A DNA stretch of 64,000 nucleotides from Thermoplasmataceae archaeon (GCA_038729425.1 JAVYSB010000001.1:207927-271926), one strand, 5' to 3'. Counted from the first letter of the stretch, positions 1 to 64,000 are shown. Notes: generated from the letters alone by a model not told the origin. Translations and numbers: made by a program.

Positions 1-607
1 TCTTTCTGGTCTTCTCATCCTCCTCAAACATCTTGAGCACGTCAATAAAAGTGAGACCTACGACCGGGTCGCCTCCCAGCCCTATAACAGTGCTTTCTCC
101 GAACCCACTTCTAGTTATGGCATCCACAATCTCATAGGTCAGTGTACCGCTTCTGGAAGCAACAGCCACATCACCCTCTTTGAAGATCTGGTTAGGCATG
201 ATGCCTATCTTGCAGAGAAAAGGGGAAGTGATTCCTGGCCCGTTTGGTCCTATAAGTGTTATCCCTTTGCGCTTTGCCTGCTGGACTATTTCCATGGTAT
301 CGTGAAACGGTACGTGTTCCGTAAGAATGTAAACCAGCTTTATTCCATGATCAATGGCTTCCAGGGCTGCATCCTTGACGTAGGGTGCCGCCACAGATAT
401 CATAGTCGCATCGGGGGACAGATGCATGGTTTCAGCTACTGTATCGTAAACGTCCACATTCTGGAATTTAGTCCCTCCCTTTCCTGGAGAGGTTCCAGCG
501 ACCACCTTGGTGCCAAACTTTACCATCTCCCCAGCATGGAACGACCCCTGGTGTCCCGTGATTCCCTGCACAATGACCCGCGTGTCCTTGTCAACAAGTA
601 CCGTCAT
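1..607 (-). CDS. sucD: Succinyl-CoA ligase (ADP-forming) alpha subunit, 3' end cut off by the window
   Basis: This subunit binds CoA and carries the phospho-histidine in the TCA-cycle step succinyl-CoA + ADP + Pi = succinate + ATP + CoA. About 202 codons are visible from an ATG at 607. They include the CoA-binding start (VQGITGHQGSFH), the glycine-rich AGTSPGKGG segment, GPNGPGI and ASRSGTLTYE, all typical of SucD. The catalytic histidine would lie beyond position 1. The start codon is one base after the sucC stop, so the two subunits are co-translated in the order sucC-sucD. Confidence 0.93.
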   Translation of the reverse strand, partial: MTVLVDKDTRVIVQGITGHQGSFHAGEMVKFGTKVVAGTSPGKGGTKFQNVDVYDTVAETMHLSPDATMISVAAPYVKDAALEAIDHGIKLVYILTEHVPFHDTMEIVQQAKRKGITLIGPNGPGITSPFLCKIGIMPNQIFKEGDVAVASRSGTLTYEIVDAITRSGFGESTVIGLGGDPVVGLTFIDVLKMFEEDEKTRK

Positions 608-608
608 C

Positions 609-1715
609 TCAATTGCCTCCTGATATCTGAACTACGCGTTCAATTGCTGGCATCATCATGGGGAATGCCTCTATTCCATCCTTTTTAAGTATTGCCCTAC
701 CCTCGTTCTCATGCACTCCGCTGAGCCTTACAACTATGGGCTGGGTGATCTTCAACCTGTCCTTGGCTGCCACTATTCCAGTTGCAACCGTGTCACATTT
801 CGTAACACCGCCGAATATGTTCACTAAAATCGCATTGGGCTTCGCCTTGAGAACCAGCTCGAAGGCGTTTACGACAATGTCCACGTTATCTGTGCCACCA
901 AGGTCAAGGAAGTTCCTCGGCTTACCTTTGTGAAGAGTGAGCGCATCCAGCGTGGCCATGGTGAGCCCGGCCCCATTCGCGATTACTCCAATTTTTCCTT
1001 CAAGTTCAACGAATGAATATCCTTTGCCCTGTGCTTCGAGTTCCAGCGGGGTTTTCTCTGTATCAATTATGTTTATTTCCCTGTGCCTGAACATTGAGTC
1101 CGAGTCCACGACCACCTTTGCATCTGCCGCTATCAGTTTTCCCCCCCCTGTTATAACAAGTGGGTTGATCTCGACGAGTTCACAGTCCTCGCCCTCAAAG
1201 ACTTTGTAAAGGCTGCTGAGAATTGCCCTGAACTGTTTCCCAATCTCCTGGTCGAGCCTCAGGAATCGTACTGCCTCACGACCGATATAGTCCGAATATC
1301 CAATAAGTGGATCGATAATGGTCTTGAATATCTGGTTCTCAGGCACTGATTCAATCTCCACTCCCCCGGAAGCACTGGCAATGACCATTGGCTTCCTCTC
1401 TGCCCTGTTAAGCGCAATGCTGACATATATTTCCTTTTTAATGTCCAGCATCTCTTCAATGAGAACCTTTGTAACGGTAAGGTTTCTAATCTTTGAACCA
1501 AGTAACTCCTTAACTCCTTTTTCAAGATCTGACTGGTTCTTTGCAAATTTTATACCTCCGGATTTACCTCTTCCGCCGAGCAAAATCTGTGATTTCACGA
1601 CAACCGGTTTCTCGTACTTCTTGACTGAAGTGAGACTTTCCACGACATAACCATCTGGAACAGGAACACCATATTTCCTGAAAATTTCCTTTCCCATGTA
1701 TTCATAGAGATTCAA
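609..1715 (-). CDS. sucC: Succinyl-CoA ligase (ADP-forming) beta subunit
   Basis: 368 aa, close to the usual 380-390. An N-terminal ATP-grasp fold (KSQILLGGRGKSGG) is followed by a C-terminal ligase domain with the GGVTKCDTVATG and RLSGVHENEGR motifs. It forms a heterodimer with SucD and determines the nucleotide used. The start is TTG at 1715, chosen because a GGTGA ribosome-binding site lies 4 nt upstream. The next in-frame ATG, six codons later, lacks such a site. It is first in the sucCD operon. Confidence 0.95.
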   Translation of the reverse strand: MNLYEYMGKEIFRKYGVPVPDGYVVESLTSVKKYEKPVVVKSQILLGGRGKSGGIKFAKNQSDLEKGVKELLGSKIRNLTVTKVLIEEMLDIKKEIYVSIALNRAERKPMVIASASGGVEIESVPENQIFKTIIDPLIGYSDYIGREAVRFLRLDQEIGKQFRAILSSLYKVFEGEDCELVEINPLVITGGGKLIAADAKVVVDSDSMFRHREINIIDTEKTPLELEAQGKGYSFVELEGKIGVIANGAGLTMATLDALTLHKGKPRNFLDLGGTDNVDIVVNAFELVLKAKPNAILVNIFGGVTKCDTVATGIVAAKDRLKITQPIVVRLSGVHENEGRAILKKDGIEAFPMMMPAIERVVQISGGN

Positions 1716-1835
1716 TAAGTCACCATCAGGTGATACAATATTTCTAAATAAGTTTGTCCAAATCGATCAGAAAATTAAGAAAATGTCAGAAAAAGTAATT
1801 CTGGATGCTTTGAAAAATGAATAAAAATTTGGAGA

Positions 1836-3494
1836 TCAGTATGGTGGCATTCCACCCATACCGCCCATTCCGCCCGTGCCGCCCATGCCGCCCATGCCGC
1901 CTCCAGGGGATTCAGATGCACCACTTTTCTTACTTGCAATGACATCGTCTATTCTCAGGATCATGGTAGAGACTTCAACCGCGCTCTCAATTGCGTGTTT
2001 CTTAACCCTCAGTGGATCATATACACCCGCAGCCTTCATGTCGCCAACTTTGTTATTGTACACGTCTATTCCATAGGTTGGGTGGTTCTTCTCGTGCTCT
2101 GCCTTGAGCTGTATAAGTGTGTTTATGGGGTCCATACCTGCATTTTCAGAAAGTGTCCTCGGGATAATTTCCATAGCTTTCGCGAAGGCTTCAATTGCGA
2201 GCTGCTCCCTGCCGCCTACGGTGTTGGCATAGTTCCTGATCTTCATTGCTAGTTCTTCTTCTATGGCCCCACCGCCTGGCAGAAATCTACCGTCTTCCTT
2301 TGTAATTCCAACTACCCTTATTGCATCATTCAGGCTTCTTTCGACTTCTGAAACAACATGGTCTGTTGCTCCCCTAATAAGGATATTGACTGCCTTTGGG
2401 TTTGCACAACCCGTTACAAAGGTCATCCTGTCGTCACCGATTTTCTTTTCCTCGACCATTTCAGCTGAACCAAGCGCACCTTCGTTAAGGTCATCAAGGT
2501 TAGTCACGATCTTGGCACCTGTTGCCTTAGCGAGTTTCTCCATGTCACTTTTCTTTACCCTTCTGACCGCGTATATACCTTCCTTTGCAAGGTAGTGCTG
2601 TGCGACATCATCTATTCCCTTCTGGCAGAGCAGGACATTTGCCTTGCTCTTCTTAACCTTCTCAACCATTTTCTTGAATGTGTCTGATTCCTGCGACATG
2701 AAATCCTGGATCTTCGATGGGTCCGTGATCTGGATCTTAGCCTCTATCTCTGTCTTCTTTATTTCAAGCGCGGAATCAACAAGGGCGATCCTCGCGTTCT
2801 TGACCGTAGACGGCATCTTTGCATGGACTTTTTCCTTATCAATGACAAGCCCGTTGATAAACTGAGTATCTGTCACACCGCCACCGTTCTTCTTATCGAC
2901 CTTTATGTTTGCAGTGTCAACGGTAATTTTTCCGTTTCTCTGTGTTGCCACAGCGTTTACTGCCTTAACTACAAGGTCCGAATAAAACTCGCCGGATGTC
3001 CCGGTGTTCTTTCCAGAAAGCGCCGTTATTGCAATTTGCTTCAGGGTCTTGTCGTCGTCCGCCTTTATTGCAAGTTCATCCAGATACTTCTTCGCCTCAT
3101 TCACCGCCATCCTGAATCCGTTCGTGATGACTGTAGAATGCACTCCCTGTTCAAGAAGAACTTCAGATTGCTTAAGAAGTTCGCCAGCGAGCACAACAGC
3201 CGTCGTCGTACCGTCACCAACAGCAGTGTCCTGTGACTTTGCAACTTCAACAATCATCTTCGCGGTGGGATGGTCAACATCCATTTCCTTCAGAATGGTT
3301 GCGCCGTCATTGGAAATAACGATGTCGCCAATAGAGTCAACGAGCATCTTATCCATGCCCTTAGGGCCAAGTGTGGTCCTGATGGCGTCCGCAATCGCCT
3401 TTGCAGCCTCAATGTTTGTCTTCTGAGCATTCTTCCCCTGTTCCCTTGAAGTGCCTTCCTTAAGCACTAAAATTGGCATTTGACCTGATAGCAT
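1836..3494 (-). CDS. thsA: Thermosome (group II chaperonin) subunit, ThsA-like
   Basis: 552 aa ATP-dependent cytosolic chaperonin subunit of the archaeal double-ring thermosome. ATPase motifs are GPKGMDKML, SNDGATILKEM and GDGTTTAVV near the N terminus and GGGAIEEELA in the second equatorial half. The tail is the usual GGM-rich segment (GGMGGMGGTGG). From memory, the N terminus (SGQ.PILVLKEGT.REQGKNAQ) matches the Thermoplasma alpha subunit, which supports the first ATG. A GAGGTGA site lies 9 nt upstream of it. It is monocistronic with a strong promoter. A partner beta subunit is not in the window. Confidence 0.97.
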   Translation of the reverse strand: MLSGQMPILVLKEGTSREQGKNAQKTNIEAAKAIADAIRTTLGPKGMDKMLVDSIGDIVISNDGATILKEMDVDHPTAKMIVEVAKSQDTAVGDGTTTAVVLAGELLKQSEVLLEQGVHSTVITNGFRMAVNEAKKYLDELAIKADDDKTLKQIAITALSGKNTGTSGEFYSDLVVKAVNAVATQRNGKITVDTANIKVDKKNGGGVTDTQFINGLVIDKEKVHAKMPSTVKNARIALVDSALEIKKTEIEAKIQITDPSKIQDFMSQESDTFKKMVEKVKKSKANVLLCQKGIDDVAQHYLAKEGIYAVRRVKKSDMEKLAKATGAKIVTNLDDLNEGALGSAEMVEEKKIGDDRMTFVTGCANPKAVNILIRGATDHVVSEVERSLNDAIRVVGITKEDGRFLPGGGAIEEELAMKIRNYANTVGGREQLAIEAFAKAMEIIPRTLSENAGMDPINTLIQLKAEHEKNHPTYGIDVYNNKVGDMKAAGVYDPLRVKKHAIESAVEVSTMILRIDDVIASKKSGASESPGGGMGGMGGTGGMGGMGGMPPY

Positions 3495-3503
3495 GTACTT
3501 TGT

Positions 3504-3544
3504 TCACCTCAACCTGGCAGATAAATATGTCCTTCAATATAAAC
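3504..3544 (-). promoter_or_regulatory. Thermosome promoter and ribosome-binding site
   Basis: Read on the minus strand, GTTTATATTG (3535-3544) is a good archaeal TATA box. GAGGTGA (3504-3510) is a Shine-Dalgarno 9 nt before the ATG at 3494. Transcription would start near 3515-3520, giving a short leader. This contrasts with the many leaderless genes around it. Confidence 0.6.
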
Positions 3545-4072
3545 ATTGTCTTCATGACCTGTATCAGGAAAATGTATCTACAGCATACTCCACTGGGTTC
3601 CTTCAGACAATTGTTTTCAACGATTTTATCCTAATCCGTTTTCTTTAGCATTTTGTTGAAGGTCGCCTGAAATAACAACAAAAATTTTCCGACAGTGTCA
3701 TTTTGTGGCTATGGTGTGCATTTTAACATGCATATCCGACATGGCGATTCACAAGATCTTAAATTCCCAACATAATAAATTGTGGGACCGCCCTACTTGA
3801 CTGCCATTTCTAATTTGCTTCCAAATGGCGAGTTGAATTGATCGAAATTTAAGATAGAGATATCTTCTCATTACTGTTTCACACAGTAATGATATCACAG
3901 AAATTCCATTTCATATAATGGGTTTCGGCCGAAGATTTACCGGTGACATTTGCAAATCTTTTTCAATTCCGCTTGGCATTCCATTAGATAGAAATGTAAT
4001 ATTCGTAAAAAAAATAAAAGTGGTTGGGTCATATGCCCATTTATTTGTAAGAATTTTCCAAATTAGGTGTAA
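3545..4072. other. Long intergenic region upstream of the thermosome, no gene seen
   Basis: About 530 bases with no credible reading frame on either strand, between the end of the permease gene and the thermosome promoter. It holds a perfect hairpin (3868-3892) and a 10-bp palindrome TTCGGCCGAA (3924-3933). It is AT-rich and could host heat-shock control elements or a small RNA; neither can be shown here. Confidence 0.5.
3868..3892. repeat. Perfect 10-bp inverted repeat with 5-nt loop
   Basis: The arms TCATTACTGT and ACAGTAATGA are exactly complementary and separated by TTCAC. It lies about 180 nt downstream of the APC permease and 375 nt upstream of the thermosome start. It could be a transcript-end hairpin of the permease, a regulator site, or part of a small RNA. 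Confidence 0.55.
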
Positions 4073-5512
4073 TCAGGGTTTCAGTGTTTCCTGAATTTCC
4101 ATGTCGGTTGTCCCTGCCCTTTTAATCTCTTCTTTGTGATGCCTTGCGTATATCATGATTCCGGATGCGAAAACAGCAATAAAGACAGCGGCCGTTAATA
4201 TGGAGTAATCAACAGGGTATGTAGGAGGAACTAAGCTGTAATACATGGCAACCAAGAGGATCACTGTGGCGATTGCCGGTATCAGACCGTGTAGTATTAC
4301 TTTGAATTCTTTCAGTTTCTTGTAGGTTATTCCAACACCGACATTTGAAAGGATGTGCCCTATAAAAAGAGCGGCCGAGGAGGCTGAAACCAGATACACG
4401 AACCCCGTTGCTGGAGTAAGGAATATCCCGGCTAGTAGAGAAACAAGGAACGAAAGTCCCCCAAGGAATAGAATGGAATTGGAAGGCGTCTTATACTTGG
4501 AATGAACTTTTGAAAGAAACTTTGGTCCAAGGCCATCCCTGCTCATTGAGAATATCATTCTTGCGCTGGTGTTTAGTGGAGCAAGTGATCCCGCAAAAAG
4601 GCTGTTAATAATGAATGCGAAGAGCAGCATAGTAAACGGTAATCCGATAAAATTGTCACTGACAATAAGTCCAGGGATGCCTTGTGATGCCGATGAAAAG
4701 AATGTGGTCATTTTATCAACACCCCATCCCACAGTAAGGGCATATGAAGTAAGCACAAAGATGACACCAGTGATCAGGAAGCTGATAAGAAGCGCCTTCT
4801 TTATATTCTTCCTAGGCTGTTTAGCCTCCTCTCCAAGCGTCACGACGGCGGATGAGCCTGACATGGAAAATATAGCAAGAACCATTCCAACGAATATTGG
4901 CGACCAGCCACCCGCTGGTCCAGGAGTAAACGGGGCCAGCGTATTTGCGGATCCTAGTTTTACTATAATGACAATAGACGTTATCACAAGGAGCGCAATC
5001 TCAATCACAGAGGCTGTAAAGCTATAAGCCAGTGACGGTTTGATCCCCACATAGGCTATTACAGTTATAAGTATCGCAAACAGGAGCATTATGGGTATCC
5101 AAGTGTAGGTTCCAATGTTGACTCCAAGAAAATAGGAAATAGTTCCCGGTATGAAGACCCCAGAGGTGAAAAGTATAGCGTTCGTTATAACGTTGAAATA
5201 AGAGAACCACATCATATAACCTATAATCAAGCCGAAAGGCCGGCTCGCTCCGATGGCATTGAATGTATAAAAGCCACCGGCTCCATTGATCTTTTTGGAA
5301 AACTGGTACGGAGTGTTAATCCATATGAGTACGCCAAATATGGAAATTATATATGCCAGTGGTAAAGACCCTAAAGCAAAGGAAGCGGCTCCGGTCATAG
5401 TGGCGGCAACCGCCCCAAGAGGGGCTATCATTGCAACAGACTGCCCCAACAGAGGGTAAAAACCAGCAGATCCAGCCTTAAGTGATTTATTATTATCTCC
5501 TTTTTCGGGCAT
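4073..5512 (-). CDS. APC-superfamily amino-acid permease
   Basis: 479 aa integral membrane protein with about 12 hydrophobic segments. The N-terminal half has the APC consensus (PLGAVAATMTGAASFALGSL and INGAGGFYTF), with the unwound glycine-rich helix that binds amino acids. The GEEAKQPRKNIKKA loop is characteristic. It probably takes up amino acids with protons; the substrate is unknown. A TATA-like AAATATTTACG about 25 nt upstream of the ATG suggests a leaderless mRNA. A paralogue lies at 37162-38562 on the other strand. Confidence 0.88.
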   Translation of the reverse strand: MPEKGDNNKSLKAGSAGFYPLLGQSVAMIAPLGAVAATMTGAASFALGSLPLAYIISIFGVLIWINTPYQFSKKINGAGGFYTFNAIGASRPFGLIIGYMMWFSYFNVITNAILFTSGVFIPGTISYFLGVNIGTYTWIPIMLLFAILITVIAYVGIKPSLAYSFTASVIEIALLVITSIVIIVKLGSANTLAPFTPGPAGGWSPIFVGMVLAIFSMSGSSAVVTLGEEAKQPRKNIKKALLISFLITGVIFVLTSYALTVGWGVDKMTTFFSSASQGIPGLIVSDNFIGLPFTMLLFAFIINSLFAGSLAPLNTSARMIFSMSRDGLGPKFLSKVHSKYKTPSNSILFLGGLSFLVSLLAGIFLTPATGFVYLVSASSAALFIGHILSNVGVGITYKKLKEFKVILHGLIPAIATVILLVAMYYSLVPPTYPVDYSILTAAVFIAVFASGIMIYARHHKEEIKRAGTTDMEIQETLKP

Positions 5513-5900
5513 TTTGGGATAACGCTTCGTAAATATTTGAATCTAGACCTCAACATGTCAGCTATTATGGTCGATATTTGAAGCATAATAACTTTCATGC
5601 TTTTGTGGAGGTCAGTTATTCGCTAAGGTAAAGTTGATCAATGATGCGCTATAGCCTGTAATTCTTCCTTATTAAGGGTGCAGTATTTTGTCGCTTACTT
5701 CAGTATCTCGTATAGACCCGTTTGATCGTTTCCTCTGCACACGAACCTTCATTGCCTGAGTCGTTCAGATCTTACAGTTCTATTCGGGAAGAACCTGGGT
5801 GGTGTCTGAAGTACCACGTATTAAAATATGCCTGTAAGTGCATATCTTGCACCTTCGACAAGATTATAACCATTATAAATATTAACTACCTGGTGAAAAA
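5513..5900. promoter_or_regulatory. Divergent intergenic region (permease / peroxiredoxin promoters)
   Basis: No credible gene in these 388 bases. The permease promoter lies just above 5513. On the plus strand, TATA-like elements at 5864-5869 and 5873-5880 (TTATAAAT) precede the peroxiredoxin. The Shine-Dalgarno GGTGA at 5892-5896 fixes its ATG at 5901. The central 250 bases show nothing I can assign. Confidence 0.55.
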
Positions 5901-6512
5901 ATGGCAGTGTATTTAGGACAGAAAGCGCCGGATTTCACGGCGAACACGACCAAGGGGCCAATTAGCCTTTCAGATTTCAAAGGAAAATGGGTGCTCCTCT
6001 TCTCGCATCCAGCAGACTTCACTCCAGTTTGCACAACGGAGTTTATGGCATTTTCTGAGCGGTATGAAGATTTCCAGAAACTTGGAGTGGAACTCCTTGG
6101 TCTCAGCGTGGATAGTATCTACAGCCATATAGCTTGGCTAAGGGACATAAAGGACCATTATGGGATTGAGGTCCCTTTTCCGGTCATCGCAGACATAGAC
6201 AAGGAAGTTGCAAGAGCATACAACCTTATTGATGAAAAAGCTGGCCTGACTGTCAGAGGGGTATTTATTATCGACCCTGACCAGAAAGTTAGGTGGATGA
6301 TATACTACCCTGCCGAAGTGGGCAGAAACATATCCGAAATCATCAGAGTCATAAAGGCGTTCCAGTTCAACTGGAAGAACAAGCTCGCCACTCCGGTAAA
6401 CTGGGAAGTTGGCCAGCCCGGAATCGCGGGAGCCCCCGCTACCCTGGCAGACAGCTTCAAGCGAGATTCTGACGGTTCGGAAAGGTGGTATCTTAAAAGA
6501 GTCAAAGTCTAG
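5901..6512 (+). CDS. Peroxiredoxin, 1-Cys (Prx6-like) type
   Basis: 203 aa cytosolic thiol peroxidase of the AhpC/TSA family, reducing peroxides. The peroxidatic cysteine C44 lies in the signature HPADFTPVCTTE. There is no other cysteine in the protein, so no intramolecular resolving cysteine exists and an external thiol must recycle it. The long C-terminal arm (to residue 203) is the Prx6-type dimerisation extension. The start ATG is preceded by GGTGA. It is transcribed toward the tat genes. Confidence 0.93.
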   Translation: MAVYLGQKAPDFTANTTKGPISLSDFKGKWVLLFSHPADFTPVCTTEFMAFSERYEDFQKLGVELLGLSVDSIYSHIAWLRDIKDHYGIEVPFPVIADIDKEVARAYNLIDEKAGLTVRGVFIIDPDQKVRWMIYYPAEVGRNISEIIRVIKAFQFNWKNKLATPVNWEVGQPGIAGAPATLADSFKRDSDGSERWYLKRVKV

Positions 6513-6537
6513 GCTGATATCATTGACAGATTGTGTG

Positions 6538-6861
6538 ATGTATAACATAAGTTTGGGTGATTTTCACCCCTCCACCATTTGCGTAGAACTCTCAAAACTG
6601 GAATCATCCCTCAGGGAAGTCTCGGAACTGCTTGTCAGTGAATATCCGCAGGACTCTGTTTCTGAGTTTATCGAGAAGTTCGCAAGAACCTCTCAGATCA
6701 TGCCTGAGGACAAAACGATTGGATTCATTGTAGTAAACAAGAAGAAAATGACAATCTCCATTTCGGCTACAAAGATATCTTCTGACCTGAAGGCGCGAAT
6801 AGCACCCATAGTGAACGGATATAGTGAGAGGGGAATTAACGCAGAATTCGATGTTTCCTAA
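6538..6861 (+). CDS. Hypothetical protein, 107 aa
   Basis: A small soluble protein I do not recognise. It has no cysteine beyond one near the N terminus (STICVELS), no membrane segment, and an alternating alpha/beta pattern. It sits 25 bases after the peroxiredoxin and 52 before tatA on the same strand. The frame is open further upstream, but that part overlaps the peroxiredoxin gene, so the ATG at 6538 is the sensible start. No clear ribosome-binding site. Confidence 0.6.
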   Translation: MYNISLGDFHPSTICVELSKLESSLREVSELLVSEYPQDSVSEFIEKFARTSQIMPEDKTIGFIVVNKKKMTISISATKISSDLKARIAPIVNGYSERGINAEFDVS

Positions 6862-6913
6862 GGTTAAGTATTACCAGATAAATTTTAAATAACGGTCCTG
6901 CATACTTACAACA

Positions 6914-7219
6914 ATGTTTGATTCACCAATAGACTGGCTTATCATAGTCGTTGTTATTCTCGTTCTTTTTGGAAGCACGAGGAAGATTCCGGATCTTGCC
7001 AGGAATATAGGCAAGGCAACCGGGGAATTCAAGAGGGGGCAGATGGAGATAGAGAAGGAGATCAAGAGCGCCATGAATGGAGCCCCCACACCAGCCTCAC
7101 CAGCGCCTCCAGGCATTGATTATTCCCAGATGGCAAAGAGCCTTGGCATAGAGACTAAGGACAAGACAGAGAAGCAACTTAGGGACGAGATCGCTGATAA
7201 ACTCAAAAGTGGACAATGA
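6914..7219 (+). CDS. tatA: Twin-arginine translocase subunit TatA/E
   Basis: 101 aa. One N-terminal membrane helix (residues 6-20, WLIIVVVILVLFG) is followed by the hallmark FGSTRKIPDLARNIGKA amphipathic helix and a charged, proline-containing tail. TatA oligomers form the passage for folded proteins in the Tat pathway. ATG at 6914; a TATA-like TTTTAAATAA lies about 25 nt upstream. The stop overlaps the tatC start by 4 nt (ATGA), so TatA and TatC are translationally coupled. Confidence 0.93.
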   Translation: MFDSPIDWLIIVVVILVLFGSTRKIPDLARNIGKATGEFKRGQMEIEKEIKSAMNGAPTPASPAPPGIDYSQMAKSLGIETKDKTEKQLRDEIADKLKSGQ

Positions 7220-8043
7220 GCGATGAAACGTTCATTTCCAGCAGCTTAAAACATATCGAAGAGCTCAGGATCAGGCTCATCAGGATCCTGATCCCATTCG
7301 GTATATTATTCGTTTTTTTCATAGCTCTAAGAATTCGCCTTTATCACCTATTTGGCGTGACGTTCCCGTTTTTCACCGTTGATCCGTATCGAAATATAGG
7401 GGCACAGTTTCTTGTCTTACTTGAGCGCCATGTCCTTCCTAGTACAACACAATTAATCGTGGTCAAACCCACAGATGCCGTGGTCGCCGATCTCTACGTT
7501 TGCCTTTTCCTTTCCCTGATTTTCACGATGCCAGTGCTGGTATACGAGATATCAGCATTCGTTGGCCCTGCTTTGAAATCCAGCGAAAAGGCACTGGCAA
7601 GAATTACGCTTATACCGGCGACAGTACTGTTCATCACGGGATCGTTCATAGGAATCTGGCTAGTTGCTCCAACGCTGTTCAACATATTTTACCAATTTGA
7701 TCTCGGCCTTGGCACAGCTCCCACGACCAGCGTCATGAATTTTGTGTCATTTCTACTGATCTACGTTGCTGCATTCGGCCTTTCGTTCGAGATCCCGGTT
7801 TTCATGGTTGGCCTGACAAAATTGGGCCTGGTAAAATACGAAACCTGGCGGAAGAACTGGAGGTATGCGATCATCGGCTCACTTGTATTTGGCATGATAT
7901 TTTCCCCTGGAGTTACGGGTTTCACCATGGTAGTTATTGCCCTGCCTATGATTCTGCTCTATTTCGGCGGGATGTATGTTGCCAGGCGAATAGAGAGAAA
8001 AAATTACATTGATCAATCACAGAGTGCTTCTGAAGACCTCTAA
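7216..8043 (+). CDS. tatC: Sec-independent translocase TatC
   Basis: 275 aa polytopic membrane protein, the receptor for twin-arginine signal peptides. The N terminus carries the conserved SLKHIEELRIRL motif with the Glu that contacts the signal peptide. About six hydrophobic segments follow, including FVSFLLIYVAAFGLSFEIPV, typical of TatC. With TatA it makes a minimal two-component Tat system. Its last 27 bases overlap the convergent crotonase gene. Confidence 0.95.
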   Translation: MSDETFISSSLKHIEELRIRLIRILIPFGILFVFFIALRIRLYHLFGVTFPFFTVDPYRNIGAQFLVLLERHVLPSTTQLIVVKPTDAVVADLYVCLFLSLIFTMPVLVYEISAFVGPALKSSEKALARITLIPATVLFITGSFIGIWLVAPTLFNIFYQFDLGLGTAPTTSVMNFVSFLLIYVAAFGLSFEIPVFMVGLTKLGLVKYETWRKNWRYAIIGSLVFGMIFSPGVTGFTMVVIALPMILLYFGGMYVARRIERKNYIDQSQSASEDL

Positions 8044-8757
8044 TTCCTTCAACCTAATTCTGGTCAGATCATAGAAGTCCATGAGAAGCCTGTCGGCATT
8101 AACGCTCTGGGAAAATCTCATGTTCTCGCGTTTGTAGAATGACATCAGTTCCAGGTTTATTGACCTAACATATTCCATCGACGATCTGAAAAATTCCTTC
8201 CCTTCGACGATTCTTGATACTACTCCAATATCAAATGCTGTGGCAGCATCAAAAATCTCACCGCTCATTAACATGCCGTAAGCTCTCTTTCCATAAGTTT
8301 CCAGTACAGATGAGATCACACCTGTGAGCGAGGGTAAGCCGTACCTGAAATCGGGCATGCCGAATCTGGACTTCCTAGAGGAAATGATCATGTCACAGGA
8401 CAGGGCGAATTCCATACCCATACCGAGGGTCAGTCCATCAACGAGAGCGAAGACCGGGACGTCAATGGAAGCCAGCATGCGCGATATGGTAAAACCCATC
8501 TCGTAGATGTTTTTCATGTGCCCCCTCTCCTGGATCCTTTTGCATGAGCCGTCATACCCAACGGAAAATGATCTTCCTCCAGATCCAAAAAGTACGATAG
8601 AATCTGTATCATCAGTCATTGAAGAGATTGAACTTATTATTGCTTGCAAAGATTCAGTATCAATGATATTATCCAGCGTGTTGGACATGGTTATAACCAG
8701 AGTCCTTTCATACCTGTCCAAGAAGATTTTGCCCTTCCCGTTGACGTCAGTAGGCAT
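8017..8757 (-). CDS. Enoyl-CoA hydratase/isomerase (crotonase) family protein
   Basis: 246 aa crotonase fold. The oxyanion/active-site segment is DGLTLGMGMEFALSCD with Glu116, equivalent to the first catalytic Glu of enoyl-CoA hydratase. At the second catalytic position (GMPDFRYGLPSLTG) the residue is Asp136 rather than Glu, so hydratase activity is uncertain; isomerase or thioesterase roles are possible. It lies 5 nt after a small gene at the end of the nuo operon and may be read through from it. It converges on tatC. Confidence 0.8.
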   Translation of the reverse strand: MPTDVNGKGKIFLDRYERTLVITMSNTLDNIIDTESLQAIISSISSMTDDTDSIVLFGSGGRSFSVGYDGSCKRIQERGHMKNIYEMGFTISRMLASIDVPVFALVDGLTLGMGMEFALSCDMIISSRKSRFGMPDFRYGLPSLTGVISSVLETYGKRAYGMLMSGEIFDAATAFDIGVVSRIVEGKEFFRSSMEYVRSINLELMSFYKRENMRFSQSVNADRLLMDFYDLTRIRLKELEVFRSTL

Positions 8758-8762
8758 GCAGT

Positions 8763-9014
8763 CTAATACATTGTCAGGTTAAATTTTTTGTCAGATTCCT
8801 CATAATCGGATCTGTTCTTGATTTTCAATATCTCAGTCAGCTTGCTCATGTCTCTGGAATGATCCTCATAAAGCTCTCTGCCGAGTTTCAACCTTCCGAG
8901 CTTGTCGTCAAACAAGACCTGCTCCCCATATTTTCTGAGGCAATGTACGCACTCCGCAGCCGATTCCTCATCATCCGAAAGGTGTTCGAAACACTCCATG
9001 AATCCTGTTGTCAT
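8763..9014 (-). CDS. Hypothetical protein with CxxC, end of nuo operon
   Basis: 83 aa, acidic and soluble, not recognised. It contains a C-x2-C pair (ECVHCLRKYG) plus one further Cys near the N terminus (MECFEHL), which could bind metal or a cluster. The ATG overlaps the preceding gene's stop by 4 nt (ATGA). This places it in the complex I operon and suggests a linked role such as assembly or an accessory subunit. Confidence 0.65.
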   Translation of the reverse strand: MTTGFMECFEHLSDDEESAAECVHCLRKYGEQVLFDDKLGRLKLGRELYEDHSRDMSKLTEILKIKNRSDYEESDKKFNLTMY

Positions 9015-9373
9015 TTATCATCACTTCTCTTTGCATCAAATGCCGGAAGGTGGATGTTGTATCTGTCGATGTAGTAGTTAAGGTAATAGGTAACAGAACT
9101 GACAAAATCCTGCCAGTTGTCTACAAACCTGAATTCCTGTGAAACCAAAGGATTCTCAAGCGACCTGATGAAATCATCGACGCTTATTTTTCCTTCCAGC
9201 ACTGACTGGAGGGCTTCAAGCATTCCAATATAGGCAGTAGTTCGATCGGATGGTCTGTACTTCTGAGCAAGGCCGAGCTTCCTGATCCTTCCTCGTATCC
9301 TTGCCTGTACATCATTCAGGTCTCCCATTGCCAGCGCGCTCATTATGATTCCATAATCGTCTTCTCCCTTCAT
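9011..9373 (-). CDS. Hypothetical protein, cotranslated with nuoN
   Basis: 120 aa, soluble, mostly helical, no cysteines, not recognised. Its ATG overlaps the nuoN stop by 4 nt and its stop overlaps the next gene by 4 nt, so it is embedded in the operon. A lineage-specific complex I accessory or assembly factor is the simplest inference. Confidence 0.65.
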   Translation of the reverse strand: MKGEDDYGIIMSALAMGDLNDVQARIRGRIRKLGLAQKYRPSDRTTAYIGMLEALQSVLEGKISVDDFIRSLENPLVSQEFRFVDNWQDFVSSVTYYLNYYIDRYNIHLPAFDAKRSDDK

Positions 9374-10833
9374 ATACTTCCCCCCATGGTAGCGAAGAGT
9401 CCAGGCGCATAAGTAGCAAACGTAGGAAGCAGGTAGAAGAAAAAGAACAGGGCTACCATTATGACCGCGGAAACAATCACCGGTATTTTTGAGTAGACAT
9501 TTAGGTTGAAATTACCGTCTTCAACAGGGTCTTTCCAGAACATGAACATTATCACTCTGAAATAATAAAACACTGAAATTGCGCTGTTCAGTATGGCAAT
9601 TACAGCAAGCCACCAAAGATTCCCCTCTATCAGTGAAAGGAACAGATAATACTTCGCGGTAAACCCACCAGTGAAAGGAATACCGGCGAGGCCCATTAGA
9701 AGGATCGCAAAGCTGATGGCTGTGGCCGGGGACTTTTTGGCAAGTCCGGACATATCGGAAACTTCCACACTCTGCTTCTTTACGAGATTCATTGCAAGGA
9801 ATGACCCTCCCTTCATGAATATATACACGAGAGAATAGAACATTCCAGCCGTGACAGCAACGTATGCCACGTTCCCTATCCCAGCGCTGCCGACTAGAGC
9901 TATAACGAGAATAAGATAACCTGCCTGTGCAACACTCGAATAGGCGAGGAGCCTCTTCAGATTGTTTTGAGACAGGGCGGCAAGATTTGCATATGTCATG
10001 GAAAAGATCGATAGGATCACAAAGAGGATATAGACATCGTGGAAGTCGGAAACAAACCCTACCAGGAGCACCTTTAGGAGAATCATGAACGCGAGTAGTT
10101 TTGTTCCGGTTGATAAGAAAGCTGAAACGCCGTTCTCCGTACCGTCATAGGCATCAATTGCCCACTGATGCATGGGGAATATAGCAAGCTTGAACCCGAA
10201 TCCTATTACCAGGAAAAGGAGCGCGACCAGCATTGCTGGAGAGGAACTCACAACCTCGGTAGTAAGTGTGAATGTTCCTGTAGCTGTATAGAAAAATGAT
10301 AGCCCGAAAACCGTAAATGCAGTCCCTATGGTTCCGGTAAAGAAGTATTTCGTGGATGCTTCAAGATGCCTTTTCTCCTTACCATATGCAGAAATAACGT
10401 AGGTGCCGATACTCACGGCTTCAAAGGCGACAAATATGATTATGAGGTTGTAGCTCAGAGTTGCAATGATCATGCCGATCAGTACAAAAATAAGGGTTGA
10501 ATAGAATATTTCCGGCTTTGTCTTGATTCCCCTGATCATGGGGAAGGTTACATAGAGCACGGAAATTATCAATATGACCACGAAGAAAATTGTGAAAGTA
10601 TTGAAGACCAGTGAACCAACCTGCACGCCATCATAGGGATTAAGAAGGATAAGGGCCATTGAAACTAGCACCGATCCAAAGGTAATGCCAGCGAACACAT
10701 TCTTATTTGAAACTTTTATACCAAGCGCCAGCATTATAAATGCCATAACACCAAGAAACAGAAGTGGATAGTAATACATTGAAACGTGCGATGCGGACTG
10801 CATTGAATTCATTATGCTTGAGTATATGCTCAT
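9370..10833 (-). CDS. nuoN: Complex I subunit N (antiporter-like)
   Basis: 487 aa, about 14 membrane helices. It belongs to the Mrp antiporter-like family and forms one of the proton channels in the membrane arm. The family helices with conserved residues are visible: FVAFEAVSIGTYVISAYG, KLAIFPMHQWAIDAYDG and NNLKRLLAYSSVAQAGY with the lysine. It follows nuoM with a 4-nt ATGA overlap. Confidence 0.94.
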   Translation of the reverse strand: MSIYSSIMNSMQSASHVSMYYYPLLFLGVMAFIMLALGIKVSNKNVFAGITFGSVLVSMALILLNPYDGVQVGSLVFNTFTIFFVVILIISVLYVTFPMIRGIKTKPEIFYSTLIFVLIGMIIATLSYNLIIIFVAFEAVSIGTYVISAYGKEKRHLEASTKYFFTGTIGTAFTVFGLSFFYTATGTFTLTTEVVSSSPAMLVALLFLVIGFGFKLAIFPMHQWAIDAYDGTENGVSAFLSTGTKLLAFMILLKVLLVGFVSDFHDVYILFVILSIFSMTYANLAALSQNNLKRLLAYSSVAQAGYLILVIALVGSAGIGNVAYVAVTAGMFYSLVYIFMKGGSFLAMNLVKKQSVEVSDMSGLAKKSPATAISFAILLMGLAGIPFTGGFTAKYYLFLSLIEGNLWWLAVIAILNSAISVFYYFRVIMFMFWKDPVEDGNFNLNVYSKIPVIVSAVIMVALFFFFYLLPTFATYAPGLFATMGGSI

Positions 10834-12323
10834 ATAATTCCTCCGACGTAGGCGCTTATAATACCAAAGATCAGGTTTGGATAAACACCCAGGACAAAAA
10901 TGACTATGGTCACTGATGCAAGTATCGCTATCTCCTTTCTTGATGCGTCACTGATCTTACCCAGAGTTTCGTTATATGGGCCATAGAGGGCGCGCTGGGC
11001 AGTCCATATGTGGTAAGAAGCAGTAATTATCATGCCCAGTATGAGAAGGAAGATCAACCATCCCACAGTTTGAAAAACTCCGGCAATTATTGAGAATTCC
11101 CCTATAAATCCGGCAAGTCCCGGAAGGCCAAGTGATGCAAGAAGTCCTCCAAGTAGAAAAGACGAAAGCCACGGCATCTCTCTGTGTATTCCCCCCATCT
11201 GGTAGATGTTTTCCTTGCCTGTCCTTTCACTTATAAAGTATAAAGTCGAGAAAACTAGAGCCATAATAATTCCGTGAGCCACAATCTGGAATATTCCGCC
11301 AGAAAGTTCGATGTTTCTAATTGACAATGAACTGTCCAATATTCCGGCAGAGAAAGCAATAACCACAAACCCCATGGCGGAGGCGCTGGCATACGCCATC
11401 ATCCTCTTAATGTTCATTTGGAACATGGCTGTAAAGGCAAAGTAGAGCAGACTGATTATGCCAAGAGCGATCAGCACCCAGAGCACCGCAACAGGGATTG
11501 TAGTCGAAATTGGAAGGAGGATTCCAAAGAGACCATAACCGCCCATCACAGATAGTCCGCCTGCGAGCATCACTGTTGCAGGATAAGGAGAAGTTGTGTA
11601 TGAATCAGGGAGCCATGAATGTAATGGGAAGGAAGGGAGTTTCACGAGGAATCCAAGCATGAATCCGAAGAGCATAAAACCTTTCCAAAAGACAGGCAGG
11701 TACGCAGAATTATTTATGAAGGCTGGGTTAAGGAGCGTAGCCATTTGCAGAGTGAATACTGTCGATCCTGAGTATCCATAATAGAAACTGAACAGCGTAA
11801 GGATTGAAAGTAGGATGAAGACGGAGCCGATGTGAGTGTATACGAAAAATTTCAGCGATACCGTATCTTTTCTCTGCCCGCCATATCTTCCTATGATGAA
11901 ATACATTGGTATCAGGACCACCTCCCAGAAAATGTAGAAGAAGAGGAAGTCTCTTGACAGCAGTATTCCGAATAGACCGGATTCAGTTAGGAGCATCAAG
12001 CCGTAGAATGTTGCTTTATACTCCTTCTTGTCAGCAATGAGAATGGATACAAGAGATACTATTGATGCAAGCACAAGAAGTGAAATTGTCAGTCCGTTGA
12101 CACCAATGGAAAAATAAATTCCTATTCCGGGTGCGAAGGCGTAAGAGTTTATTGGCGTCAATCCACTGGCGCTCCTGCTCGGAAATATAAGGATCGCATA
12201 GGCAACAGTAAGGACCATGATTGTGGCCGAGGATATCTTCGAAAACGCCCCTGCATACTTTCCCATAAAGAATGCAACGAATGAAAGAACGATGAGTGCA
12301 AGGAAAATCGCAAGCATATACAT
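10830..12323 (-). CDS. nuoM: Complex I subunit M (antiporter-like)
   Basis: 497 aa membrane subunit with about 14 helices. Diagnostic segments are FFYIFWEVVLIPMYFIIG with the key Glu, LVKLPSFPLHSWLPDSYT and MNIKRMMAYASASAMGFV. It is a proton-pumping channel of the membrane arm. The gene starts on the last base of the nuoL stop codon (1-nt overlap). Confidence 0.95.
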   Translation of the reverse strand: MYMLAIFLALIVLSFVAFFMGKYAGAFSKISSATIMVLTVAYAILIFPSRSASGLTPINSYAFAPGIGIYFSIGVNGLTISLLVLASIVSLVSILIADKKEYKATFYGLMLLTESGLFGILLSRDFLFFYIFWEVVLIPMYFIIGRYGGQRKDTVSLKFFVYTHIGSVFILLSILTLFSFYYGYSGSTVFTLQMATLLNPAFINNSAYLPVFWKGFMLFGFMLGFLVKLPSFPLHSWLPDSYTTSPYPATVMLAGGLSVMGGYGLFGILLPISTTIPVAVLWVLIALGIISLLYFAFTAMFQMNIKRMMAYASASAMGFVVIAFSAGILDSSLSIRNIELSGGIFQIVAHGIIMALVFSTLYFISERTGKENIYQMGGIHREMPWLSSFLLGGLLASLGLPGLAGFIGEFSIIAGVFQTVGWLIFLLILGMIITASYHIWTAQRALYGPYNETLGKISDASRKEIAILASVTIVIFVLGVYPNLIFGIISAYVGGII

Positions 12324-14266
12324 CAGAAAACACCCCCAATTATCAATACCAAAAATGCAAGGGTCATTCCAAGTATTATGACGAGGAAATAATTCTCAAC
12401 AAGTCCGTTCTGCATTTTCCTTAGAAACGAACCGAAACTGAGTGACTCCTTTCCAAATTTCTCTACACCATTGTTATATGTGAATTCTGCCCCGGCTATT
12501 GAACCGGAAACAGGTACTATAGTCCTCTCAGCGATAACCCTTGTGAACAGGTAATCAAGGTAAAACTTCTGCTTTACTGCACGGTATAAAACGTTCCTGG
12601 AGACATCAATGTGTTTCCACCTTTCTGTACCGTACAAGATGTATGTTATCAGAATTCCGAAAAGGGCCAATATCAGGGGGATGTACTGTATTATCCCGGG
12701 AGCACTGTATACTATTGTAGCACTTGGGGCGAGAGTCTTGTAAACAGGATAAATGAAGTTATAGAATCCGCCCTGGAATATTCCAAGAATTAGGGAAAAC
12801 GCAGCCAAGAAAAAGAGTGGTATAAGTGCGATCAATGGTGCATCACGAGCATGCTCCGCAAGATGAGATCTTGGTTTTCCCAGTGCGACAAGGAAAAACA
12901 TCCTGAAAGTGTAAACCGCTGTGAGGAAAGCCGCAACAGCCAGGAAAATCCACGGAAGCATATAAAGCAGGTTTCCATTTGACAATGCGAAATATTCCCA
13001 CGCAGCGGCTATTATTGCATCTTTGGAAAAGAAGGCAGCTGTTGGAGGTATAGCAGCAAGCGTGATAGCCCCTATGAACATCAGGGAAATGGTAAATGGC
13101 ATTCTGCGCCAGAGTCCTCCCATCTGTTTTACGCTTCTGAGGTCCATTAGTGAAATCATAATTGCACCTGCGGACATGAAGAGCAATGCCTTGAACATGG
13201 CATGAACCACCAGCTGGTATATGCCAAGTGAGACGCCTATTGATCCGATCAGTCCAGACAGCCCGATTGCGGCAAGCATATAGCCTAGCTGACTGATAGT
13301 GGAATATGCGAGTATCCTCTTGATGTCATTCATCACAACGCCAAGGATTCCCGAGAACAGTGCAGTGAAAGCTCCAAGGACAGCAACCACAACAAGGGAA
13401 TATGAAGGTGCTACCTGATACAGTGGAAAAACCCTCGCTACCAGATAAATTCCCGCAGTAACCATGGTCGCAGCATGAATCAAAGCAGAAACAGTTGCAG
13501 GACCCTCCATCGCATCAGGTATCCAAACATGCAGAGGAAATTGGGATGATTTCCCGGCTACTCCTCCAAGGAACAGCAATGTTATGATCCCAAGATTGGT
13601 AGGGCCGATTGCACTTATAAAAGCTGATTGAGTTGAAGGATTGGTTGCTAAATTGATGAGCAGCGGTATGCTAAGCGGACTTTCGCCGGGAGAAAGGAGT
13701 GTGGAGCTTGAAAGAGACGTGTAGAGTAACGCTAGGCCTATGAGGAAAAGCAAGTCACCCACTCTTGTTACAATGAAAGCTTTCTTAGCGGCTGAAGCTG
13801 CGTTTGGTTTGAAGAACCAGAAACCTATCAGCAGGTATGAACAGAGACCAACAAGCTCCCAGAAAAGGAAGAAGAAAACAAGATCAGACGACTCGACCAG
13901 ACCAAGCATTCCAGCGGTGAATAGCGAGGTTTCCGCGAAGTAAACATGCCTGTTCGGGTCGTCTTTCATGTAATAAATTGAGAATAACTGTATCATCAGA
14001 GATACAAACGATACCATGAGAAGCATGATAAGCGTAAGGTTGTCAACGTATATTCCGAAATTTATATTGGCGAACCAGTGATAGCTGTTGTAAATCGTAC
14101 CATTAGCACCCACGTAAAAATAAGTCAGGACGGAGAACAGCAGAGAGAGCCCGATCATTGAAGAGGCTATAATTCCCGCGGCATTTTTTCTGTATTTTCC
14201 TATGAACAGTGCTAGTGGGAAAGAAATCAGAGGCAATATGAAAATTAACCAGGCGTATATGTACAT
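12323..14266 (-). CDS. nuoL: Complex I subunit L (antiporter-like, with lateral helix)
   Basis: 647 aa, the largest antiporter-like subunit. Typical features are FFFLFWELVGLCSYLLIGFW, KSSQFPLHVWIPDAMEGP (the NuoL HxW..DAMEGPTPVS region) and NDIKRILAYSTISQLGYM. The C-terminal extension beyond about residue 500 is expected to form the lateral helix along the membrane arm. It begins 3 nt after nuoK. Confidence 0.95.
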   Translation of the reverse strand: MYIYAWLIFILPLISFPLALFIGKYRKNAAGIIASSMIGLSLLFSVLTYFYVGANGTIYNSYHWFANINFGIYVDNLTLIMLLMVSFVSLMIQLFSIYYMKDDPNRHVYFAETSLFTAGMLGLVESSDLVFFFLFWELVGLCSYLLIGFWFFKPNAASAAKKAFIVTRVGDLLFLIGLALLYTSLSSSTLLSPGESPLSIPLLINLATNPSTQSAFISAIGPTNLGIITLLFLGGVAGKSSQFPLHVWIPDAMEGPATVSALIHAATMVTAGIYLVARVFPLYQVAPSYSLVVVAVLGAFTALFSGILGVVMNDIKRILAYSTISQLGYMLAAIGLSGLIGSIGVSLGIYQLVVHAMFKALLFMSAGAIMISLMDLRSVKQMGGLWRRMPFTISLMFIGAITLAAIPPTAAFFSKDAIIAAAWEYFALSNGNLLYMLPWIFLAVAAFLTAVYTFRMFFLVALGKPRSHLAEHARDAPLIALIPLFFLAAFSLILGIFQGGFYNFIYPVYKTLAPSATIVYSAPGIIQYIPLILALFGILITYILYGTERWKHIDVSRNVLYRAVKQKFYLDYLFTRVIAERTIVPVSGSIAGAEFTYNNGVEKFGKESLSFGSFLRKMQNGLVENYFLVIILGMTLAFLVLIIGGVF

Positions 14267-14269
14267 TTT

Positions 14270-14569
14270 TTACCACCTAATCTCCCTCAGGAGAGATAGA
14301 GAGACTCTGCCGTATCTTCTGTAAATTGCAGTCAGCAGGCTTATCCCGATGACAGATTCAGCAGCGGCTATTGCAATTACAAAAAGTGCCAAAATAAGCG
14401 GAGTAACGTTGCTGAAATCCATCGCAACGCCAACCAGGTTCAACATAGCCGCGTTGATAAGTATCTCAATGGAAATGAGCATCTTGATCCCTATGTTGGA
14501 CGTCATGATCCCGTAAAGTCCCGCGACAAACAGTATCATGGAAATTGAGCTTACAATAAACAGATCCAT
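14270..14569 (-). CDS. nuoK: Complex I subunit K
   Basis: 99 aa with three membrane helices. Conserved glutamates occur in the second and third helices (SIEILINAAMLN and AAAESVIGIS), as in NuoK, part of the E-channel. I chose the ATG at 14569, overlapping the preceding stop as TGATG; an in-frame TTG one codon earlier is possible. Confidence 0.92.
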   Translation of the reverse strand: MDLFIVSSISMILFVAGLYGIMTSNIGIKMLISIEILINAAMLNLVGVAMDFSNVTPLILALFVIAIAAAESVIGISLLTAIYRRYGRVSLSLLREIRW

Positions 14570-14796
14570 CAATTTTCCCTCCCTGCTATGTAGAGTGCAC
14601 CGACTATGCCTCCTACGAGAATCATTGATATAAGTTCGAAGGGGACAATGTAAGTACTGAAAAGTCCCTCGCTTATAAGTAAAATTGTCTGGGGTTGTGG
14701 AGTGAATGTGAACTTTGCACCGGATATCTGAATGACCTCATACAGGAAAACTATAAGAAATACTAGGGAGACTGCGAACGCTCCTTTCTTATTCAA
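14569..14796 (-). CDS. nuoJ: Complex I subunit J, C-terminal half encoded as a separate gene
   Basis: 75 aa with two membrane helices. The segment STYIVPFELISMILVGGIVG corresponds to the last conserved helix of NuoJ (LL..Y..PFE..S..LL.A..GA). It lies directly after the N-terminal half. It starts with TTG at 14796, supported by GGAGGT 8 nt upstream, and overlaps the first half gene by 8 nt in another frame. NuoJ is therefore made as two polypeptides. Confidence 0.8.
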   Translation of the reverse strand: MNKKGAFAVSLVFLIVFLYEVIQISGAKFTFTPQPQTILLISEGLFSTYIVPFELISMILVGGIVGALYIAGREN

Positions 14797-15037
14797 TTTC
14801 TTTACCTCCAGTTAGCATGAGGGTGAATATTAGGAGCGTAACTGTAGCACCAACATAAACGAGAAGTTCCATAGCTCCTACTATGCTCGCTCCGAGAAAA
14901 ATAAATGTCGCGGAAAGCGTGAAGAGGAACAGCATGAGCCATACTGCAGAATGAAAAAGCCTGTTTGAATTAACCGCCAGTGCTGCGAGGACTATCATTA
15001 TTATGCCGAGGATGATCATTATTATTGTGTCGATCAT
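14789..15037 (-). CDS. nuoJ: Complex I subunit J, N-terminal half
   Basis: 82 aa with three membrane helices. The third helix (GAMELLVYVGATVTLLIFT) is the NuoJ signature E.....YVGA...L..F with the pi-bulge region. It ends where the soluble loop of an intact NuoJ would begin. ATGA overlap with nuoI upstream. Confidence 0.85.
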   Translation of the reverse strand: MIDTIIMIILGIIMIVLAALAVNSNRLFHSAVWLMLFLFTLSATFIFLGASIVGAMELLVYVGATVTLLIFTLMLTGGKEIE

Positions 15038-15468
15038 TTGATAACCTCGTTTTCCTTCATTGCAAGCTCTTCTGGGGAATACGTGAAGCTGTTTCTCGTC
15101 CTGGATGTCTCAAACTCCTTTGTAAGATATATTGCCTCTGTCGGGCATATCTCTTGGCAGTTTCTGCATACAGTACAGGTGCCGAAATTAACATCTGGGT
15201 AGATCTTCCTCTTGTTTCTCGGATTTTCCCTCTCAACTTTTTGCATACTTATGCTTTGATTCGGGCATACCTGTTCGCACAGTGTGCACCCTACACATTC
15301 ATCCAGATTGAGGAATATCCTAAATCTAAACCTGTCAGGCAAAACCTGTCTCTCTTCTGGATATTGAACTGTTACGGGCTTTTTGAAGACATATTTCCCA
15401 ACAGTTCCAAGACCCCTAATGGTTCCAATAAGTGGAATCCTTCTCTTTGGTTCCTTGACTTCTATCAT
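15034..15468 (-). CDS. nuoI: Complex I subunit I (two 4Fe-4S clusters)
   Basis: 144 aa ferredoxin-like subunit that passes electrons to NuoB. Two complete C-x2-C-x2-C-x3-CP motifs are visible at C58/61/64/68 and C98/101/104/108. The frame stays open upstream, but that stretch overlaps nuoH. The ATG at 15468 overlaps the nuoH stop as ATGA, the coupling used throughout this operon, so I take it as the start. Confidence 0.93.
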   Translation of the reverse strand: MIEVKEPKRRIPLIGTIRGLGTVGKYVFKKPVTVQYPEERQVLPDRFRFRIFLNLDECVGCTLCEQVCPNQSISMQKVERENPRNKRKIYPDVNFGTCTVCRNCQEICPTEAIYLTKEFETSRTRNSFTYSPEELAMKENEVIK

Positions 15469-16505
15469 AGTCCCCACCCCAGCGTAATGATCCCAGTCAG
15501 GATCAAATTTATGACTGCAATCGGAAGCAAGTACTTCCAACCGAAATTGACGAACTTGTCTATCCTTATCCTGGGCATTGACAGCCATATGGTGAATGAT
15601 ATGATCACCAAGATCCAGGCCTTTATCAGAAGCCATATAAAGCCAACGCTTGATTCCAGTGGTCCACTTGGTCCACCAAGGTATAGCGTGGCAACTATAA
15701 GGGAACCTAGGAATATGCTTCCAAACATTCCCACGTAGAACAGACCGAACCTCATACCGGAGTACTCGGTAGTAGAGCCGGTAATTAACTCACTGTCACT
15801 TTCGCCCATATCAAACGGAGAATATGAAGCCCTTGCAATCATGGACACAAAGAACACAAAGAGCCCGATCGGTTCCAGTATTCCGTAAGGAAGAAACTCG
15901 CTAGACAGAATTGACTCTAAACTCAGGGAACTTGGTGTCCTCGCAGATGCCATCATAACGATCGCTATCACTGAAAGCATCATGGGCACCTCGAATGATA
16001 CGTCCTTTGCAACGGCTCTCAGCGATCCGAGAATAGCATACTTGTTGTATGAGCTGATTCCAGCGAGAAGTTCGCCAATTGGCATTATTGATATAATCGC
16101 GAAAAGAAGAATAATAGTAACTTCAGAATGGGTAATTGTGAAAGATCCAAGGTAGTAAAAACTGCCATATGGAAGTATTGCAAAAGCCAGCATCAGCCCC
16201 ATAAACACCACAATTGGAGCCAACTTATAGGGCAGATCATCCCTGCTCTTTGGCAAGATGTTCTCTTTTCCTATCAACTTGAAGACGTCTGCAATGAGCT
16301 GAAAAACCCCAAATTTCCCGACCCTATTTGGACCGATTCTCTGTTGCACCCTCGCCATGTACTTCCTGAATACATATATTGCAACGATGATGCTAAGCGC
16401 TGCAAAAATTATAAGGAAGAGTGTTTCAAAGAAGTAGGCTAGAATGTAGGAAAGGTAGTGCCCAAGCGGCGAGAAAAATTCCTGCAGCCTGATTAATATG
16501 TTCAT
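15465..16505 (-). CDS. nuoH: Complex I subunit H (quinone-site membrane subunit)
   Basis: 346 aa, about eight membrane helices. Signature motifs are QQRIGPNRVGKFGVFQLIAD, the EVPMML segment, and ARASYSPFDMGESDSELITG (normally R.PFDLPE.E.ELV.G). It forms the floor of the quinone tunnel at the junction of the two arms. ATGA overlap with nuoD. Confidence 0.95.
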   Translation of the reverse strand: MNILIRLQEFFSPLGHYLSYILAYFFETLFLIIFAALSIIVAIYVFRKYMARVQQRIGPNRVGKFGVFQLIADVFKLIGKENILPKSRDDLPYKLAPIVVFMGLMLAFAILPYGSFYYLGSFTITHSEVTIILLFAIISIMPIGELLAGISSYNKYAILGSLRAVAKDVSFEVPMMLSVIAIVMMASARTPSSLSLESILSSEFLPYGILEPIGLFVFFVSMIARASYSPFDMGESDSELITGSTTEYSGMRFGLFYVGMFGSIFLGSLIVATLYLGGPSGPLESSVGFIWLLIKAWILVIISFTIWLSMPRIRIDKFVNFGWKYLLPIAVINLILTGIITLGWGL

Positions 16506-17614
16506 CTGTCTATCTCCCCGAAAACCAGATCAAGTGTAGCCGACGTGGTGATCATATCCGCTATCATCGTATCTTTTGAAAGAGGCCTCAGTATGGACAG
16601 GTTTTTGAGGGCAGGGCTCCTGACCCTGACTCTATAGGGCTTGACGCCGCCATCTCCAACGATATAGACACCAAACTCACCTTTCGAAGATTCCGTTCTG
16701 GCGTAAACTTCCCCTTCTCCCCTAAGCCTGATCATCAGAGATTTCTTTGCTTTCGGATTAAAGTAAGGTCCGTCAGGGAGTTTCTTGATAGCCTGTTCCA
16801 CAATTTTCTGGGACTGCTTTATCTCCTCGAATCTTACCAGCACCCTTGCGAGGCTATCTCCCTTATACGATACGGGAATGTCAAAATTGACCTGATCGTA
16901 AACAAGATATGGTTCTGCTTTCCTAACATCATATTCGACGCCTGACGCCCTTAATACGGGCCCCGTCACTCCGTAATTTATGGCGGTATCTCTATCAAGA
17001 ATCCCTATTCCTTTGGTTCTGGAAAGAAATACATCATTTTTCATGAACATGTTGTAAAGATCTTTAAGGCGCTTCGGAAATTCCTCAAAGAACTGCTCTG
17101 TCAAGGTAATTGCTCTCTCCGTGATATCCTGATAGACGCCACCGATGCTCATGTAATTAACCTCCTGCCTCGCACCAGATACCTCTGTGAAGACATCGAG
17201 AATTTTCTCTCTTTCCCGAAAACAATGGAAGAATGGGGTTAGCATTCCAAGATCCAGACCTATTGCGGCAATCTCAACAAGATGTGCTGCTATACGCTGC
17301 AGTTCAGCCATTATGACCCTGATCCATTTCGCACGTTCTGGAGGTTCTATATCAAGTAACTTTTCAGCTGCTTCTAGATAGCCTACTTCCATATTCATTG
17401 CGCCGACGTAATCCATTCTGTCAAAATATACCAGGTTGTCCGCAAAATATGTCATTTCACACAGCTTCTCGGCGTTACGGTGAAGATACCCTATTATGAT
17501 CTCTATATCCTTTATTATTTCGCCGTCAAGCTTTGCCTTGACTCTTAGTACGCCATGCATTGATGGGTGATGAGGCCCAAAATTCAGTTCTACCCATTCC
17601 CTCTCCGGCTCCAT
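16502..17614 (-). CDS. nuoD: Complex I subunit D (49-kDa type)
   Basis: 370 aa peripheral subunit lining the quinone site, related to the large subunit of NiFe hydrogenases. It shows NFGPHHPSMHG near the N terminus, IGYLHRNAEKLCE, and a C terminus of TLDLVFGEIDR. The hydrogenase NiFe cysteines are absent, as usual for complex I. The ATG at 17614 overlaps the nuoC stop (TGATG); a GTG one codon earlier is equally possible. Confidence 0.94.
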   Translation of the reverse strand: MEPEREWVELNFGPHHPSMHGVLRVKAKLDGEIIKDIEIIIGYLHRNAEKLCEMTYFADNLVYFDRMDYVGAMNMEVGYLEAAEKLLDIEPPERAKWIRVIMAELQRIAAHLVEIAAIGLDLGMLTPFFHCFREREKILDVFTEVSGARQEVNYMSIGGVYQDITERAITLTEQFFEEFPKRLKDLYNMFMKNDVFLSRTKGIGILDRDTAINYGVTGPVLRASGVEYDVRKAEPYLVYDQVNFDIPVSYKGDSLARVLVRFEEIKQSQKIVEQAIKKLPDGPYFNPKAKKSLMIRLRGEGEVYARTESSKGEFGVYIVGDGGVKPYRVRVRSPALKNLSILRPLSKDTMIADMITTSATLDLVFGEIDR

Positions 17615-18081
17615 CACCAGCCACCCCCTTCATCAAAAGTTGCATAGTCGTTCCCTTCTTTGTCTACGTTTATGTACTGTGCTTTCTTGAGGTCATAATT
17701 CTTCCTGAGAGGGTGACCTACCCAATTTTCCGGAAGAAATAGCCTCTTGAGATCTTTGCGACCTTCGAAAATTATGCCCATGAGATCGTATTCTTCTCTT
17801 TCATCCCAGTCCGCACTGTGCCAGAGATCTACGACACTGGGGATCTTATAGTCTCTAGTCTCGACCTTAACAACCACATATTGGTTTTCCTTTAAAGAGT
17901 GAAGATGATAAACGACCTCCATGTAGTCCTTTCGGTCCACGCCTGTAATGAGGGACAGGTGTTCATACCCTTTGCTTTTGAGGTCTTTCATAAGGTCTAG
18001 AAAATTCTCTTTTGACACCTGAATTATTTTTCTTCCATCCTTTCCAACAGACTCTCCGATTATCTCTACCGTATAATTCAC
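17614..18081 (-). CDS. nuoC: Complex I subunit C (30-kDa type)
   Basis: 155 aa. The family signature is [20 protein letters not shown] followed by [17 protein letters not shown]. It is the peripheral-arm partner of NuoD. I start it at GTG 18081, whose GTGA overlaps the nuoB stop; the upstream in-frame extension would overlap nuoB by 75 nt and lacks homology. It is separate from nuoD, unlike the fused NuoCD of E. coli. Confidence 0.92.
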
Positions 18082-18542
18082 CTCTCTGTCTCTCCCATAA
18101 TCTTCTTCTGGAGAGTCATTATTCCATAGGTAAGGGCTTCTGGTGTTGGAGGGCAACCGGGAACGTAAACATCGACTGGTATGACCCTGTCAACACCAAG
18201 AACGACTGAGTAACCTTCCCAGTATGGTCCGCCTTGTATTACGCAAACACCCATTGCAATAACATATTTGGGATATGGCATCTCGTCGTATATCCTTCTT
18301 ATACGAGGAGCCATTTTCTTCGTTACCGTACCGGAAACAATCATAAGGTCGGACTGCCTGGGGGAATTCCTGAAGATTTCACTTCCGAATCTCGATATAT
18401 CCAATTTTGATGCCTGTATAGCCATCATTTCAATGGCGCAGCAAGCAAGGCCAAGTGTCAGGGGCCACAGGGAATACGTCCTTCCCCATTTGAGCGCGTC
18501 TTCAAGCTTTGTAGTGAATATTCCTGGTTCTCCAGTCTTCAT
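18078..18542 (-). CDS. nuoB: Complex I subunit B (cluster N2)
   Basis: 154 aa. The N2 ligands are visible: the tandem C34-C35 ([12 protein letters not shown]), C100 ([12 protein letters not shown]) and C130 ([11 protein letters not shown]). N2 is the last cluster, passing electrons to quinone. The segment after C100 differs from the bacterial GACANSGG form. The ATG at 18542 overlaps the nuoA stop by 4 nt. Confidence 0.95.
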
Positions 18543-18976
18543 CTGAGCCACTCCATATATCCTTCCTTAAAGGCGTAAAAGACGGCGAAAAGAGGCATTG
18601 CCAGGAAGACGAGCGTATCGATAAAGGCACCTAGTCCAAGTGTCTTAAAGTCGAATGCCCATGGGAACAGGAGTACCATATCAACATCGAACAGTACAAA
18701 TAGCAGAACAATTATGTAATACTGTATGTTTACAAATTTTCCTATTTCACCCCTTGAAATCTCGCCGCTTTCATATGTCTCCAGATATGCCTGGTCTTTC
18801 ACCGGGGGACTATTAACATTGACCATGTTTGAAAGAATGTCGTTTACCTTGAAGCTCACATGTCCACTTTTCCCGAATCTGTTCTGACTCAGAGATGGCA
18901 GGATAGCAAACAGAGCAGCCATACCAATGATAAGCAGGATAAGCGTTATCAATAGGGGTATGTACCCGTAAAGCAT
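18539..18976 (-). CDS. nuoA: Complex I subunit A
   Basis: 145 aa with three membrane helices, first gene of the nuo operon. The conserved stretch YESGEISRG...[25 protein letters not shown] is the NuoA hallmark. It contributes to the quinone cavity. I chose the ATG at 18976 over an in-frame TTG at 18982 because a TATA box at 18997-19004 would start transcription almost at that ATG. Confidence 0.93.
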
Positions 18977-18996
18977 AGGCAAAGTATTGTTACACG

Positions 18997-19004
18997 ATAT
19001 AAGT
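18997..19004 (-). promoter_or_regulatory. TATA box of the nuo operon
   Basis: ACTTATAT on the minus strand, centred about 25 nt upstream of the nuoA ATG. This predicts a leaderless transcript for the whole nuoA-N operon and the genes behind it, since no other spacing above 3 nt occurs until 9 kb. Confidence 0.55.
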
Positions 19005-19094
19005 ATATTTCCTCGAATATTTAGCGCTTTTCCCGCATACTTGAGCGTAATTTGGTATATGTGAAAGAATCGATTAAAAGAGTCCGCAGATAAA

Positions 19095-20945
19095 TTAAGG
19101 CAGGTATCGATCTTTAAGAGCCCTATATGCTGAGATCACGTCTGATGGATTAAATGGCCTCCCGGTAACCATTTTAATCTTAGCAACAATATTTTTCTCG
19201 CTGACCTTACCTGGAGTTTCCGAGATTATTTTCCTCAAGACAGAAACAATGTCGTCCATAGACATGGGAGTGATCTCTTCCATGCCAATTATATCAACTG
19301 CCAATTTTTTCTTGGAAAGCATTATCTCTATTGCCCTCTCAATGACATCCCTAATCCAGCCTCTCTCGCCAGCAATCCTGAGCAACTTGTAAAGCTCGTT
19401 CATCTGCACAGTGGATTTGTACTTTTTCTCGAGTTCGGGTATGGTCTGCAAAAGCAGCCTGGCTGATATTTTTGGATTTCCAATTAAACTGCAAATCTCT
19501 TCAAAGTCGTTTGACCTGAAGGTGTTGACCAAGACCATAGAATCCTGCTTTGAGATTCCATATTTGCTGGATATCTCTCCTATCTTTTCTTCTGGGGATT
19601 CAGGGACTTTCCCCGACATTTCCTCGATATAGGACCGGTTAAGCGATATGACTGGAATATCAGTTTCCGGATACATCCTTTCCCGTCCCGGCATTGGCCT
19701 TAGAAATCCAGTTGTTCCTTCATCAGTGGGAAATCTTGTTTCCGTGAGATCCATACTTATCAGTTTTGAAATCCTGCGGAATATCTCCTGAAACAGCATT
19801 TCCTTCATTTTTTCCGGGCATGATATTATGATCGCCGCGTCTTCCCTCCCCTTATTCAGGATATTATAGACTCGTTCAGCCTCCTCCGCTGTTATACCGT
19901 AATCAGGAAGCTCGTCGGAATGAAATAGCCCCTTAATTCCGTATCTCTTTACCAGATCTGAGATTTCCTTTCCCATCCTGAAAGACCCGCTTTTCATCAA
20001 ACCAGCCATGCCCTTGAGAGGGCAGCCATATACCCGGTTCCCAGAAGATATGTTTTGCGAAATTATTCGCGAACTTGTATTGGATAACAATTCGGTCAAG
20101 TCGCTTATTTTAGGTGATATTCTGTAATACTCAAGGTATTGCTGTGTCCTGTGGGATATCTCGAGCAATGCCTCCTGCCTTTCGAGCTCATACCTTATTA
20201 CGTCAGGGATCAGGGAGAGCTTTTGAACGCCCTTAATTTCCACCCTGCCAAAACCGAATGAAACGTTGACGTCCTGTCTAATGGCATCTACTGTCATACG
20301 CGTCAAACCAGTGGCCTGGACAAAATACCCTATTGCCCTGGCCGTTTCCACTGCATGATCTTCGTCTATAATATCAGGTTCTGTGGCTATTTCAATAAGC
20401 GGAATACCAAGCCTATCTAGGGAGAATAGGTTCACACCCTTTTCCGCCTCGAGAAGCCTGGCCGAATCTTCTTCCAGACAGACACTGGTGACCCTGACAT
20501 CTCCACGGGATGTTGAAATGGAACCGTTCATGGAGATAATCGCGGTTCGCTGAAATCCGGAGGTGTTAGATCCATCAACAACTACCTTTCTCATAAAAAA
20601 AATGTCTTCGAGCACCTTTGACTTAAGAGCTAGGGAAGCAATGACAGCGGCATCCATTGCCTTTCGATCAACCGCATGAGGGGGTTCTTCATCATATTCT
20701 ACTAGACATGAATTATCTGTGGCAGAATATTCTGCGGACAGATTTCTTTCCATCTCATATCTGGCGGCCTTGTCTATGGAACCCATCTCACTAGAAGTTG
20801 CAACAAGCTTGCGAGAGAATCTGAAAATCTCAGAGCCGTGAGATTCTGTAGGGCATCTGCAGAATAGTTTTCTCCCCGACACCTGAAAGTGTATCTCGAG
20901 GCCAATCTTCATTTTACTTCTCAGATCGTATGTTTTTGCAGACAT
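19095..20945 (-). CDS. gatE: Glu-tRNA(Gln) amidotransferase subunit E
   Basis: 616 aa. With GatD it converts misacylated Glu-tRNA(Gln) to Gln-tRNA(Gln), the archaeal-only route. The GatB/E kinase-like cradle begins KIGLEIHFQVSGRKLFCRCP and includes GMAGLMKSGSFRMGKE and RMYPETDIPVI. A C-terminal tRNA-binding YqeY-like tail follows. The ATG at 20945 lies 2 nt after the gatD stop, and GAGGGG upstream can serve as ribosome-binding site. An in-frame TTG two codons earlier overlaps gatD. Confidence 0.95.
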   Translation of the reverse strand: MSAKTYDLRSKMKIGLEIHFQVSGRKLFCRCPTESHGSEIFRFSRKLVATSSEMGSIDKAARYEMERNLSAEYSATDNSCLVEYDEEPPHAVDRKAMDAAVIASLALKSKVLEDIFFMRKVVVDGSNTSGFQRTAIISMNGSISTSRGDVRVTSVCLEEDSARLLEAEKGVNLFSLDRLGIPLIEIATEPDIIDEDHAVETARAIGYFVQATGLTRMTVDAIRQDVNVSFGFGRVEIKGVQKLSLIPDVIRYELERQEALLEISHRTQQYLEYYRISPKISDLTELLSNTSSRIISQNISSGNRVYGCPLKGMAGLMKSGSFRMGKEISDLVKRYGIKGLFHSDELPDYGITAEEAERVYNILNKGREDAAIIISCPEKMKEMLFQEIFRRISKLISMDLTETRFPTDEGTTGFLRPMPGRERMYPETDIPVISLNRSYIEEMSGKVPESPEEKIGEISSKYGISKQDSMVLVNTFRSNDFEEICSLIGNPKISARLLLQTIPELEKKYKSTVQMNELYKLLRIAGERGWIRDVIERAIEIMLSKKKLAVDIIGMEEITPMSMDDIVSVLRKIISETPGKVSEKNIVAKIKMVTGRPFNPSDVISAYRALKDRYLP

Positions 20946-20947
20946 GT

Positions 20948-22210
20948 TCAAACCAGCCCCTCGAATGATCCTGCAAACTCCCTTTCAATAATTTCGCCAC
21001 GAAGGTTTAGCTGCATAATGTCCTTGAACTGATCGTCATTGAAGTTACCAAGTACATACATTGCCTTTACCAGCGCTACCTCTGGAAGCATATTGTGCAG
21101 CGGAATTACGCCAGACTCCAGAAGTTCTCTCCCTGTGGAATAAACATTAAGATTTACCGCCCCATTCAAGCACTGGGACGTCATCATGACTTTCTTGCCG
21201 GCCATGACAGCCTCAGATATAACTGGCATGAGGCTGTGGGATACATGACCCAGCCCAGTCCCCATCAGTATAGCTGCCTTCTTTCCTTCGATTGCCCTTT
21301 GGAAATCTTCAGGAGAATATGACGGGTAAAAGTAAATCAATGAAACTGACGGTTCCAGCTTTGCCATCAATTCATTCCGATCTCCCACCTTCGTGTAAGG
21401 TGAGTTAATGGTGACTTTCCCTGACTCATAGTTCCCCAGTTCCTTCTCCCCAAGGCTCCTGAATGCGTCTCTTCTGCTGGTATGCATTTTTCTGGTCCTT
21501 ACGGCACGATGTATGGAAATCCTGCTATCAGAAAGGCTGTCATGCATGGCAATCCCAACTTCTCCAAAATCTGTTGTGGCCAGATGAATAGCTCCTTCGG
21601 CGTTCAGGAAAGCGTCACTGCTTGGCCTGTCCGAGCTTCTCTGCGATCCAACAAATATTATGGGCCCGGTTTGTGAAGAAAACATGAAGCTGATTGCCGA
21701 TGCGGTGTACGTCATTGTATCAGTACCGTGGAACACTACACATCCATCATTTTTGTCAAGCCCATTCTTAATTCTTTTCGCTATGCCGATCCACTTATCC
21801 GGGGTTATGTTCTCACTCAAGATATTGTCTATGGTCTCAGCGTCGACATTGATTCCTTTCACCTTATCTGAAATAAAGCTTACGTCCTGGGAAGGGCTCA
21901 CTGCCCCCGTCTTGTAATCTACTTTGCTGGCTATTGTGCCCCCTGTAGCCAGAAGCGAAACTTTCTTTGAACTGTTGCTCATTCTTTTGGCAGGAGACAC
22001 CGCCTGCATCGTTGGTGTGGAATTACCGTTTTCTTCAAATCTGGATTCAATGAGGTCCATAGATTCAACTGGAATGACTATGTTATAACCATTTGACAGC
22101 TTCACGGTAACAAGCGCACCGTCAAAGTGGATGAAAAGTCCCTCGTATACATTTCCAGAATAGGAAAATTTCAGGGAAGTCCCGAATTTTATTGCCGACA
22201 TGTCCGTCAT
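20948..22210 (-). CDS. gatD: Glu-tRNA(Gln) amidotransferase subunit D (asparaginase type)
   Basis: 420 aa amidase that releases ammonia from glutamine or asparagine for GatE. An N-terminal small beta domain (residues 1-60) precedes an L-asparaginase-like domain with the two catalytic threonine motifs SLLATGGTIASK and VVFHGTDTMTYTASA. The later AILMGTGLGHVS segment is also typical. Its presence with GatE implies that this archaeon lacks GlnRS. Confidence 0.95.
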   Translation of the reverse strand: MTDMSAIKFGTSLKFSYSGNVYEGLFIHFDGALVTVKLSNGYNIVIPVESMDLIESRFEENGNSTPTMQAVSPAKRMSNSSKKVSLLATGGTIASKVDYKTGAVSPSQDVSFISDKVKGINVDAETIDNILSENITPDKWIGIAKRIKNGLDKNDGCVVFHGTDTMTYTASAISFMFSSQTGPIIFVGSQRSSDRPSSDAFLNAEGAIHLATTDFGEVGIAMHDSLSDSRISIHRAVRTRKMHTSRRDAFRSLGEKELGNYESGKVTINSPYTKVGDRNELMAKLEPSVSLIYFYPSYSPEDFQRAIEGKKAAILMGTGLGHVSHSLMPVISEAVMAGKKVMMTSQCLNGAVNLNVYSTGRELLESGVIPLHNMLPEVALVKAMYVLGNFNDDQFKDIMQLNLRGEIIEREFAGSFEGLV

Positions 22211-22273
22211 AATTCAAGCCCTTGATTTGGTAAATGCTCCTTTTATTTATAATGGATTGCCGTCCTTTTGTGT

Positions 22274-23083
22274 CTAGAATAGCTTTTTCTGATCTTGACC
22301 CTTTCCAATCCGGAGTCCCAGTTCCATGCCAAGGCTAATAGCGTTCATTGGAGCATTCCCCTCGTGATGGTTGTTAAAATAAATAAAGATGTCATCCCCT
22401 GTTGATACGGATTTCTTAATAGTCGCGCTCAGTTCCCGAATCTCATCCATATTGTAGAGATACTTGTATTTTGACATTCCTTCGTCTTTGCTCTCCCACT
22501 GTGCCACATTTCGCCCATGCAACCTTATGTATTTTGTCCCAACCTCGAGACTGGATAAATTGGCCACGGGTGTGTCAGTACTGACTGTTCCAATTCCCAT
22601 ATTTCCAAGAGTTTCAGACGCGGATCTGAGTTCCATATCAGAGTTTCTGAGTTCTACGAAGTATTTGTATCCCGAAGAATCCAGATTTCCTAGAAAATCC
22701 GTAAAATCGTCCCAGTAGTTCATGGAAAGTCGTGAAGACATCTGAATCAAGCAGGCTCCTAGTTTTCCGGCTGAATCCATTTCACCTAAGATTTGCCTTT
22801 CAAAATCGACCGCCTTGTTTACGCAGCTCTTCCTGTCGCTGAAAAACAGATCGTGCGTTATGCTCCCGGGCATCTTTATGGAGAATCTGAAATCCTTCCT
22901 GTCTCCGACCTTTTTGCACCAAGATTGCACGATCTCCTTCTCCGGATTGCCATAGAATGTACTGTTTATTTCCACTGAGTTGAACATCTGAGAGTAGTAT
23001 CTTAGCTGGTCTCTGATATAGGATGGATAAAATACCCCGAACCATTCCTTGTAGTTCCAACCGGAACAGCCCAGCCATATCAT
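22274..23083 (-). CDS. DUF72 (YecE-like) family protein
   Basis: 269 aa TIM-barrel-like protein of unknown function. Signature segments are GCSGWNYKEWFGVFYP, YSQMFNSVEINSTFYGNP, FRFSIKMPGSITHD and YIRLHGRN. It begins 4 nt after the acyl-CoA dehydrogenase gene, so the two are probably cotranscribed. No function can be assigned from sequence. Confidence 0.85.
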   Translation of the reverse strand: MIWLGCSGWNYKEWFGVFYPSYIRDQLRYYSQMFNSVEINSTFYGNPEKEIVQSWCKKVGDRKDFRFSIKMPGSITHDLFFSDRKSCVNKAVDFERQILGEMDSAGKLGACLIQMSSRLSMNYWDDFTDFLGNLDSSGYKYFVELRNSDMELRSASETLGNMGIGTVSTDTPVANLSSLEVGTKYIRLHGRNVAQWESKDEGMSKYKYLYNMDEIRELSATIKKSVSTGDDIFIYFNNHHEGNAPMNAISLGMELGLRIGKGQDQKKLF

Positions 23084-23087
23084 GTAT

Positions 23088-24233
23088 TCACTTTGATTTC
23101 AGAATTTCTCTTGATATTATGACCTTCTGAATCTGATTCGTTCCTTCGTAAATCTGAGTTATTTTCGCATCACGCATATGTCTTTCAGCGTCAAAGTCAG
23201 TAGTGTACCCGTAGCCGCCAAAGAGCTGGAGACAATCTGTTGTTACACTCATGGCCATGTCCGAGGAGAAGAGTTTTGCCATCGAAGATAGTCTAACCGT
23301 GTCCTCGTGTCTTTCCATGGCCAAAACTGCAGCGTCTATCAGATGACGCGACGCTTCGATTCTCGTAGCCATGTCTGATATCATGAACTGTATCCCCTGA
23401 AAACTGGAAATTGGCTGGCCGAACTGCTTTCTCTGTTTTATGTACTCAACTGCTTCGTCAAACGCCCCCTCTGCGATTCCCAGTGCCTGTGCGGCTATTC
23501 CTATTCTTCCCGCGTCGAGCGTTTCCATTACTACCTTAAATCCACTATTCAACTCCCCAACGATATTCTCAGGAGGCACTTCAACGTTATTGAATACAAG
23601 TTCGACTGTGCTTGATCCCCTTATTCCCATCTTGTGGATATCCCTGCTTATTTCTAAGCCGGGCGTATCAGCATCAACAACGAATGTAGAGATTCCCCTG
23701 TAACCTTTTGATGGATCAGTGACCACGTCTACAACATAGAATTCCGCAAGCCTCCCATTTGAGATGAAAATCTTGTTCCCGTTTATCACATATTTTCCGC
23801 TTTTTTTAATGGCAGATGTCTTGATAGAGGCCGCATCGCTACCGGATCCGGGCTCAGTAAGAGCCAAACCACCCACGGATCCACTGGCTACCCGTGTCAA
23901 ATAACGCTTCTTGATGGATTCGTCACCGAACAACAGCACAGGTTCCGCAAATAGCGTCAGTGCTCCATCAAGCACCAGTGCGGTGCTTGGACAGGCTTTC
24001 GAGAGTTCTTCAATAACCTTGACAAGAAAGCGAAAACTGAGTCCTGCACCGCCATACTTTTCCGGGATATAAGTTGCAAAGAGTCCAAGCTCCTTCATTC
24101 TGTCGATAAGGGCCTTTGGCACCTCCATTTCTTCGTCTATCTTCTTGGCCAGAGGCTTTACCTCTTCCCTGGCGAATCTGGCGACGTATTCAAAGACCTC
24201 ATTTTCCTGATTGTTAAGTAACGAATATGCCAT
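23088..24233 (-). CDS. Acyl-CoA dehydrogenase
   Basis: 381 aa FAD enzyme that introduces the alpha-beta double bond in acyl-CoA. It has FAD/substrate motifs GGLALTEPGSGSDAASIKT and GNKIFISNG, the helix GRIGIAAQALGIAEGAFDEA, and the catalytic Glu region QIYEGTNQIQKVIISREI. The frame is open 32 codons further, but that part is unlike the family. The ATG at 24233 fits, with a TATA-like TTATTTATT about 25 nt upstream and no ribosome-binding site (leaderless). Confidence 0.92.
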   Translation of the reverse strand: MAYSLLNNQENEVFEYVARFAREEVKPLAKKIDEEMEVPKALIDRMKELGLFATYIPEKYGGAGLSFRFLVKVIEELSKACPSTALVLDGALTLFAEPVLLFGDESIKKRYLTRVASGSVGGLALTEPGSGSDAASIKTSAIKKSGKYVINGNKIFISNGRLAEFYVVDVVTDPSKGYRGISTFVVDADTPGLEISRDIHKMGIRGSSTVELVFNNVEVPPENIVGELNSGFKVVMETLDAGRIGIAAQALGIAEGAFDEAVEYIKQRKQFGQPISSFQGIQFMISDMATRIEASRHLIDAAVLAMERHEDTVRLSSMAKLFSSDMAMSVTTDCLQLFGGYGYTTDFDAERHMRDAKITQIYEGTNQIQKVIISREILKSK

Positions 24234-24367
24234 AGTTGCCCATGTAATGTCAAATAAATAACTTATCGGGAACCCTATTTTATGTTGGTTTGAGCATTGA
24301 AAGGTAAGGTCTGCGCAATAAACGCACAAACACTAGTTGGTGAAGAAAATAAAATGGAAGAGAAAAT

Positions 24368-24949
24368 CTATTCAACTGAAACTATTTCTTTCTTGAGAGT
24401 CTCGAGAAGATCTGGTGGGATTCTGGCGACCTGTTCGTATTCCTTCTTGCGGGTTTCAATAAAGGCATTTTTAGACCTCGTGAATCTGGAAACCTGTGCT
24501 CTGCTGAACTTAAATTTCAGGTACTGTAGTGTTGATTCAAGAACCTCTGTTGATCTACCTGATTCCGGAGTGGCCTGGATCTCAGCGCTGTCGAACACCA
24601 GGAAAACAGTCTTCTCTATTCCTGCTAGCTTGGGCATTTCCCTCAGCAGCTGATCCTGATCTGATATTTCTATGAACATTGAGACGCTGAGGACGCCATT
24701 TGAAGGCATGAGGTCCTCGTATATCCCTATGAGGTGTTGTACTTCTTTATAATCCGTGACATTCTCAAGGAATACCATTTCGGTTATCTGATTCAGGATG
24801 ATATCTTTGTGTTCGAAGAGGAAACTGAACGTCCTGGTTGTAATCCGGCGCTTTCTTTCGAATTCTATTACTTGCCTATTTATCAGTTCTCTCTTTGTTT
24901 TATAAGCTGAAGGAGAGAGTATCTCTCCGGGTTGTATGAATACTGACAT
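24368..24949 (-). CDS. DUF3501 family protein
   Basis: 193 aa soluble protein. The N terminus (GEILSPSAYKTKRELINRQV) and the middle (EITEMVFLENV-like, EIYEDLMPS-like segments) match my memory of DUF3501, a family usually encoded beside rubrerythrin, as here, where it starts 2 nt downstream. Function unknown; presumably oxidative-stress related. It has no cysteines or membrane segments. The family call rests on pattern memory and gene context. Confidence 0.7.
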   Translation of the reverse strand: MSVFIQPGEILSPSAYKTKRELINRQVIEFERKRRITTRTFSFLFEHKDIILNQITEMVFLENVTDYKEVQHLIGIYEDLMPSNGVLSVSMFIEISDQDQLLREMPKLAGIEKTVFLVFDSAEIQATPESGRSTEVLESTLQYLKFKFSRAQVSRFTRSKNAFIETRKKEYEQVARIPPDLLETLKKEIVSVE

Positions 24950-24951
24950 AT

Positions 24952-25371
24952 TTATTGCTTCAATTTCGCGAGAGTATCTTCATACTTCTTAGCGTGCGCT
25001 TTTTCCGCTTTAGTTAAGATCTCAAACCAATGGGCTATATCCTCAAAGCCCTCTTCCCGGGCGACCTTTGCAAAGCCTGGATACATCTGGCTATATTCAT
25101 ATGTTTCACCTGCTATTGCGGATTTGAGGTTCTGTTCGGTAGTTCCAATAGGTTCTCCAGTGACTGGGTCTCCTACTGCCTTCAGGTAATTCATGTGCCC
25201 AAAGGCATGTGCTGTTTCTCCATCGGCGGTTGATCTGAAAATCTGGGAGATCTCCTGGTTCCCCTCTTCATCGGCTTTCTGTGCAAAGTAAAGATATCTT
25301 CTGTTAGCCTGGCTTTCACCCGCGAAACCTGCTTTCAGGTTTTCAAGAGTCTTGCTATGTTTAAAGTCCAT
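24952..25371 (-). CDS. Rubrerythrin (ferritin-like domain only)
   Basis: 139 aa four-helix diiron protein, probably a peroxide reductase. Metal-ligand motifs are AGFAGESQANRRY, DGETAHAFGH, AGETYEYSQMYP and KAEKAHAKKY. The C-terminal rubredoxin domain is missing, so electrons must come from a separate carrier. The ATG at 25371 is fixed by GGTGA 4 nt upstream; the frame also offers a TTG six codons earlier, which lies before that site. Confidence 0.92.
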   Translation of the reverse strand: MDFKHSKTLENLKAGFAGESQANRRYLYFAQKADEEGNQEISQIFRSTADGETAHAFGHMNYLKAVGDPVTGEPIGTTEQNLKSAIAGETYEYSQMYPGFAKVAREEGFEDIAHWFEILTKAEKAHAKKYEDTLAKLKQ

Positions 25372-25375
25372 TTTT

Positions 25376-25410
25376 TCACCGTTTGCCAATTGAATGAGAG
25401 TATAAAGGTT
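25376..25410 (-). promoter_or_regulatory. Rubrerythrin promoter and ribosome-binding site
   Basis: On the minus strand AACCTTTATA (25401-25410) is the TATA box and GGTGA (25376-25380) the Shine-Dalgarno, giving a leader of only about 10 nt. The same layout occurs before the peroxiredoxin at 5901. Confidence 0.5.
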
Positions 25411-25440
25411 TTTTCCTTATACACATAACTACCAAATAAT

Positions 25441-26607
25441 CTATATAAATATGGCTCTCTTTGAAGCCACCATAAAGACAGCTGCGTAGAGGGGTACTTC
25501 GTTTTTCCCAGCGGCCAAGTCCAAATGTTTTCCGTTAATTTCGATGGTTGTGTCACTTTCAACCTGTATGGCCGCAGTACCCTGAGCAAATGACTTCGGT
25601 ATTGCTTCCCTGAGCGGGTCAAACCCTTCCATATCCTTGATCCTGACATTTATGACCTTGAGGCCCGTCTTACCGTGAAGGCTGCCGGGGAACCTTATTA
25701 ATCTGTGTACGTCCGTAGTTACGGGATCATCTATTTCAGAACTCAGTTGATCCCTTGTTTGGGAAATTACGTTATCTAAAATCTTCTCAAATCGCGGGTC
25801 TGATTCTGAGACGGAATACTTTTCCGGGCCTTCCATTGAAAAAATGTCAATTCTCTTCATGGTCTTAGATCCTATTTTCAATGGCCTGTTTAGATAGTCC
25901 ACGAAACTCCTTGCCGTGTTGCCATTATCCAGTATGCCTTTAACCACATCTCTTGCCAGGTCCCTCACTCGGGGGAGATTGCGGAAGTATGACGAAAGAG
26001 CAATATCCACATTTCTGGGCCAACCTCCGATAAACTGTTTTTCACTTGCGGAGGCTATAATTCCCTGAGCCGATATGTTTTCTCCACGAATGTAATCGGT
26101 GATCTCCCGTCTGGAGTCTGAGGACATTTCGTAAACTTTCTCGCTAAGTACATGAACGTGGTATCCCCTCCCACCAGAGAAATATACTTTTAGTTCTGAT
26201 TCTTCAAACCCAAGATCACCCAGAAGAAAATGGTGAATTAGGCGCAGCGTGTGCTTCTTGACCTCGTCAAGAATCTGGGTGTAGGTCATTCTTTCTGCCC
26301 CCTTGATGTGATCGGCGTCAAGATCAAAAATCAGCTCAGCACCAAGCCATTCTTTTTCCTGCATCTTTTTTTCCTCTGGCTTACGGTAATATGAGGTCGA
26401 ATAGTACAGATGCCTCGGAACCACACTTGTAACAAAATATTTCAGTTCTGCTGAAGTCAGTATTCGTCTGTGCCTGGACATTGATCCGTTAAATGGGATG
26501 TAACCTATTTCTCGTGACTGCAGGAGATCGGGAGTTTCCAGCTGTTCGTTCACGTAGTAATCGTGAAAAAGCCCTCTCAGCTTCTGGTCGGATTCTGCAG
26601 CATCCAT
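25441..26607 (-). CDS. priS: DNA primase small (catalytic) subunit
   Basis: 388 aa archaeal/eukaryotic-type primase. The catalytic aspartates are in ELIFDLDADH (D95, D97), and the nucleotide-binding SGGRGYHVHV motif is near residue 145. A further conserved segment is RLIRFPGSLHGKTGLKV near residue 310. It makes primers at the replication fork with PriL, which is not in the window. Divergent from the S53 protease. Confidence 0.95.
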   Translation of the reverse strand: MDAAESDQKLRGLFHDYYVNEQLETPDLLQSREIGYIPFNGSMSRHRRILTSAELKYFVTSVVPRHLYYSTSYYRKPEEKKMQEKEWLGAELIFDLDADHIKGAERMTYTQILDEVKKHTLRLIHHFLLGDLGFEESELKVYFSGGRGYHVHVLSEKVYEMSSDSRREITDYIRGENISAQGIIASASEKQFIGGWPRNVDIALSSYFRNLPRVRDLARDVVKGILDNGNTARSFVDYLNRPLKIGSKTMKRIDIFSMEGPEKYSVSESDPRFEKILDNVISQTRDQLSSEIDDPVTTDVHRLIRFPGSLHGKTGLKVINVRIKDMEGFDPLREAIPKSFAQGTAAIQVESDTTIEINGKHLDLAAGKNEVPLYAAVFMVASKRAIFI

Positions 26608-26795
26608 TTTTACAGTCTTATGTTAGAGTGTTAAGTTGCGTTTAACATTTTTGAACCGTACGAGTCTCTGAAACTTTAGGTCGAAATGATATACGAATAG
26701 GATTTACTATCACATGATTCACGCTTTAATTGAATTCTGGACTGTTTACAAAGAGTGCCTTACGATTCTCACTTAGTCATATTGAAAGTCACATA

Positions 26796-26806
26796 TTATA
26801 TAAATA
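26796..26806 (+). promoter_or_regulatory. TATA box of the S53 protease gene
   Basis: TTATATAAATA is the strongest TATA match in the 210-base divergent region between priS and the protease. Its spacing puts the transcription start close to the two candidate ATGs at 26818 and 26830, so the mRNA is probably leaderless. Confidence 0.55.
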
Positions 26807-26817
26807 AGATTTACGAT

Positions 26818-29800
26818 ATGCACGCCATTATGAGACGTATTGTCGTTGTCGCATCCGTCACTTTTATGGTAATCCTGTCCTCAGGAATGCCTCTCCTTTC
26901 ACAGATGTCTTCGAGTCACGCCCCAGAGGATGTTGTGCAATATTATCCAACCGGGCAGAACTTCGTGAATTATACTATATATATAAGCCAGGGAGCCTAT
27001 CCTCGAAGTCTCCTGATGAATTACTTAAATGAAAGCAGAATTTCTTCTATTCCATACGGTAATATAGTTCAGGTCTCGGTACCGACCCGTGGCGTTCAGG
27101 GGTTCCTCTCAGCCATGACCCTAATGAGAGAAAATTTCAATCTTAGTTACTTCGAGGATACTGAATCATTTTCCTTCACCCCGTACGTTTATACTCAGCA
27201 AATCAGCGGCAATGGTCTACCGTACTATCCTTCTGACATTGCAACTGCCTACGGTTATAATGGCGCTTATAGCAGCGGAATTACGGGTACGGGACAGACT
27301 ATCGTGATTGTGGATGCTTACGGAGACCCTAACTTGCAATATGATCTGATGGCCTTTGACAAAGTGATGAACATTCCTCCGGCCAATCTTTCCATCGTCT
27401 TTCCCAATGGTGCTGAGCCGCAACATTACAGTGCCACCTGGTCTCTCGAAACGGCAACTGACGTTGAGTGGGCTCATGCGATGGCCCCCGGTGCAAGAAT
27501 AGTGCTGGTCATCTCAACAGATGCCGCGGCTTCTTTGATGGATGCCTTAAGTTACGCTATTAATGAGAAACTGGGTAACATCATTTCCCTGAGTTGGGGG
27601 AATCCGGAATCTCAGCTTGGCATAAACGAAATTGAGACTCTATCGAAGATATTTCAGCAAGCCCAGAACGAGAACATTTCAGTGTTTGCAGCCTCTGGGG
27701 ATTTGGGTGCTTACGACGGGACTTCGGGGCTGACCGTTAACTTCCCTGCTTCGGACCCATTCGTCACTGGCGTGGGTGGGACATCACTTTACGCACCTGG
27801 CTGGAGCCAGCAGGCTTGGGGCGGCATATCGGGTGGCAGTACTTTCGGAAGTGGAGGGGGTTACAGCCAGCTGCCTGTCCCGTATTGGCAAATTGCTCCA
27901 GGCATTAATTCAACTTCGAGAGGCAGGGGAGTACCAGATGTTTCGATGGTGGGAAACACACAGACGGGCGTGGAAGTTATTCAGTCTGGAAGGGTTTTCG
28001 ATGTCGGAGGAACAAGCATAGGCTGTCCCATGTGGGCTGCAATTGGAGCTTTGATAGATCAGGCCAACCAAGCAGATATTGGTAGCCTCAACCCCATGCT
28101 TTACCAGATTTCTCGAATTCCTTTATACAATTCTGCCTTCTCTCAGATAACTAAGGGAAACAATGGCAAGTATAACGCCACGGCGGGATGGAATCCAGTC
28201 ACAGGACTGGGGACTCCAGTAGTAAGTTCGCTAATAAATGCATCAAAGGAAATAAGATCTCAATATGGAACAGTTGCAGTAATAAACAGCTCAGGATATG
28301 GGTTCTCCACTCTATCCGCGAATGTAACATTCGCAGGTTTCACTCAACAGTATTCCTTTAATGGGTCTTCTTTCTTTTACATTTCTGCATATTATTCGCA
28401 AAATCAGTTTATAAAAGTAGGCATAAATATTTCAAATACTTCACTTTTCAGCGCAGTATATGATATTGAACAGAACGGACGCACGGCCTCTGGGAAAACC
28501 CGCATTGAAATGGCGAACAGGTCTGTTCATCTTAGTCTCAGCATCAACGGCACGAACATAACTGGCTTAGTGGGCCCCGTAAAATTCGATCTGAGTTATC
28601 TCCTGACCTTCATAGGTGAATACCAGGCGGCCTTTGGTGCCCAGGTTGATGGAGCAGAATACAATCTCGTGAACCTGAGTGGAGCATATTTCTCGAATAT
28701 AACCGTTAAGAATGGATCAGAAATATCTCCACTGGCCGACATATATTTGGAAGAATACAGTGGAATACCGGGAAAAGCCAAGTACAGCACGCTTTCATTT
28801 TCCAGATCTGGCCCTGAGTACAGTGTAAACTATCTCGTCAACGCAACAACCAAATACCTTAATGGGGGGCCAACAGAGTCCAAGAGCATTGTTTACCATC
28901 TTTATCCATCAAACGTAATCTACGCAACATTTAATCTTACGGGAAATGTACCTGTTAACGCCTGGAAAGTAAATAATTCTACAATCAATGGAAACTCGTA
29001 TACTTTTACCCATGGGGGGTACTATTTAATAACGGCTGAGACAGGAAACACAACAGTACCTTTCTACAACCGAACGGTCTTTATACCTGTACTCTTGAAG
29101 ACTAATTTGACAATCTCTGATTCTCTGAACATAGGTTATTCCGGCACGATCCAAGGCGTGCTTGATAATTTCTACAACCTAAGCGCGCTCAAATCTGGAT
29201 CTCAAGTAATAGAATCAATCTACGGAACAAATTATATTTCATTAATAGAGCATGATTTCTACCCCGTAGAGGCAAATTTTACTGCTGGAATTAACACATC
29301 GCTGATCCTTCAACCGATTAAAAGTACTGTTTCACTGTTTGTGTTTCAGGGAAATTCCACAGTAATAATAAATGGCAGAAGTTTAAACGGCATTAATGGG
29401 ACATACACTGAAAACATCCTTCCAGGCAATGTATCAATAGGTGTTAGTAGTCCTGATTACAGTGATTTTAACTCCACCGTAACTCTTTCCCCTGGCCAGA
29501 ATCTGAACGAACAGATAAATCTGAACATAGCTGGAAACAATTTTTTTGTATCCGGTTATGTAACTGACATAAATTTTGGTTTCGGGCTTTCAAACACCAA
29601 AGTAGAGGAGCAAGGCTCACACTTTGTTTCGTACACAAATGCTTCGGGTTTTTATTTCATCCAGGTTCCACTGGGATACTACTTGTTTGTTTTCAGCAAT
29701 GCCTTATACAAAAACCTGACTTACCCCGAGATTGTAGAGGGGTTCATTCAGCTCAATATAAAAATGACACCGAGAAATGTGAGTGTTTTAAACCTAGATC

Positions 29801-30180
29801 TTAATATACAGAAGTATTTCCCTCTTATGTTCTTTGCTGCTTATTTAACGTGGGATACGTATCCCGGATTAAACTTCTCCAGCTATAACATCGAAGTTTC
29901 CACAACACCGTCTTTCTCTCCCGGTTCGGTGGATACGTTCACATATACAAATCAAGCGCAGAATGACGCTCTTATCACAGGGATTTATCCAACACATACA
30001 TATTACGTAGAGTTAGTAGTTCACCTGAATGATGGATCAATTTACGCTTCGAATTATGTCACTCTTAGCTATGGAAACGCGGTTTTCCTTCTCGCAAACA
30101 TTGCCCTTGTAGGAGGTCCTTTATTCCTTGTGGGATTGATTATTTACCCCTTTGTCAGGAGAGATAGGAAATACAGCTAA
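26818..30180 (+). CDS. Exported, membrane-anchored S53 (sedolisin) protease
   Basis: 1120 aa acid-active serine-carboxyl protease. Layout: signal segment (residues 5-30), short pro-region, S53 catalytic domain to about residue 480, then about 600 residues of Asn/Ser/Thr-rich beta domains with many N-glycosylation-type sites. A membrane helix near residue 1100 is followed by RRDRK. The catalytic set is complete: E211 and D215 (LETATDVEW), oxyanion D295 (ASGDLG) and S400 (GGTSIGCP). The usual GWD of the calcium site reads GWNPVTGLG. ATG 26830 is an alternative start. Its stop overlaps metE by 4 nt. Confidence 0.92.
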   Translation: MHAIMRRIVVVASVTFMVILSSGMPLLSQMSSSHAPEDVVQYYPTGQNFVNYTIYISQGAYPRSLLMNYLNESRISSIPYGNIVQVSVPTRGVQGFLSAMTLMRENFNLSYFEDTESFSFTPYVYTQQISGNGLPYYPSDIATAYGYNGAYSSGITGTGQTIVIVDAYGDPNLQYDLMAFDKVMNIPPANLSIVFPNGAEPQHYSATWSLETATDVEWAHAMAPGARIVLVISTDAAASLMDALSYAINEKLGNIISLSWGNPESQLGINEIETLSKIFQQAQNENISVFAASGDLGAYDGTSGLTVNFPASDPFVTGVGGTSLYAPGWSQQAWGGISGGSTFGSGGGYSQLPVPYWQIAPGINSTSRGRGVPDVSMVGNTQTGVEVIQSGRVFDVGGTSIGCPMWAAIGALIDQANQADIGSLNPMLYQISRIPLYNSAFSQITKGNNGKYNATAGWNPVTGLGTPVVSSLINASKEIRSQYGTVAVINSSGYGFSTLSANVTFAGFTQQYSFNGSSFFYISAYYSQNQFIKVGINISNTSLFSAVYDIEQNGRTASGKTRIEMANRSVHLSLSINGTNITGLVGPVKFDLSYLLTFIGEYQAAFGAQVDGAEYNLVNLSGAYFSNITVKNGSEISPLADIYLEEYSGIPGKAKYSTLSFSRSGPEYSVNYLVNATTKYLNGGPTESKSIVYHLYPSNVIYATFNLTGNVPVNAWKVNNSTINGNSYTFTHGGYYLITAETGNTTVPFYNRTVFIPVLLKTNLTISDSLNIGYSGTIQGVLDNFYNLSALKSGSQVIESIYGTNYISLIEHDFYPVEANFTAGINTSLILQPIKSTVSLFVFQGNSTVIINGRSLNGINGTYTENILPGNVSIGVSSPDYSDFNSTVTLSPGQNLNEQINLNIAGNNFFVSGYVTDINFGFGLSNTKVEEQGSHFVSYTNASGFYFIQVPLGYYLFVFSNALYKNLTYPEIVEGFIQLNIKMTPRNVSVLNLDLNIQKYFPLMFFAAYLTWDTYPGLNFSSYNIEVSTTPSFSPGSVDTFTYTNQAQNDALITGIYPTHTYYVELVVHLNDGSIYASNYVTLSYGNAVFLLANIALVGGPLFLVGLIIYPFVRRDRKYS

Positions 30181-31202
30181 ATCTTCTTCAAAACGTTGTT
30201 TCTGGCAATGACCATGTTCCTAAGCTTCTCCTCTCCTACTTTCCTGCTTCTGGTTCGGAGACCACAGTCCGGGTTTATCTTTATCCTTACGGGGTCTTCC
30301 AGTATCCCCAGAGTGTAATTGATCCGGTCTTCTATCAAAGGAACACTTTCAATTTCATCTATGTGCACATCCGTGACGCCAACACCGAGAAATTTCTTTT
30401 TCTCTACTTCGGCGAAATATCTTATGTCATTGTATCCTGGTCTTTCGGAATCCGAGACTCCCCTGGAGAGCATGTCCCTGTTAGCATATTCCAGGTTCAG
30501 CCCATGAATCTTCAAATCTGGAACCCTGTCATATAGAACCCTATAATCCTTGCTGTAGCAGACATGCAGGGAGAATTCCACATCTTCAATTCCCTCAACG
30601 GACCTGTTTATTGAATCCACTACAATATCCATTTCTGACGGATGCGTTGTTGTGGCCGGTTCATCAATCTGCACCTGAAACTTCTCCGCTGGTCTGGCAC
30701 TTACCCACATCCTCTTCAGTTCCCGGATCTCATCATTCAATATTCTGGAGAATGCCAGAGCAGTCTCATGCCTGTCCCCGTAGTGTTCATTGAAAGACCA
30801 ATCCATCATGGTGTATGGTCCAGTTACCGGTAATTTCAGATCTCCGTTGGTGTTTTTCAGCAGGAATTTGAGTTCATCTCCATGCAGGCAGGATTTCCTC
30901 GAGAGATCGGAAACAACAATTCCCTTCCTGTAGTACCTGTTGTCAAATGACCTCACCATTCCATAAAATTCAAGTCCCGACACAAATTGAGCAAAATGTT
31001 CATACATTTCCCACCTGAACATCTCTCCTCCAACCCCAAGATTCTCCATTCCGACGTTTCTGAAAGTTTCAAGTGTCTCCAGAGTAGCTTTTTCCTTCAA
31101 GGGAACAATCTCGGATTCAGCAGACGAATGGAATTTTCTGCTCAGATACTCTGGTTTTCTGAAGCTCCCAATCTCCTGAGTTTTCAGTATAGTTCCAGCC
31201 AT
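30177..31202 (-). CDS. Methionine synthase, catalytic (MetE C-terminal-like) protein
   Basis: 341 aa cobalamin-independent methionine synthase core. The zinc ligands are recognisable: His and Cys in SLHVCYSKDY, Glu in GLNLEYANRD and Cys in KINPDCGLRTR. QIDEPA is another MetE signature. It transfers a methyl group to homocysteine. As a short archaeal core enzyme it may take the methyl from a carrier other than methyl-THF polyglutamate. It follows the N-terminal-like gene by 2 nt. Confidence 0.88.
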   Translation of the reverse strand: MAGTILKTQEIGSFRKPEYLSRKFHSSAESEIVPLKEKATLETLETFRNVGMENLGVGGEMFRWEMYEHFAQFVSGLEFYGMVRSFDNRYYRKGIVVSDLSRKSCLHGDELKFLLKNTNGDLKLPVTGPYTMMDWSFNEHYGDRHETALAFSRILNDEIRELKRMWVSARPAEKFQVQIDEPATTTHPSEMDIVVDSINRSVEGIEDVEFSLHVCYSKDYRVLYDRVPDLKIHGLNLEYANRDMLSRGVSDSERPGYNDIRYFAEVEKKKFLGVGVTDVHIDEIESVPLIEDRINYTLGILEDPVRIKINPDCGLRTRSRKVGEEKLRNMVIARNNVLKKI

Positions 31203-31204
31203 GC

Positions 31205-32122
31205 CTATGCACCTAGCCCGCTCATAAAGCTAACCTTCCTGTCTGCAACCTGCCTAGGCAGAAAATCGAAGCTCTCATTGTTCGCAATAACGATTTTCTC
31301 TATTCTGCCATTGCCAACGCTGTCAGAAATCGTATTGGCCACTATCCGATTGGTCTCAATCAGTGTATTCCTTGCATCTATTACCTTCAAACCTGGCAAT
31401 TCAGAAACCTCAGATGCAACGGCATAATTATCGTGCACTGGATCAACAATAACCGATGCAAATTTTCGGCTCGTGCCAGAAAAATGCTGTTTGCTGATCC
31501 TTCCGGAAGAAACAGCATATATGGAGTATTTTTCCAAAAGCGGGTTCAGGTATGACAGGTTTGAGTCACCGTATTGGAGCGGATCATATATTAAAACACT
31601 ACTGTATCCGTATTTCTTAAGGATACTGCCATACATTTCTGAAAGGTAATCCGAAAATTCCTTCTCGGTTATTCCATCTTTAACCTCTGACATGCTATAG
31701 AAACTGTGGGCCCCGGGAAAAATCGCCAAGTGCCTGCCTGACGTCTGGGGTGAGAATAGCTCAGTTGGAGGATTCTCTCTCCCCTCAAAAAGGGTTTCGT
31801 ATTGAATGTTTCTTCTGCCGATATCGCTTATTATAGGAATTCTGTAGAATGTATTTGTCTCTCTGTACCTTGTCAGCGGGCCGAGGTCAATACCCTCAAA
31901 AATCAGAGCCAGAGGACGAAACAGATCATACCAGTTCACTATGGGATCTGAAAAGTGACTTATTCCAATAGAGGCGAATCTTGCAATAATTTCCTTCTTT
32001 TCTGCCACGAATTCAAGCGATAAGTCTGATGCACTTATCTGGTTTCTCTCATACTTGCTTATGATCTTTCTCAACTTTTCGGTTTTTGGGTATATACCAT
32101 ATACCAGCGTTTCAATCTCCAT
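31205..32122 (-). CDS. MetE N-terminal-like partner protein
   Basis: 305 aa, TIM-barrel-like. It resembles archaeal MetE N-terminal-type proteins: YGIYPKTEKLRKII start, SDPIVNWYDLFRPL, GPLTRYRETNTFYRIP and FPGAHSFYSMSEVKDG. It lacks the zinc ligands. It is placed between the reductase and the catalytic MetE with gaps of 1 and 2 nt, so all three act together. It may bind the methyl donor. The assignment is from pattern and context. Confidence 0.7.
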   Translation of the reverse strand: MEIETLVYGIYPKTEKLRKIISKYERNQISASDLSLEFVAEKKEIIARFASIGISHFSDPIVNWYDLFRPLALIFEGIDLGPLTRYRETNTFYRIPIISDIGRRNIQYETLFEGRENPPTELFSPQTSGRHLAIFPGAHSFYSMSEVKDGITEKEFSDYLSEMYGSILKKYGYSSVLIYDPLQYGDSNLSYLNPLLEKYSIYAVSSGRISKQHFSGTSRKFASVIVDPVHDNYAVASEVSELPGLKVIDARNTLIETNRIVANTISDSVGNGRIEKIVIANNESFDFLPRQVADRKVSFMSGLGA

Positions 32123-32123
32123 T

Positions 32124-32945
32124 CTAAAAACTCTCCAGAATATCCTTTGCTATTTTATTGTTGCCCAGAGGCATTACGTGTATGCCATCTATGTACCCTT
32201 TCAAGTCGTCCGCGATTTCCCGAATGATCCTTGATGACTCCTGGACCTTGTCGTGCGCACTCAGTATCCTCTTCTCAGTCTCTGCAGGAATCTTCCCGCC
32301 GATACGCTTCAGGAATTCCAGTTGCTTTTCATTCTGTATGGGCAAGAAACCCGCTATCAGCTTGAATTTCCTCCTCCTGATCCAGTCCCTTTTCAGCAGC
32401 GCAGAATCATAGAATGCCTGAGTGATAAAAAATTTTGATCCGCCATTAAACTTCGCGAGTGCGATATCCTGCTCAGCCTCCCGGAACGGGTTGAGAGAAG
32501 AACCGACAACAATTTCATCTCCGCCTTCAAACCCATTGGAATAACTCCTGGCGTCCCTTATGGCACCTATGAGTCCGACGACGTCGAGTTCCCTGACCTC
32601 CTTAGAATCCATTTTTTTGTGAATCGGATCACCGCCAACGGCGAAAAAGTGATTTATTCCAAACTTTATCCCCGTCATTATCTGGGAATGGATGTGCAGC
32701 CTGTTCTTGTCCCTTGGCGTTATGTGGGGAACCGGAATCATCTTTTTACCGTTAGTGGCTGTATATAGCGTGATCAGCGGATCAATTCCTGGCATTCCCA
32801 TGGGGTTTTCCGGCGCAGTTATGACATTTGATATTTCTTCCATCATGTCAACAGCTTCAACTGCCTCTACAAAGCCATAAGCCTTCCTGGGAACCAGTTC
32901 GAATGACTTAATGTATCCAAGATCCGTGATTGTTGTTACTGCCAA
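32124..32945 (-). CDS. Methylenetetrahydrofolate reductase-like protein
   Basis: 273 aa TIM-barrel flavoprotein of the MetF family. Segments include SFELVPRK, HITPRDKNRLHIHSQI, FFAVGGDPIHKK and KFFITQAFYDS. It probably supplies the methyl group for the two MetE-like proteins encoded next. It starts at TTG 32945; AT-rich TATA-like sequence about 25 nt upstream and no ribosome-binding site suggest a leaderless mRNA. The next ATG would remove about 33 conserved residues. Confidence 0.82.
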   Translation of the reverse strand: MAVTTITDLGYIKSFELVPRKAYGFVEAVEAVDMMEEISNVITAPENPMGMPGIDPLITLYTATNGKKMIPVPHITPRDKNRLHIHSQIMTGIKFGINHFFAVGGDPIHKKMDSKEVRELDVVGLIGAIRDARSYSNGFEGGDEIVVGSSLNPFREAEQDIALAKFNGGSKFFITQAFYDSALLKRDWIRRRKFKLIAGFLPIQNEKQLEFLKRIGGKIPAETEKRILSAHDKVQESSRIIREIADDLKGYIDGIHVMPLGNNKIAKDILESF

Positions 32946-33004
32946 ATTATAGCGTTAATTATTAAATTATTAAAGATGGTTGCTGATAAAAAGATTACCA
33001 GTAG

Positions 33005-34552
33005 TCATATATCAAACTTAACGTCCTGCGCGAGAGGTATATCGTTTCCCCAGTTCTTTGTCACTGTCTGGCGCCTCATGTAAGCTTTCCATGAATCGCT
33101 TCCACTCTCCCGACCACCGCCAGTCTCCTTCTCTCCACCAAAAGCGCCACCAATCTCTGCACCTGCAGTGCTCGTGTTTACGTTTGCGAGACCACAATCA
33201 GATCCGAAGGTTGACAGGAATTCCTCCTCTTCTCTCAGGTCGTAAGTGAATATGGAAGACGAGAGACCCTGCGGAACTGAGTTATGTATGCGGATAGCGT
33301 CACCAATATTCTTGTATTTAAAGACATAAAGGATCGGTGCAAAGGTCTCTTTCTTGACTATTTCCATCCTATCGTTTGCTTCCACTATTGCAGGGTTGAC
33401 GTAATACCCGTCGTCGAATCCTTCAACTTTGGCTTTGTTTCCGCCATAGATGAGTTTCCCTCCCTCCTTCTTTGCCTGTTCAATGGCAGAAAGGAATGCA
33501 TCAACTGCAACCCTGTCTATCAACGGACCGACAAGGACCCCCCTGCTTGTAGGAGAACCGATCTTTACCGTGGAATATGCCTTCTTCAGTCTCTCTATGA
33601 ATCTGTCGTATATTGTTTCTTGGACAATCGCCCTTCTGGTGCTGGTACATCTCTGCCCCGCTGTTGCCAGGGCGCCAAAAACTACCCCCTTCAGCGCTAT
33701 ATCCATATCTGATCTGGCAGAAACAATGGCAGCGTTGTTACCTCCAAGCTCAAGGATGCTCCTTCCAAATCTTCCCGCAACTTTCTCCGAGATTGTTTTG
33801 CCTATGGGTATGGATCCTGTGAACGATACCAGAGGTATGCGGGAGTCCCTAGCGATCTTGTCACCGATGTTAGATCCTCCGCCAATAATGAGGGAGAAGA
33901 TTTGAGGTGCATGTAGTCTTTGGAGCACATCCGAAATGATCTTTATCACAGCAAGCGCCGTCAGAGGCGCCTTGGAGGATGGTTTCCAGATTACGGGATC
34001 ACCCGCAACAGCGGCAACGAAGGCATTCCAAGACCATACTGATGATGGGAAATTGAATGAACTAATAACAGCGATTGGACCAAGGGGAACCCACTGTTCA
34101 TATAGCCTGTGGTTAGGCCTCTCACTGGTCATTGTGAGGCCATATAGCTGTCTGGAAAGCCCAACAGCAAAATCAGCAACATCAATCATCTCTTGTATCT
34201 CTCCCTGCCCCTCACTTGCAGTCTTTCCGACTTCAAGCGTGACGAGGTCTCCAAGATCTGCCTTTCTCCTCCTTAGCTCCATGCCAACTTCTCTGATGAT
34301 CTCTCCCCTCTTCGGTGCAGGCATGGAAGACCATTCCCTGAAAACCTTCATCTGATGATCGATTACTTCGGAATAGTCCTCTGCGGTTCCGGAAGATACC
34401 AAAGCTATGGATTTGCCATCCACGGGGCTGCAAGACTCTATGGCATTCTCTCCAGTGTACTTATGCCAGTGTCCAGAGAATATTCCTGAATTTTCGTGCG
34501 TCAATCCAAGTTTCTTAAGTGCCTCTTCGCGAAAATTATCAAAACTTGACAT
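33005..34552 (-). CDS. ALDH7-type aldehyde dehydrogenase (aminoadipate-semialdehyde type)
   Basis: 515 aa NAD(P)-dependent dehydrogenase. It carries ELGGNNA and the catalytic Cys in TAGQRCTSTRR. The C-terminal stretch AEIGGAFGGEKETGGGRESG and DSWKAYMRRQT is nearly diagnostic for ALDH7 (antiquitin/AmaB), which oxidises alpha-aminoadipate semialdehyde in lysine breakdown. PLGPIAVISSFNFPSSVW is also family-like. The substrate here is inferred only. Confidence 0.88.
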   Translation of the reverse strand: MSSFDNFREEALKKLGLTHENSGIFSGHWHKYTGENAIESCSPVDGKSIALVSSGTAEDYSEVIDHQMKVFREWSSMPAPKRGEIIREVGMELRRRKADLGDLVTLEVGKTASEGQGEIQEMIDVADFAVGLSRQLYGLTMTSERPNHRLYEQWVPLGPIAVISSFNFPSSVWSWNAFVAAVAGDPVIWKPSSKAPLTALAVIKIISDVLQRLHAPQIFSLIIGGGSNIGDKIARDSRIPLVSFTGSIPIGKTISEKVAGRFGRSILELGGNNAAIVSARSDMDIALKGVVFGALATAGQRCTSTRRAIVQETIYDRFIERLKKAYSTVKIGSPTSRGVLVGPLIDRVAVDAFLSAIEQAKKEGGKLIYGGNKAKVEGFDDGYYVNPAIVEANDRMEIVKKETFAPILYVFKYKNIGDAIRIHNSVPQGLSSSIFTYDLREEEEFLSTFGSDCGLANVNTSTAGAEIGGAFGGEKETGGGRESGSDSWKAYMRRQTVTKNWGNDIPLAQDVKFDI

Positions 34553-34645
34553 GATTCATTAATCATTCTGCCGTAATTCTATTTTGCCATGCTGCAGGAA
34601 TCCAGTGTCAGAAAATATTGTTTAAAAATGCACCGATCTTTGGCG

Positions 34646-35632
34646 CTAGCCAAGTTCGTCTATCCTATTGATGACAATGGTCGCGAGGTCAACCAGCAGA
34701 TCGAGATCAGCAGACCTGTTCGTCATCTGCAGGGACCTTAGTGCACTTTCCGTGTACTTCTTAGCCACTGAGAATGAATAGTCTATTGATCCTGACCTTA
34801 CAAGAATGTCCTTGAGATCATTCTTGCTCTGTTCGTCGGAAGAACCCGAAGAAAGTATTTCTCTCAGCCTGGTTGCATCGTTCAGGTCTGAACTCCTGAG
34901 AGCAATTATCATGGGAATAGTGACCGCGTTGTGCTCAAGGTCTACAAAGATTGGTTTCCCCATTTTCTTTTCGTTACCCACAACGTCTATGATATCGTCC
35001 GTGATCTGAAACGCCATGCCAAGATTATACGCGAAATCTGTAAGATTCTTCTGCGTTATCAGATCGGAACCTGCAACATAGGTAGCCCCAAGGGCACACG
35101 CTGAAAAAAACATGGCAGTTTTCTTTTTTATTATATCGTAATATGTAGCTTCATTCATGGAAAGATTGCCAAGGTTGACGGCCTCAAGTATCTGACCCTC
35201 AGCAAGCAGACTGGCCGCATCCGCCATTATCTTTGAAACTGCAGGGCCATATCTGGATCCCAGCTCGTAAGCCTTCGCGAAGAGATAGTCGCCAACGACA
35301 ATGGCATTGTTGATCCCGTACTTTGCGTTTACGGATTGCCTCCCCCTTCTCACCGAGGAACCATCAATAATGTCGTCATGTATCAGGCTCGCAGTATGGA
35401 TCAGTTCATATCCGGCAGAAAGGTCAAGAATCTTCTGGTATGGCTCGCTGCTGCTTATCTCGAACGAAAGTATAGTAAGTAGCGGTCTGAACCGCTTGCC
35501 TCCGGCATCTATAGAGTACCGTGACATTTCATATAATTCATCCTGATCGGTATATATATTCTTCAGAAGAGTTTGGTTCACCTCTTCTATCTTGCTGCTG
35601 AGACCACTCTGCCATTCAAAGAAATCTTTCAT
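34646..35632 (-). CDS. Polyprenyl diphosphate synthase (probable GGPP synthase)
   Basis: 328 aa isoprenoid chain-elongating enzyme for archaeal lipids. The two aspartate-rich motifs are HDDIID (D86-D90) and TDDIID (D212-D216). The residues just before the first motif are small (A81, S82), which leaves room for a C20 product. GGKRFRPLL is the substrate-binding segment. Chain length cannot be proven from sequence. Confidence 0.92.
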   Translation of the reverse strand: MKDFFEWQSGLSSKIEEVNQTLLKNIYTDQDELYEMSRYSIDAGGKRFRPLLTILSFEISSSEPYQKILDLSAGYELIHTASLIHDDIIDGSSVRRGRQSVNAKYGINNAIVVGDYLFAKAYELGSRYGPAVSKIMADAASLLAEGQILEAVNLGNLSMNEATYYDIIKKKTAMFFSACALGATYVAGSDLITQKNLTDFAYNLGMAFQITDDIIDVVGNEKKMGKPIFVDLEHNAVTIPMIIALRSSDLNDATRLREILSSGSSDEQSKNDLKDILVRSGSIDYSFSVAKKYTESALRSLQMTNRSADLDLLVDLATIVINRIDELG

Positions 35633-35703
35633 TATTACCAGGGCTTGTGTGAATGCGAAAAACAGATTTAACCCTTTGTAAACTCTTATGGAGAAATGAG
35701 AAT

Positions 35704-35994
35704 TTATTGATTTCCAGATAATTCTCTCCTTAGGGTAATCTCTATTGAAGACACGTTTGATTCTCCGTGTTCTCCCTGAAGGGTTTCTGTTGTGAGATTT
35801 ATTTTGTCGTATTTTGCAGCCTGGATGAACTTGTGCCTTGTTATCTCAGCGATATCAACTGCTTTGCTGATTGCCTTGCCTCTGGCCTTTATTACAATCT
35901 TGTCCAGATTTCCGGTGTTGAACTGCGTGACAACAGCCAAGACATAGTTCATTGTTGGTTTCTTGCCGACATAAATGATGTTTTCTTCCGCCAT
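35704..35994 (-). CDS. albA: Chromatin protein Alba
   Basis: 96 aa DNA/RNA-binding protein. It has IYVGKKPTMNYVLAVVTQ with the conserved Lys that is acetylated in Alba of other archaea, ARGKAISKAVDIAEI, and the C-terminal SSIEITLRR strand. It coats DNA as dimers. It lies alone between the prenyl synthase and an Lrp regulator. Confidence 0.95.
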   Translation of the reverse strand: MAEENIIYVGKKPTMNYVLAVVTQFNTGNLDKIVIKARGKAISKAVDIAEITRHKFIQAAKYDKINLTTETLQGEHGESNVSSIEITLRRELSGNQ

Positions 35995-36101
35995 TGTTGT
36001 CCCTCAACAGATTAGAAGTATTACATATATAACCTTGACGCCAATCTTAGATTTAACGGAAAGCCGGCTAGCTTGGAATCGCCTGAAAAATTTAGACGCT
36101 A

Positions 36102-36494
36102 TTAGTTGAGCCGTATCATTGTATCAGTGTTCTTCACTCCTTCGATGGATCTTATCTCATCCACCGCAGCGTTAAGATCGAGCAACGTGGGGCTATGGAT
36201 CCTAACTGCTATATCGATCTTGCCGGAGAACTCGTATAGTTCGGAATATTTTTTTCTGATCTCTGATAGAACGTCCTTGGCTTTCTTGGGATCAACTCTC
36301 AGGAGAATTATGCCATCCACACCTTCTTCCGATGTCTCGATACTGAATTTTCTAATTACGTTTGATGAAACCAGGTTGGCGATTCTCTTCCTTACCGTGC
36401 CCTCCGAAACGCCTAGCATCCTACCTATCTCGATATTGGTCAATCTCGAGTTTTTACGCAAGATCTCAAGAATTTCCCGGTCTCTCGAATCCAC
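36102..36494 (-). CDS. Lrp/AsnC-family transcriptional regulator
   Basis: 130 aa. An N-terminal winged helix-turn-helix (residues 2-45: RDREILEILRKNSRLTNIEI, then GVSEGTVRKRIANL) is followed by a RAM ligand-binding domain (residues 60-130). It probably senses an amino acid. Targets are unknown. The amino-acid permease 670 nt away on the other strand has a palindromic upstream region and is a possible target. Confidence 0.9.
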   Translation of the reverse strand: MDSRDREILEILRKNSRLTNIEIGRMLGVSEGTVRKRIANLVSSNVIRKFSIETSEEGVDGIILLRVDPKKAKDVLSEIRKKYSELYEFSGKIDIAVRIHSPTLLDLNAAVDEIRSIEGVKNTDTMIRLN

Positions 36495-36531
36495 GCCTGA
36501 AGTAAGCAGAGGTGACTAAAAACCATTTCCA

Positions 36532-36807
36532 TTATCTGTACAACGACTGGCCCTTACTGTCCTCCACCTTCTTCTTTGATATAAGCTCCTTTGGCACCTT
36601 AAGCACCCGGATTATATTTGTTGCCTGAACCATATACAAAGGGAGCCCAGTGTTCAAGTCATTTCCGTTCCTCATTATTGCAACAATTTCCATCTTTATC
36701 TGTATAACCGATCCATCTTTCAGTTTGACTGTCATCCACTTTGGTTCATCTTCAGTCTCGAATTCTATAAGTTCCCCTTCACCTGGGAATGCTCCCGGAA
36801 TTGCCAT
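36532..36807 (-). CDS. Hypothetical protein, 91 aa
   Basis: Small protein with a beta-rich core (KWMTVKLKDGSVIQIKMEI) resembling an SH3-like or OB barrel, and a basic C-terminal tail. Not recognised. GTTTTAATTC about 25 nt upstream of the ATG suggests leaderless transcription. An upstream out-of-frame ATG at 36816 is ignored. Confidence 0.65.
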   Translation of the reverse strand: MAIPGAFPGEGELIEFETEDEPKWMTVKLKDGSVIQIKMEIVAIMRNGNDLNTGLPLYMVQATNIIRVLKVPKELISKKKVEDSKGQSLYR

Positions 36808-37161
36808 GTCCTAGCCATGCGTAATTCGAATTAAAACTTGCGATAACAGCGATGTGAGAAAAAAAAATTGAGTGGAGAAATTCAAGCGCTTAAAAATCAA
36901 AATTTCAGACTTCTGCTAGGATTGAATCAGCTAAACGTAAAGCGGAATATTATGCGTGACTTGATAAAAAAAAGTTTCTAAAAAATTGGGAATTGATCAA
37001 CATGTCAGATAAGAAGATATTATATCAATATACTAGTATAAAAAACATTGCTGTGTAGAAAAGTATTATATTGTACAAAAGTATGACATCACTGACACTT
37101 AATGAGCATATTTGACAACATTAAGGTGTACTGAGACAGAAACGTAGAGGAGGAAATAAAA
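36808..37161. promoter_or_regulatory. Divergent intergenic region with 12-bp palindrome
   Basis: No gene in 354 AT-rich bases. It holds the perfect palindrome TATACTAGTATA (37029-37040), about 120 nt before the permease start. Downstream are two copies of AAAAGTAT flanking a TATA-like TATTATATTG. It is a candidate operator for the divergent permease. Confidence 0.5.
37147..37154 (+). promoter_or_regulatory. Strong Shine-Dalgarno before the second APC permease
   Basis: GAGGAGGA ends 7 nt before the TTG at 37162. It is what decides that start, since no ATG exists near the N terminus of the conserved domain. Confidence 0.7.
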
Positions 37162-38562
37162 TTGGAAAATACGTTAAAAAAGGACGCAATTGGCTTAAAG
37201 GAAACCATGTTCCAGGGGATTGCCAGCGCGGCTCCAGCCGGAGCCGCTGTATCTACACTTACTGGCGCCGCAGCATTTGCGCTTGGGTCCCTACCGTTGA
37301 CAGCGTTCATCGGGTTTCTGGTGGTATTATTAAACGCGCTGGTAATAAACCGGATCTCCATGAAAGTGTCTGGAGCGGGTGGCTATTATGAATATGTGAA
37401 AGTTGGGTATGGTGGTAGGACTGCCCTGTTTGCTGGTTTATTCTATATTTTCTATCAGATCATGGCCCTGACTTTGCTTGCGCTAAGTGTTGCAGTATTT
37501 GTTCCGGCAGTGCTTTCGGCGGGTTTTGGAATCAACCTGCCCTCTTTGATATGGCTTCCTCTTCTTGTCGTGACTCTCCTATTCGGTTTCTTGGTATCTT
37601 ACGCTGGAATAAGGGGATCAACCAGATACACGATGATCATGGCCCTCCTAGAAATTATCATAATCTCGATTTTCGGAGTGTACATAGTATCGTCTCATCC
37701 TTCCATAAACTCATTCTCTGTGTTCACACCAAAATATGCTCTTGGAGGGTTTGATGGCGTTGGACTCGGTGTACTCCTTATGTACACAGCCTTCTCTGGG
37801 TTTGGAGCCTCGACGCCTCTCGGTGAGGAATCCAGGAGCCCCAGGAAAGCAATTGGAAAATCCGTTATTTTCACAGCAGTAATTCTTGGAGCGTTTTTCA
37901 TCTTTACCGCGTACTTTTTTACAGTTGCTTGGGGACCGGCAAACATGCTTGTATATTCCAATTCTCTGGTTCCGGGCATAACTATTATAGGGTCGGACAT
38001 TGGAACTTTTGCAGCGGTAATTGTCGCCGTATTATTCATAAACAGCTTGTTGACCGGCTCCGTTGTTCTCATCAATGGAACGTCAAGGGTAATGATGGCA
38101 ATGGGAAGAGACGGGATTTTGCCCACTAGAACTGCCACAGTGCATAGGCACAGGAGAACTCCTTACGTTGCAGCTGGTTTAATAACGTCCATCGCGCTTG
38201 TAATAGGAATTCTGGGTGTAATAATTCTTGGCGGATTCCCTGCATTTATAATGGCTGCCATTGCAGCAACCCTTGGCGTACTGTTTGTCCACGCTCTTAT
38301 TAACGTATCGCTGCCAAGTATAGAGAGAAAGTTTGACGGAAAGATAAGCAGTACAAGTATTGCTCTCTCGGCGATCACCGTGGTGATATTTGGCTTGATT
38401 TTCTACAGCACTTTCCTTTCAATAAGCCTCCCGGTGATTGTGGGCACAAGCATGTTCATTGCATGGATGATGTTCAATTTTGTTTATGTCCTTATCGCAA
38501 AGAAAAAATTGATTGGGATCAAATCAACAGAAACTGTTCAGCATATATCGGCTGATCCCTGA
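37162..38562 (+). CDS. APC-superfamily amino-acid permease (paralogue)
   Basis: 466 aa, about 12 membrane helices. SAAPAGAAVSTLTGAAAFAL and VSGAGGYYEYVKVG line up with the permease at 4073-5512, as does GEESRSPRKAIGKS. Probable amino-acid:proton symporter, substrate unknown. It starts with TTG behind a strong GAGGAGGA site. It is expressed from its own long upstream region. Confidence 0.88.
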   Translation: MENTLKKDAIGLKETMFQGIASAAPAGAAVSTLTGAAAFALGSLPLTAFIGFLVVLLNALVINRISMKVSGAGGYYEYVKVGYGGRTALFAGLFYIFYQIMALTLLALSVAVFVPAVLSAGFGINLPSLIWLPLLVVTLLFGFLVSYAGIRGSTRYTMIMALLEIIIISIFGVYIVSSHPSINSFSVFTPKYALGGFDGVGLGVLLMYTAFSGFGASTPLGEESRSPRKAIGKSVIFTAVILGAFFIFTAYFFTVAWGPANMLVYSNSLVPGITIIGSDIGTFAAVIVAVLFINSLLTGSVVLINGTSRVMMAMGRDGILPTRTATVHRHRRTPYVAAGLITSIALVIGILGVIILGGFPAFIMAAIAATLGVLFVHALINVSLPSIERKFDGKISSTSIALSAITVVIFGLIFYSTFLSISLPVIVGTSMFIAWMMFNFVYVLIAKKKLIGIKSTETVQHISADP

Positions 38563-38658
38563 TTTTTTTCTCGATCTATAAAAATATGTTTAAAACATTC
38601 TTTTCTTTTATTTATCGATTAACTGAATTCATATATCAGCGTTTGAAGGCTCTATTGT

Positions 38659-40320
38659 TCAGACTTCCGTAGGTTGTGCAGGGAATCTATCTAATATTCT
38701 TCTTACAGAATCCGGATCGAGGCCGGGGATTTCTGGTGTTTCTCTGCTCGCGTTTATAGCGATGCTGTCTTCATTGACTTCAAGATCGACAGAGGGGTTG
38801 ACACGGGTCGCCAGAGCCCAGAGCACTTGATCGGCGTCAGATACGTCTATATCCCTGCCCACAACGATGGTGATCCTACCGCGATTTCCCGGGCTGTGTG
38901 TAATCACGGCACTTCCGTATTTGCCTCTCATGATGAATTCACCGTCAACTAATTCAGAGGTGAATGAATTGTCTCTACTGTTCGTAATGAACAGGGCCTT
39001 GCCAACGTTGCCTTCAGGTTTGGCTGTGAAGTCTGAGCTAATCACAAACATATCGTCAAATACCGCTATGCACTGACTCGCTTTTTCCGAGGTATTGAGA
39101 AATCTTGCAATGGCAGAAGTAAAATCTAGATCACATTTCCCAAGGTTCACGAATATTACTTTCCCCCACAGAGGATCAGTGCTCATAATGCTGATACCGA
39201 GTTGCTTGGCAACATTTCTTGCAGGAGGTTCTACCCATGCGATCGACAAAAATCTCGCTCCAGAGTAAGGCCATTCTACCCCAAAGTCAGTTCCCTGCGG
39301 GATGATCCTTCGCAACTTGCCGTTTACTGCTGATGATCTGGGTAACGAAAAAGTATTGACGTGTTCAGTTGAATTGGAAGGCCGGATATCGTAATAAATT
39401 GGATTGTCGCGCATCATTATGGATTTAACCTCTGCAACATATCGTGTGGTGTCCTGTCCCATATAACCTGCATATTCAGCAAAGGGACCCTCGTCATATG
39501 TCTCCGCTGGAACGAATTTTGCTTCCATGACAATCTCTGTCTCCGTCGGTATAATTATGTCATTTTTCAGCCCCTTAGAGAGTTCCGCATCCATGAGTGC
39601 TGAGGCCTTTTCGTATTCATTGTCAATGAAGGAGGCCGCAAGAAGATAGTAAAGCGGATGACAGCCTATTAAGACAGTCAGCTCGGCCTCCATACCGTTT
39701 TGAGCCGCTATCCTCAGATGGTTCCACAGGTGTCCATGGCTCCCCGCGTCGAACGCATACCTGTTTCGTGAAATCGGTTGTATCCTGGTAAAACTTAGAT
39801 TGATCCTTTCAGGGTTATCGAATTCCCTGACTGCCACTATCCCCGACGTAATGTACTTTGACTTCCCGGTTCGAGATCCATCGGAAGGGTAATGAGAAGG
39901 AATCGGCAGTCTGAAGATGTCTACGGAATGACTGCTGAGTACATTTTTCATGAATGGCGCCGAACCAGACCTGAGAGATATCGCGTCGTGAACTTCAGAT
40001 TCCAGGATAGATGAAAATTTCCAGTTGAATTCTTCAATGTCAGTAGACCCTGTGGCGAACAGGACCCTATTCTCGCTTCCCAGGGCATTGGCAAGGAGAC
40101 GAAAGTTCTCATAGCCTTTGATATTCGAGAAAAGAAGCATTCTGTTCGACCTATTCCTGAGGACAGAATAGGTTGTGGTATCAAATTCAACGCTCATCTC
40201 ATCCTTTATTTCCAGTACATCATCTCTATACCTAGACCAATATTCTTCCATGAAGTTTCTTAATCCGGGTGTGCCGGCTATTTGTGTCCTATCCATGTCA
40301 GATGATCTATGCCAATGCAT
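38659..40320 (-). CDS. UbiD-family (prenylated-FMN) decarboxylase
   Basis: 553 aa. The UbiD core is visible: MLLFSNIKGYENFRLLANAL, FRLPIPSHYPSDGSR with KYITSGIVAVRE, FTRIQPISRNRYA, and the catalytic pair E277/E282 in DEGPFAEYAGYMG. UbiD enzymes need prenyl-FMN made by UbiX, which is not in the window. In some archaea a UbiD homologue acts in isoprenoid synthesis; here the substrate is unknown. It is single-gene and neighbours a tRNA. Confidence 0.88.
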   Translation of the reverse strand: MHWHRSSDMDRTQIAGTPGLRNFMEEYWSRYRDDVLEIKDEMSVEFDTTTYSVLRNRSNRMLLFSNIKGYENFRLLANALGSENRVLFATGSTDIEEFNWKFSSILESEVHDAISLRSGSAPFMKNVLSSHSVDIFRLPIPSHYPSDGSRTGKSKYITSGIVAVREFDNPERINLSFTRIQPISRNRYAFDAGSHGHLWNHLRIAAQNGMEAELTVLIGCHPLYYLLAASFIDNEYEKASALMDAELSKGLKNDIIIPTETEIVMEAKFVPAETYDEGPFAEYAGYMGQDTTRYVAEVKSIMMRDNPIYYDIRPSNSTEHVNTFSLPRSSAVNGKLRRIIPQGTDFGVEWPYSGARFLSIAWVEPPARNVAKQLGISIMSTDPLWGKVIFVNLGKCDLDFTSAIARFLNTSEKASQCIAVFDDMFVISSDFTAKPEGNVGKALFITNSRDNSFTSELVDGEFIMRGKYGSAVITHSPGNRGRITIVVGRDIDVSDADQVLWALATRVNPSVDLEVNEDSIAINASRETPEIPGLDPDSVRRILDRFPAQPTEV

Positions 40321-40457
40321 TACATATTCATAGCGATCAGGGTCAAAGGAATTTATTCAATACGCAGCGAAAATAAGCGCAGATTATTCTATTTAAATAC
40401 CATGAAATTTCATCTCCATCACTTTTAATATATTACCGAGTTATAAACCGATTAATT

Positions 40458-40542
40458 GCGAGGGTAGCTAAGCTTGGCTAAAAGTGCAGGACTTAAGATT
40501 CTGTCCCTTAGGGGTTCGTGGGTTCAAATCCCTCCCCTCGCA
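40458..40542 (+). tRNA. tRNA-Leu, anticodon UAA
   Basis: 85 nt, class II. The acceptor pairs GCGAGGG with CCCTCGC, and the discriminator is A; CCA is not encoded. The anticodon stem CAGGA/TTCTG closes the loop CTTAAGA, giving UAA. A long variable arm (CCCTTAGGGG) fits leucine. The T arm has the TTCAAAT loop but its stem GTGGG/CCCTC contains one U-U mismatch. No intron. A TATA-like element (TTATAAAC) is just upstream. Confidence 0.93.
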
Positions 40543-40573
40543 TAAACCACCAGATATGAAAAAATCCATAATC

Positions 40574-40906
40574 CTATAAGATTTTGTCTCCCGGGAGAGT
40601 TTTCTCTGGGACACTTGGGGTAAGCAGTATAACACCCTCTTCTGTCATTGCACCAAGGACTAGAACTTCAGACATGAAGTTTGCGACCTGCTTTGGCCTG
40701 AAATTTGTAACAGCCACTATTTTCATTCCGATAAGATCTGTAGCTTTATAATTCCTGATTTGGGCAGAAGATTTTTTGACCCCAAGTTCTCCAAAGTCTA
40801 TTGTCAGCTTATAAGCTGGTTTCTTGGCCTCTTGAAAATCCTGAACCTCAATTATAGTCCCAACCCTAATGTCAACCTTTGAAAAATCATCCAAACTAAT
40901 CGTCAT
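40574..40906 (-). CDS. csaA: CsaA-like tRNA-binding domain protein
   Basis: 110 aa OB-fold protein of the EMAP/MetRS-C family. FSKVDIRVGTIIEV, KKPAYKLTIDFGELG, KKSSAQIRNY and NFMSEVLVLGAM match CsaA, a dimeric chaperone/tRNA-binding protein. It could also serve as a stand-alone tRNA-binding factor for MetRS. It converges toward tRNA-Leu. Confidence 0.85.
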   Translation of the reverse strand: MTISLDDFSKVDIRVGTIIEVQDFQEAKKPAYKLTIDFGELGVKKSSAQIRNYKATDLIGMKIVAVTNFRPKQVANFMSEVLVLGAMTEEGVILLTPSVPEKTLPGDKIL

Positions 40907-41016
40907 TCCAACATCATATTTCTAACCGTATTAAAAAACGTAGTTCAGAATGCAGGTTTAAACCCATGCAATCATTTTTTGTACCCTTCTTACCTGATTC
41001 TGTAACTTGGGAGTGG

Positions 41017-41892
41017 TTATTTATCCGGGCCCTGTAGTCGTATCTTTGTTTCTGTTGAATTGCCATATTCCCCTTGTTGAACTTTGTGATACGCAGTAAA
41101 AAGTGGCTCAAACCACTGGTAGAATGCAATTCTCTTCATAAGCCCCGTATCATTCTTACCGATGGAGGAAACCAGTCTCCTTGTGTATAGTGGATGAAAA
41201 TCCATCCCCAGTGCAGCTATATCGAGCGCAATATCTCCAATTGATGTTTCTTCCCAGTCTATTACCCCATTTATGCAACTGTGCTTCGCGTTTATTACAA
41301 CATTCCCCCTGAAGAGGTCGCCGTGCGAGAGCACCATGTCGCTTTCTGTTAAATTTCCTAGTGAACTGTTTATCCGTTCATTGACCAAGTCGAAATAGTC
41401 ATCACCAATATATCTAGAAAGCGCGTCTCTGAAGGCCTTCGCGACACCCTCAACACGGTTCTTGATCCAGCTTTCTGGGGAATACACAGGAATACCCTCA
41501 TCTGGCAGTACCGAGGCGTTGTATCTTAAGAAGTACCTCAATACCCTAGTGGAGTCCTGTAACAACCCTATGCCAAGTACTTTTGCGCTGTTTAGCGGAA
41601 ACCCAGGAATATATCTGTAACCTGCAAAAAAATCGCCGTTTGTTGGCATCAATAAATACTCAGGCAACCGGAATGGAAAGCCTTTGAGCCCTGATATTAA
41701 AACAATTTCTTTCCTTAGCCTCTCCGACAGATCGTTTGTTCTGGGAAATCTGAATACGATGGAACCGTTCACCAGAGCCGCAACATAGTTCCATCCCGAA
41801 TCATCCAGTTTCAAGTCTCGTACCGGAATGTCTGGGAATGACTCACCTATTCTTCTCCGGATTCCCGACTCAGACAGATCACTTACTTCCAT
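41017..41892 (-). CDS. Aminoglycoside phosphotransferase (APH)-family small-molecule kinase
   Basis: 291 aa protein-kinase-like fold. The catalytic loop SHGDLFRGNVVI (Brenner motif, catalytic Asp) and metal-binding GVIDWEETSIGDIALDIA are clear. It phosphorylates a hydroxyl of an unknown metabolite such as a sugar or amino alcohol; antibiotic resistance is not implied. Monocistronic. Confidence 0.82.
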   Translation of the reverse strand: MEVSDLSESGIRRRIGESFPDIPVRDLKLDDSGWNYVAALVNGSIVFRFPRTNDLSERLRKEIVLISGLKGFPFRLPEYLLMPTNGDFFAGYRYIPGFPLNSAKVLGIGLLQDSTRVLRYFLRYNASVLPDEGIPVYSPESWIKNRVEGVAKAFRDALSRYIGDDYFDLVNERINSSLGNLTESDMVLSHGDLFRGNVVINAKHSCINGVIDWEETSIGDIALDIAALGMDFHPLYTRRLVSSIGKNDTGLMKRIAFYQWFEPLFTAYHKVQQGEYGNSTETKIRLQGPDK

Positions 41893-42113
41893 ATGGTGCT
41901 GTCACCATGCCAAAGTGAAAATAAATTATCTCTTCTAGCCTCAAAAGGGCAGCGAATTGGATCAGGACCAATCCGAGTTTCGGGTAATGTTGTCCTGAGA
42001 TAAAATAGAAAGGTCATGCCATGCAGGTTGGAACGATGCAAAGGATGTTAACTTCATTCCCAGCCGCGAGCCTAGAATCATGATTACACTGCTAAAGATG
42101 TGAAAGAGCCGGG

Positions 42114-42614
42114 TCAGTGCGTGACTCTTTCCCCTATGCTGTAAAATCTTCCACCATGAAAGACAAGAGGTTTCCTGGAATCATCGTAATAGCCAGCCAG
42201 AACCTCTCCCACAAATACAGCGTGATCCCCTGTTTTCAGTTCATCGACCACCCTGCATTCGAAGTTAGAGACTGCGCCGTCAATTAGGGGTGCTTCTATA
42301 TACCTCGAATCGAATGTAACAAATGCTGCTTTATCAAACTTATTACCGTTCCTGAGAGACATATTACCTGCAAGGTGGGCAAGTTCACCCTGCCGATCTG
42401 AACAGTAACTGAGTCCGAATTCACCTGAATCCCTGATCAGCTTGTAGGTTTCCCTTTCATACCCCACGAAAACTGCCATCAGAAATGGATCAAGTGAGAC
42501 TCTAAGTGACCATTCCGCAGACATAACATTTACTGTTGTACCAGATTTTGAGGTCACAAGGGCTACCGTGGAGGTGAAATATCGCTGAGATTTCTTGCTG
42601 TCAAGTATTCGCAT
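42114..42614 (-). CDS. Flavin reductase-like (FMN-binding split barrel) protein
   Basis: 166 aa. FTSTVALVTSK, the SAEWSLRVSLDPFLMAVFVG core, GLSYCSDRQGELAH and the C-terminal HGGRFYSIGE are those of flavin reductase-like domains that bind FMN and reduce it or a partner with NAD(P)H. The ATG at 42614 lies about 27 nt from a TATA-like ATATAAC; an in-frame GTG is two codons upstream. Leaderless. Confidence 0.85.
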   Translation of the reverse strand: MRILDSKKSQRYFTSTVALVTSKSGTTVNVMSAEWSLRVSLDPFLMAVFVGYERETYKLIRDSGEFGLSYCSDRQGELAHLAGNMSLRNGNKFDKAAFVTFDSRYIEAPLIDGAVSNFECRVVDELKTGDHAVFVGEVLAGYYDDSRKPLVFHGGRFYSIGERVTH

Positions 42615-42735
42615 TGTCACGTTATTCGGAGGTATTTGTTATATGTTTCACACGTTCCCTTCCTGAAGAATTGTTGATCTGAGAGTTGTTTCCAAACTCT
42701 TATATCCGGATTGCCATTGTTTGATTGATCCTAAC

Positions 42736-42990
42736 ATGGCGGAAGAAGTTGATATTCAGCTAAAAATAAACAAGAGCGTAATGGACGTTATTGAGGAAAT
42801 TGGAAAGAAGACTGGACAGAGTGCGGAAGAAGTTTTCTGGTCAGTCGCTGGGGGAAAAGATTACTTTCAGGGGCAGATCCTCAAGGAACGGGAAAGGCTT
42901 CAGAGAAGGATTTACAACGAAGAGATGAAGCAGAAGAAAAAGGAGATGAAGCTCATCAAAAAAGGACTTAAAGATAAAAAAACAGAGTAA
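42736..42990 (+). CDS. Hypothetical basic coiled-coil protein, 84 aa
   Basis: N-terminal half with a possible ribbon-helix-helix-like pattern (IQLKINKSVMDVIEEIGKKT), then a strongly charged Lys/Glu-rich helix. Function unknown. The ATG at 42736 is chosen over a TTG five codons earlier because TCTTATAT lies about 30 nt upstream. Confidence 0.6.
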   Translation: MAEEVDIQLKINKSVMDVIEEIGKKTGQSAEEVFWSVAGGKDYFQGQILKERERLQRRIYNEEMKQKKKEMKLIKKGLKDKKTE

Positions 42991-43068
42991 CCCATTCACA
43001 AATTGTGATGATCAACGTTGCAGACTCACATTTTTTTGGTGTTCAGCTATCTTTGGCTTGAATAAAAA

Positions 43069-43917
43069 CTATTGATCGGTCTTCTTCCTTCTGATTGAGG
43101 TTATTTCTGATATTATGCTGAGAGCGATTTCAGCCGGCGTAATGGATCCGATGTCGATACCCACTGGAGCGTGAAGTGACTCCATGAAAGATTCCGGTAC
43201 TCCCTTTTTTATCAGAATCTCTCTGTCTGCTTCTATTCTCTTACGGCTGGCAAGCATTCCTACGTACCTGGTCTTGTTGTGTGAAAGCATTTCCAGTGCT
43301 GGAATATCATTCGCACCCTTCGTAAGCATGACCACATAGTCACCCTCGCTGAACTTGAATTCGCTCAGGGGAGATTCTGCTGAATTCACAGATATATCCG
43401 GGTCGACCTCAATCATGGGATTCGGATCGACCACAACAACCTGCATATCTACCATTTTGCCGAGTCTTACGAGATTTTCCTCTATTTCATCCCTGCCACC
43501 CTGACCGATGATCACAAGTCTTTCCGAAGGGAAGAATGGTTCAAGGAAAATGTCCATAATTCCCCCACAGAATGTTTCGACGTGAATCTCATCGTCCTTG
43601 TTTATCATGACCCCTTTCAGTGCTTCCTCCGTGCTTTCCAGAAACACCTTTACAGTTCTAGCTTCTCCTGAAGACATCACCTGCTTCGCCTTTTCTATAA
43701 TAACAGAGTCAGGGCACGCTCCTCCAAGAGTGCCATATATTACCTTTCCATCGGAAGAGATCACCGTTCTGAATCCAGGCTTCCCAATAGATGATCCAGA
43801 TACTTTAACTACAGTTGCCACTACAAAACGTTGTCCCTTCCTCACAAGCTCTGATATGAATTCTGGATACTCCCAGTTTCTCAACGAATGAGAAGATTGG
43901 CTATTGATATAAAGCAT
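43069..43917 (-). CDS. xdhC: XdhC/CoxI-family molybdenum-hydroxylase maturation protein
   Basis: 282 aa. The N-terminal XdhC domain (VVATVVKVSGSSIGKPGFR, GTLGGACPDSVI, VETFCGGIMDIFLEP) is followed by a Rossmann domain (RLVIIGQGG, GMLASRKR). Members help insert the sulfurated Mo cofactor into xanthine/CO dehydrogenase-type enzymes. It is divergent from coxG and next to the coxMSL structural genes, which supports this role. Confidence 0.9.
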   Translation of the reverse strand: MLYINSQSSHSLRNWEYPEFISELVRKGQRFVVATVVKVSGSSIGKPGFRTVISSDGKVIYGTLGGACPDSVIIEKAKQVMSSGEARTVKVFLESTEEALKGVMINKDDEIHVETFCGGIMDIFLEPFFPSERLVIIGQGGRDEIEENLVRLGKMVDMQVVVVDPNPMIEVDPDISVNSAESPLSEFKFSEGDYVVMLTKGANDIPALEMLSHNKTRYVGMLASRKRIEADREILIKKGVPESFMESLHAPVGIDIGSITPAEIALSIISEITSIRRKKTDQ

Positions 43918-44118
43918 TTTCCAGATGAAAATTAAGGAATGCTTTTTCTTCTTTAGCAGGGTGCGAGGTAAGACCGCAGAACCTAAATGCTTTGCAAATC
44001 TTCATGATGAATGGAAGTCTCTTTATAGGATACCAACCAGGTTATTCCTGGTGACCTTGTTACAATACGAAATGTCTGTACAATTGGCAATATTAATGTC
44101 TGTTGAAAGCTTACTGAT

Positions 44119-44571
44119 ATGAGGCTAATGCAATTCAACGGTGAGTTTGAGGTGGCTGCCAGCAGGCATGACGTATACTGCTTCATATCTGATATTGATA
44201 AGATAACTAGTATAATACCGGATGTGATTTCATCGGAGAAGATAGATGAATCGTCAACAAGGTTGGTCGCAAAAGCTGGGGTTTCTTTTATAAAGGGGAA
44301 ATTCAATCTAACACTTGAGATAAAGGAGAAGCTGCAAAACGATTCTGTAAGAATTGTAGCTAGAGGATCGGGATCAGGCGGATCTGTAGATCTCAAGGCA
44401 GCGTATACCTTTGTTGACACTGATCGCGGAGCAACCGCCATCAGATGGGTGGTGGAAATGAACCTTGGTGGGGTGATGGCCAGCATGGGGGCCAGAGTGA
44501 TAAACGGTGCAGCGGAGAAGTATATCAAAACACTAACCGACTCATTCCAGAAAGCGTTTTCTCATGAATGA
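44119..44571 (+). CDS. coxG: CoxG-like SRPBCC protein
   Basis: 150 aa. It begins MQFNGEFEVAASRHDVYCFI and contains the SRPBCC lipid/hydrophobic-binding fold (GKFNLTLEIKEK, GSVDLKAAYTFVD) as in CO dehydrogenase subunit G. The role is accessory, thought to involve membrane recruitment of the Mo hydroxylase. Leaderless start: ATATTAATG about 25 nt upstream of ATG 44119. It overlaps mocA by 8 nt. Confidence 0.85.
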   Translation: MRLMQFNGEFEVAASRHDVYCFISDIDKITSIIPDVISSEKIDESSTRLVAKAGVSFIKGKFNLTLEIKEKLQNDSVRIVARGSGSGGSVDLKAAYTFVDTDRGATAIRWVVEMNLGGVMASMGARVINGAAEKYIKTLTDSFQKAFSHE

Positions 44572-45169
44572 AAACAGCGGTGTCTGTGCGGTTATTCTTG
44601 CTGCAGGACAATCCAGCAGATTCCCTGGAAACAAGTTGCTGTATAAGATCGCCGGAAAGCCTGTTCTGAGCCATATTATCGAATCTGTGATGGCATCGGC
44701 TGTGCAGGCTGCAGCCATTGTTGTTCCAGATAATGAAATATTTAAGTCATTGATCCCGGCGGGATTTCAGACATTAATAAACGAACTCCGCTCACGAGGT
44801 ATGAGCACATCAATAAGGGCAGGAATAGACTACTTCAAGAACACTGCAATGGCCGTAATGCTCGTTGCTGCAGACGAGCCCCTTGTTGGGTCGGATATCC
44901 TTGACGGCCTGATTGAACAATACCATACCAACCCACATTCCATTATCTGTTGTTCTGTGAGCGGAATACCTAGGAATCCAATGATATTCCCTGCAGAATT
45001 TTTCGAGGACCTTCTTAGACTGGAAGGTGACAACGGAGGAAAGAATGTTGCGATTACAAATATGGATAGATTAGTAAAACTGGAGGTTGCCTCTGACAGG
45101 CTGATTGATGTCGATTCCCCAGAAGACCTTAGAAAGATATCAGAGATCCTCGGAGAAAATAAGCAATAG
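44564..45169 (+). CDS. mocA: Molybdenum cofactor nucleotidyltransferase (MocA/MobA-like)
   Basis: 201 aa NTP-transferase fold. VILAAGQSSRFPGNKLLYKI is the nucleotide-binding signature, AADEPLV holds the metal-binding Asp, and SGIPRNPMIFP is typical of MocA. It probably makes the cytosine dinucleotide form of Moco used by aldehyde/CO dehydrogenase-type hydroxylases. Its location beside coxL favours MocA over MobA. Confidence 0.87.
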   Translation: MNENSGVCAVILAAGQSSRFPGNKLLYKIAGKPVLSHIIESVMASAVQAAAIVVPDNEIFKSLIPAGFQTLINELRSRGMSTSIRAGIDYFKNTAMAVMLVAADEPLVGSDILDGLIEQYHTNPHSIICCSVSGIPRNPMIFPAEFFEDLLRLEGDNGGKNVAITNMDRLVKLEVASDRLIDVDSPEDLRKISEILGENKQ

Positions 45170-45360
45170 GATTATCAGGGTATAAATAGCGGGCAGAGAT
45201 CAATAAAAATGGTACCATCAGTTTTATGCGCCGTCATAATCGTTTAAGGAATAGGAATAACAGTTCAAGGGCTTGGGCTGTCCATGTGGAGGGTGCCGAC
45301 TTCAGTCTGTTAAAACTTGAGACTTGCGTCTAAAAATAAAAATTGTCTACCATTTCTAGT

Positions 45361-47409
45361 TCAGATCAGATCCTCAGGTCTGATTGGTGTGTTTCTGATC
45401 CTCCTTCCACTTGCTTTCTCTATCGCACGTGCAAGCGCAGTCGGGACCCCAATTGTTGGTGATTCTCCAAGCCCCTTGGCGCCATGCGGGAGCCAGGAAG
45501 GGTTTTCTGCGATCTTGACTCCGAAATTGGGTATATCCTCTGCAAGAGGGACTCCGGCATCAGAAATGCTTGAGGTCAGTAGCTGTCCTTCCTCGTTAAA
45601 CGCTATCTCCTCATGGAGCGTTTGCCCTATTCCCTGCGCCATGCCTCCCTGTATCTGGCCAATGACCATGTCCAAGTTCAATGCTCTGCCAACATCGTAA
45701 TAGGCAGAGCACTCCCTTACCTTAACGCTACCAAGCGAGTTTATATCAACCGTGGCAAGATTTGCGCCAAAGGAGTTCAGTGATCCCTTCTGTTCCTCAT
45801 TGACGTACATGTCATATGAACCGGAGAGCAGACTATTGCTGGAATACTTGCCATGCTTTGCAGAGACTTGTTCCTTTATCTTCCTGCAGGCCGAAACAAC
45901 AGCTGCACCGCCAACTATTGCTGTTCTGCTCCCCCATGATCCGACACCGTTCTGAATCATGTCCGTGTCACCGCGGTAGAGAGTCACGATATTTTCTGGA
46001 ACACCAAGCTCTTCGCTCACAATCTTTCTCACAAAGACCTCATGTGCCTGTCCATGGCTGTTACCACCCAGCCACACGCTTATCTTGCCGTCTCTCGCAA
46101 TGACTCTCGCAGTTTCCCCGGGCGCGAATGCCGGCACAAGAACGAAGAAAGAGAACCCTATGTTTTTAATCGTCTTTACCTTTTTTCTGTAGTCAAGCTC
46201 CCTCACTGCCTGCTCTATGAATGGTCTGGCGGCGTCTATTTCCATTCCAAGCGGTGAACGGAATTTTGCGGTGCCAGAATTGAGAATCCTGAGATCCACC
46301 GGATCCATCTTCAGCTCGTCTGCAAGTAAGTCAACCATCCTTTCGATGAAAAATGAAGCTTCCGGTCGTCCGGCACCACGGTATGGCCCTAGGGTCACTT
46401 TGTTTGTAAGTACCGATAGGGCCCTGACATGTGCATTCTCAATCATATAGGGGCCAGTTCCCATCATTGCTATGAAGCGGGATGCGAATTCTCCCATCCC
46501 TGCCCCGTATGCTCCAGCATCAACGACGACCTCCCCCTTCAGACCAACTATCCTTCCGGTTTTCTCGGCAAAAATCTTCATTGATCCTTTAGCTCCTCTG
46601 CCGTGTCCAGTTGAAGAGAGGTGTTCTCGCCTGGTCTCAATCCATTTCACTGGCCTGCGATATTTCATTGTTGCATAGGCTGCGATCACATACTCCGGGT
46701 AGAGCCCGCCCTTTGATCCAAAAGCTCCTCCAGTGTCTGCCTGCATTACCCTCACATTCTCTGGCTTAAGAGATAGAACTTCACAGAGACCTTCCTTGAT
46801 GCTGTGCACTGACTGCGTAGATATCCAGACGTTGAGCCTGCTGCCGTCATAATCGGCAACAATCCCTCTGGGTTCTATGGGATTTGTGGCAATCCTATTG
46901 TTCATGAATGTATCTTGTAGCACGATAGGCGCAATGGAATCACTGAATTCCTTTCCCCTCCATCCATCTGCAATAATGTTGTTCTTCATTCCATGATGAA
47001 TTGGGGGGGATGAAAGCGCATCTTCGATGGTCATTACAGGTTTCATGGGATCGTAATCAACCTCAACTGAATCCAGCATATCTTCAGATTTGTATCGGTC
47101 ATCGCCGAAGACTGCGGCCACGGGTTCACCAACATAATTGACATACCCAGTTGCAAACACTGGCTCAACCGCGCTGCCCGATCCGTCGTTTGCTCCTTCC
47201 CCGACGGAGGCCATCTTTGCCTTTAACTCTGAGGAACTGAGGCCCCCCCTGATGCTCAGTATTTTGGCATGAGCATAGGGACTCCTCACCACTGACATAT
47301 AAAGAGACCCTGGCAACATGATATCGTCAACAAAATTTCCCTTGCCCTCGACAAAAACTTTCTCGTTGTATTGTGGGTATGATTTCTTTCGCCCTGCCAT
47401 CATAGCCAT
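45361..47409 (-). CDS. Molybdenum hydroxylase large subunit (CoxL/aldehyde oxidase type)
   Basis: 682 aa Mo-binding catalytic subunit. Seen: TGGAFGSKGGLYPE, GPYRGAGRPEASFFIERMVD, VWLGGNSHGQAHE, and the active-site Glu motif GAKGLGESPTIGV. It lacks the AYRCSFR loop of true aerobic CO dehydrogenase, so a different substrate (aldehyde, purine or aromatic) is likely. The length is below the usual 750-800. The ATG at 47409 shares its A with the small-subunit stop; two more ATGs follow within three codons. Confidence 0.9.
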   Translation of the reverse strand: MAMMAGRKKSYPQYNEKVFVEGKGNFVDDIMLPGSLYMSVVRSPYAHAKILSIRGGLSSSELKAKMASVGEGANDGSGSAVEPVFATGYVNYVGEPVAAVFGDDRYKSEDMLDSVEVDYDPMKPVMTIEDALSSPPIHHGMKNNIIADGWRGKEFSDSIAPIVLQDTFMNNRIATNPIEPRGIVADYDGSRLNVWISTQSVHSIKEGLCEVLSLKPENVRVMQADTGGAFGSKGGLYPEYVIAAYATMKYRRPVKWIETRREHLSSTGHGRGAKGSMKIFAEKTGRIVGLKGEVVVDAGAYGAGMGEFASRFIAMMGTGPYMIENAHVRALSVLTNKVTLGPYRGAGRPEASFFIERMVDLLADELKMDPVDLRILNSGTAKFRSPLGMEIDAARPFIEQAVRELDYRKKVKTIKNIGFSFFVLVPAFAPGETARVIARDGKISVWLGGNSHGQAHEVFVRKIVSEELGVPENIVTLYRGDTDMIQNGVGSWGSRTAIVGGAAVVSACRKIKEQVSAKHGKYSSNSLLSGSYDMYVNEEQKGSLNSFGANLATVDINSLGSVKVRECSAYYDVGRALNLDMVIGQIQGGMAQGIGQTLHEEIAFNEEGQLLTSSISDAGVPLAEDIPNFGVKIAENPSWLPHGAKGLGESPTIGVPTALARAIEKASGRRIRNTPIRPEDLI

Positions 47410-47918
47410 CAGTGCTCCACCGCCATTTCCTCTTTCTCGGATTCCTCTGTTTTCATGATCTTTGACGCATACTGTATGGATTCCACTATACTCTGGTATC
47501 CAGTGCATCTGCAGAGGTTTCCTGACAGGCCCCGGCGTATCTCTTCCTCCGTTGGGTTCCTGTTCCGCTTCAGAAGCCAAAACGACGTCATTATCATTCC
47601 CGATGTGCAGTACCCGCATTGAAGACCGTGTTTCTCGAGGAATGCTTCCTGTATCGGATGAAGTTTGCCATTCTTTGAGATACCTTCTATGGTTGTCACT
47701 TCCTTTCCACTAGCCTGCACGGCGAGAGTGGTGCAAGACTTGACTGCTTTCCCATCAACGAGTACTGTACATGCCCCGCAGTTTGTCGTGTCGCATCCCA
47801 CATGTGTACCGGTAAGACCAAGATCTTCCCGCAGGAAGTGTACAAGCAGTTTTCTTGGTTCAACTTCCGATTCAACGTTCTCTCCGTTCACTTTCGTTTT
47901 AATCTTTACATTATCCAT
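47409..47918 (-). CDS. Molybdenum hydroxylase small [2Fe-2S] subunit
   Basis: 169 aa. The plant-ferredoxin-type cluster is [16 protein letters not shown] plus KSC. The second cluster, nearer Moco, is [12 protein letters not shown] with [10 protein letters not shown]. It carries electrons between Moco and FAD. Immediately follows the FAD subunit (stop TAG then ATG). Confidence 0.95.
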
Positions 47919-48791
47919 CTAATTCTCCTCCGACCTTTCTGCTGCAACGAGAATTGCTTCTGCAGTTATCTTCTCAAGCACCTTTTTCTTGAATTCTGCC
48001 GTTCCATAGAAGTCAGAGGATGGTTCACATTCGGTCACTGTTATGGCGGCTGCCTCCTTCGCGACCGCATCGTCTATCTTCCTGTCTTTCAGGTACTTTT
48101 CCGTCTTCAGCGCACGGCTAGGTTTCGGTCCGACCGAAGTAAGGCCAATGCCAGCTTTTTCCACCGTGCCATTGGCCCTCAAGTTGAGATATACCGCTAT
48201 TGCAGCGACCGAAAAATCTCCAGCTGCCTTCTTGTTCTTAATGTAACACCCACCAGATCTCTTAACGGCCTTCGGAATGACAATTTCCGTCAATATCTCT
48301 CCATATTCAATAGCTGTAGTGAATGTATCCAGGAAAAAATTCTCTGCATTCACTTTCCTTTCTGACCTGTTACTGGCAAGAATGAAACTGGCACCCATGG
48401 CAAGCATAACGGCGGGAATGTCGTTAGAGGGGTCACCGTGCGTTATGTTTCCACCAATGGTGCCACGGTTCCGTACCAGCGGGTCGGCAATTCCAGAAGC
48501 TGCATCACTGATAATCTGGTACTTTCCATGAATTAGGTCGCTGTCCTCTAGGTCCGCGATGGTTGTAAGCGATCCTATCCTTAGGTCGGATTGTGATTCT
48601 CTTATGTAATTCATGCCATCTATGCCGGATATGTCAACGATATACGGAATGGACGTCAGCCTGAGTTTCAAAAGGGGTATCAGGCTTTGACCACCGGCCA
48701 AGATCTTGGCCTCGTCCTCGTGGCTGGAAAGAAACTCAAATGCTTCATCCAAGCTCATTGGTGCAATATAACTAAATGAAGATGGGTTCAT
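47919..48791 (-). CDS. Molybdenum hydroxylase medium FAD subunit
   Basis: 290 aa. FAD-binding motifs are AKILAGGQSLIPLLKLRL and RNRGTIGGNITHGDPSND, and the C-terminal CO-dehydrogenase FAD domain is present (GIGLTSVGPKPSRA). First gene of the M-S-L operon. A TATA-like TTCTTATATACGG 25-30 nt upstream of the ATG indicates a leaderless or very short-leader mRNA. Confidence 0.93.
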   Translation of the reverse strand: MNPSSFSYIAPMSLDEAFEFLSSHEDEAKILAGGQSLIPLLKLRLTSIPYIVDISGIDGMNYIRESQSDLRIGSLTTIADLEDSDLIHGKYQIISDAASGIADPLVRNRGTIGGNITHGDPSNDIPAVMLAMGASFILASNRSERKVNAENFFLDTFTTAIEYGEILTEIVIPKAVKRSGGCYIKNKKAAGDFSVAAIAVYLNLRANGTVEKAGIGLTSVGPKPSRALKTEKYLKDRKIDDAVAKEAAAITVTECEPSSDFYGTAEFKKKVLEKITAEAILVAAERSEEN

Positions 48792-48885
48792 GACAGACCA
48801 ATTAAATCCCGTATATAAGAAATTTGATAGGCGAGGGCAATTATTAGGATACGCGGAATAAATTCAACTGGCATGTTAGCAGGTG

Positions 48886-48929
48886 GGTGCTCTGCCGGCC
48901 AGAGATGCGCGGAGTTGAACGGAAGCACC
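48886..48929. other. Possible structured element between coxM and the aminopeptidase
   Basis: An outer pairing GGTGCT/AGCACC encloses an inverted repeat CTCTG-CCGGC-CAGAG (the two share two bases, so they compete slightly). This GC-rich patch sits in AT-rich divergent promoter DNA, upstream of both promoters. It might be a small RNA or a protein site; it may also be chance. Confidence 0.3.
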
Positions 48930-49004
48930 ATACTCTCTTTTTCTTGCTGTTAGGCAAAATATACGATCTCTTAAATTCAGTAGCCGAATACACCGGAGGA
49001 GATT

Positions 49005-50072
49005 ATGGTAGCGACCTCAGAATTCGCTGAAAGATTGAAAAAGCTCCAGAAAATGGTCGATGGAAATATTTTGCTTACATCAAGCAAGAACATATTCTAT
49101 TTCTCTGGCTTCATTGCCGAAGGCTTCGAGAGGTTGATCGCCCTTGTGGTGGATGAGAGTGGCCCCGTGCTTATCGTGCCGGCGCTGCACAAGGATGAGG
49201 CGTCTGAACTAGAAAGTGGAATTGATGTGGTCTCGTGGGATGATTCTCAGAACCCTGTGGAAATTCTTCTTTCATACCTGCGCGGTTCAAGATATACTCA
49301 TGTTGAAGGGGATCTTAAGGCTGGTCTTTATGTCGGCATACCCGGGACCAAAAAATTTCTTGATCAGGAAGTCGAATCGCTGAGGTCCGTGAAGAGTGAG
49401 GGTGAAATCGCTTCAATGAAGAAAGCTGCTGAAATCGCGGAAAAATCATTCGAGCAGACCATCCAGAACCTGAAGGAGGGGATTACCGAGCAGCATGTCG
49501 CCTCCATTCTTGAACAGGCATTCAGGGAGAACGGATCTCAATCTCCGGCCTTTCAAGCTATAGTTTCCTTTGGAGCTAATGGTGCTGATCCGCATCACTT
49601 ACCTAATAATACACGCCTCAAACGTGGAGAGGGGGCTGTGATTGATTTTGGTTGCGTTTATGATCATTACTGTTCCGACACCACCCGTACCGTCTTTTTT
49701 GGCAAGCCTTCACCAGAATTTGAAAGAATTTACAATATTGTATTGGAAGCACAGGAGACGGGTTGCTCTTCACTAAAACCGGGTAAAACCGGTGCACAAA
49801 TCGATGGAATTGTACGCGAAATAATCACCAGGGCGGGTTATGGTGAGAGATTCATACACCGTACGGGACATGGGATTGGCCTCGATGTCCACGAGAGCCC
49901 ATACGTTGATCAGAAAAATAAAATCGGGTTTCAACCGGGCAATTGCGTCACAATTGAGCCTGGGATATACATCACAGGGAAATTCGGTATCAGAATAGAA
50001 GATTTTCTGTTAGTCAAGAACAACGGATCTAGAAATTTCAATGACCTTTCCAAAGAACTGACGACCATCTGA
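49005..50072 (+). CDS. Xaa-Pro aminopeptidase/dipeptidase (M24 family)
   Basis: 355 aa dimetal peptidase that removes residues next to proline. A creatinase-type N-terminal domain (residues 1-120) precedes a pita-bread domain. All metal ligands are visible: two Asp in VIDFGCVYDHYCSDTTRT, His in HRTGHGIGLDVHE, Glu in TIEPGIYI and Glu in IRIEDFLLV. GGAGGAGA just before the ATG fixes the start. Confidence 0.94.
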   Translation: MVATSEFAERLKKLQKMVDGNILLTSSKNIFYFSGFIAEGFERLIALVVDESGPVLIVPALHKDEASELESGIDVVSWDDSQNPVEILLSYLRGSRYTHVEGDLKAGLYVGIPGTKKFLDQEVESLRSVKSEGEIASMKKAAEIAEKSFEQTIQNLKEGITEQHVASILEQAFRENGSQSPAFQAIVSFGANGADPHHLPNNTRLKRGEGAVIDFGCVYDHYCSDTTRTVFFGKPSPEFERIYNIVLEAQETGCSSLKPGKTGAQIDGIVREIITRAGYGERFIHRTGHGIGLDVHESPYVDQKNKIGFQPGNCVTIEPGIYITGKFGIRIEDFLLVKNNGSRNFNDLSKELTTI

Positions 50073-50245
50073 GTACGAGTTAATATTCCTCCAGTATATG
50101 ACTCATACCGCTCTGTAAAGCGAGGTTTGATAGGTCTGTGCGCTAGAACTGTTGAGAATCATTTCTGGGCCTGGCTAATATTGGATAAGTAATACCACAA
50201 TCAAATTAATAGATAATCTTTTATAGGCCCATCTATTATTTATAT

Positions 50246-50386
50246 GTGGTAAGCGAGAAACCTTACTACTGCAGCATATGTGGGGAAATTAGATACTCCT
50301 CGGCCATTCCTAACAGACCAGGATGCCAGGAAGATCATGGAGACCACCTCTGGAAGGAATCTAAAAACGAAATGTCGCCAGAGTAA
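50246..50386 (+). CDS. Tiny zinc-ribbon-like protein, 46 aa
   Basis: Not a known family to me. The frame starts GTG-GTA-AGC and reads VVSEKPYYCSICGEIRY, then PNRPGCQEDHGDHLW, ending at TAA. It has C9-x2-C12, C27, H31 and H34, enough for one zinc site. TTTTATA at 50219-50225 lies about 25 nt upstream of the GTG, as for leaderless genes here. No homologue can be verified without a search. Confidence 0.55.
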   Translation: MVSEKPYYCSICGEIRYSSAIPNRPGCQEDHGDHLWKESKNEMSPE

Positions 50387-50440
50387 ATATGAGCTCCTCC
50401 CGTGTGTTTCAGGCTATGACTGGATCCATTGAGCCAACGT

Positions 50441-50668
50441 TTAGCAGAAGCAACTATGAAGCGAAATATTGTTTAATTTGTACTCGAGAACTAACAGATT
50501 CCAGTCAGCGCTAATGCTATTCTTGGTTTTGTCCTTTGACAGGATAATGGGAACTTGTTTTTCTAGGAATGCCTTTTTCGCCTTCTTCATAATCACTTCG
50601 GCGTCGGGAAGTTTTGTCTCGGCAAGTTCTACTAACCGCTCTCCGTTAAATTTATTTTTAACTATCAT
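50441..50668 (-). CDS. Hypothetical protein, 75 aa
   Basis: Lys-rich, mixed alpha/beta, with two Cys at the very C terminus (SLHSCFC). Not recognised. An opposite-strand frame overlaps it, but this one has normal codon character and a TATA-like ACTTATATC about 25 nt upstream of its ATG, so I prefer it. Confidence 0.5.
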   Translation of the reverse strand: MIVKNKFNGERLVELAETKLPDAEVIMKKAKKAFLEKQVPIILSKDKTKNSISADWNLLVLEYKLNNISLHSCFC

Positions 50669-50696
50669 CGCCGCGATAGCGCTGCTGAAGATATAA

Positions 50697-51440
50697 GTTA
50701 AATGGTTAAGCCCTTTTTCTTAGCGTAGTACAATGTCTTGACGGTCGATAAAACATTATCTTCATTCCATTACTTGTCGATTGGATATTATAAAAAAGTT
50801 GCAAGGCTTTCCTTTAAATTTCCATTACGGCTTTTATTTGTTGATACTTGACTTCCTGAATAGGCTGGTAAACATGACAAGATCTCTTGAGAAAAAGCCT
50901 TAGAGGAGTGGAACATAATGAGTTTTCAAATCATTTTATCTGTAAGACCATGCATGGAAATGCAGAACGCAACACTGACTTAACTCAAGTACTCGATATA
51001 CCATCTTAGGATTTCAAAGCAATCTGGGAAAGTCAGGTGAACCCCCTAAAGGATGAAAAGCAAAAACTGCAGAGATTAAGAGTTTAAGCCAAAACATCTT
51101 CGCCTGACCACAGTCGTCAGAAAGACGATCAATGAAAATCATGAATGTAGTCAGGGGTATTAGAAATAATATTGGCAGTACAGAAACTTGATAAAAGTCA
51201 AGGCAGAAAGATTCATCAATCTTCGACGCCTAGAAAACTATGGCGCTGGGTATAAAAGATTCCAGAAAATCTGGTAACAATGGGTACAGGAAAATAAAAC
51301 ACCTTTCCGCGGTGATATATCGTCCATGAATGGATAACATTGCGGCAAAGCTAAGTTTTTAAATCTTTAGCATACGCAGATTTATCGTGATTTTACTTGA
51401 GGCACGAAAGCTAACACTTATATGTCAGGCGCAGTTTTAA
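50697..51440. other. Gene-poor, probably decayed DNA
   Basis: About 740 bases with stops in all frames and no gene. Short in-frame islands on the plus strand (for example the stretch at about 51203-51290, reading KAERFINLRRLENYGAGYKR) look like remains of a coding region, possibly a transposase, but I cannot name it. No terminal repeats seen. Confidence 0.35.
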
Positions 51441-51469
51441 TCGTATATTACGATATACTAATATTAGTA
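51441..51469 (+). promoter_or_regulatory. Promoter with nested palindromes before the ferredoxin pair
   Basis: TCGTA-TAT-TACGA (51441-51453) and GTATAT-TACG-ATATAC (51443-51458) are perfect inverted repeats over the presumed TATA box GTATATTA. TACTAATATTAGTA (51456-51469) is a perfect 14-bp palindrome between TATA and the ATG at 51473. A repressor bound here would block transcription. The ArsR protein encoded at 53445 is the obvious candidate. Confidence 0.6.
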
Positions 51470-51472
51470 ATT

Positions 51473-51835
51473 ATGGATGATAAAGGAATGTGGCACGGAG
51501 TTGATAGAACGCTTCTCCAGTGGTACCCGACTATAGATGATCAAAAGTGCAACAACTGTGGAATGTGTTTATTGACTTGCGGAAACGATGTCTTACGGTG
51601 GAACAAAATAGGGGAAAAACCGATAGTGCAAAATCCAGGAAAATGCGTCGTCGGGTGCACGACGTGCGGAAAGCTGTGCCCAGAGAACGCAATCAGTTTT
51701 CCTTCGGATCCGAAACAGTTCGTCAGAGAAGTTATCCTGAAATACAAGATTTTTCCACGAGTTAAGCAGGAACTTAACGCAAGAATCCAAAAGTTTCCAG
51801 ATCATTCAGTTCATTTGAAGGTGATCAAAAAATGA
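51473..51835 (+). CDS. Ferredoxin-like protein with two 4Fe-4S motifs (first of tandem pair)
   Basis: 120 aa. Cysteines C26/29/32/36 (C-x2-C-x2-C-x3-C) and C58/62/65/69 (C-x3-C-x2-C-x3-CP) can bind two 4Fe-4S clusters. The N-terminal WHGVDR...WYPTIDDQK is shared with the next gene. A C-terminal basic helix extends past the clusters. The frame runs upstream to an ATG at 51422, but that part would be an odd hydrophobic tail across the promoter; ATG 51473 fits leaderless spacing. ATGA overlap with the next gene. Confidence 0.85.
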   Translation: MDDKGMWHGVDRTLLQWYPTIDDQKCNNCGMCLLTCGNDVLRWNKIGEKPIVQNPGKCVVGCTTCGKLCPENAISFPSDPKQFVREVILKYKIFPRVKQELNARIQKFPDHSVHLKVIKK

Positions 51836-52188
51836 GTGAAGTTGCTGTGCTTAACCCTTTTGCCATATGGCATGGTGTCCCCAGGTCTGGTATTCATTGG
51901 GAACCAAGCATTGACGTAGACAGGTGCACTGGCTGCGGTCTGTGCGTTGTTACCTGTGGAGAAAAGAGAAACGTTTTCGGATACGATTTTGAGAGAAAAA
52001 AGGCTGTGGTTATGTATCCTGAAAACTGCATGGTTGGGTGCAACAATTGTACCGTGAGTTGCCTATGGGGTGCCATAACACATCCTGATGTTTCGGAGGT
52101 AAGGGAGCTGTCAAAGAAACTTCCAATGGATTTATTGAAGAAAGAACTTAATAAAAAACTGGAGGCTAATCCGGGACTTCTTGCCTGA
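51832..52188 (+). CDS. Ferredoxin-like protein with two 4Fe-4S motifs (second of tandem pair)
   Basis: 118 aa paralogue of the preceding gene (WHGVPR, W.PSIDVD, CTGCGLCVVTCG). Cluster ligands are C32/35/38/42 and C66/70/73/77. The proline normally following the last Cys is replaced (SCLWGAI), and a longer loop separates the motifs. The two proteins could form a heterodimer or an electron wire. It ends the first transcript before a hairpin terminator. Confidence 0.85.
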   Translation: MSEVAVLNPFAIWHGVPRSGIHWEPSIDVDRCTGCGLCVVTCGEKRNVFGYDFERKKAVVMYPENCMVGCNNCTVSCLWGAITHPDVSEVRELSKKLPMDLLKKELNKKLEANPGLLA

Positions 52189-52226
52189 CCTATGGGTTAT
52201 CTGGGAAAAATAATCAACGAAACGCA

Positions 52227-52278
52227 TACCCATTTTTTTCAAACATGGGTACATAGCAAGACGAGAAGTGCTTTTTTT
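52227..52278 (+). terminator. Hairpin plus T-run after the ferredoxin pair
   Basis: TACCCAT (52227-52233) pairs with ATGGGTA (52245-52251), and a run of seven T follows at 52272-52278. A second, AT-only inverted repeat ATTGATTT/AAATCAAT lies at 52287-52304. Together they probably separate the ferredoxin and DsrE transcripts. Confidence 0.45.
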
Positions 52279-52411
52279 ATATTTTAATTGATTTAAAAAT
52301 CAATATTTTAAAATAAGACCGGTAGGGATATTCTCATTTTATTCTTTGAGAGAAATTCTTATGCGATTCCATTTCTATTTACATTGTTGTTGAGGTTGAC
52401 CGATAGCATTA

Positions 52412-52427
52412 ATTAGTATATTCTAAT
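52412..52427 (+). promoter_or_regulatory. Inverted repeat over the TATA box of dsrE-fmdE-arsR
   Basis: ATTAG-TATATT-CTAAT is a perfect inverted repeat whose centre is the TATA box, 25 nt before the dsrE ATG at 52447. With the ferredoxin promoter it shares TTAAT, GTATATT and CTAATATT in the same order. Likely operator for the ArsR protein of this operon. Confidence 0.55.
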
Positions 52428-52446
52428 ATTCTGGCCAGGTACAATA

Positions 52447-52806
52447 ATGGCTGGTAAAATAGCAATTGTAATAAATTCAGGGTTGGATCAGCGCGCAAAG
52501 GTTATGTCTGGCCTGCATGTGGCTAAGCGGATACATGATGCTAGGGAGGAGAATAATATTGAAAACGTCGAAGTTTTCCTTTTCACGGGCGGAGTAAGAG
52601 CAATGGAATCCGGCAAGGACAATAGCGAGATATTAGAAGCAATTAAGGGACTTCGGGAAGCGGGAATCACGCTGGAAGCTTGCTCAAACCAAGTTAGAAA
52701 TTGGAACTTGGAGGATATTTTCTCTAAAAATGGCATAAATCTTGAATTTGCGAGGGACGCATTTTCAAGGTACGCAGTAGAGGGATATACCGTAATTTCA
52801 TTTTAA
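52447..52806 (+). CDS. DsrE/DsrF-like sulfur-relay protein
   Basis: 119 aa Rossmann-like DsrE fold. IAIVINSGLDQRAKVMSGLHVA, VEVFLFTGGV and the single cysteine C79 (LEACSNQVRNW) in the position used for persulfide transfer. First gene of the dsrE-fmdE-arsR transcript, leaderless. It probably handles sulfane sulfur or a small thiol redox signal; the partner is unknown. Confidence 0.82.
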   Translation: MAGKIAIVINSGLDQRAKVMSGLHVAKRIHDAREENNIENVEVFLFTGGVRAMESGKDNSEILEAIKGLREAGITLEACSNQVRNWNLEDIFSKNGINLEFARDAFSRYAVEGYTVISF

Positions 52807-52831
52807 AGGCACATAATAGAAGGTAAACTAA

Positions 52832-53440
52832 TTGAAAGATGGAAATCTTCCAGTATTTCGAGTGCTTGATACTGAATCCAGCCATGGAAGGTACTCTCGT
52901 AAATACAAGGAGATAAGGTTTGTTGATCTGGTGAAATTCCATGGACATGCGTGCGATGGACTTTACAGGGGCAGTTATGCTCTTTCAGTGGCATTTGATG
53001 CACTCTTCCCAAATGGAATAATTGACCGAACAGACCTTAGGGCAGTATCTAGAAACAGTCCTTGTCTCGGCGACGCTGCCACTTATCTTACAGGAGCACG
53101 CATTCGTTTTGGAACCCAGAATGTGAAGAATACGCCAGGTGTGTGGTATATAATCCAGCGTATATCTACCGGTGAGGCTGTAAAAGTATCCGAAGAAAGC
53201 GGATTTTTTCCTGGTGAGATCTTAAATATGGAGGCTACTCTTCTTTCAACGCCGGCAGATCGGCTCGCGAAGGGAGTTAATCAACTGAGAAAAATGCAGG
53301 AAAAATGGGTAAAAAATGTACTCTTAACCACTAAACCTCACGAACATTATTACGTGACGGCCATAGATTATATGTGGGAAGAAGTACAGTTTAATAATAA
53401 GGGGATTCGCACTGACATTATATTTAAGGACGTGTTATAA
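52832..53440 (+). CDS. FmdE-like protein
   Basis: 202 aa. FVDLVKFHGHACDGLYRGSYAL resembles the FmdE domain motif HGHxCPG, with possible metal ligands H37, H39, C41 and C78 (NSPCLGDAATYLTGA). FmdE proteins occur near formylmethanofuran dehydrogenase or molybdopterin genes in other archaea; none is here. Pro is replaced by Asp in the motif. It begins with TTG at 52832 (AAGGT upstream) 25 nt after dsrE. Confidence 0.72.
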   Translation: MKDGNLPVFRVLDTESSHGRYSRKYKEIRFVDLVKFHGHACDGLYRGSYALSVAFDALFPNGIIDRTDLRAVSRNSPCLGDAATYLTGARIRFGTQNVKNTPGVWYIIQRISTGEAVKVSEESGFFPGEILNMEATLLSTPADRLAKGVNQLRKMQEKWVKNVLLTTKPHEHYYVTAIDYMWEEVQFNNKGIRTDIIFKDVL

Positions 53441-53444
53441 TACT

Positions 53445-53792
53445 ATGACGCAGACATTGAAAGAACAAAGCATAGAATCAGTTGCCGGAATTATGAAGGC
53501 TATGGGAGATAAAAATCGTCTTCATATTCTTTCACTTTTGAGGGAGAGAGAACTCTGTGTATGCGAGCTCACTAACATATGCCATCTCTCACAATCTAAT
53601 GTTTCCCAGCATCTTGCTAAGCTGAAGTCGAATGGGCTCGTAAAGGAAAGAAGAAACGCTCAATGGGTATACTACTCACTCTGTGATGACAGATTCCCGT
53701 TAATTGTTGAAATTCTTAAGCTTCTCCCAGAAACCGCAGAAGACCTTTCAAAACTAGAGAATTCAAGAAATCATCCGGCGTGCAGTCTATAA
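53445..53792 (+). CDS. ArsR/SmtB-family metal- or thiol-responsive repressor
   Basis: 115 aa winged helix. The metal-site motif ELCVCEL (C38, C40) sits at the classical alpha-3 position, and the recognition helix is SQSNVSQHLAKLKSNGLV. Additional cysteines C46 and C113 are unusual. It probably represses its own operon and the ferredoxin pair through the inverted repeats upstream of both. It follows fmdE by 4 nt. Confidence 0.92.
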   Translation: MTQTLKEQSIESVAGIMKAMGDKNRLHILSLLRERELCVCELTNICHLSQSNVSQHLAKLKSNGLVKERRNAQWVYYSLCDDRFPLIVEILKLLPETAEDLSKLENSRNHPACSL

Positions 53793-53835
53793 AAATTATA
53801 GAACGGTATTAGGTTTCAATCGAGTTTCCTTGCCT

Positions 53836-54140
53836 TAGTGCTTTCCTTTCTTCTCAAGCCCCTTGATCATATTTATAGCAACTGAGAGACACACTTCAAA
53901 TTCAAAGTCTTTTTACTCTCCTAGCAAGATGAATGTTTAATGGATCTTCGGATCCCAAAACAACTTTCCGGCCGTAATACCTTCAAGTAGTGATGCGATG
54001 CCTTCCACAACCTGTGCATCAGGAATCTTAGAAAGCACTTCAAGAAGTGAGTTGAGCATTTTCGGATTCCCATTTAACATATAGTCTGCAAGTGCTCTTT
54101 TGTTTCCCTCTAGAAATAAGTCCCTTACATGCCAACCCTC
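53836..54140 (-). pseudogene. Coding remnants on the minus strand
   Basis: Two frame-islands end in proper stops but lack starts. One (about 54140 to 53937) reads RDLFLEGNKRALADYMLNG, then LLEVLSKIPDAQVVEGIASL. The other (about 53910 to 53836) reads DFEFEVCLSVAINMIKGL. In-frame stops precede both. They look like a decayed gene of unknown family next to the ArsR cassette. Confidence 0.3.
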
Positions 54141-54195
54141 TCATTCCATAAACGCTGAATTCCCATCCGCCGCTAATTAATTAATATCAAAGATC

Positions 54196-54408
54196 ATGAA
54201 ACAAGTGACTTCCTCGAAAACTACGAAAACCTCGTTACTATGCGTGCCACAAATTCACGCTGAGCTAGTTTCCGGCAATATTACGACCCGACAAATAGGC
54301 CTCTCCTATCACTATGCATCGAGACAAGATGTCTTGTACGTTCTAAGGAATGAAGAATCATGCGTGGAGTATATACAGAGCGCAAAAGAAAGTAGAAAAT
54401 TGGCGTGA
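54196..54408 (+). CDS. Small hypothetical protein, 70 aa
   Basis: Not recognised. The middle (NITTRQIGLSYHYASRQDVL) could form a helix-turn-helix. TTAATTAATATC lies just upstream of the ATG. Its stop overlaps the next ATG (TGATG). It lies in a region of decayed sequence, so expression is uncertain. Confidence 0.35.
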   Translation: MKQVTSSKTTKTSLLCVPQIHAELVSGNITTRQIGLSYHYASRQDVLYVLRNEESCVEYIQSAKESRKLA

Positions 54409-54584
54409 TGTACGATTCTAGCATCATAGAGGAGATCGTTGAGAAATCAAGGAATAATCTGGAGTTCATGCTTCGGAAAGGCCCATTATTGTCTGAAAAG
54501 AGGGCAAGAAAAAATATGACCGAAAATTCAACAACTGGTATATCAAAACAGCTTGAAGCCTTGCCTGGAATGCCAAAAAAATGA
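54408..54584 (+). CDS. Small hypothetical protein, 58 aa
   Basis: Starts with ATG inside the previous stop. Charged and helical (SIIEEIVEKSRNNLEFMLRK), no known motif. With its neighbour it could be a tiny two-gene unit or a leftover of a mobile element. Between 54585 and the tRNA I see only a frame whose end is antisense to the tRNA, which I do not accept as a gene. Confidence 0.33.
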   Translation: MYDSSIIEEIVEKSRNNLEFMLRKGPLLSEKRARKNMTENSTTGISKQLEALPGMPKK

Positions 54585-54858
54585 AAAATTTGGATATGGG
54601 AGTACGCAAATTATTGAGGAGATACTGGTGTTGCAGTGCTAAACCCAAGAAAGAAGCATCGTCTCCACATGACCACACACAAATACCTGAAGAAAATGCT
54701 GGAGCAGCATCATTCAGTATACTTTGTATTCGTGCGCCCCACCCATGAGTATCTGCCCTGCGCACTGGTACGCCCGCATCCATCCCAGGACGCAGCAATA
54801 CAGGAGGCAAAGAAGGTGAAATTTTTTCTAGTGCATAATCCAGCGGGAATGGAGCTGA

Positions 54859-54933
54859 TGCTCCGGTCGGGATTTGGACCCGAGTCGAGGGATTGAGAGT
54901 CCCTAATGCTTGGCCTGGCTACACTACCGGAGC
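54859..54933 (-). tRNA. tRNA-Glu, anticodon CUC
   Basis: 75 nt. The acceptor GCTCCGG/CCGGAGC is perfect, the discriminator is A and no CCA is encoded. The anticodon stem AGGGA/TCCCT encloses CTCTCAA, giving CUC. The T stem TCGGG/CCCGA is perfect, but its loop reads TCCAAAT, so position 55 is C instead of the almost universal U (pseudouridine). A TATA-like GAAATAAATC lies about 25-35 nt upstream. Confidence 0.9.
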
Positions 54934-54979
54934 TTGCGATGCTGATTGAAGAGACGGATTTATTTCTTTGCCTGTCTGT

Positions 54980-55144
54980 TCACGCAGGCCAGAAAATTTT
55001 AGCAAGTTCGACGATAACTGCAATGGCTATACCTATGTATATCACAAGCTTTGGATCAAGGGCAGGACCTGTAATTTCTTCCTCATCAAAATACCTGATC
55101 AGTCCGGCTCCAGACTGAAATCCCTCGTTCTTCTTGTCCGCCAT
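54980..55144 (-). CDS. secG: Preprotein translocase subunit SecG (Sec61-beta)
   Basis: 54 aa, easy to miss by length. FQSGAGLIRYFDEEEI, then LDPKLVIYIGIAIAVIVELA is the archaeal Sec61-beta pattern: a cytosolic segment ending in DPK, then one membrane helix. It is part of SecYEG at the membrane. GCTTAAATCT about 25 nt upstream of the ATG suggests a leaderless mRNA. It is divergent from signal peptidase, and tRNA-Glu follows 46 nt downstream. Confidence 0.88.
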   Translation of the reverse strand: MADKKNEGFQSGAGLIRYFDEEEITGPALDPKLVIYIGIAIAVIVELAKIFWPA

Positions 55145-55229
55145 TGCGGCTTCATAGAAATTTGAGATTTAAGCTTTTGTGTCTTGAAAGCGTGCATGTA
55201 CCAATTGGAATAAATATCTCCACGAAATT

Positions 55230-56048
55230 ATGCAGCCAGTTAAATTGAAGAAATCGGACAAGATATGGATAACTATCACCGCTGTCATTCTGGTAACGTT
55301 GATAGGTGTTACAGTTTACTCCGGCGTTTGGCCCCCCGTAAGCGTGGTGGAATCAAGCAGTATGCAGCATTCTTCATACTGGACGCCAAACGGCGTATAC
55401 ACTGGAGACATTGTTTTCATTAAGAAAGTGACATCGCCGACTAACCAAATCGTTACGTACCTAGATGGGTCTGAAACAGGATATTCAACATATGGAGAAT
55501 ATGGAAGCGTCATACTCTACAGGTCAACCAATGGAAATACGATCATACACCGTGCGATGTTTTACCTCACCTGGAACGGAAATTCCCCAGTGGTTGAAGG
55601 ATACACAAACCAGTCCTGGATTACTGTAACGCAGAATTACGTGAGGCTAGACAATGTGGGATACTCCCATAGAAATCTGGTGGTTGAGATCAGCGGAATG
55701 GTAGGGGAGAGCGGGTACATTACCGTTGGAGATTACAACTTGGGCTCAGCAACTAGATCAGAATTCAACGGCGCCCTGAATGGGTACATTGTCGCGGACC
55801 AGAATGTAGGTATAACAAGTGAACCGGTGAAGTATTCCCAGATCATGGGGGTGGCTTTTGGCGAAATACCCTGGTTCGGTCTGATAAAACTTAACTTCCT
55901 GAGAGCCTATGGGGAATGGCAGTATTATAATGACGTCCCCCAGAATAGCTATTTGTATCTTGGGATCTCCATCGCAGTCATCATTGCGGCGATAGGTATT
56001 CCTGTTGGTTACCTGGAATGGAAGAAAAGAAGAAACTGGAAACACTAA
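55230..56048 (+). CDS. Signal peptidase I (archaeal Ser-His type)
   Basis: 272 aa membrane protease that cuts Sec signal peptides. An N-terminal helix (residues 12-30) is followed by the nucleophile S44 in ESSSMQ. His107 in NTIIHRAMF replaces the bacterial Lys, as in ER and archaeal enzymes. A second helix near residues 243-262 ends in basic residues. It is encoded beside Sec61-beta, its pathway partner. The stop overlaps the convergent GHMP gene by 4 nt. Confidence 0.87.
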   Translation: MQPVKLKKSDKIWITITAVILVTLIGVTVYSGVWPPVSVVESSSMQHSSYWTPNGVYTGDIVFIKKVTSPTNQIVTYLDGSETGYSTYGEYGSVILYRSTNGNTIIHRAMFYLTWNGNSPVVEGYTNQSWITVTQNYVRLDNVGYSHRNLVVEISGMVGESGYITVGDYNLGSATRSEFNGALNGYIVADQNVGITSEPVKYSQIMGVAFGEIPWFGLIKLNFLRAYGEWQYYNDVPQNSYLYLGISIAVIIAAIGIPVGYLEWKKRRNWKH

Positions 56049-57025
56049 ATCGTTGTTGCCCCGCCGGCCACCTTGAGCGGAACAGCTTGAACTCCGTGTT
56101 TTTCTGCAATTTCCAGCACAGCTACGAGATTTTTCCTTTCTACGGGGACAAAAACATTGGTTCCGCCAGTCACTATGTAGCTCATCCAGACATTGTTACG
56201 GGCTTTTTTCACTGAATCCATAAGAGACCTCATTTCCCTAGTTATGATCCTTACACCCATACTTTCGCTCAGCCTGTGATATTCCTCCGTATCAGCCATA
56301 GCCATCTCGAATATACCCTTTATATCTCTGTCCTCTGCTAGCTTCCTGATCTCGTTTCCCTTTGACTTTGTTCTGGATACCCTTTCCGGATAATCCGGAC
56401 TTTTTACCATATTCTCGTGGATATCGTCAGATGGTCTCCTGGAAGCTGAAAATTTACAGCCGATAACAGCATAATCTCTGAAGGCAGATTCGTCCAGAAT
56501 CTTCTCCGTGAATACTGCAGATCCATTGCCTTCAGTGATCGTAAGGCCGCCGTATATGCTTCGTCCAACGCTTTCTGATATCACGCGAAGATCATTCTCG
56601 ATCCCGTAGAGAGAGACATCGTAAGGAATTATGTTCTCGATACACTTGCCGACAGCAGCTGCAGCGCCATCTGAACTTCCCGAGATAACCGATCTGTTTA
56701 ACGAAGAAAATGACACGTGTTCATCCCCCTTCATCCTGAGTTTCATGGATATTTTATCAGCGTAGCTGTTTATTATTGTAAACGGAGATCTGTAATCAAT
56801 TGAACCATCGATCGGAGAACCATTGACGTAACCCTTCTGATCCTCACTCACGAAGAATGATGTTTCAACCCTTATCTTTTCCTCAATTCCGGTATAGGCT
56901 ATCCCGGCGGATGTGTGCATCGGATATCTACGCTGTTTATCGGATATGCCACCAAGTAGGATTATGCCCATTGTGGGATAAGCTATTGAAGATGAGACTA
57001 TATTACCATCAAGGTCAGCTACCAT
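56045..57025 (-). CDS. Mevalonate 3-kinase-like GHMP enzyme
   Basis: 326 aa, related to diphosphomevalonate decarboxylase. AYPTMGIILLGGI, HTSAGIAYTG, SGSSDGAAAAVG and IENDLRVISESVGRSIYGG match, from memory, the Thermoplasma mevalonate 3-kinase that starts the order-specific isoprenoid route via mevalonate 3,5-bisphosphate. A close paralogue, the bisphosphate decarboxylase, is the main alternative. The ATG at 57025 has TATA-like GATATATC 25 nt upstream; a TTG 22 codons earlier would extend beyond the family's start. Confidence 0.8.
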   Translation of the reverse strand: MVADLDGNIVSSSIAYPTMGIILLGGISDKQRRYPMHTSAGIAYTGIEEKIRVETSFFVSEDQKGYVNGSPIDGSIDYRSPFTIINSYADKISMKLRMKGDEHVSFSSLNRSVISGSSDGAAAAVGKCIENIIPYDVSLYGIENDLRVISESVGRSIYGGLTITEGNGSAVFTEKILDESAFRDYAVIGCKFSASRRPSDDIHENMVKSPDYPERVSRTKSKGNEIRKLAEDRDIKGIFEMAMADTEEYHRLSESMGVRIITREMRSLMDSVKKARNNVWMSYIVTGGTNVFVPVERKNLVAVLEIAEKHGVQAVPLKVAGGATTI

Positions 57026-57136
57026 GTATCGGTCATCGATTCGAAATGATATATCTTTATCTTCGCTTTTTTTGAAACAATGAGCACACAAAGCTAAAAA
57101 TAAACTTGTGAGATACCCCAGCGGAGTTGATATTTA

Positions 57137-58468
57137 TTGCCTGACGAAGAATCAGCAATGATGGACTTTATTGGGATTAAGAATAGTGAAGAACTGTTTT
57201 CAGACATTCCCGTTTCAGTTAGGAAAGGCGGCATTCCCATCAACAAGGGGATAAGTGAGTTTGAAGTAATGAAACTTGCTGAAGAAATAGGATCCGCAAA
57301 TCGCGGATTCGACTTTGCAAATTTCATGGGTTGCGGAATTTATGACAGGATAATACCTGCCGCTGTGGACTCAATTATTGGGAGATCAGAGTTCATCACG
57401 TCTTACACGCCATACCAGGCTGAATTCTCTCAGGGGATGCTTCAAAGCCTTTTTGAGTATCAGAGCCTGATATCCGACCTTATGGGGATGGACATGACAA
57501 ATTCATCCATTTATGATGGTGCCACTGCTCTGGGAGAAGCTGTAAGGATGGCTCACAGGATAAATGAGAAAAACGAAGTCCTGATCCCGGAGAACATATA
57601 CAGATCAAAAATGGATGTAATACACAGTTATTCGTCAGGTCTGAATCTTAAATTTATTAAATATTCTTTCAGGAAGGATACTGGCTGCATTGATCTTGAC
57701 GATCTTTCCTCGAAAATTACGACCAATACCTCTGCAATAGTATGCGAAAACCCGAATTCATTTGGAATAATTGATCCAAATGTGTCAAGAGTACAGGAAA
57801 TCAAGAAGGACGCTTTGCTAATATCATACGTTGATCCGATTTCCCTTGGGGCGATAGCGCCTCCTGGTTCGTACGGCGCAGACATTTCAGTTGGAGAGGG
57901 TCAGCAGCTTGGGATACACCGGCAACTTGGCGGCCCACTTCTCGGACTTTTCAGCTTCAGGAAGGAATACCTGAGGAAATCCCCCGGGAGGATTATAGGC
58001 CTCACATCAGACGTGAACGGCAAGAGATCCTTTGTCATGACAATACAGACAAGGGAGCAACACATCAGGCGTGAGAAAGCAACAAGTAACATCTGTTCCA
58101 ACCAGGCACTCATGGCCCTCGCTTCTGCAGTATATCTATCAATCGTTGGATCCGATGGGTTGAGGAAGATTGCAAACGTTACAATCTCAAACGCGAAGAA
58201 GCTCAGGAACACCATATCAAAGATAAAGGGTTACAACGCAGACCTATTTTCAGGGACATCGTTTTCAGATGTTATTGTAAAGATGCCTGCAGATCCTGTT
58301 AAAGTGCAAAAGCAGCTATACGAAAAGGGCATCCTCGGACCCGTACCTTCGGCCATGCTGTTTCCCGATCTTGTCTCATTTAGGAAAGCCGGTTTCTTTT
58401 CTGTTACTGAGAAGAATACGGATAAGCAAATTAACAATCTCGCAAAGGCACTGGAGGCGATTAGATGA
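57137..58468 (+). CDS. gcvPA: Glycine dehydrogenase (decarboxylating) subunit 1
   Basis: 443 aa, N-terminal half of the split P protein of the glycine cleavage system. Typical segments are MDFIGIKNSEELFSDIP, FMGCGIYDRIIPAAV, SYTPYQAEFSQGMLQSLFEY and EGQQLGIHRQLGGPLLGLFS. It forms alpha2-beta2 with GcvPB. The start is TTG at 57137 because the residues after it (PDEESAMM) still align with the family; leaderless ATGs at 57158/57161 are alternatives. ATGA overlap with gcvPB. Confidence 0.93.
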   Translation: MPDEESAMMDFIGIKNSEELFSDIPVSVRKGGIPINKGISEFEVMKLAEEIGSANRGFDFANFMGCGIYDRIIPAAVDSIIGRSEFITSYTPYQAEFSQGMLQSLFEYQSLISDLMGMDMTNSSIYDGATALGEAVRMAHRINEKNEVLIPENIYRSKMDVIHSYSSGLNLKFIKYSFRKDTGCIDLDDLSSKITTNTSAIVCENPNSFGIIDPNVSRVQEIKKDALLISYVDPISLGAIAPPGSYGADISVGEGQQLGIHRQLGGPLLGLFSFRKEYLRKSPGRIIGLTSDVNGKRSFVMTIQTREQHIRREKATSNICSNQALMALASAVYLSIVGSDGLRKIANVTISNAKKLRNTISKIKGYNADLFSGTSFSDVIVKMPADPVKVQKQLYEKGILGPVPSAMLFPDLVSFRKAGFFSVTEKNTDKQINNLAKALEAIR

Positions 58469-59907
58469 ATTTTCACCAGGCCACCTATGATGAAAGGCTC
58501 CTGAATGAATTCAAGTCCGGTTCCACGTACAAGATACCTGGAGACGGAAGCGATGCACAAAAGCTTATCCCTGTGGAAATGCAGAGGAATACACTGAAAA
58601 TCCCTGGGGTTGCTGAATATGACGCTGTCAGGCATTTCACCAGGCTATCACAGATGAACTACAGTGTTGATCTTGGTATATATCCACTTGGATCTTGCAC
58701 AATGAAGTACAACCCGAAATATGCAGACAAAATCACCTCACTGGAACAGTATTCTGAAATGCACCCACTGCAGCCAGAATACAGCATCCAGGGGTCACTC
58801 AGGATCATGTACGAGCTGCAGGAATACTTGAAGAAGATAGCAGATATGGATGCTGTGACATTGCAGCCGCTTGCGGGAGCGCATGGAGAGTTCACCGGCA
58901 TACTGATTGTCAGGAAATACCTTGAGGACACAGGCCAGCTTGATAAAAGAAATGAGATAATAGTGCCTGACTCTGCACACGGGACAAATCCGGCATCCGC
59001 TGCTATGGGGGGTTTCAATGTTGTGGAAGTGCCTTCAGACTCTACCGGCATGGTTGACGTTAATGCCTTGAAAGCTGCTCTCAGCGAAAGGACAGCTGCA
59101 TTCATGATAACCAATCCAAGCACTCTGGGAATGTTTGAAAGGGATATAGTGGAAATTTCAAAACTCGTTCATGATGCAGGAGCCCTGCTGTATTACGATG
59201 GTGCTAATTTCAACGCCATCCTTGGCATTACTTCCCCGGGAATAATGGGATTCGACATCGTTCACTTCAACCTCCATAAAACATTTGCCACACCCCATGG
59301 AGGAGGCGGGCCCGGAGCTGGACCAGTCGCAGTTAAAAAGAAACTCGAAAAATATCTTCCGGTGCCGAGGATTGGATTTGACGGCAGCAAGTATTTCGAG
59401 GACTATTCTTCCGAGAAGACCATAGGCAGGATCTCACCTTACTTTGGTGCTTTCGCTGTTCTGCTCAGGGCATGGGCATACATAACCTACCAGGGCTCTG
59501 ACGGGCTTGAGAAAAGTTCCAGAAAGGCTGTATTGAACACAAATTACATTACAAAGAGACTATCAAAGCACCTTTCAGACCCCTATGGCGGAATTAAGAA
59601 ACATGAAGTTGTCCTGTCTTCGGCGAATACGCCAGAAAGAGCTCTTGATATTGCTAAGTACCTGATAGACAATGGTGTGCACGCACCAACAGTGTACTTC
59701 CCTCTCATAGTGAAGGAGGCGTTGATGATCGAACCAACGGAGAGCGTAAACAAGGACGACCTTGACACATTCTGCGATGCCGTAATAGGTGCTTTGAAAG
59801 CCGGACACGATGATCTACTGCACAGGCCAAAAAATCTATCTGTTGGAAGAATAGATGAAATAAAAGCTGCCAAGGATCAGGTTCTTACCTGGTCCCTGCA
59901 GAAATAA
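58465..59907 (+). CDS. gcvPB: Glycine dehydrogenase (decarboxylating) subunit 2
   Basis: 480 aa PLP-binding half. The PLP lysine is in HFNLHKTFATPHGGGGPGAG. Also seen: YPLGSCTMKYNPKYAD, LQPLAGAHGEFTGI and DSAHGTNPASAAM. It decarboxylates glycine and passes aminomethyl to the lipoyl H protein. The T and H proteins are not in this window. Confidence 0.95.
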   Translation: MNFHQATYDERLLNEFKSGSTYKIPGDGSDAQKLIPVEMQRNTLKIPGVAEYDAVRHFTRLSQMNYSVDLGIYPLGSCTMKYNPKYADKITSLEQYSEMHPLQPEYSIQGSLRIMYELQEYLKKIADMDAVTLQPLAGAHGEFTGILIVRKYLEDTGQLDKRNEIIVPDSAHGTNPASAAMGGFNVVEVPSDSTGMVDVNALKAALSERTAAFMITNPSTLGMFERDIVEISKLVHDAGALLYYDGANFNAILGITSPGIMGFDIVHFNLHKTFATPHGGGGPGAGPVAVKKKLEKYLPVPRIGFDGSKYFEDYSSEKTIGRISPYFGAFAVLLRAWAYITYQGSDGLEKSSRKAVLNTNYITKRLSKHLSDPYGGIKKHEVVLSSANTPERALDIAKYLIDNGVHAPTVYFPLIVKEALMIEPTESVNKDDLDTFCDAVIGALKAGHDDLLHRPKNLSVGRIDEIKAAKDQVLTWSLQK

Positions 59908-59915
59908 CTATTTTT

Positions 59916-60374
59916 CTAATCCACTTTTTTGATCGCACTACCAAGGAATTTCAGAAAACTGAACATTACGCTCATTCCAGCCGCAACTTCAGGATCCTTT
60001 AGCATTGACATGAGCTTCAGGGCAGATAACCTATCTGGGTTCTTTGCAGCATCTACCATAGATTCGGTCGCGTCCGGTAGATTGTACATAATAGCTTTTA
60101 CCATGTCTGACGTTCGTTCATCTGACAGAGCATGAATCAGACTGACTGCAGTATTAGCTGACTTCAGCATGCCGTAGATTAGTTCCTTTGAAGAAAAGAA
60201 CTTCCCCATGAACTCTATATCAGTAGGAACGTACCCGGATGACACACTGTTCAGAAGTTCTACCAGTCCTGCCTGCTTCATCTTCTTTAATAAGGTCAGG
60301 AGCGATTCAATGAGATCCGCATTTGCAAGCAAGTCCTTGATAAGAGGTTCGAGACTGTCTTCGTTGTCGGTCAT
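59916..60374 (-). CDS. DUF1641 family protein, last gene of sulfur operon
   Basis: 152 aa, helical, no cysteines. Segments such as LLTLLKKMKQAGLVELLNSV and KNPDRLSALKLMSMLKDPEV fit DUF1641, whose members are often encoded beside SQR-like flavoproteins or formate dehydrogenases. Start ATG 60374 is set by GGTGA 5 nt upstream; an in-frame GTG three codons earlier overlaps that site. Role unknown. Confidence 0.75.
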   Translation of the reverse strand: MTDNEDSLEPLIKDLLANADLIESLLTLLKKMKQAGLVELLNSVSSGYVPTDIEFMGKFFSSKELIYGMLKSANTAVSLIHALSDERTSDMVKAIMYNLPDATESMVDAAKNPDRLSALKLMSMLKDPEVAAGMSVMFSFLKFLGSAIKKVD

Positions 60375-60384
60375 TTCATTCACC

Positions 60385-61527
60385 TTACATTATCCCCCTG
60401 ACCATACCTGAGAAGTAAGTATCAGCTGATGTCCACTTGAATATGTAATCAAGCTTGCTCTTGAAGTTGGCTTTTGCATTTTTTTCATAGCTGAACCAGA
60501 GGGAAATTGCCTCGTTCACACCAGTAATGGTATAGCACGCGCATTCGCCATTATAGTCATCCTCATACACCGCGCCACCCACTTCCGAAGCAATATGGTG
60601 TGAGAGATACCCGGATTGGAAGTGTGCCGCAGCCCCGGCCTTCGATACTGGGAGGTTAGTGGCGTCACCAATGACAAAGACATCGTCGTATTTCCCATAA
60701 TTAAGCTTGTGCCTGTCTACATCAATATATCCAGATTCTCCTGCGAGGCCAGAATCTGTTATAACCTTCTGCCCCCTGTGCGGCGGTACCAGAATTAGCA
60801 TATCGTACTTTACCGATTCGCCTTCTAGAGAGTTCACAACCTTATTTTTGGGATCCACAGTTTCCACATTGAACATCGTGTGAGTAATAATGCCCCTTTC
60901 CTGAAACAGCTTGTCGACAAAAACAGCCACTTGTGGCATTGTGAATACGCGATTGAGTGGATATGTGTAATGTATGTTTATCTTGTTTCTTATCCCTCTT
61001 TTCCTGAAATAGTGATCAAGCAGGAACGTGAATTCGTATGGAGCCGGAGGACATTGTATCTCTGGGCTTGCCTGCCCTATAACTATGTCTCCGCCATTGA
61101 ATTTTGCAAGATCCTCCTTCAAGGAAAGTGCTGCCTGCAAGTTGTAGAAATGTTTCGCTTCGCCTTCATAGCCTGGCACATCCTCCGGTGTTAATCTGTC
61201 ACCGGTTGCAATAGCGAGATAATCATAGGAGTATGATTTGCCAGACTTCACTGTAACAAATCTTTGATCAACATCAATTCTCACCACTTCATCCTGAATA
61301 TATTTCACACCGGCATTGAACAGAAATTCCGAGTTCTTTACGCTTTTCCTGTAATCCAGAAGACCAAATGGTATCTGTACCCCGTCAGGCTTGAAATAAT
61401 GCTTCTTCGAATTGCCTATTACAACAATTTCTAGTTCATTCTTATTCGTTAGAAAACGGAGCTTGTTTGCCAGGATTGTCCCGGCGGCTCCATCCCCCAG
61501 AATAAGTGCTCTCTTCTGGCTATACAC
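60385..61527 (-). CDS. Sulfide:quinone oxidoreductase-like flavoprotein
   Basis: 380 aa. The FAD site is ALILGDGAAGTILANKL; a second dinucleotide-type segment and VFVIGDATNLPVSKAG follow. Cysteines C159 (IQCPPAPYEF) and C329/C331 (GECACYT) correspond to two of the three SQR cysteines; the first is missing. The amphipathic C terminus may touch the membrane. It may oxidise sulfide or a persulfide on TusA/DsrE. GTG start with GAGGA upstream. Confidence 0.85.
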   Translation of the reverse strand: MYSQKRALILGDGAAGTILANKLRFLTNKNELEIVVIGNSKKHYFKPDGVQIPFGLLDYRKSVKNSEFLFNAGVKYIQDEVVRIDVDQRFVTVKSGKSYSYDYLAIATGDRLTPEDVPGYEGEAKHFYNLQAALSLKEDLAKFNGGDIVIGQASPEIQCPPAPYEFTFLLDHYFRKRGIRNKINIHYTYPLNRVFTMPQVAVFVDKLFQERGIITHTMFNVETVDPKNKVVNSLEGESVKYDMLILVPPHRGQKVITDSGLAGESGYIDVDRHKLNYGKYDDVFVIGDATNLPVSKAGAAAHFQSGYLSHHIASEVGGAVYEDDYNGECACYTITGVNEAISLWFSYEKNAKANFKSKLDYIFKWTSADTYFSGMVRGIM

Positions 61528-61536
61528 TTATATCCT

Positions 61537-61779
61537 CTACCTTACCTTCTTCAGGACAATTTCTACATACCCGTCCCTGTCGTACACGCCAATTAACTCA
61601 TTGCCGCTCTTCTTAATCCAGGCGGGGGCATCGACCTTTGTCCCATTGTCAGAAGAGTAGAGAGAGATCACATCTCCAACTTTAGCCTGCTTGTATCCCT
61701 TTATGAGTTCCATGAGGGGCCCTGGACAGAAACTGCCCCTTGCATCTATAACCTTAGTAGGTTTTACTTCCTCAGCCAC
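61537..61779 (-). CDS. tusA: TusA/SirA-family sulfur carrier
   Basis: 80 aa. The CPxP motif is in [16 protein letters not shown] with the sulfur-carrying C18. It moves persulfide sulfur between the DsrE-type protein encoded before it and the flavoprotein after it. GTG at 61779 is chosen because AGGTGG lies 5 nt upstream; a GTG three codons earlier sits inside that site. Confidence 0.9.
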
Positions 61780-61790
61780 TTTAACCACCT

Positions 61791-62204
61791 TTATATAAAC
61801 AGGGTCATCTTTGAATCTTTCGCCATCGCAACGAATTTCCCTACGCCTATGATCTCATCAATGATCGGATCTAGGTCTTCCTTCTTCAAATCCATCAAGT
61901 CTGCAAACATTGCGCAACCGTACACCTTCACATTTCCAACTTCCTTTGCCTGCCTGAGCATATCCATGAATGACGGAATTTTCTTTTCCATCATCTTTTT
62001 CATGACTTCCTGTTCCATACCCTTTCCATCGTAGCTGAGGGTCATCTTCCCGCTTCCATTCTTCTTGAACTGCATGAGCCCCCAAAAACTTACGAAGATG
62101 TCCACCTCCATATCATTCGCAACTGCACCTGAGGCAATTATTGCTCCTGCCATTAATTTGTCAGATGTCCCTGACACTAGCAAAAGTGACATTTTTTCGG
62201 CCAT
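61791..62204 (-). CDS. DsrE2-like sulfur transferase
   Basis: 137 aa DsrE/F/H-like fold. [32 protein letters not shown] and the active cysteine C97 in [12 protein letters not shown] are typical of DsrE2-type proteins that work with TusA in sulfur-oxidising archaea. First gene of the dsrE2-tusA-SQR-DUF1641 operon. An ATG 11 codons upstream (62237) is possible, but TACTAATAATC about 25 nt before 62204 favours the shorter form. Confidence 0.83.
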
Positions 62205-62389
62205 ACGATCACTAGTTAGATTATTAGTAAGTAACATAATAATAGAGAGCCGAACATGTAAGCGACATTAATCTGGATTAGCGAGAGATATCTCACCAAG
62301 ACAGTTTATCACACCATATTTTAATTCTCAAAAGTGTTTATGATTTTTAGTGTAATGGCATAATGACGTAAAATATAAATAAAAATTAG

Positions 62390-62737
62390 TTAAGATTGGA
62401 ACTTCGTCTTTTCGTTACCATATGTTTTCTCAAGTCTGTTGATTGTTTCTATGGAACCTCTTACCTTGCCAGAGTCGAGGGGTTCTATATAGGAAATCAT
62501 GACCTTTGATGTTTTGACATTATTCTGTATCTCGTATACTGCCCTGAAAGCTAGATATTCATAGTTCTTTTCCAGAACCAGCAGCCTAGACTTCTTACCC
62601 ATCAGGTCTGAATATAACTTATACTCCCTCATAAGCTCTTTTACAAGTTTCTCTGATTCTTCTGGATTGCTTTCAAGTTCCGCGATCTCGCTATCTGAGA
62701 GGTTTATGATCTTGTTAATCTCTTTCCGGAGGTTCAA
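62390..62737 (-). CDS. Hypothetical protein, 115 aa
   Basis: N-terminal half helical and charged, C-terminal half beta-rich (VYEIQNNVKTSKVMISYIEP). Not recognised. It begins at TTG 62737 and overlaps the preceding coiled-coil gene by 23 nt; GAGAGGA upstream may act as ribosome-binding site. Last gene of the RPA-associated operon. Confidence 0.6.
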   Translation of the reverse strand: MNLRKEINKIINLSDSEIAELESNPEESEKLVKELMREYKLYSDLMGKKSRLLVLEKNYEYLAFRAVYEIQNNVKTSKVMISYIEPLDSGKVRGSIETINRLEKTYGNEKTKFQS

Positions 62738-62930
62738 TTCCTTTTCCTCTCAGCGATTTCGCCAATGATTCCCATGCTGTGTCTGATTTTTCCATGTCCG
62801 CTTCAGCTTCCATGAATCTCTGCCTTTTCCTTTCCACATTATCCTCGAGATCAGATATCTCAGCCTTCAGCTTCTGAGATTGCTCCTTAAAATTCAGGAT
62901 TTCTTCTTCCAGTTTCTGCTTAACACTCAT
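62715..62930 (-). CDS. Hypothetical coiled-coil protein, 71 aa
   Basis: Nearly the whole protein (residues 3-50) is a charged heptad-like helix (QKLEEEILNFKEQSQKLKAE). No other motif. It sits 12 nt after the RPA-associated gene and is probably coexpressed; it may scaffold a complex with it. Confidence 0.6.
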   Translation of the reverse strand: MSVKQKLEEEILNFKEQSQKLKAEISDLEDNVERKRQRFMEAEADMEKSDTAWESLAKSLRGKGIEPPERD

Positions 62931-62942
62931 GTAAAACTCAAC

Positions 62943-63770
62943 CTATATTGTCTTAAATCTCTTGACTGAAACTTCGTAGATTTCACCGTCTGAGCCAAGG
63001 GCATTTAGAACCTCATCCACCTGCGACCTCTCTACATTGTCCTTTACGGCCGCAGCCAGGATATCGTCGTACCTGCAACCCTTTCCGTCTTTATCATTTT
63101 TCTTAATGGCAGAGAGTATAATCTCCTTCAATTCGGCGTTCTGGCTACTTTCTTGGCTAAACTTAAGAACGCTGTCTGCAATCTTTGAAAATTCAGGATA
63201 ATTGTAATCTGGGTAGAACTTCTTTGCTCTGACTGCACTTTCAGCCTCCTCTTCTGAGTAACCAAGAGAGAGAAGATGACGCGCGTCAGCATCCACCGCC
63301 TTCTGAGCTTCTTTGATGGCGTAAATCTTTCGCTTTGCGATCCAGACGGTCCTGGATTTCCACATCTCCATGCCTGCAGGGTCGACACGTGCGACAATTT
63401 CTGGGTTGATATTGAAGTAAAAGGCCCCCTCTTCCGTTCTATATGGATTTATCCTGCCCATTATCATCACAGCCGAGTCCTGGTCAATGGAATCGAGCAC
63501 ATACTTGGCTTCTGCGTTGAATCCCGAAGAAAAAGCACTTACGTAGAAAGCGCCAGCATTATCAGCCACCGTAGCCTTCGTTAGAGTATCGTCCACGGTT
63601 TTGGATGTTATCATTCCGGTGATCAGAATTCTCCTGATACGCGTGCCAAGTGGCGTTATAATATATGGCTTTGTCTGTTCTTCCGGGTTCTGATCTTCAA
63701 TCACCTTTGTGTCCTTGAGCTCCTTTGAGAGCACCCATCTAGAGGGTTCCCTTTTTTTCCCTGTTATCAA
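62943..63770 (-). CDS. RPA-associated OB-fold protein (COG3390-like)
   Basis: 275 aa. An N-terminal OB-fold (residues 35-125: RIRRILITGMITSKTVDD, then DSAVMIMGRINPYR) precedes a helical region and a C-terminal winged-helix-like part (DDILAAAVKDNVERSQVDEV). This resembles proteins encoded directly after archaeal RPA and thought to bind it at single-stranded DNA. TTG start overlaps the RPA stop. Confidence 0.78.
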   Translation of the reverse strand: MITGKKREPSRWVLSKELKDTKVIEDQNPEEQTKPYIITPLGTRIRRILITGMITSKTVDDTLTKATVADNAGAFYVSAFSSGFNAEAKYVLDSIDQDSAVMIMGRINPYRTEEGAFYFNINPEIVARVDPAGMEMWKSRTVWIAKRKIYAIKEAQKAVDADARHLLSLGYSEEEAESAVRAKKFYPDYNYPEFSKIADSVLKFSQESSQNAELKEIILSAIKKNDKDGKGCRYDDILAAAVKDNVERSQVDEVLNALGSDGEIYEVSVKRFKTI

Positions 63771-64000
63771 AAGTCTCCCTCCACCGGTGCAGAAATCAGC
63801 TTTACCTCAGCTGCAGTCACTTTCCTGAAAGATTCTACCCTGAACGAAAGGTCTTCCTTCATCCTCCTGAACTCTCCGGTGGCAAATACCGACATCCCAA
63901 TGAGGCCATTCCTTATGTTTGTGTGGATTTCGGCCCTCTTTCTTTCATCAGAGTTTTTAATTGAGTCTCCGGTCAGGCCCAGGAATGGGAGCAATGACGC
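63767..64000 (-). CDS. Single-stranded DNA-binding (RPA-like) protein, 5' part outside window
   Basis: Only the last 77 residues are visible, ending SAPVEGDF. The frame is open to the window edge, so the start lies beyond 64000. The beta-rich pattern (GLIGMSVFATGEFRRM, FRVESFRKVTAAEV) is OB-fold-like. Its position before the RPA-associated gene supports RPA. Identity is inferred mainly from context. Confidence 0.55.
   Translation of the reverse strand, partial: ASLLPFLGLTGDSIKNSDERKRAEIHTNIRNGLIGMSVFATGEFRRMKEDLSFRVESFRKVTAAEVKLISAPVEGDF

Follow-up and report, generated by a model that had tools for sequence, protein, structure and literature searches.

The five-gene locus described here lies in a 64,000-nucleotide stretch of DNA from an acidophilic Thermoplasmataceae archaeon (the window) and is best explained as part of an arsenite-induced accessory arsenic-resistance regulon that includes a DsrE–FmdE pair without an ars name. 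We consider this explanation as a whole probable, and its more general component, that the regulon is one for arsenic, highly probable. The original prediction had proposed that the locus handles a metal(loid) or a sulfur/thiol species; the metal(loid) part of this proposal is supported, and it narrows to arsenic because of the company the genes keep. The features of the locus are listed in Table 1.

Table 1. Features of the locus and its flanks (positions counted from the first letter of the window).
Feature	Position	Strand	Evidence
MFS transporter pseudogene, non-functional flank	51059..51310	-	tblastn 58% identity over 84 aa, one stop, E=2e-22
Operator 1 (predicted), palindrome GTATATTACGATATAC	51443..51458	.	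0 mismatches to GTATATTnnnATATAC; 14 nt before Fd1 start
Fd1, 2[4Fe-4S]-type ferredoxin	51473..51835	+	Pfam Fer4_6/Fer4_7 above cut-off; WHGVDR...WYPTID; CVVGCTTCGKLCP
Fd2, 2[4Fe-4S]-type ferredoxin	51832..52188	+	Pfam Fer4_7/Fer4_2; WHGVPR...WEPSID; CMVGCNNC
Operator 2 (predicted), palindrome GTATATTCTAATATTC	52416..52431	.	1 mismatch; 15 nt before DsrE start
DsrE/YchN-fold protein	52447..52806	+	Pfam DsrE E=4e-4; one invariant cysteine (C79); EFARDAFSRYA motif
FmdE-family protein, core domain only, TTG start	52832..53440	+	Pfam FmdE E=1e-15; ligands H37, H39, C41, C78
ArsR/SmtB-family repressor	53445..53792	+	HTH_5 E=6e-17 (Pfam); C38-V-C40 pair and conserved C-terminal C113
DUF1641 pseudogene, non-functional flank	53838..54101	-	tblastn 67% identity over 88 aa, in-frame stops, E=3e-33

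All five genes lie on the plus strand and their families are backed by Pfam, as had been predicted, with the DsrE match (E=4e-4) slightly under the curated cut-off. The motifs cited in the original prediction, namely the WHGV-R---W-P-ID header of the ferredoxins, the single cysteine of DsrE, HGHACDG in FmdE and ELCVCEL in ArsR, are each present, although ArsR carries three further cysteines (C46, C80 and C113) instead of the two reported, and only C113 is conserved. The start of the unit, placed at 51441, also has to be corrected, as the operator begins at 51443 and Fd1 at 51473. The two ferredoxin genes overlap by 4 nt. Between this genome (G000) and its sister genome G045 (locus L024), the five proteins share 74–92% amino-acid identity, and dN/dS is 0.04–0.13 in four of the genes, the synonymous sites of Fd1 being saturated. 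Judged by these comparisons, the five ORFs are genuine, intact and under purifying selection, and are not chance ORFs.

The gene-poor, decayed flanks reported previously are real and can now be named: an MFS pseudogene is located 5' of Fd1 and a DUF1641 pseudogene directly 3' of ArsR. Both genes are undamaged at the matching places in G045, where the intact MFS copy belongs to MFS_1 and the DUF1641 gene adjoins that of an SQR-like flavoprotein, whose partner in relatives is the DUF1641 protein. Therefore, the decay is not evidence of transfer or insertion, a reading that we discarded, and rather reflects local erosion of neighbours that the sister genome has kept. A second SQR-like/DsrE2 pair is present in the window at 60385-62237.

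Both transcription units of the locus share a palindrome with the consensus GTATATT-n3-ATATAC, and AGTATATTnnnATATACT is conserved across the family upstream of DsrE. With up to two mismatches, the palindrome is found seven times in the window against 1.3 matches expected by chance (no shuffle gave seven); with up to one mismatch, the entire host genome (1.45 Mb) has just four such matches, and operators 1 and 2 are two of these. In about 300 kb of DNA from relatives, 27 of the 32 sites with at most two mismatches are at the starts of DsrE, ArsB or Fd1, the palindrome standing before DsrE in 16 of 17 testable cassettes and before ArsB in all eight cassettes with a divergent ArsB. It precedes Fd1 in the sister locus, and it is also found approximately 14–30 nt before Fd1 genes that are not linked to the cassette (L064, L067, L068, L069 and L071). 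The FmdE cassette is also present in four of the five genomes last named, while the fifth, G079 (L068), gave no FmdE match; the ferredoxin pairs of genus g15 (L065 and L066) and of other families, which are without the cassette, have no palindrome at that position. Since they share this palindrome, the ferredoxins, DsrE–FmdE–ArsR and, in some genomes, ArsB constitute one regulon as far as sequence can tell. The predicted operator before both units also backs the control by ArsR that had been proposed, and ArsR would be the protein binding the palindromes.

The claim of one conserved five-gene cassette, in contrast, has to be abandoned, and a single five-gene operon is ruled out: by gene order, the locus consists of two modules joined here, which are separate loci in most genomes. 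The first module, DsrE–FmdE–ArsR, is represented by FmdE matches in 22 of the 117 genomes of the order, with DsrE upstream and ArsR downstream in nearly every case where the contig allows. The second, the tandem ferredoxin pair, has a match in 32 of the 117 genomes (Fd2, E<=1e-15), usually elsewhere in the genome; Fd1 is kept as its first member across the order, although in L075 the two form one fused protein and family f3 has a single ferredoxin. Of the genomes examined, G000 and G045 alone have the two modules side by side; in other families, related ferredoxins lie next to ArsR and/or ACR3 (L072, L073, L075, L079, L194 and L195). The expectation that the families co-occur in other genomes was nevertheless borne out for DsrE, FmdE and ArsR, which are widely found together.

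The link to arsenic comes from the gene neighbourhoods. Scanning one genome per species (84,980 species), we found 56 loci, in which dedicated arsenic genes were counted up to 7 kb from FmdE. They were present at 17 of 19 loci in Bacillota, at all four in Actinomycetes (ACR3, ArsA and ArsD) and at nine of 19 in Thermoplasmata (ArsB); the other ten Thermoplasmata cassettes of this named-genome scan, some of them cut by contig ends, have no dedicated arsenic gene within that distance. In acidophilic Bacillota and in Actinomycetes, the DsrE–FmdE pair lies inside ars operons (ArsD–ArsA–ArsA–DsrE–FmdE–ArsR–ArsB), and the fuller gene order in Sulfobacillus, Alicyclobacillus and Sulfoacidibacillus is, with variations, ArsR, AhpD-like, ArsD, ArsA, ArsA, DsrE, FmdE, ArsR, ArsB and FAD oxidoreductase. 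NCBIfam confirms the neighbours as ArsB (609 bits, above cut-off), ArsD and the ArsA family. The independent NCBI annotation of plasmid p1 of Alicyclobacillus sp. SO9 reads FAD oxidoreductase, CMD, arsD, arsA, arsA, DsrE, FmdE, arsR, arsenic transporter, arsC, arsC and trxB, with DsrE labelled as a 'hypothetical protein' and FmdE as an 'FmdE family protein'. In Planctomycetota, Verrucomicrobiota and relatives, FmdE is found without DsrE, together with ArsR, an ArsP_1 permease, an ArsE-type thioredoxin and sometimes ACR3; therefore, DsrE and FmdE need not always act together.

Seven FmdE genes of the classical type, taken from the same order, served as a control, and their neighbourhoods differ from that of the FmdE described here: they are beside TSUP permeases (the TSUP gene of L151 is frame-disturbed in the ORF call) or lack ars pumps, and none has DsrE, ArsB or ACR3 beside it, although several have a different ArsR nearby. 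A role in formylmethanofuran dehydrogenase was ruled out, as no fmd/fwd genes were recognised in the neighbourhoods examined.

ArsR scores 99.7 bits against the NCBIfam HTH_metalloreg model (cut-off 55). Its C38 and C40 are invariant and its C-terminal cysteine is present in nearly all complete orthologues, from Archaea to Bacillota. The CVC thiol pair in the region of the DNA-recognition helix is shared with the E. coli-type As(III)-sensing ArsR, whereas the third cysteine is here C-terminal instead of occupying the CxCxxC position. The traits of As(III)-responsive ArsR proteins are thus found, a CxC pair with a third cysteine and a palindromic predicted operator overlapping the promoter, and As(III) would be the ligand. 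An anti-phage defence function was rejected, the PADLOC matches being confined to the winged-helix part of ArsR and coming mostly from Csa3/CARF models.

A response to sulfide or persulfide has to be weighed against this assignment, in which ArsR would be a persulfide sensor of the SqrR/BigR kind and DsrE a sulfur carrier, while the neighbouring SQR-like flavoprotein would oxidise sulfide, and FmdE and the ferredoxins would serve sulfur oxidation. The DsrE fold agrees with it, as does the SQR/DUF1641 pair, which converges on ArsR at 10 of the 19 Thermoplasmata cassettes, has left a relic in the window and fits sulfur chemistry; the second SQR-like/DsrE2 pair (60385-62237) points the same way. 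We nevertheless regard this response as unlikely. The palindrome stands before DsrE, ArsB and Fd1, and none was found before the SQR-like gene in the scan of the relatives' DNA; the bacterial homologues are accompanied by ArsA, ArsD and ArsB and mostly lack SQR; and the SQR-like representative examined (L029) has only one cysteine. ArsR itself scores 48.8 bits against the BigR family, below the cut-off of 155, and its CVC pair is in the arsenite-type position, which differs from that of the pair in BigR-type sensors.

The predicted model of DsrE (pLDDT 97) matches BT1422, YchN and DsrEFH, and its invariant C79 (alignment A5) aligns with the family cysteine. The fold and the position of the single cysteine are therefore those of the DsrE/TusD/YchN family and of the DsrEFH/TusBCD sulfur relay, but the protein is stand-alone, having no DsrF or DsrH partners at the locus, possesses its own EFARDAFSRYA motif and is consistently paired with FmdE in Archaea, Bacillota and Actinomycetes.

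FmdE scores 58.4 bits against PF02663 (cut-off 22.9). A profile search of the PDB retrieved no relative of it, but fold comparison did: the predicted model (pLDDT 92) matches only 2gvi, 3d00 and 2glz in Foldseek (E ~1e-6), at about 18–19% structural-alignment identity. In solved FmdE proteins, Zn or Ni is held by His15, His17, Cys19 and Cys55 (2glz numbering; PMC2954224). H37, H39, C41 and C78, invariant in 40 homologues, are the 2His/2Cys counterparts of the 2glz/2gvi ligands, a correspondence drawn from motif and spacing since no alignment to a PDB entry came out of the profile search. The core fold and the HxHxC...C ligands are thus shared with the solved members (2glz, 2gvi/Ta1109 and 3d00; PMC2954224). 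In contrast, the C-terminal zinc finger is missing here, an N-terminal SSHGRY region is added, and the second motif (Asp-Gln-Thr) is kept, by reading, only at Asp81. In Acidiplasma, an FmdE gene that could belong to this subfamily or to the classical one was lowered more than 14-fold on sulfur, pyrite and arsenopyrite (PMC12524180), an observation that we do not use as evidence.

The metal site raises the idea of a general soft-metal response (Cu, Zn, Cd or Hg), with ArsR sensing a divalent metal and FmdE acting as a metal chaperone. Indeed, FmdE homologues bind Zn or Ni at this site and often adjoin metal-ion transporters (PMC2954224), and in the Planctomycetota-like group the permease adjacent to FmdE has its best match, below cut-off, in the SO_0444 Cu/Zn efflux model. 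We consider such a response very improbable: the bacterial operons have ArsB as their pump, accompanied by ArsA and ArsD, and the weak resemblance of the ferredoxins to HgcB amounts to 29–31 bits against a cut-off of 99. Mercury methylation was ruled out separately, these scores being at the level of generic ferredoxins and no HgcA gene being seen at the locus.

The arsenic regulon itself could be read in another way, with DsrE–FmdE as a new kind of arsenate reductase that replaces ArsC and uses the DsrE cysteine and electrons from the ferredoxins. No ArsC of the LMW-phosphatase or glutaredoxin type was found in the host genome (97% complete), which encodes ArsB (C3:22095) and an ACR3-like protein (C3:45758); ArsC is also missing beside most cassettes (present at 0/19 in Thermoplasmata and 3/19 in Bacillota), and redox proteins accompany the pair. 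However, the Alicyclobacillus plasmid operon contains DsrE–FmdE in addition to two arsC genes and trxB, the fold of DsrE is that of sulfurtransferases, and the sites of FmdE proteins resemble Zn/Ni sites and are not known to be redox-active, so that we find this replacement of ArsC quite improbable. The two host pump genes are on another contig, away from the locus, and no palindrome with up to two mismatches was found near either; therefore, they are not visibly part of this regulon. The window contains no arsenite pump gene.

Compared with arsRDAB-type ars operons, the locus shares the ArsR repressor, with ArsB co-regulated in relatives and ArsD and ArsA upstream in the bacterial versions; it differs in the DsrE and FmdE genes and, in the archaeal form, in lacking adjacent ArsA, ArsD and ArsC and gaining the co-regulated ferredoxin pair. 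In the literature searched, outside which most subscription journals fall, we found neither FmdE together with DsrE nor FmdE linked to an ars operon. What is new is thus an ars operon variant with an uncharacterised accessory DsrE–FmdE pair, with an earlier description in subscription journals being possible. In Thioalkalivibrio, unexplained DsrE/F-like genes change under arsenite (PMC6620896), a lead consistent with a link between DsrE and arsenic.

Regarding the origin of the locus, the archaeal FmdE sequences group with those of Alicyclobacillaceae and Sulfobacillus thermotolerans (96/88). In G044, a genome of the same genus, the copy branches in a different clade from that of the window. 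The intermixing of archaeal and bacterial copies and the occurrence of one on a plasmid suggest that exchange has taken place among acidophiles, within the limits that bins and paralogues set on such inferences. The original prediction of a transferred accessory unit is therefore plausible on these grounds, and not on that of flank decay.

The arsenic-resistance reading can be written as a sequence of steps. At rest, ArsR would sit on the palindromes before Fd1 and DsrE and block transcription; As(III), or Sb(III), entering the cell would be bound by the thiols of C38, C40 and C113, and the loaded ArsR would leave the DNA so that both units are expressed. DsrE, with one reactive cysteine, and FmdE, with its 2His/2Cys metal site, may then work as a pair on As(III) in the cytoplasm, or on its adducts with thiols or persulfides, capturing As(III) or swapping its sulfur ligands so that the ArsB/ACR3 pumps (in bacteria together with ArsA) can take it, while the ferredoxin pair may give electrons to this thiol chemistry. 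We put forward this capture or thiol exchange tentatively, at somewhat less than even chances, and the direction of the chemistry is likewise a presumption. More doubtful still is the idea that the pair is an undescribed arsenic-detoxification enzyme, common to archaea and several bacterial phyla, performing sulfur transfer to arsenic (thiolation) or ferredoxin-driven reduction at the 2His/2Cys site, with ArsR reading arsenic via its CVC pair and C-terminal cysteine.

Few bacterial stress systems are mapped as well as arsenic resistance, and two conserved genes in the ars operons of acidophiles are still without an ars name. The predicted operator offers an immediate route to mapping the regulon. 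Should DsrE–FmdE act on arsenic, detoxification would gain a step that draws on sulfur-carrier and FmdE chemistry, and a domain familiar chiefly from structures and from the operons of methanogens would receive a function; this would also be relevant to biomining microbes living in strong acid and high arsenic. That DsrE and FmdE recur within the ars operons of many microbes unrelated to one another points to an accessory side of arsenic detoxification that has gone unrecognised.

An Lrp-like regulator, a CMD-domain protein and a TDT/SLAC1 transporter form a recurring set adjoining the DsrE-FmdE-ArsR cassette (loci L025, L026, L028, L029, L031, L039, L040, and L041). The WHG-type ferredoxins of other families (L070, L078, L079, L080, and L195) have as neighbours the arsenite pump ACR3, an Lrp-type regulator and CMD/AhpD-like proteins. 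Two paired radical-SAM proteins, one B12-type and the other SPASM-type, are also found near them. These surroundings are a second, different neighbourhood, of arsenic-like character.

Regarding the classical FmdE of the Thermoplasmatales, its gene is adjoined by a TSUP (TauE/SafE-like) permease gene in the loci examined (L066 and L147-L152). In genus g15 of this order, it additionally adjoins a divergent ArsR that carries a CTC motif, and at L066 the ferredoxin pair comes next. Among bacteria, the FmdE homologues of Planctomycetota/Lentisphaerota/Kiritimatiellae-type genomes (L133, L134, L143, and L144) carry an N-terminus that, judged by eye, resembles a lipoprotein signal (e.g., ITGIFTGCASN), and this putative signal suggests an exported form. 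The Sulfuricella denitrificans homologue (L199) directly follows an F-type ATP synthase gene cluster carried on its plasmid, with no annotated ars genes nearby.

Features of the window and the plasmid-borne FmdE homologue
Feature	Location	Strand	Remark
Molybdenum hydroxylase genes (MoCoBD + FAD-binding subunits)	window 45361-48791	-	
Mevalonate-3-kinase-like gene	window 56045-57091	-	
SQR-like flavoprotein + DsrE2-like gene	window 60385-62237	-	
FmdE homologue, L199	S. denitrificans plasmid pSCD 29461-30189		42% identity

Within the window, a second SQR-like flavoprotein gene, whose product scores 337 bits with the type III SQR model, under the cut-off, is preceded upstream by the DsrE2-like gene (DrsE_2), the pair being 7 kb from the cassette. 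The molybdenum hydroxylase is of the aldehyde oxidase or CO-dehydrogenase type, and its genes are also present in the sister-species genome (G045). Finally, the mevalonate-3-kinase-like gene is consistent with the mevalonate route of Thermoplasmatales.
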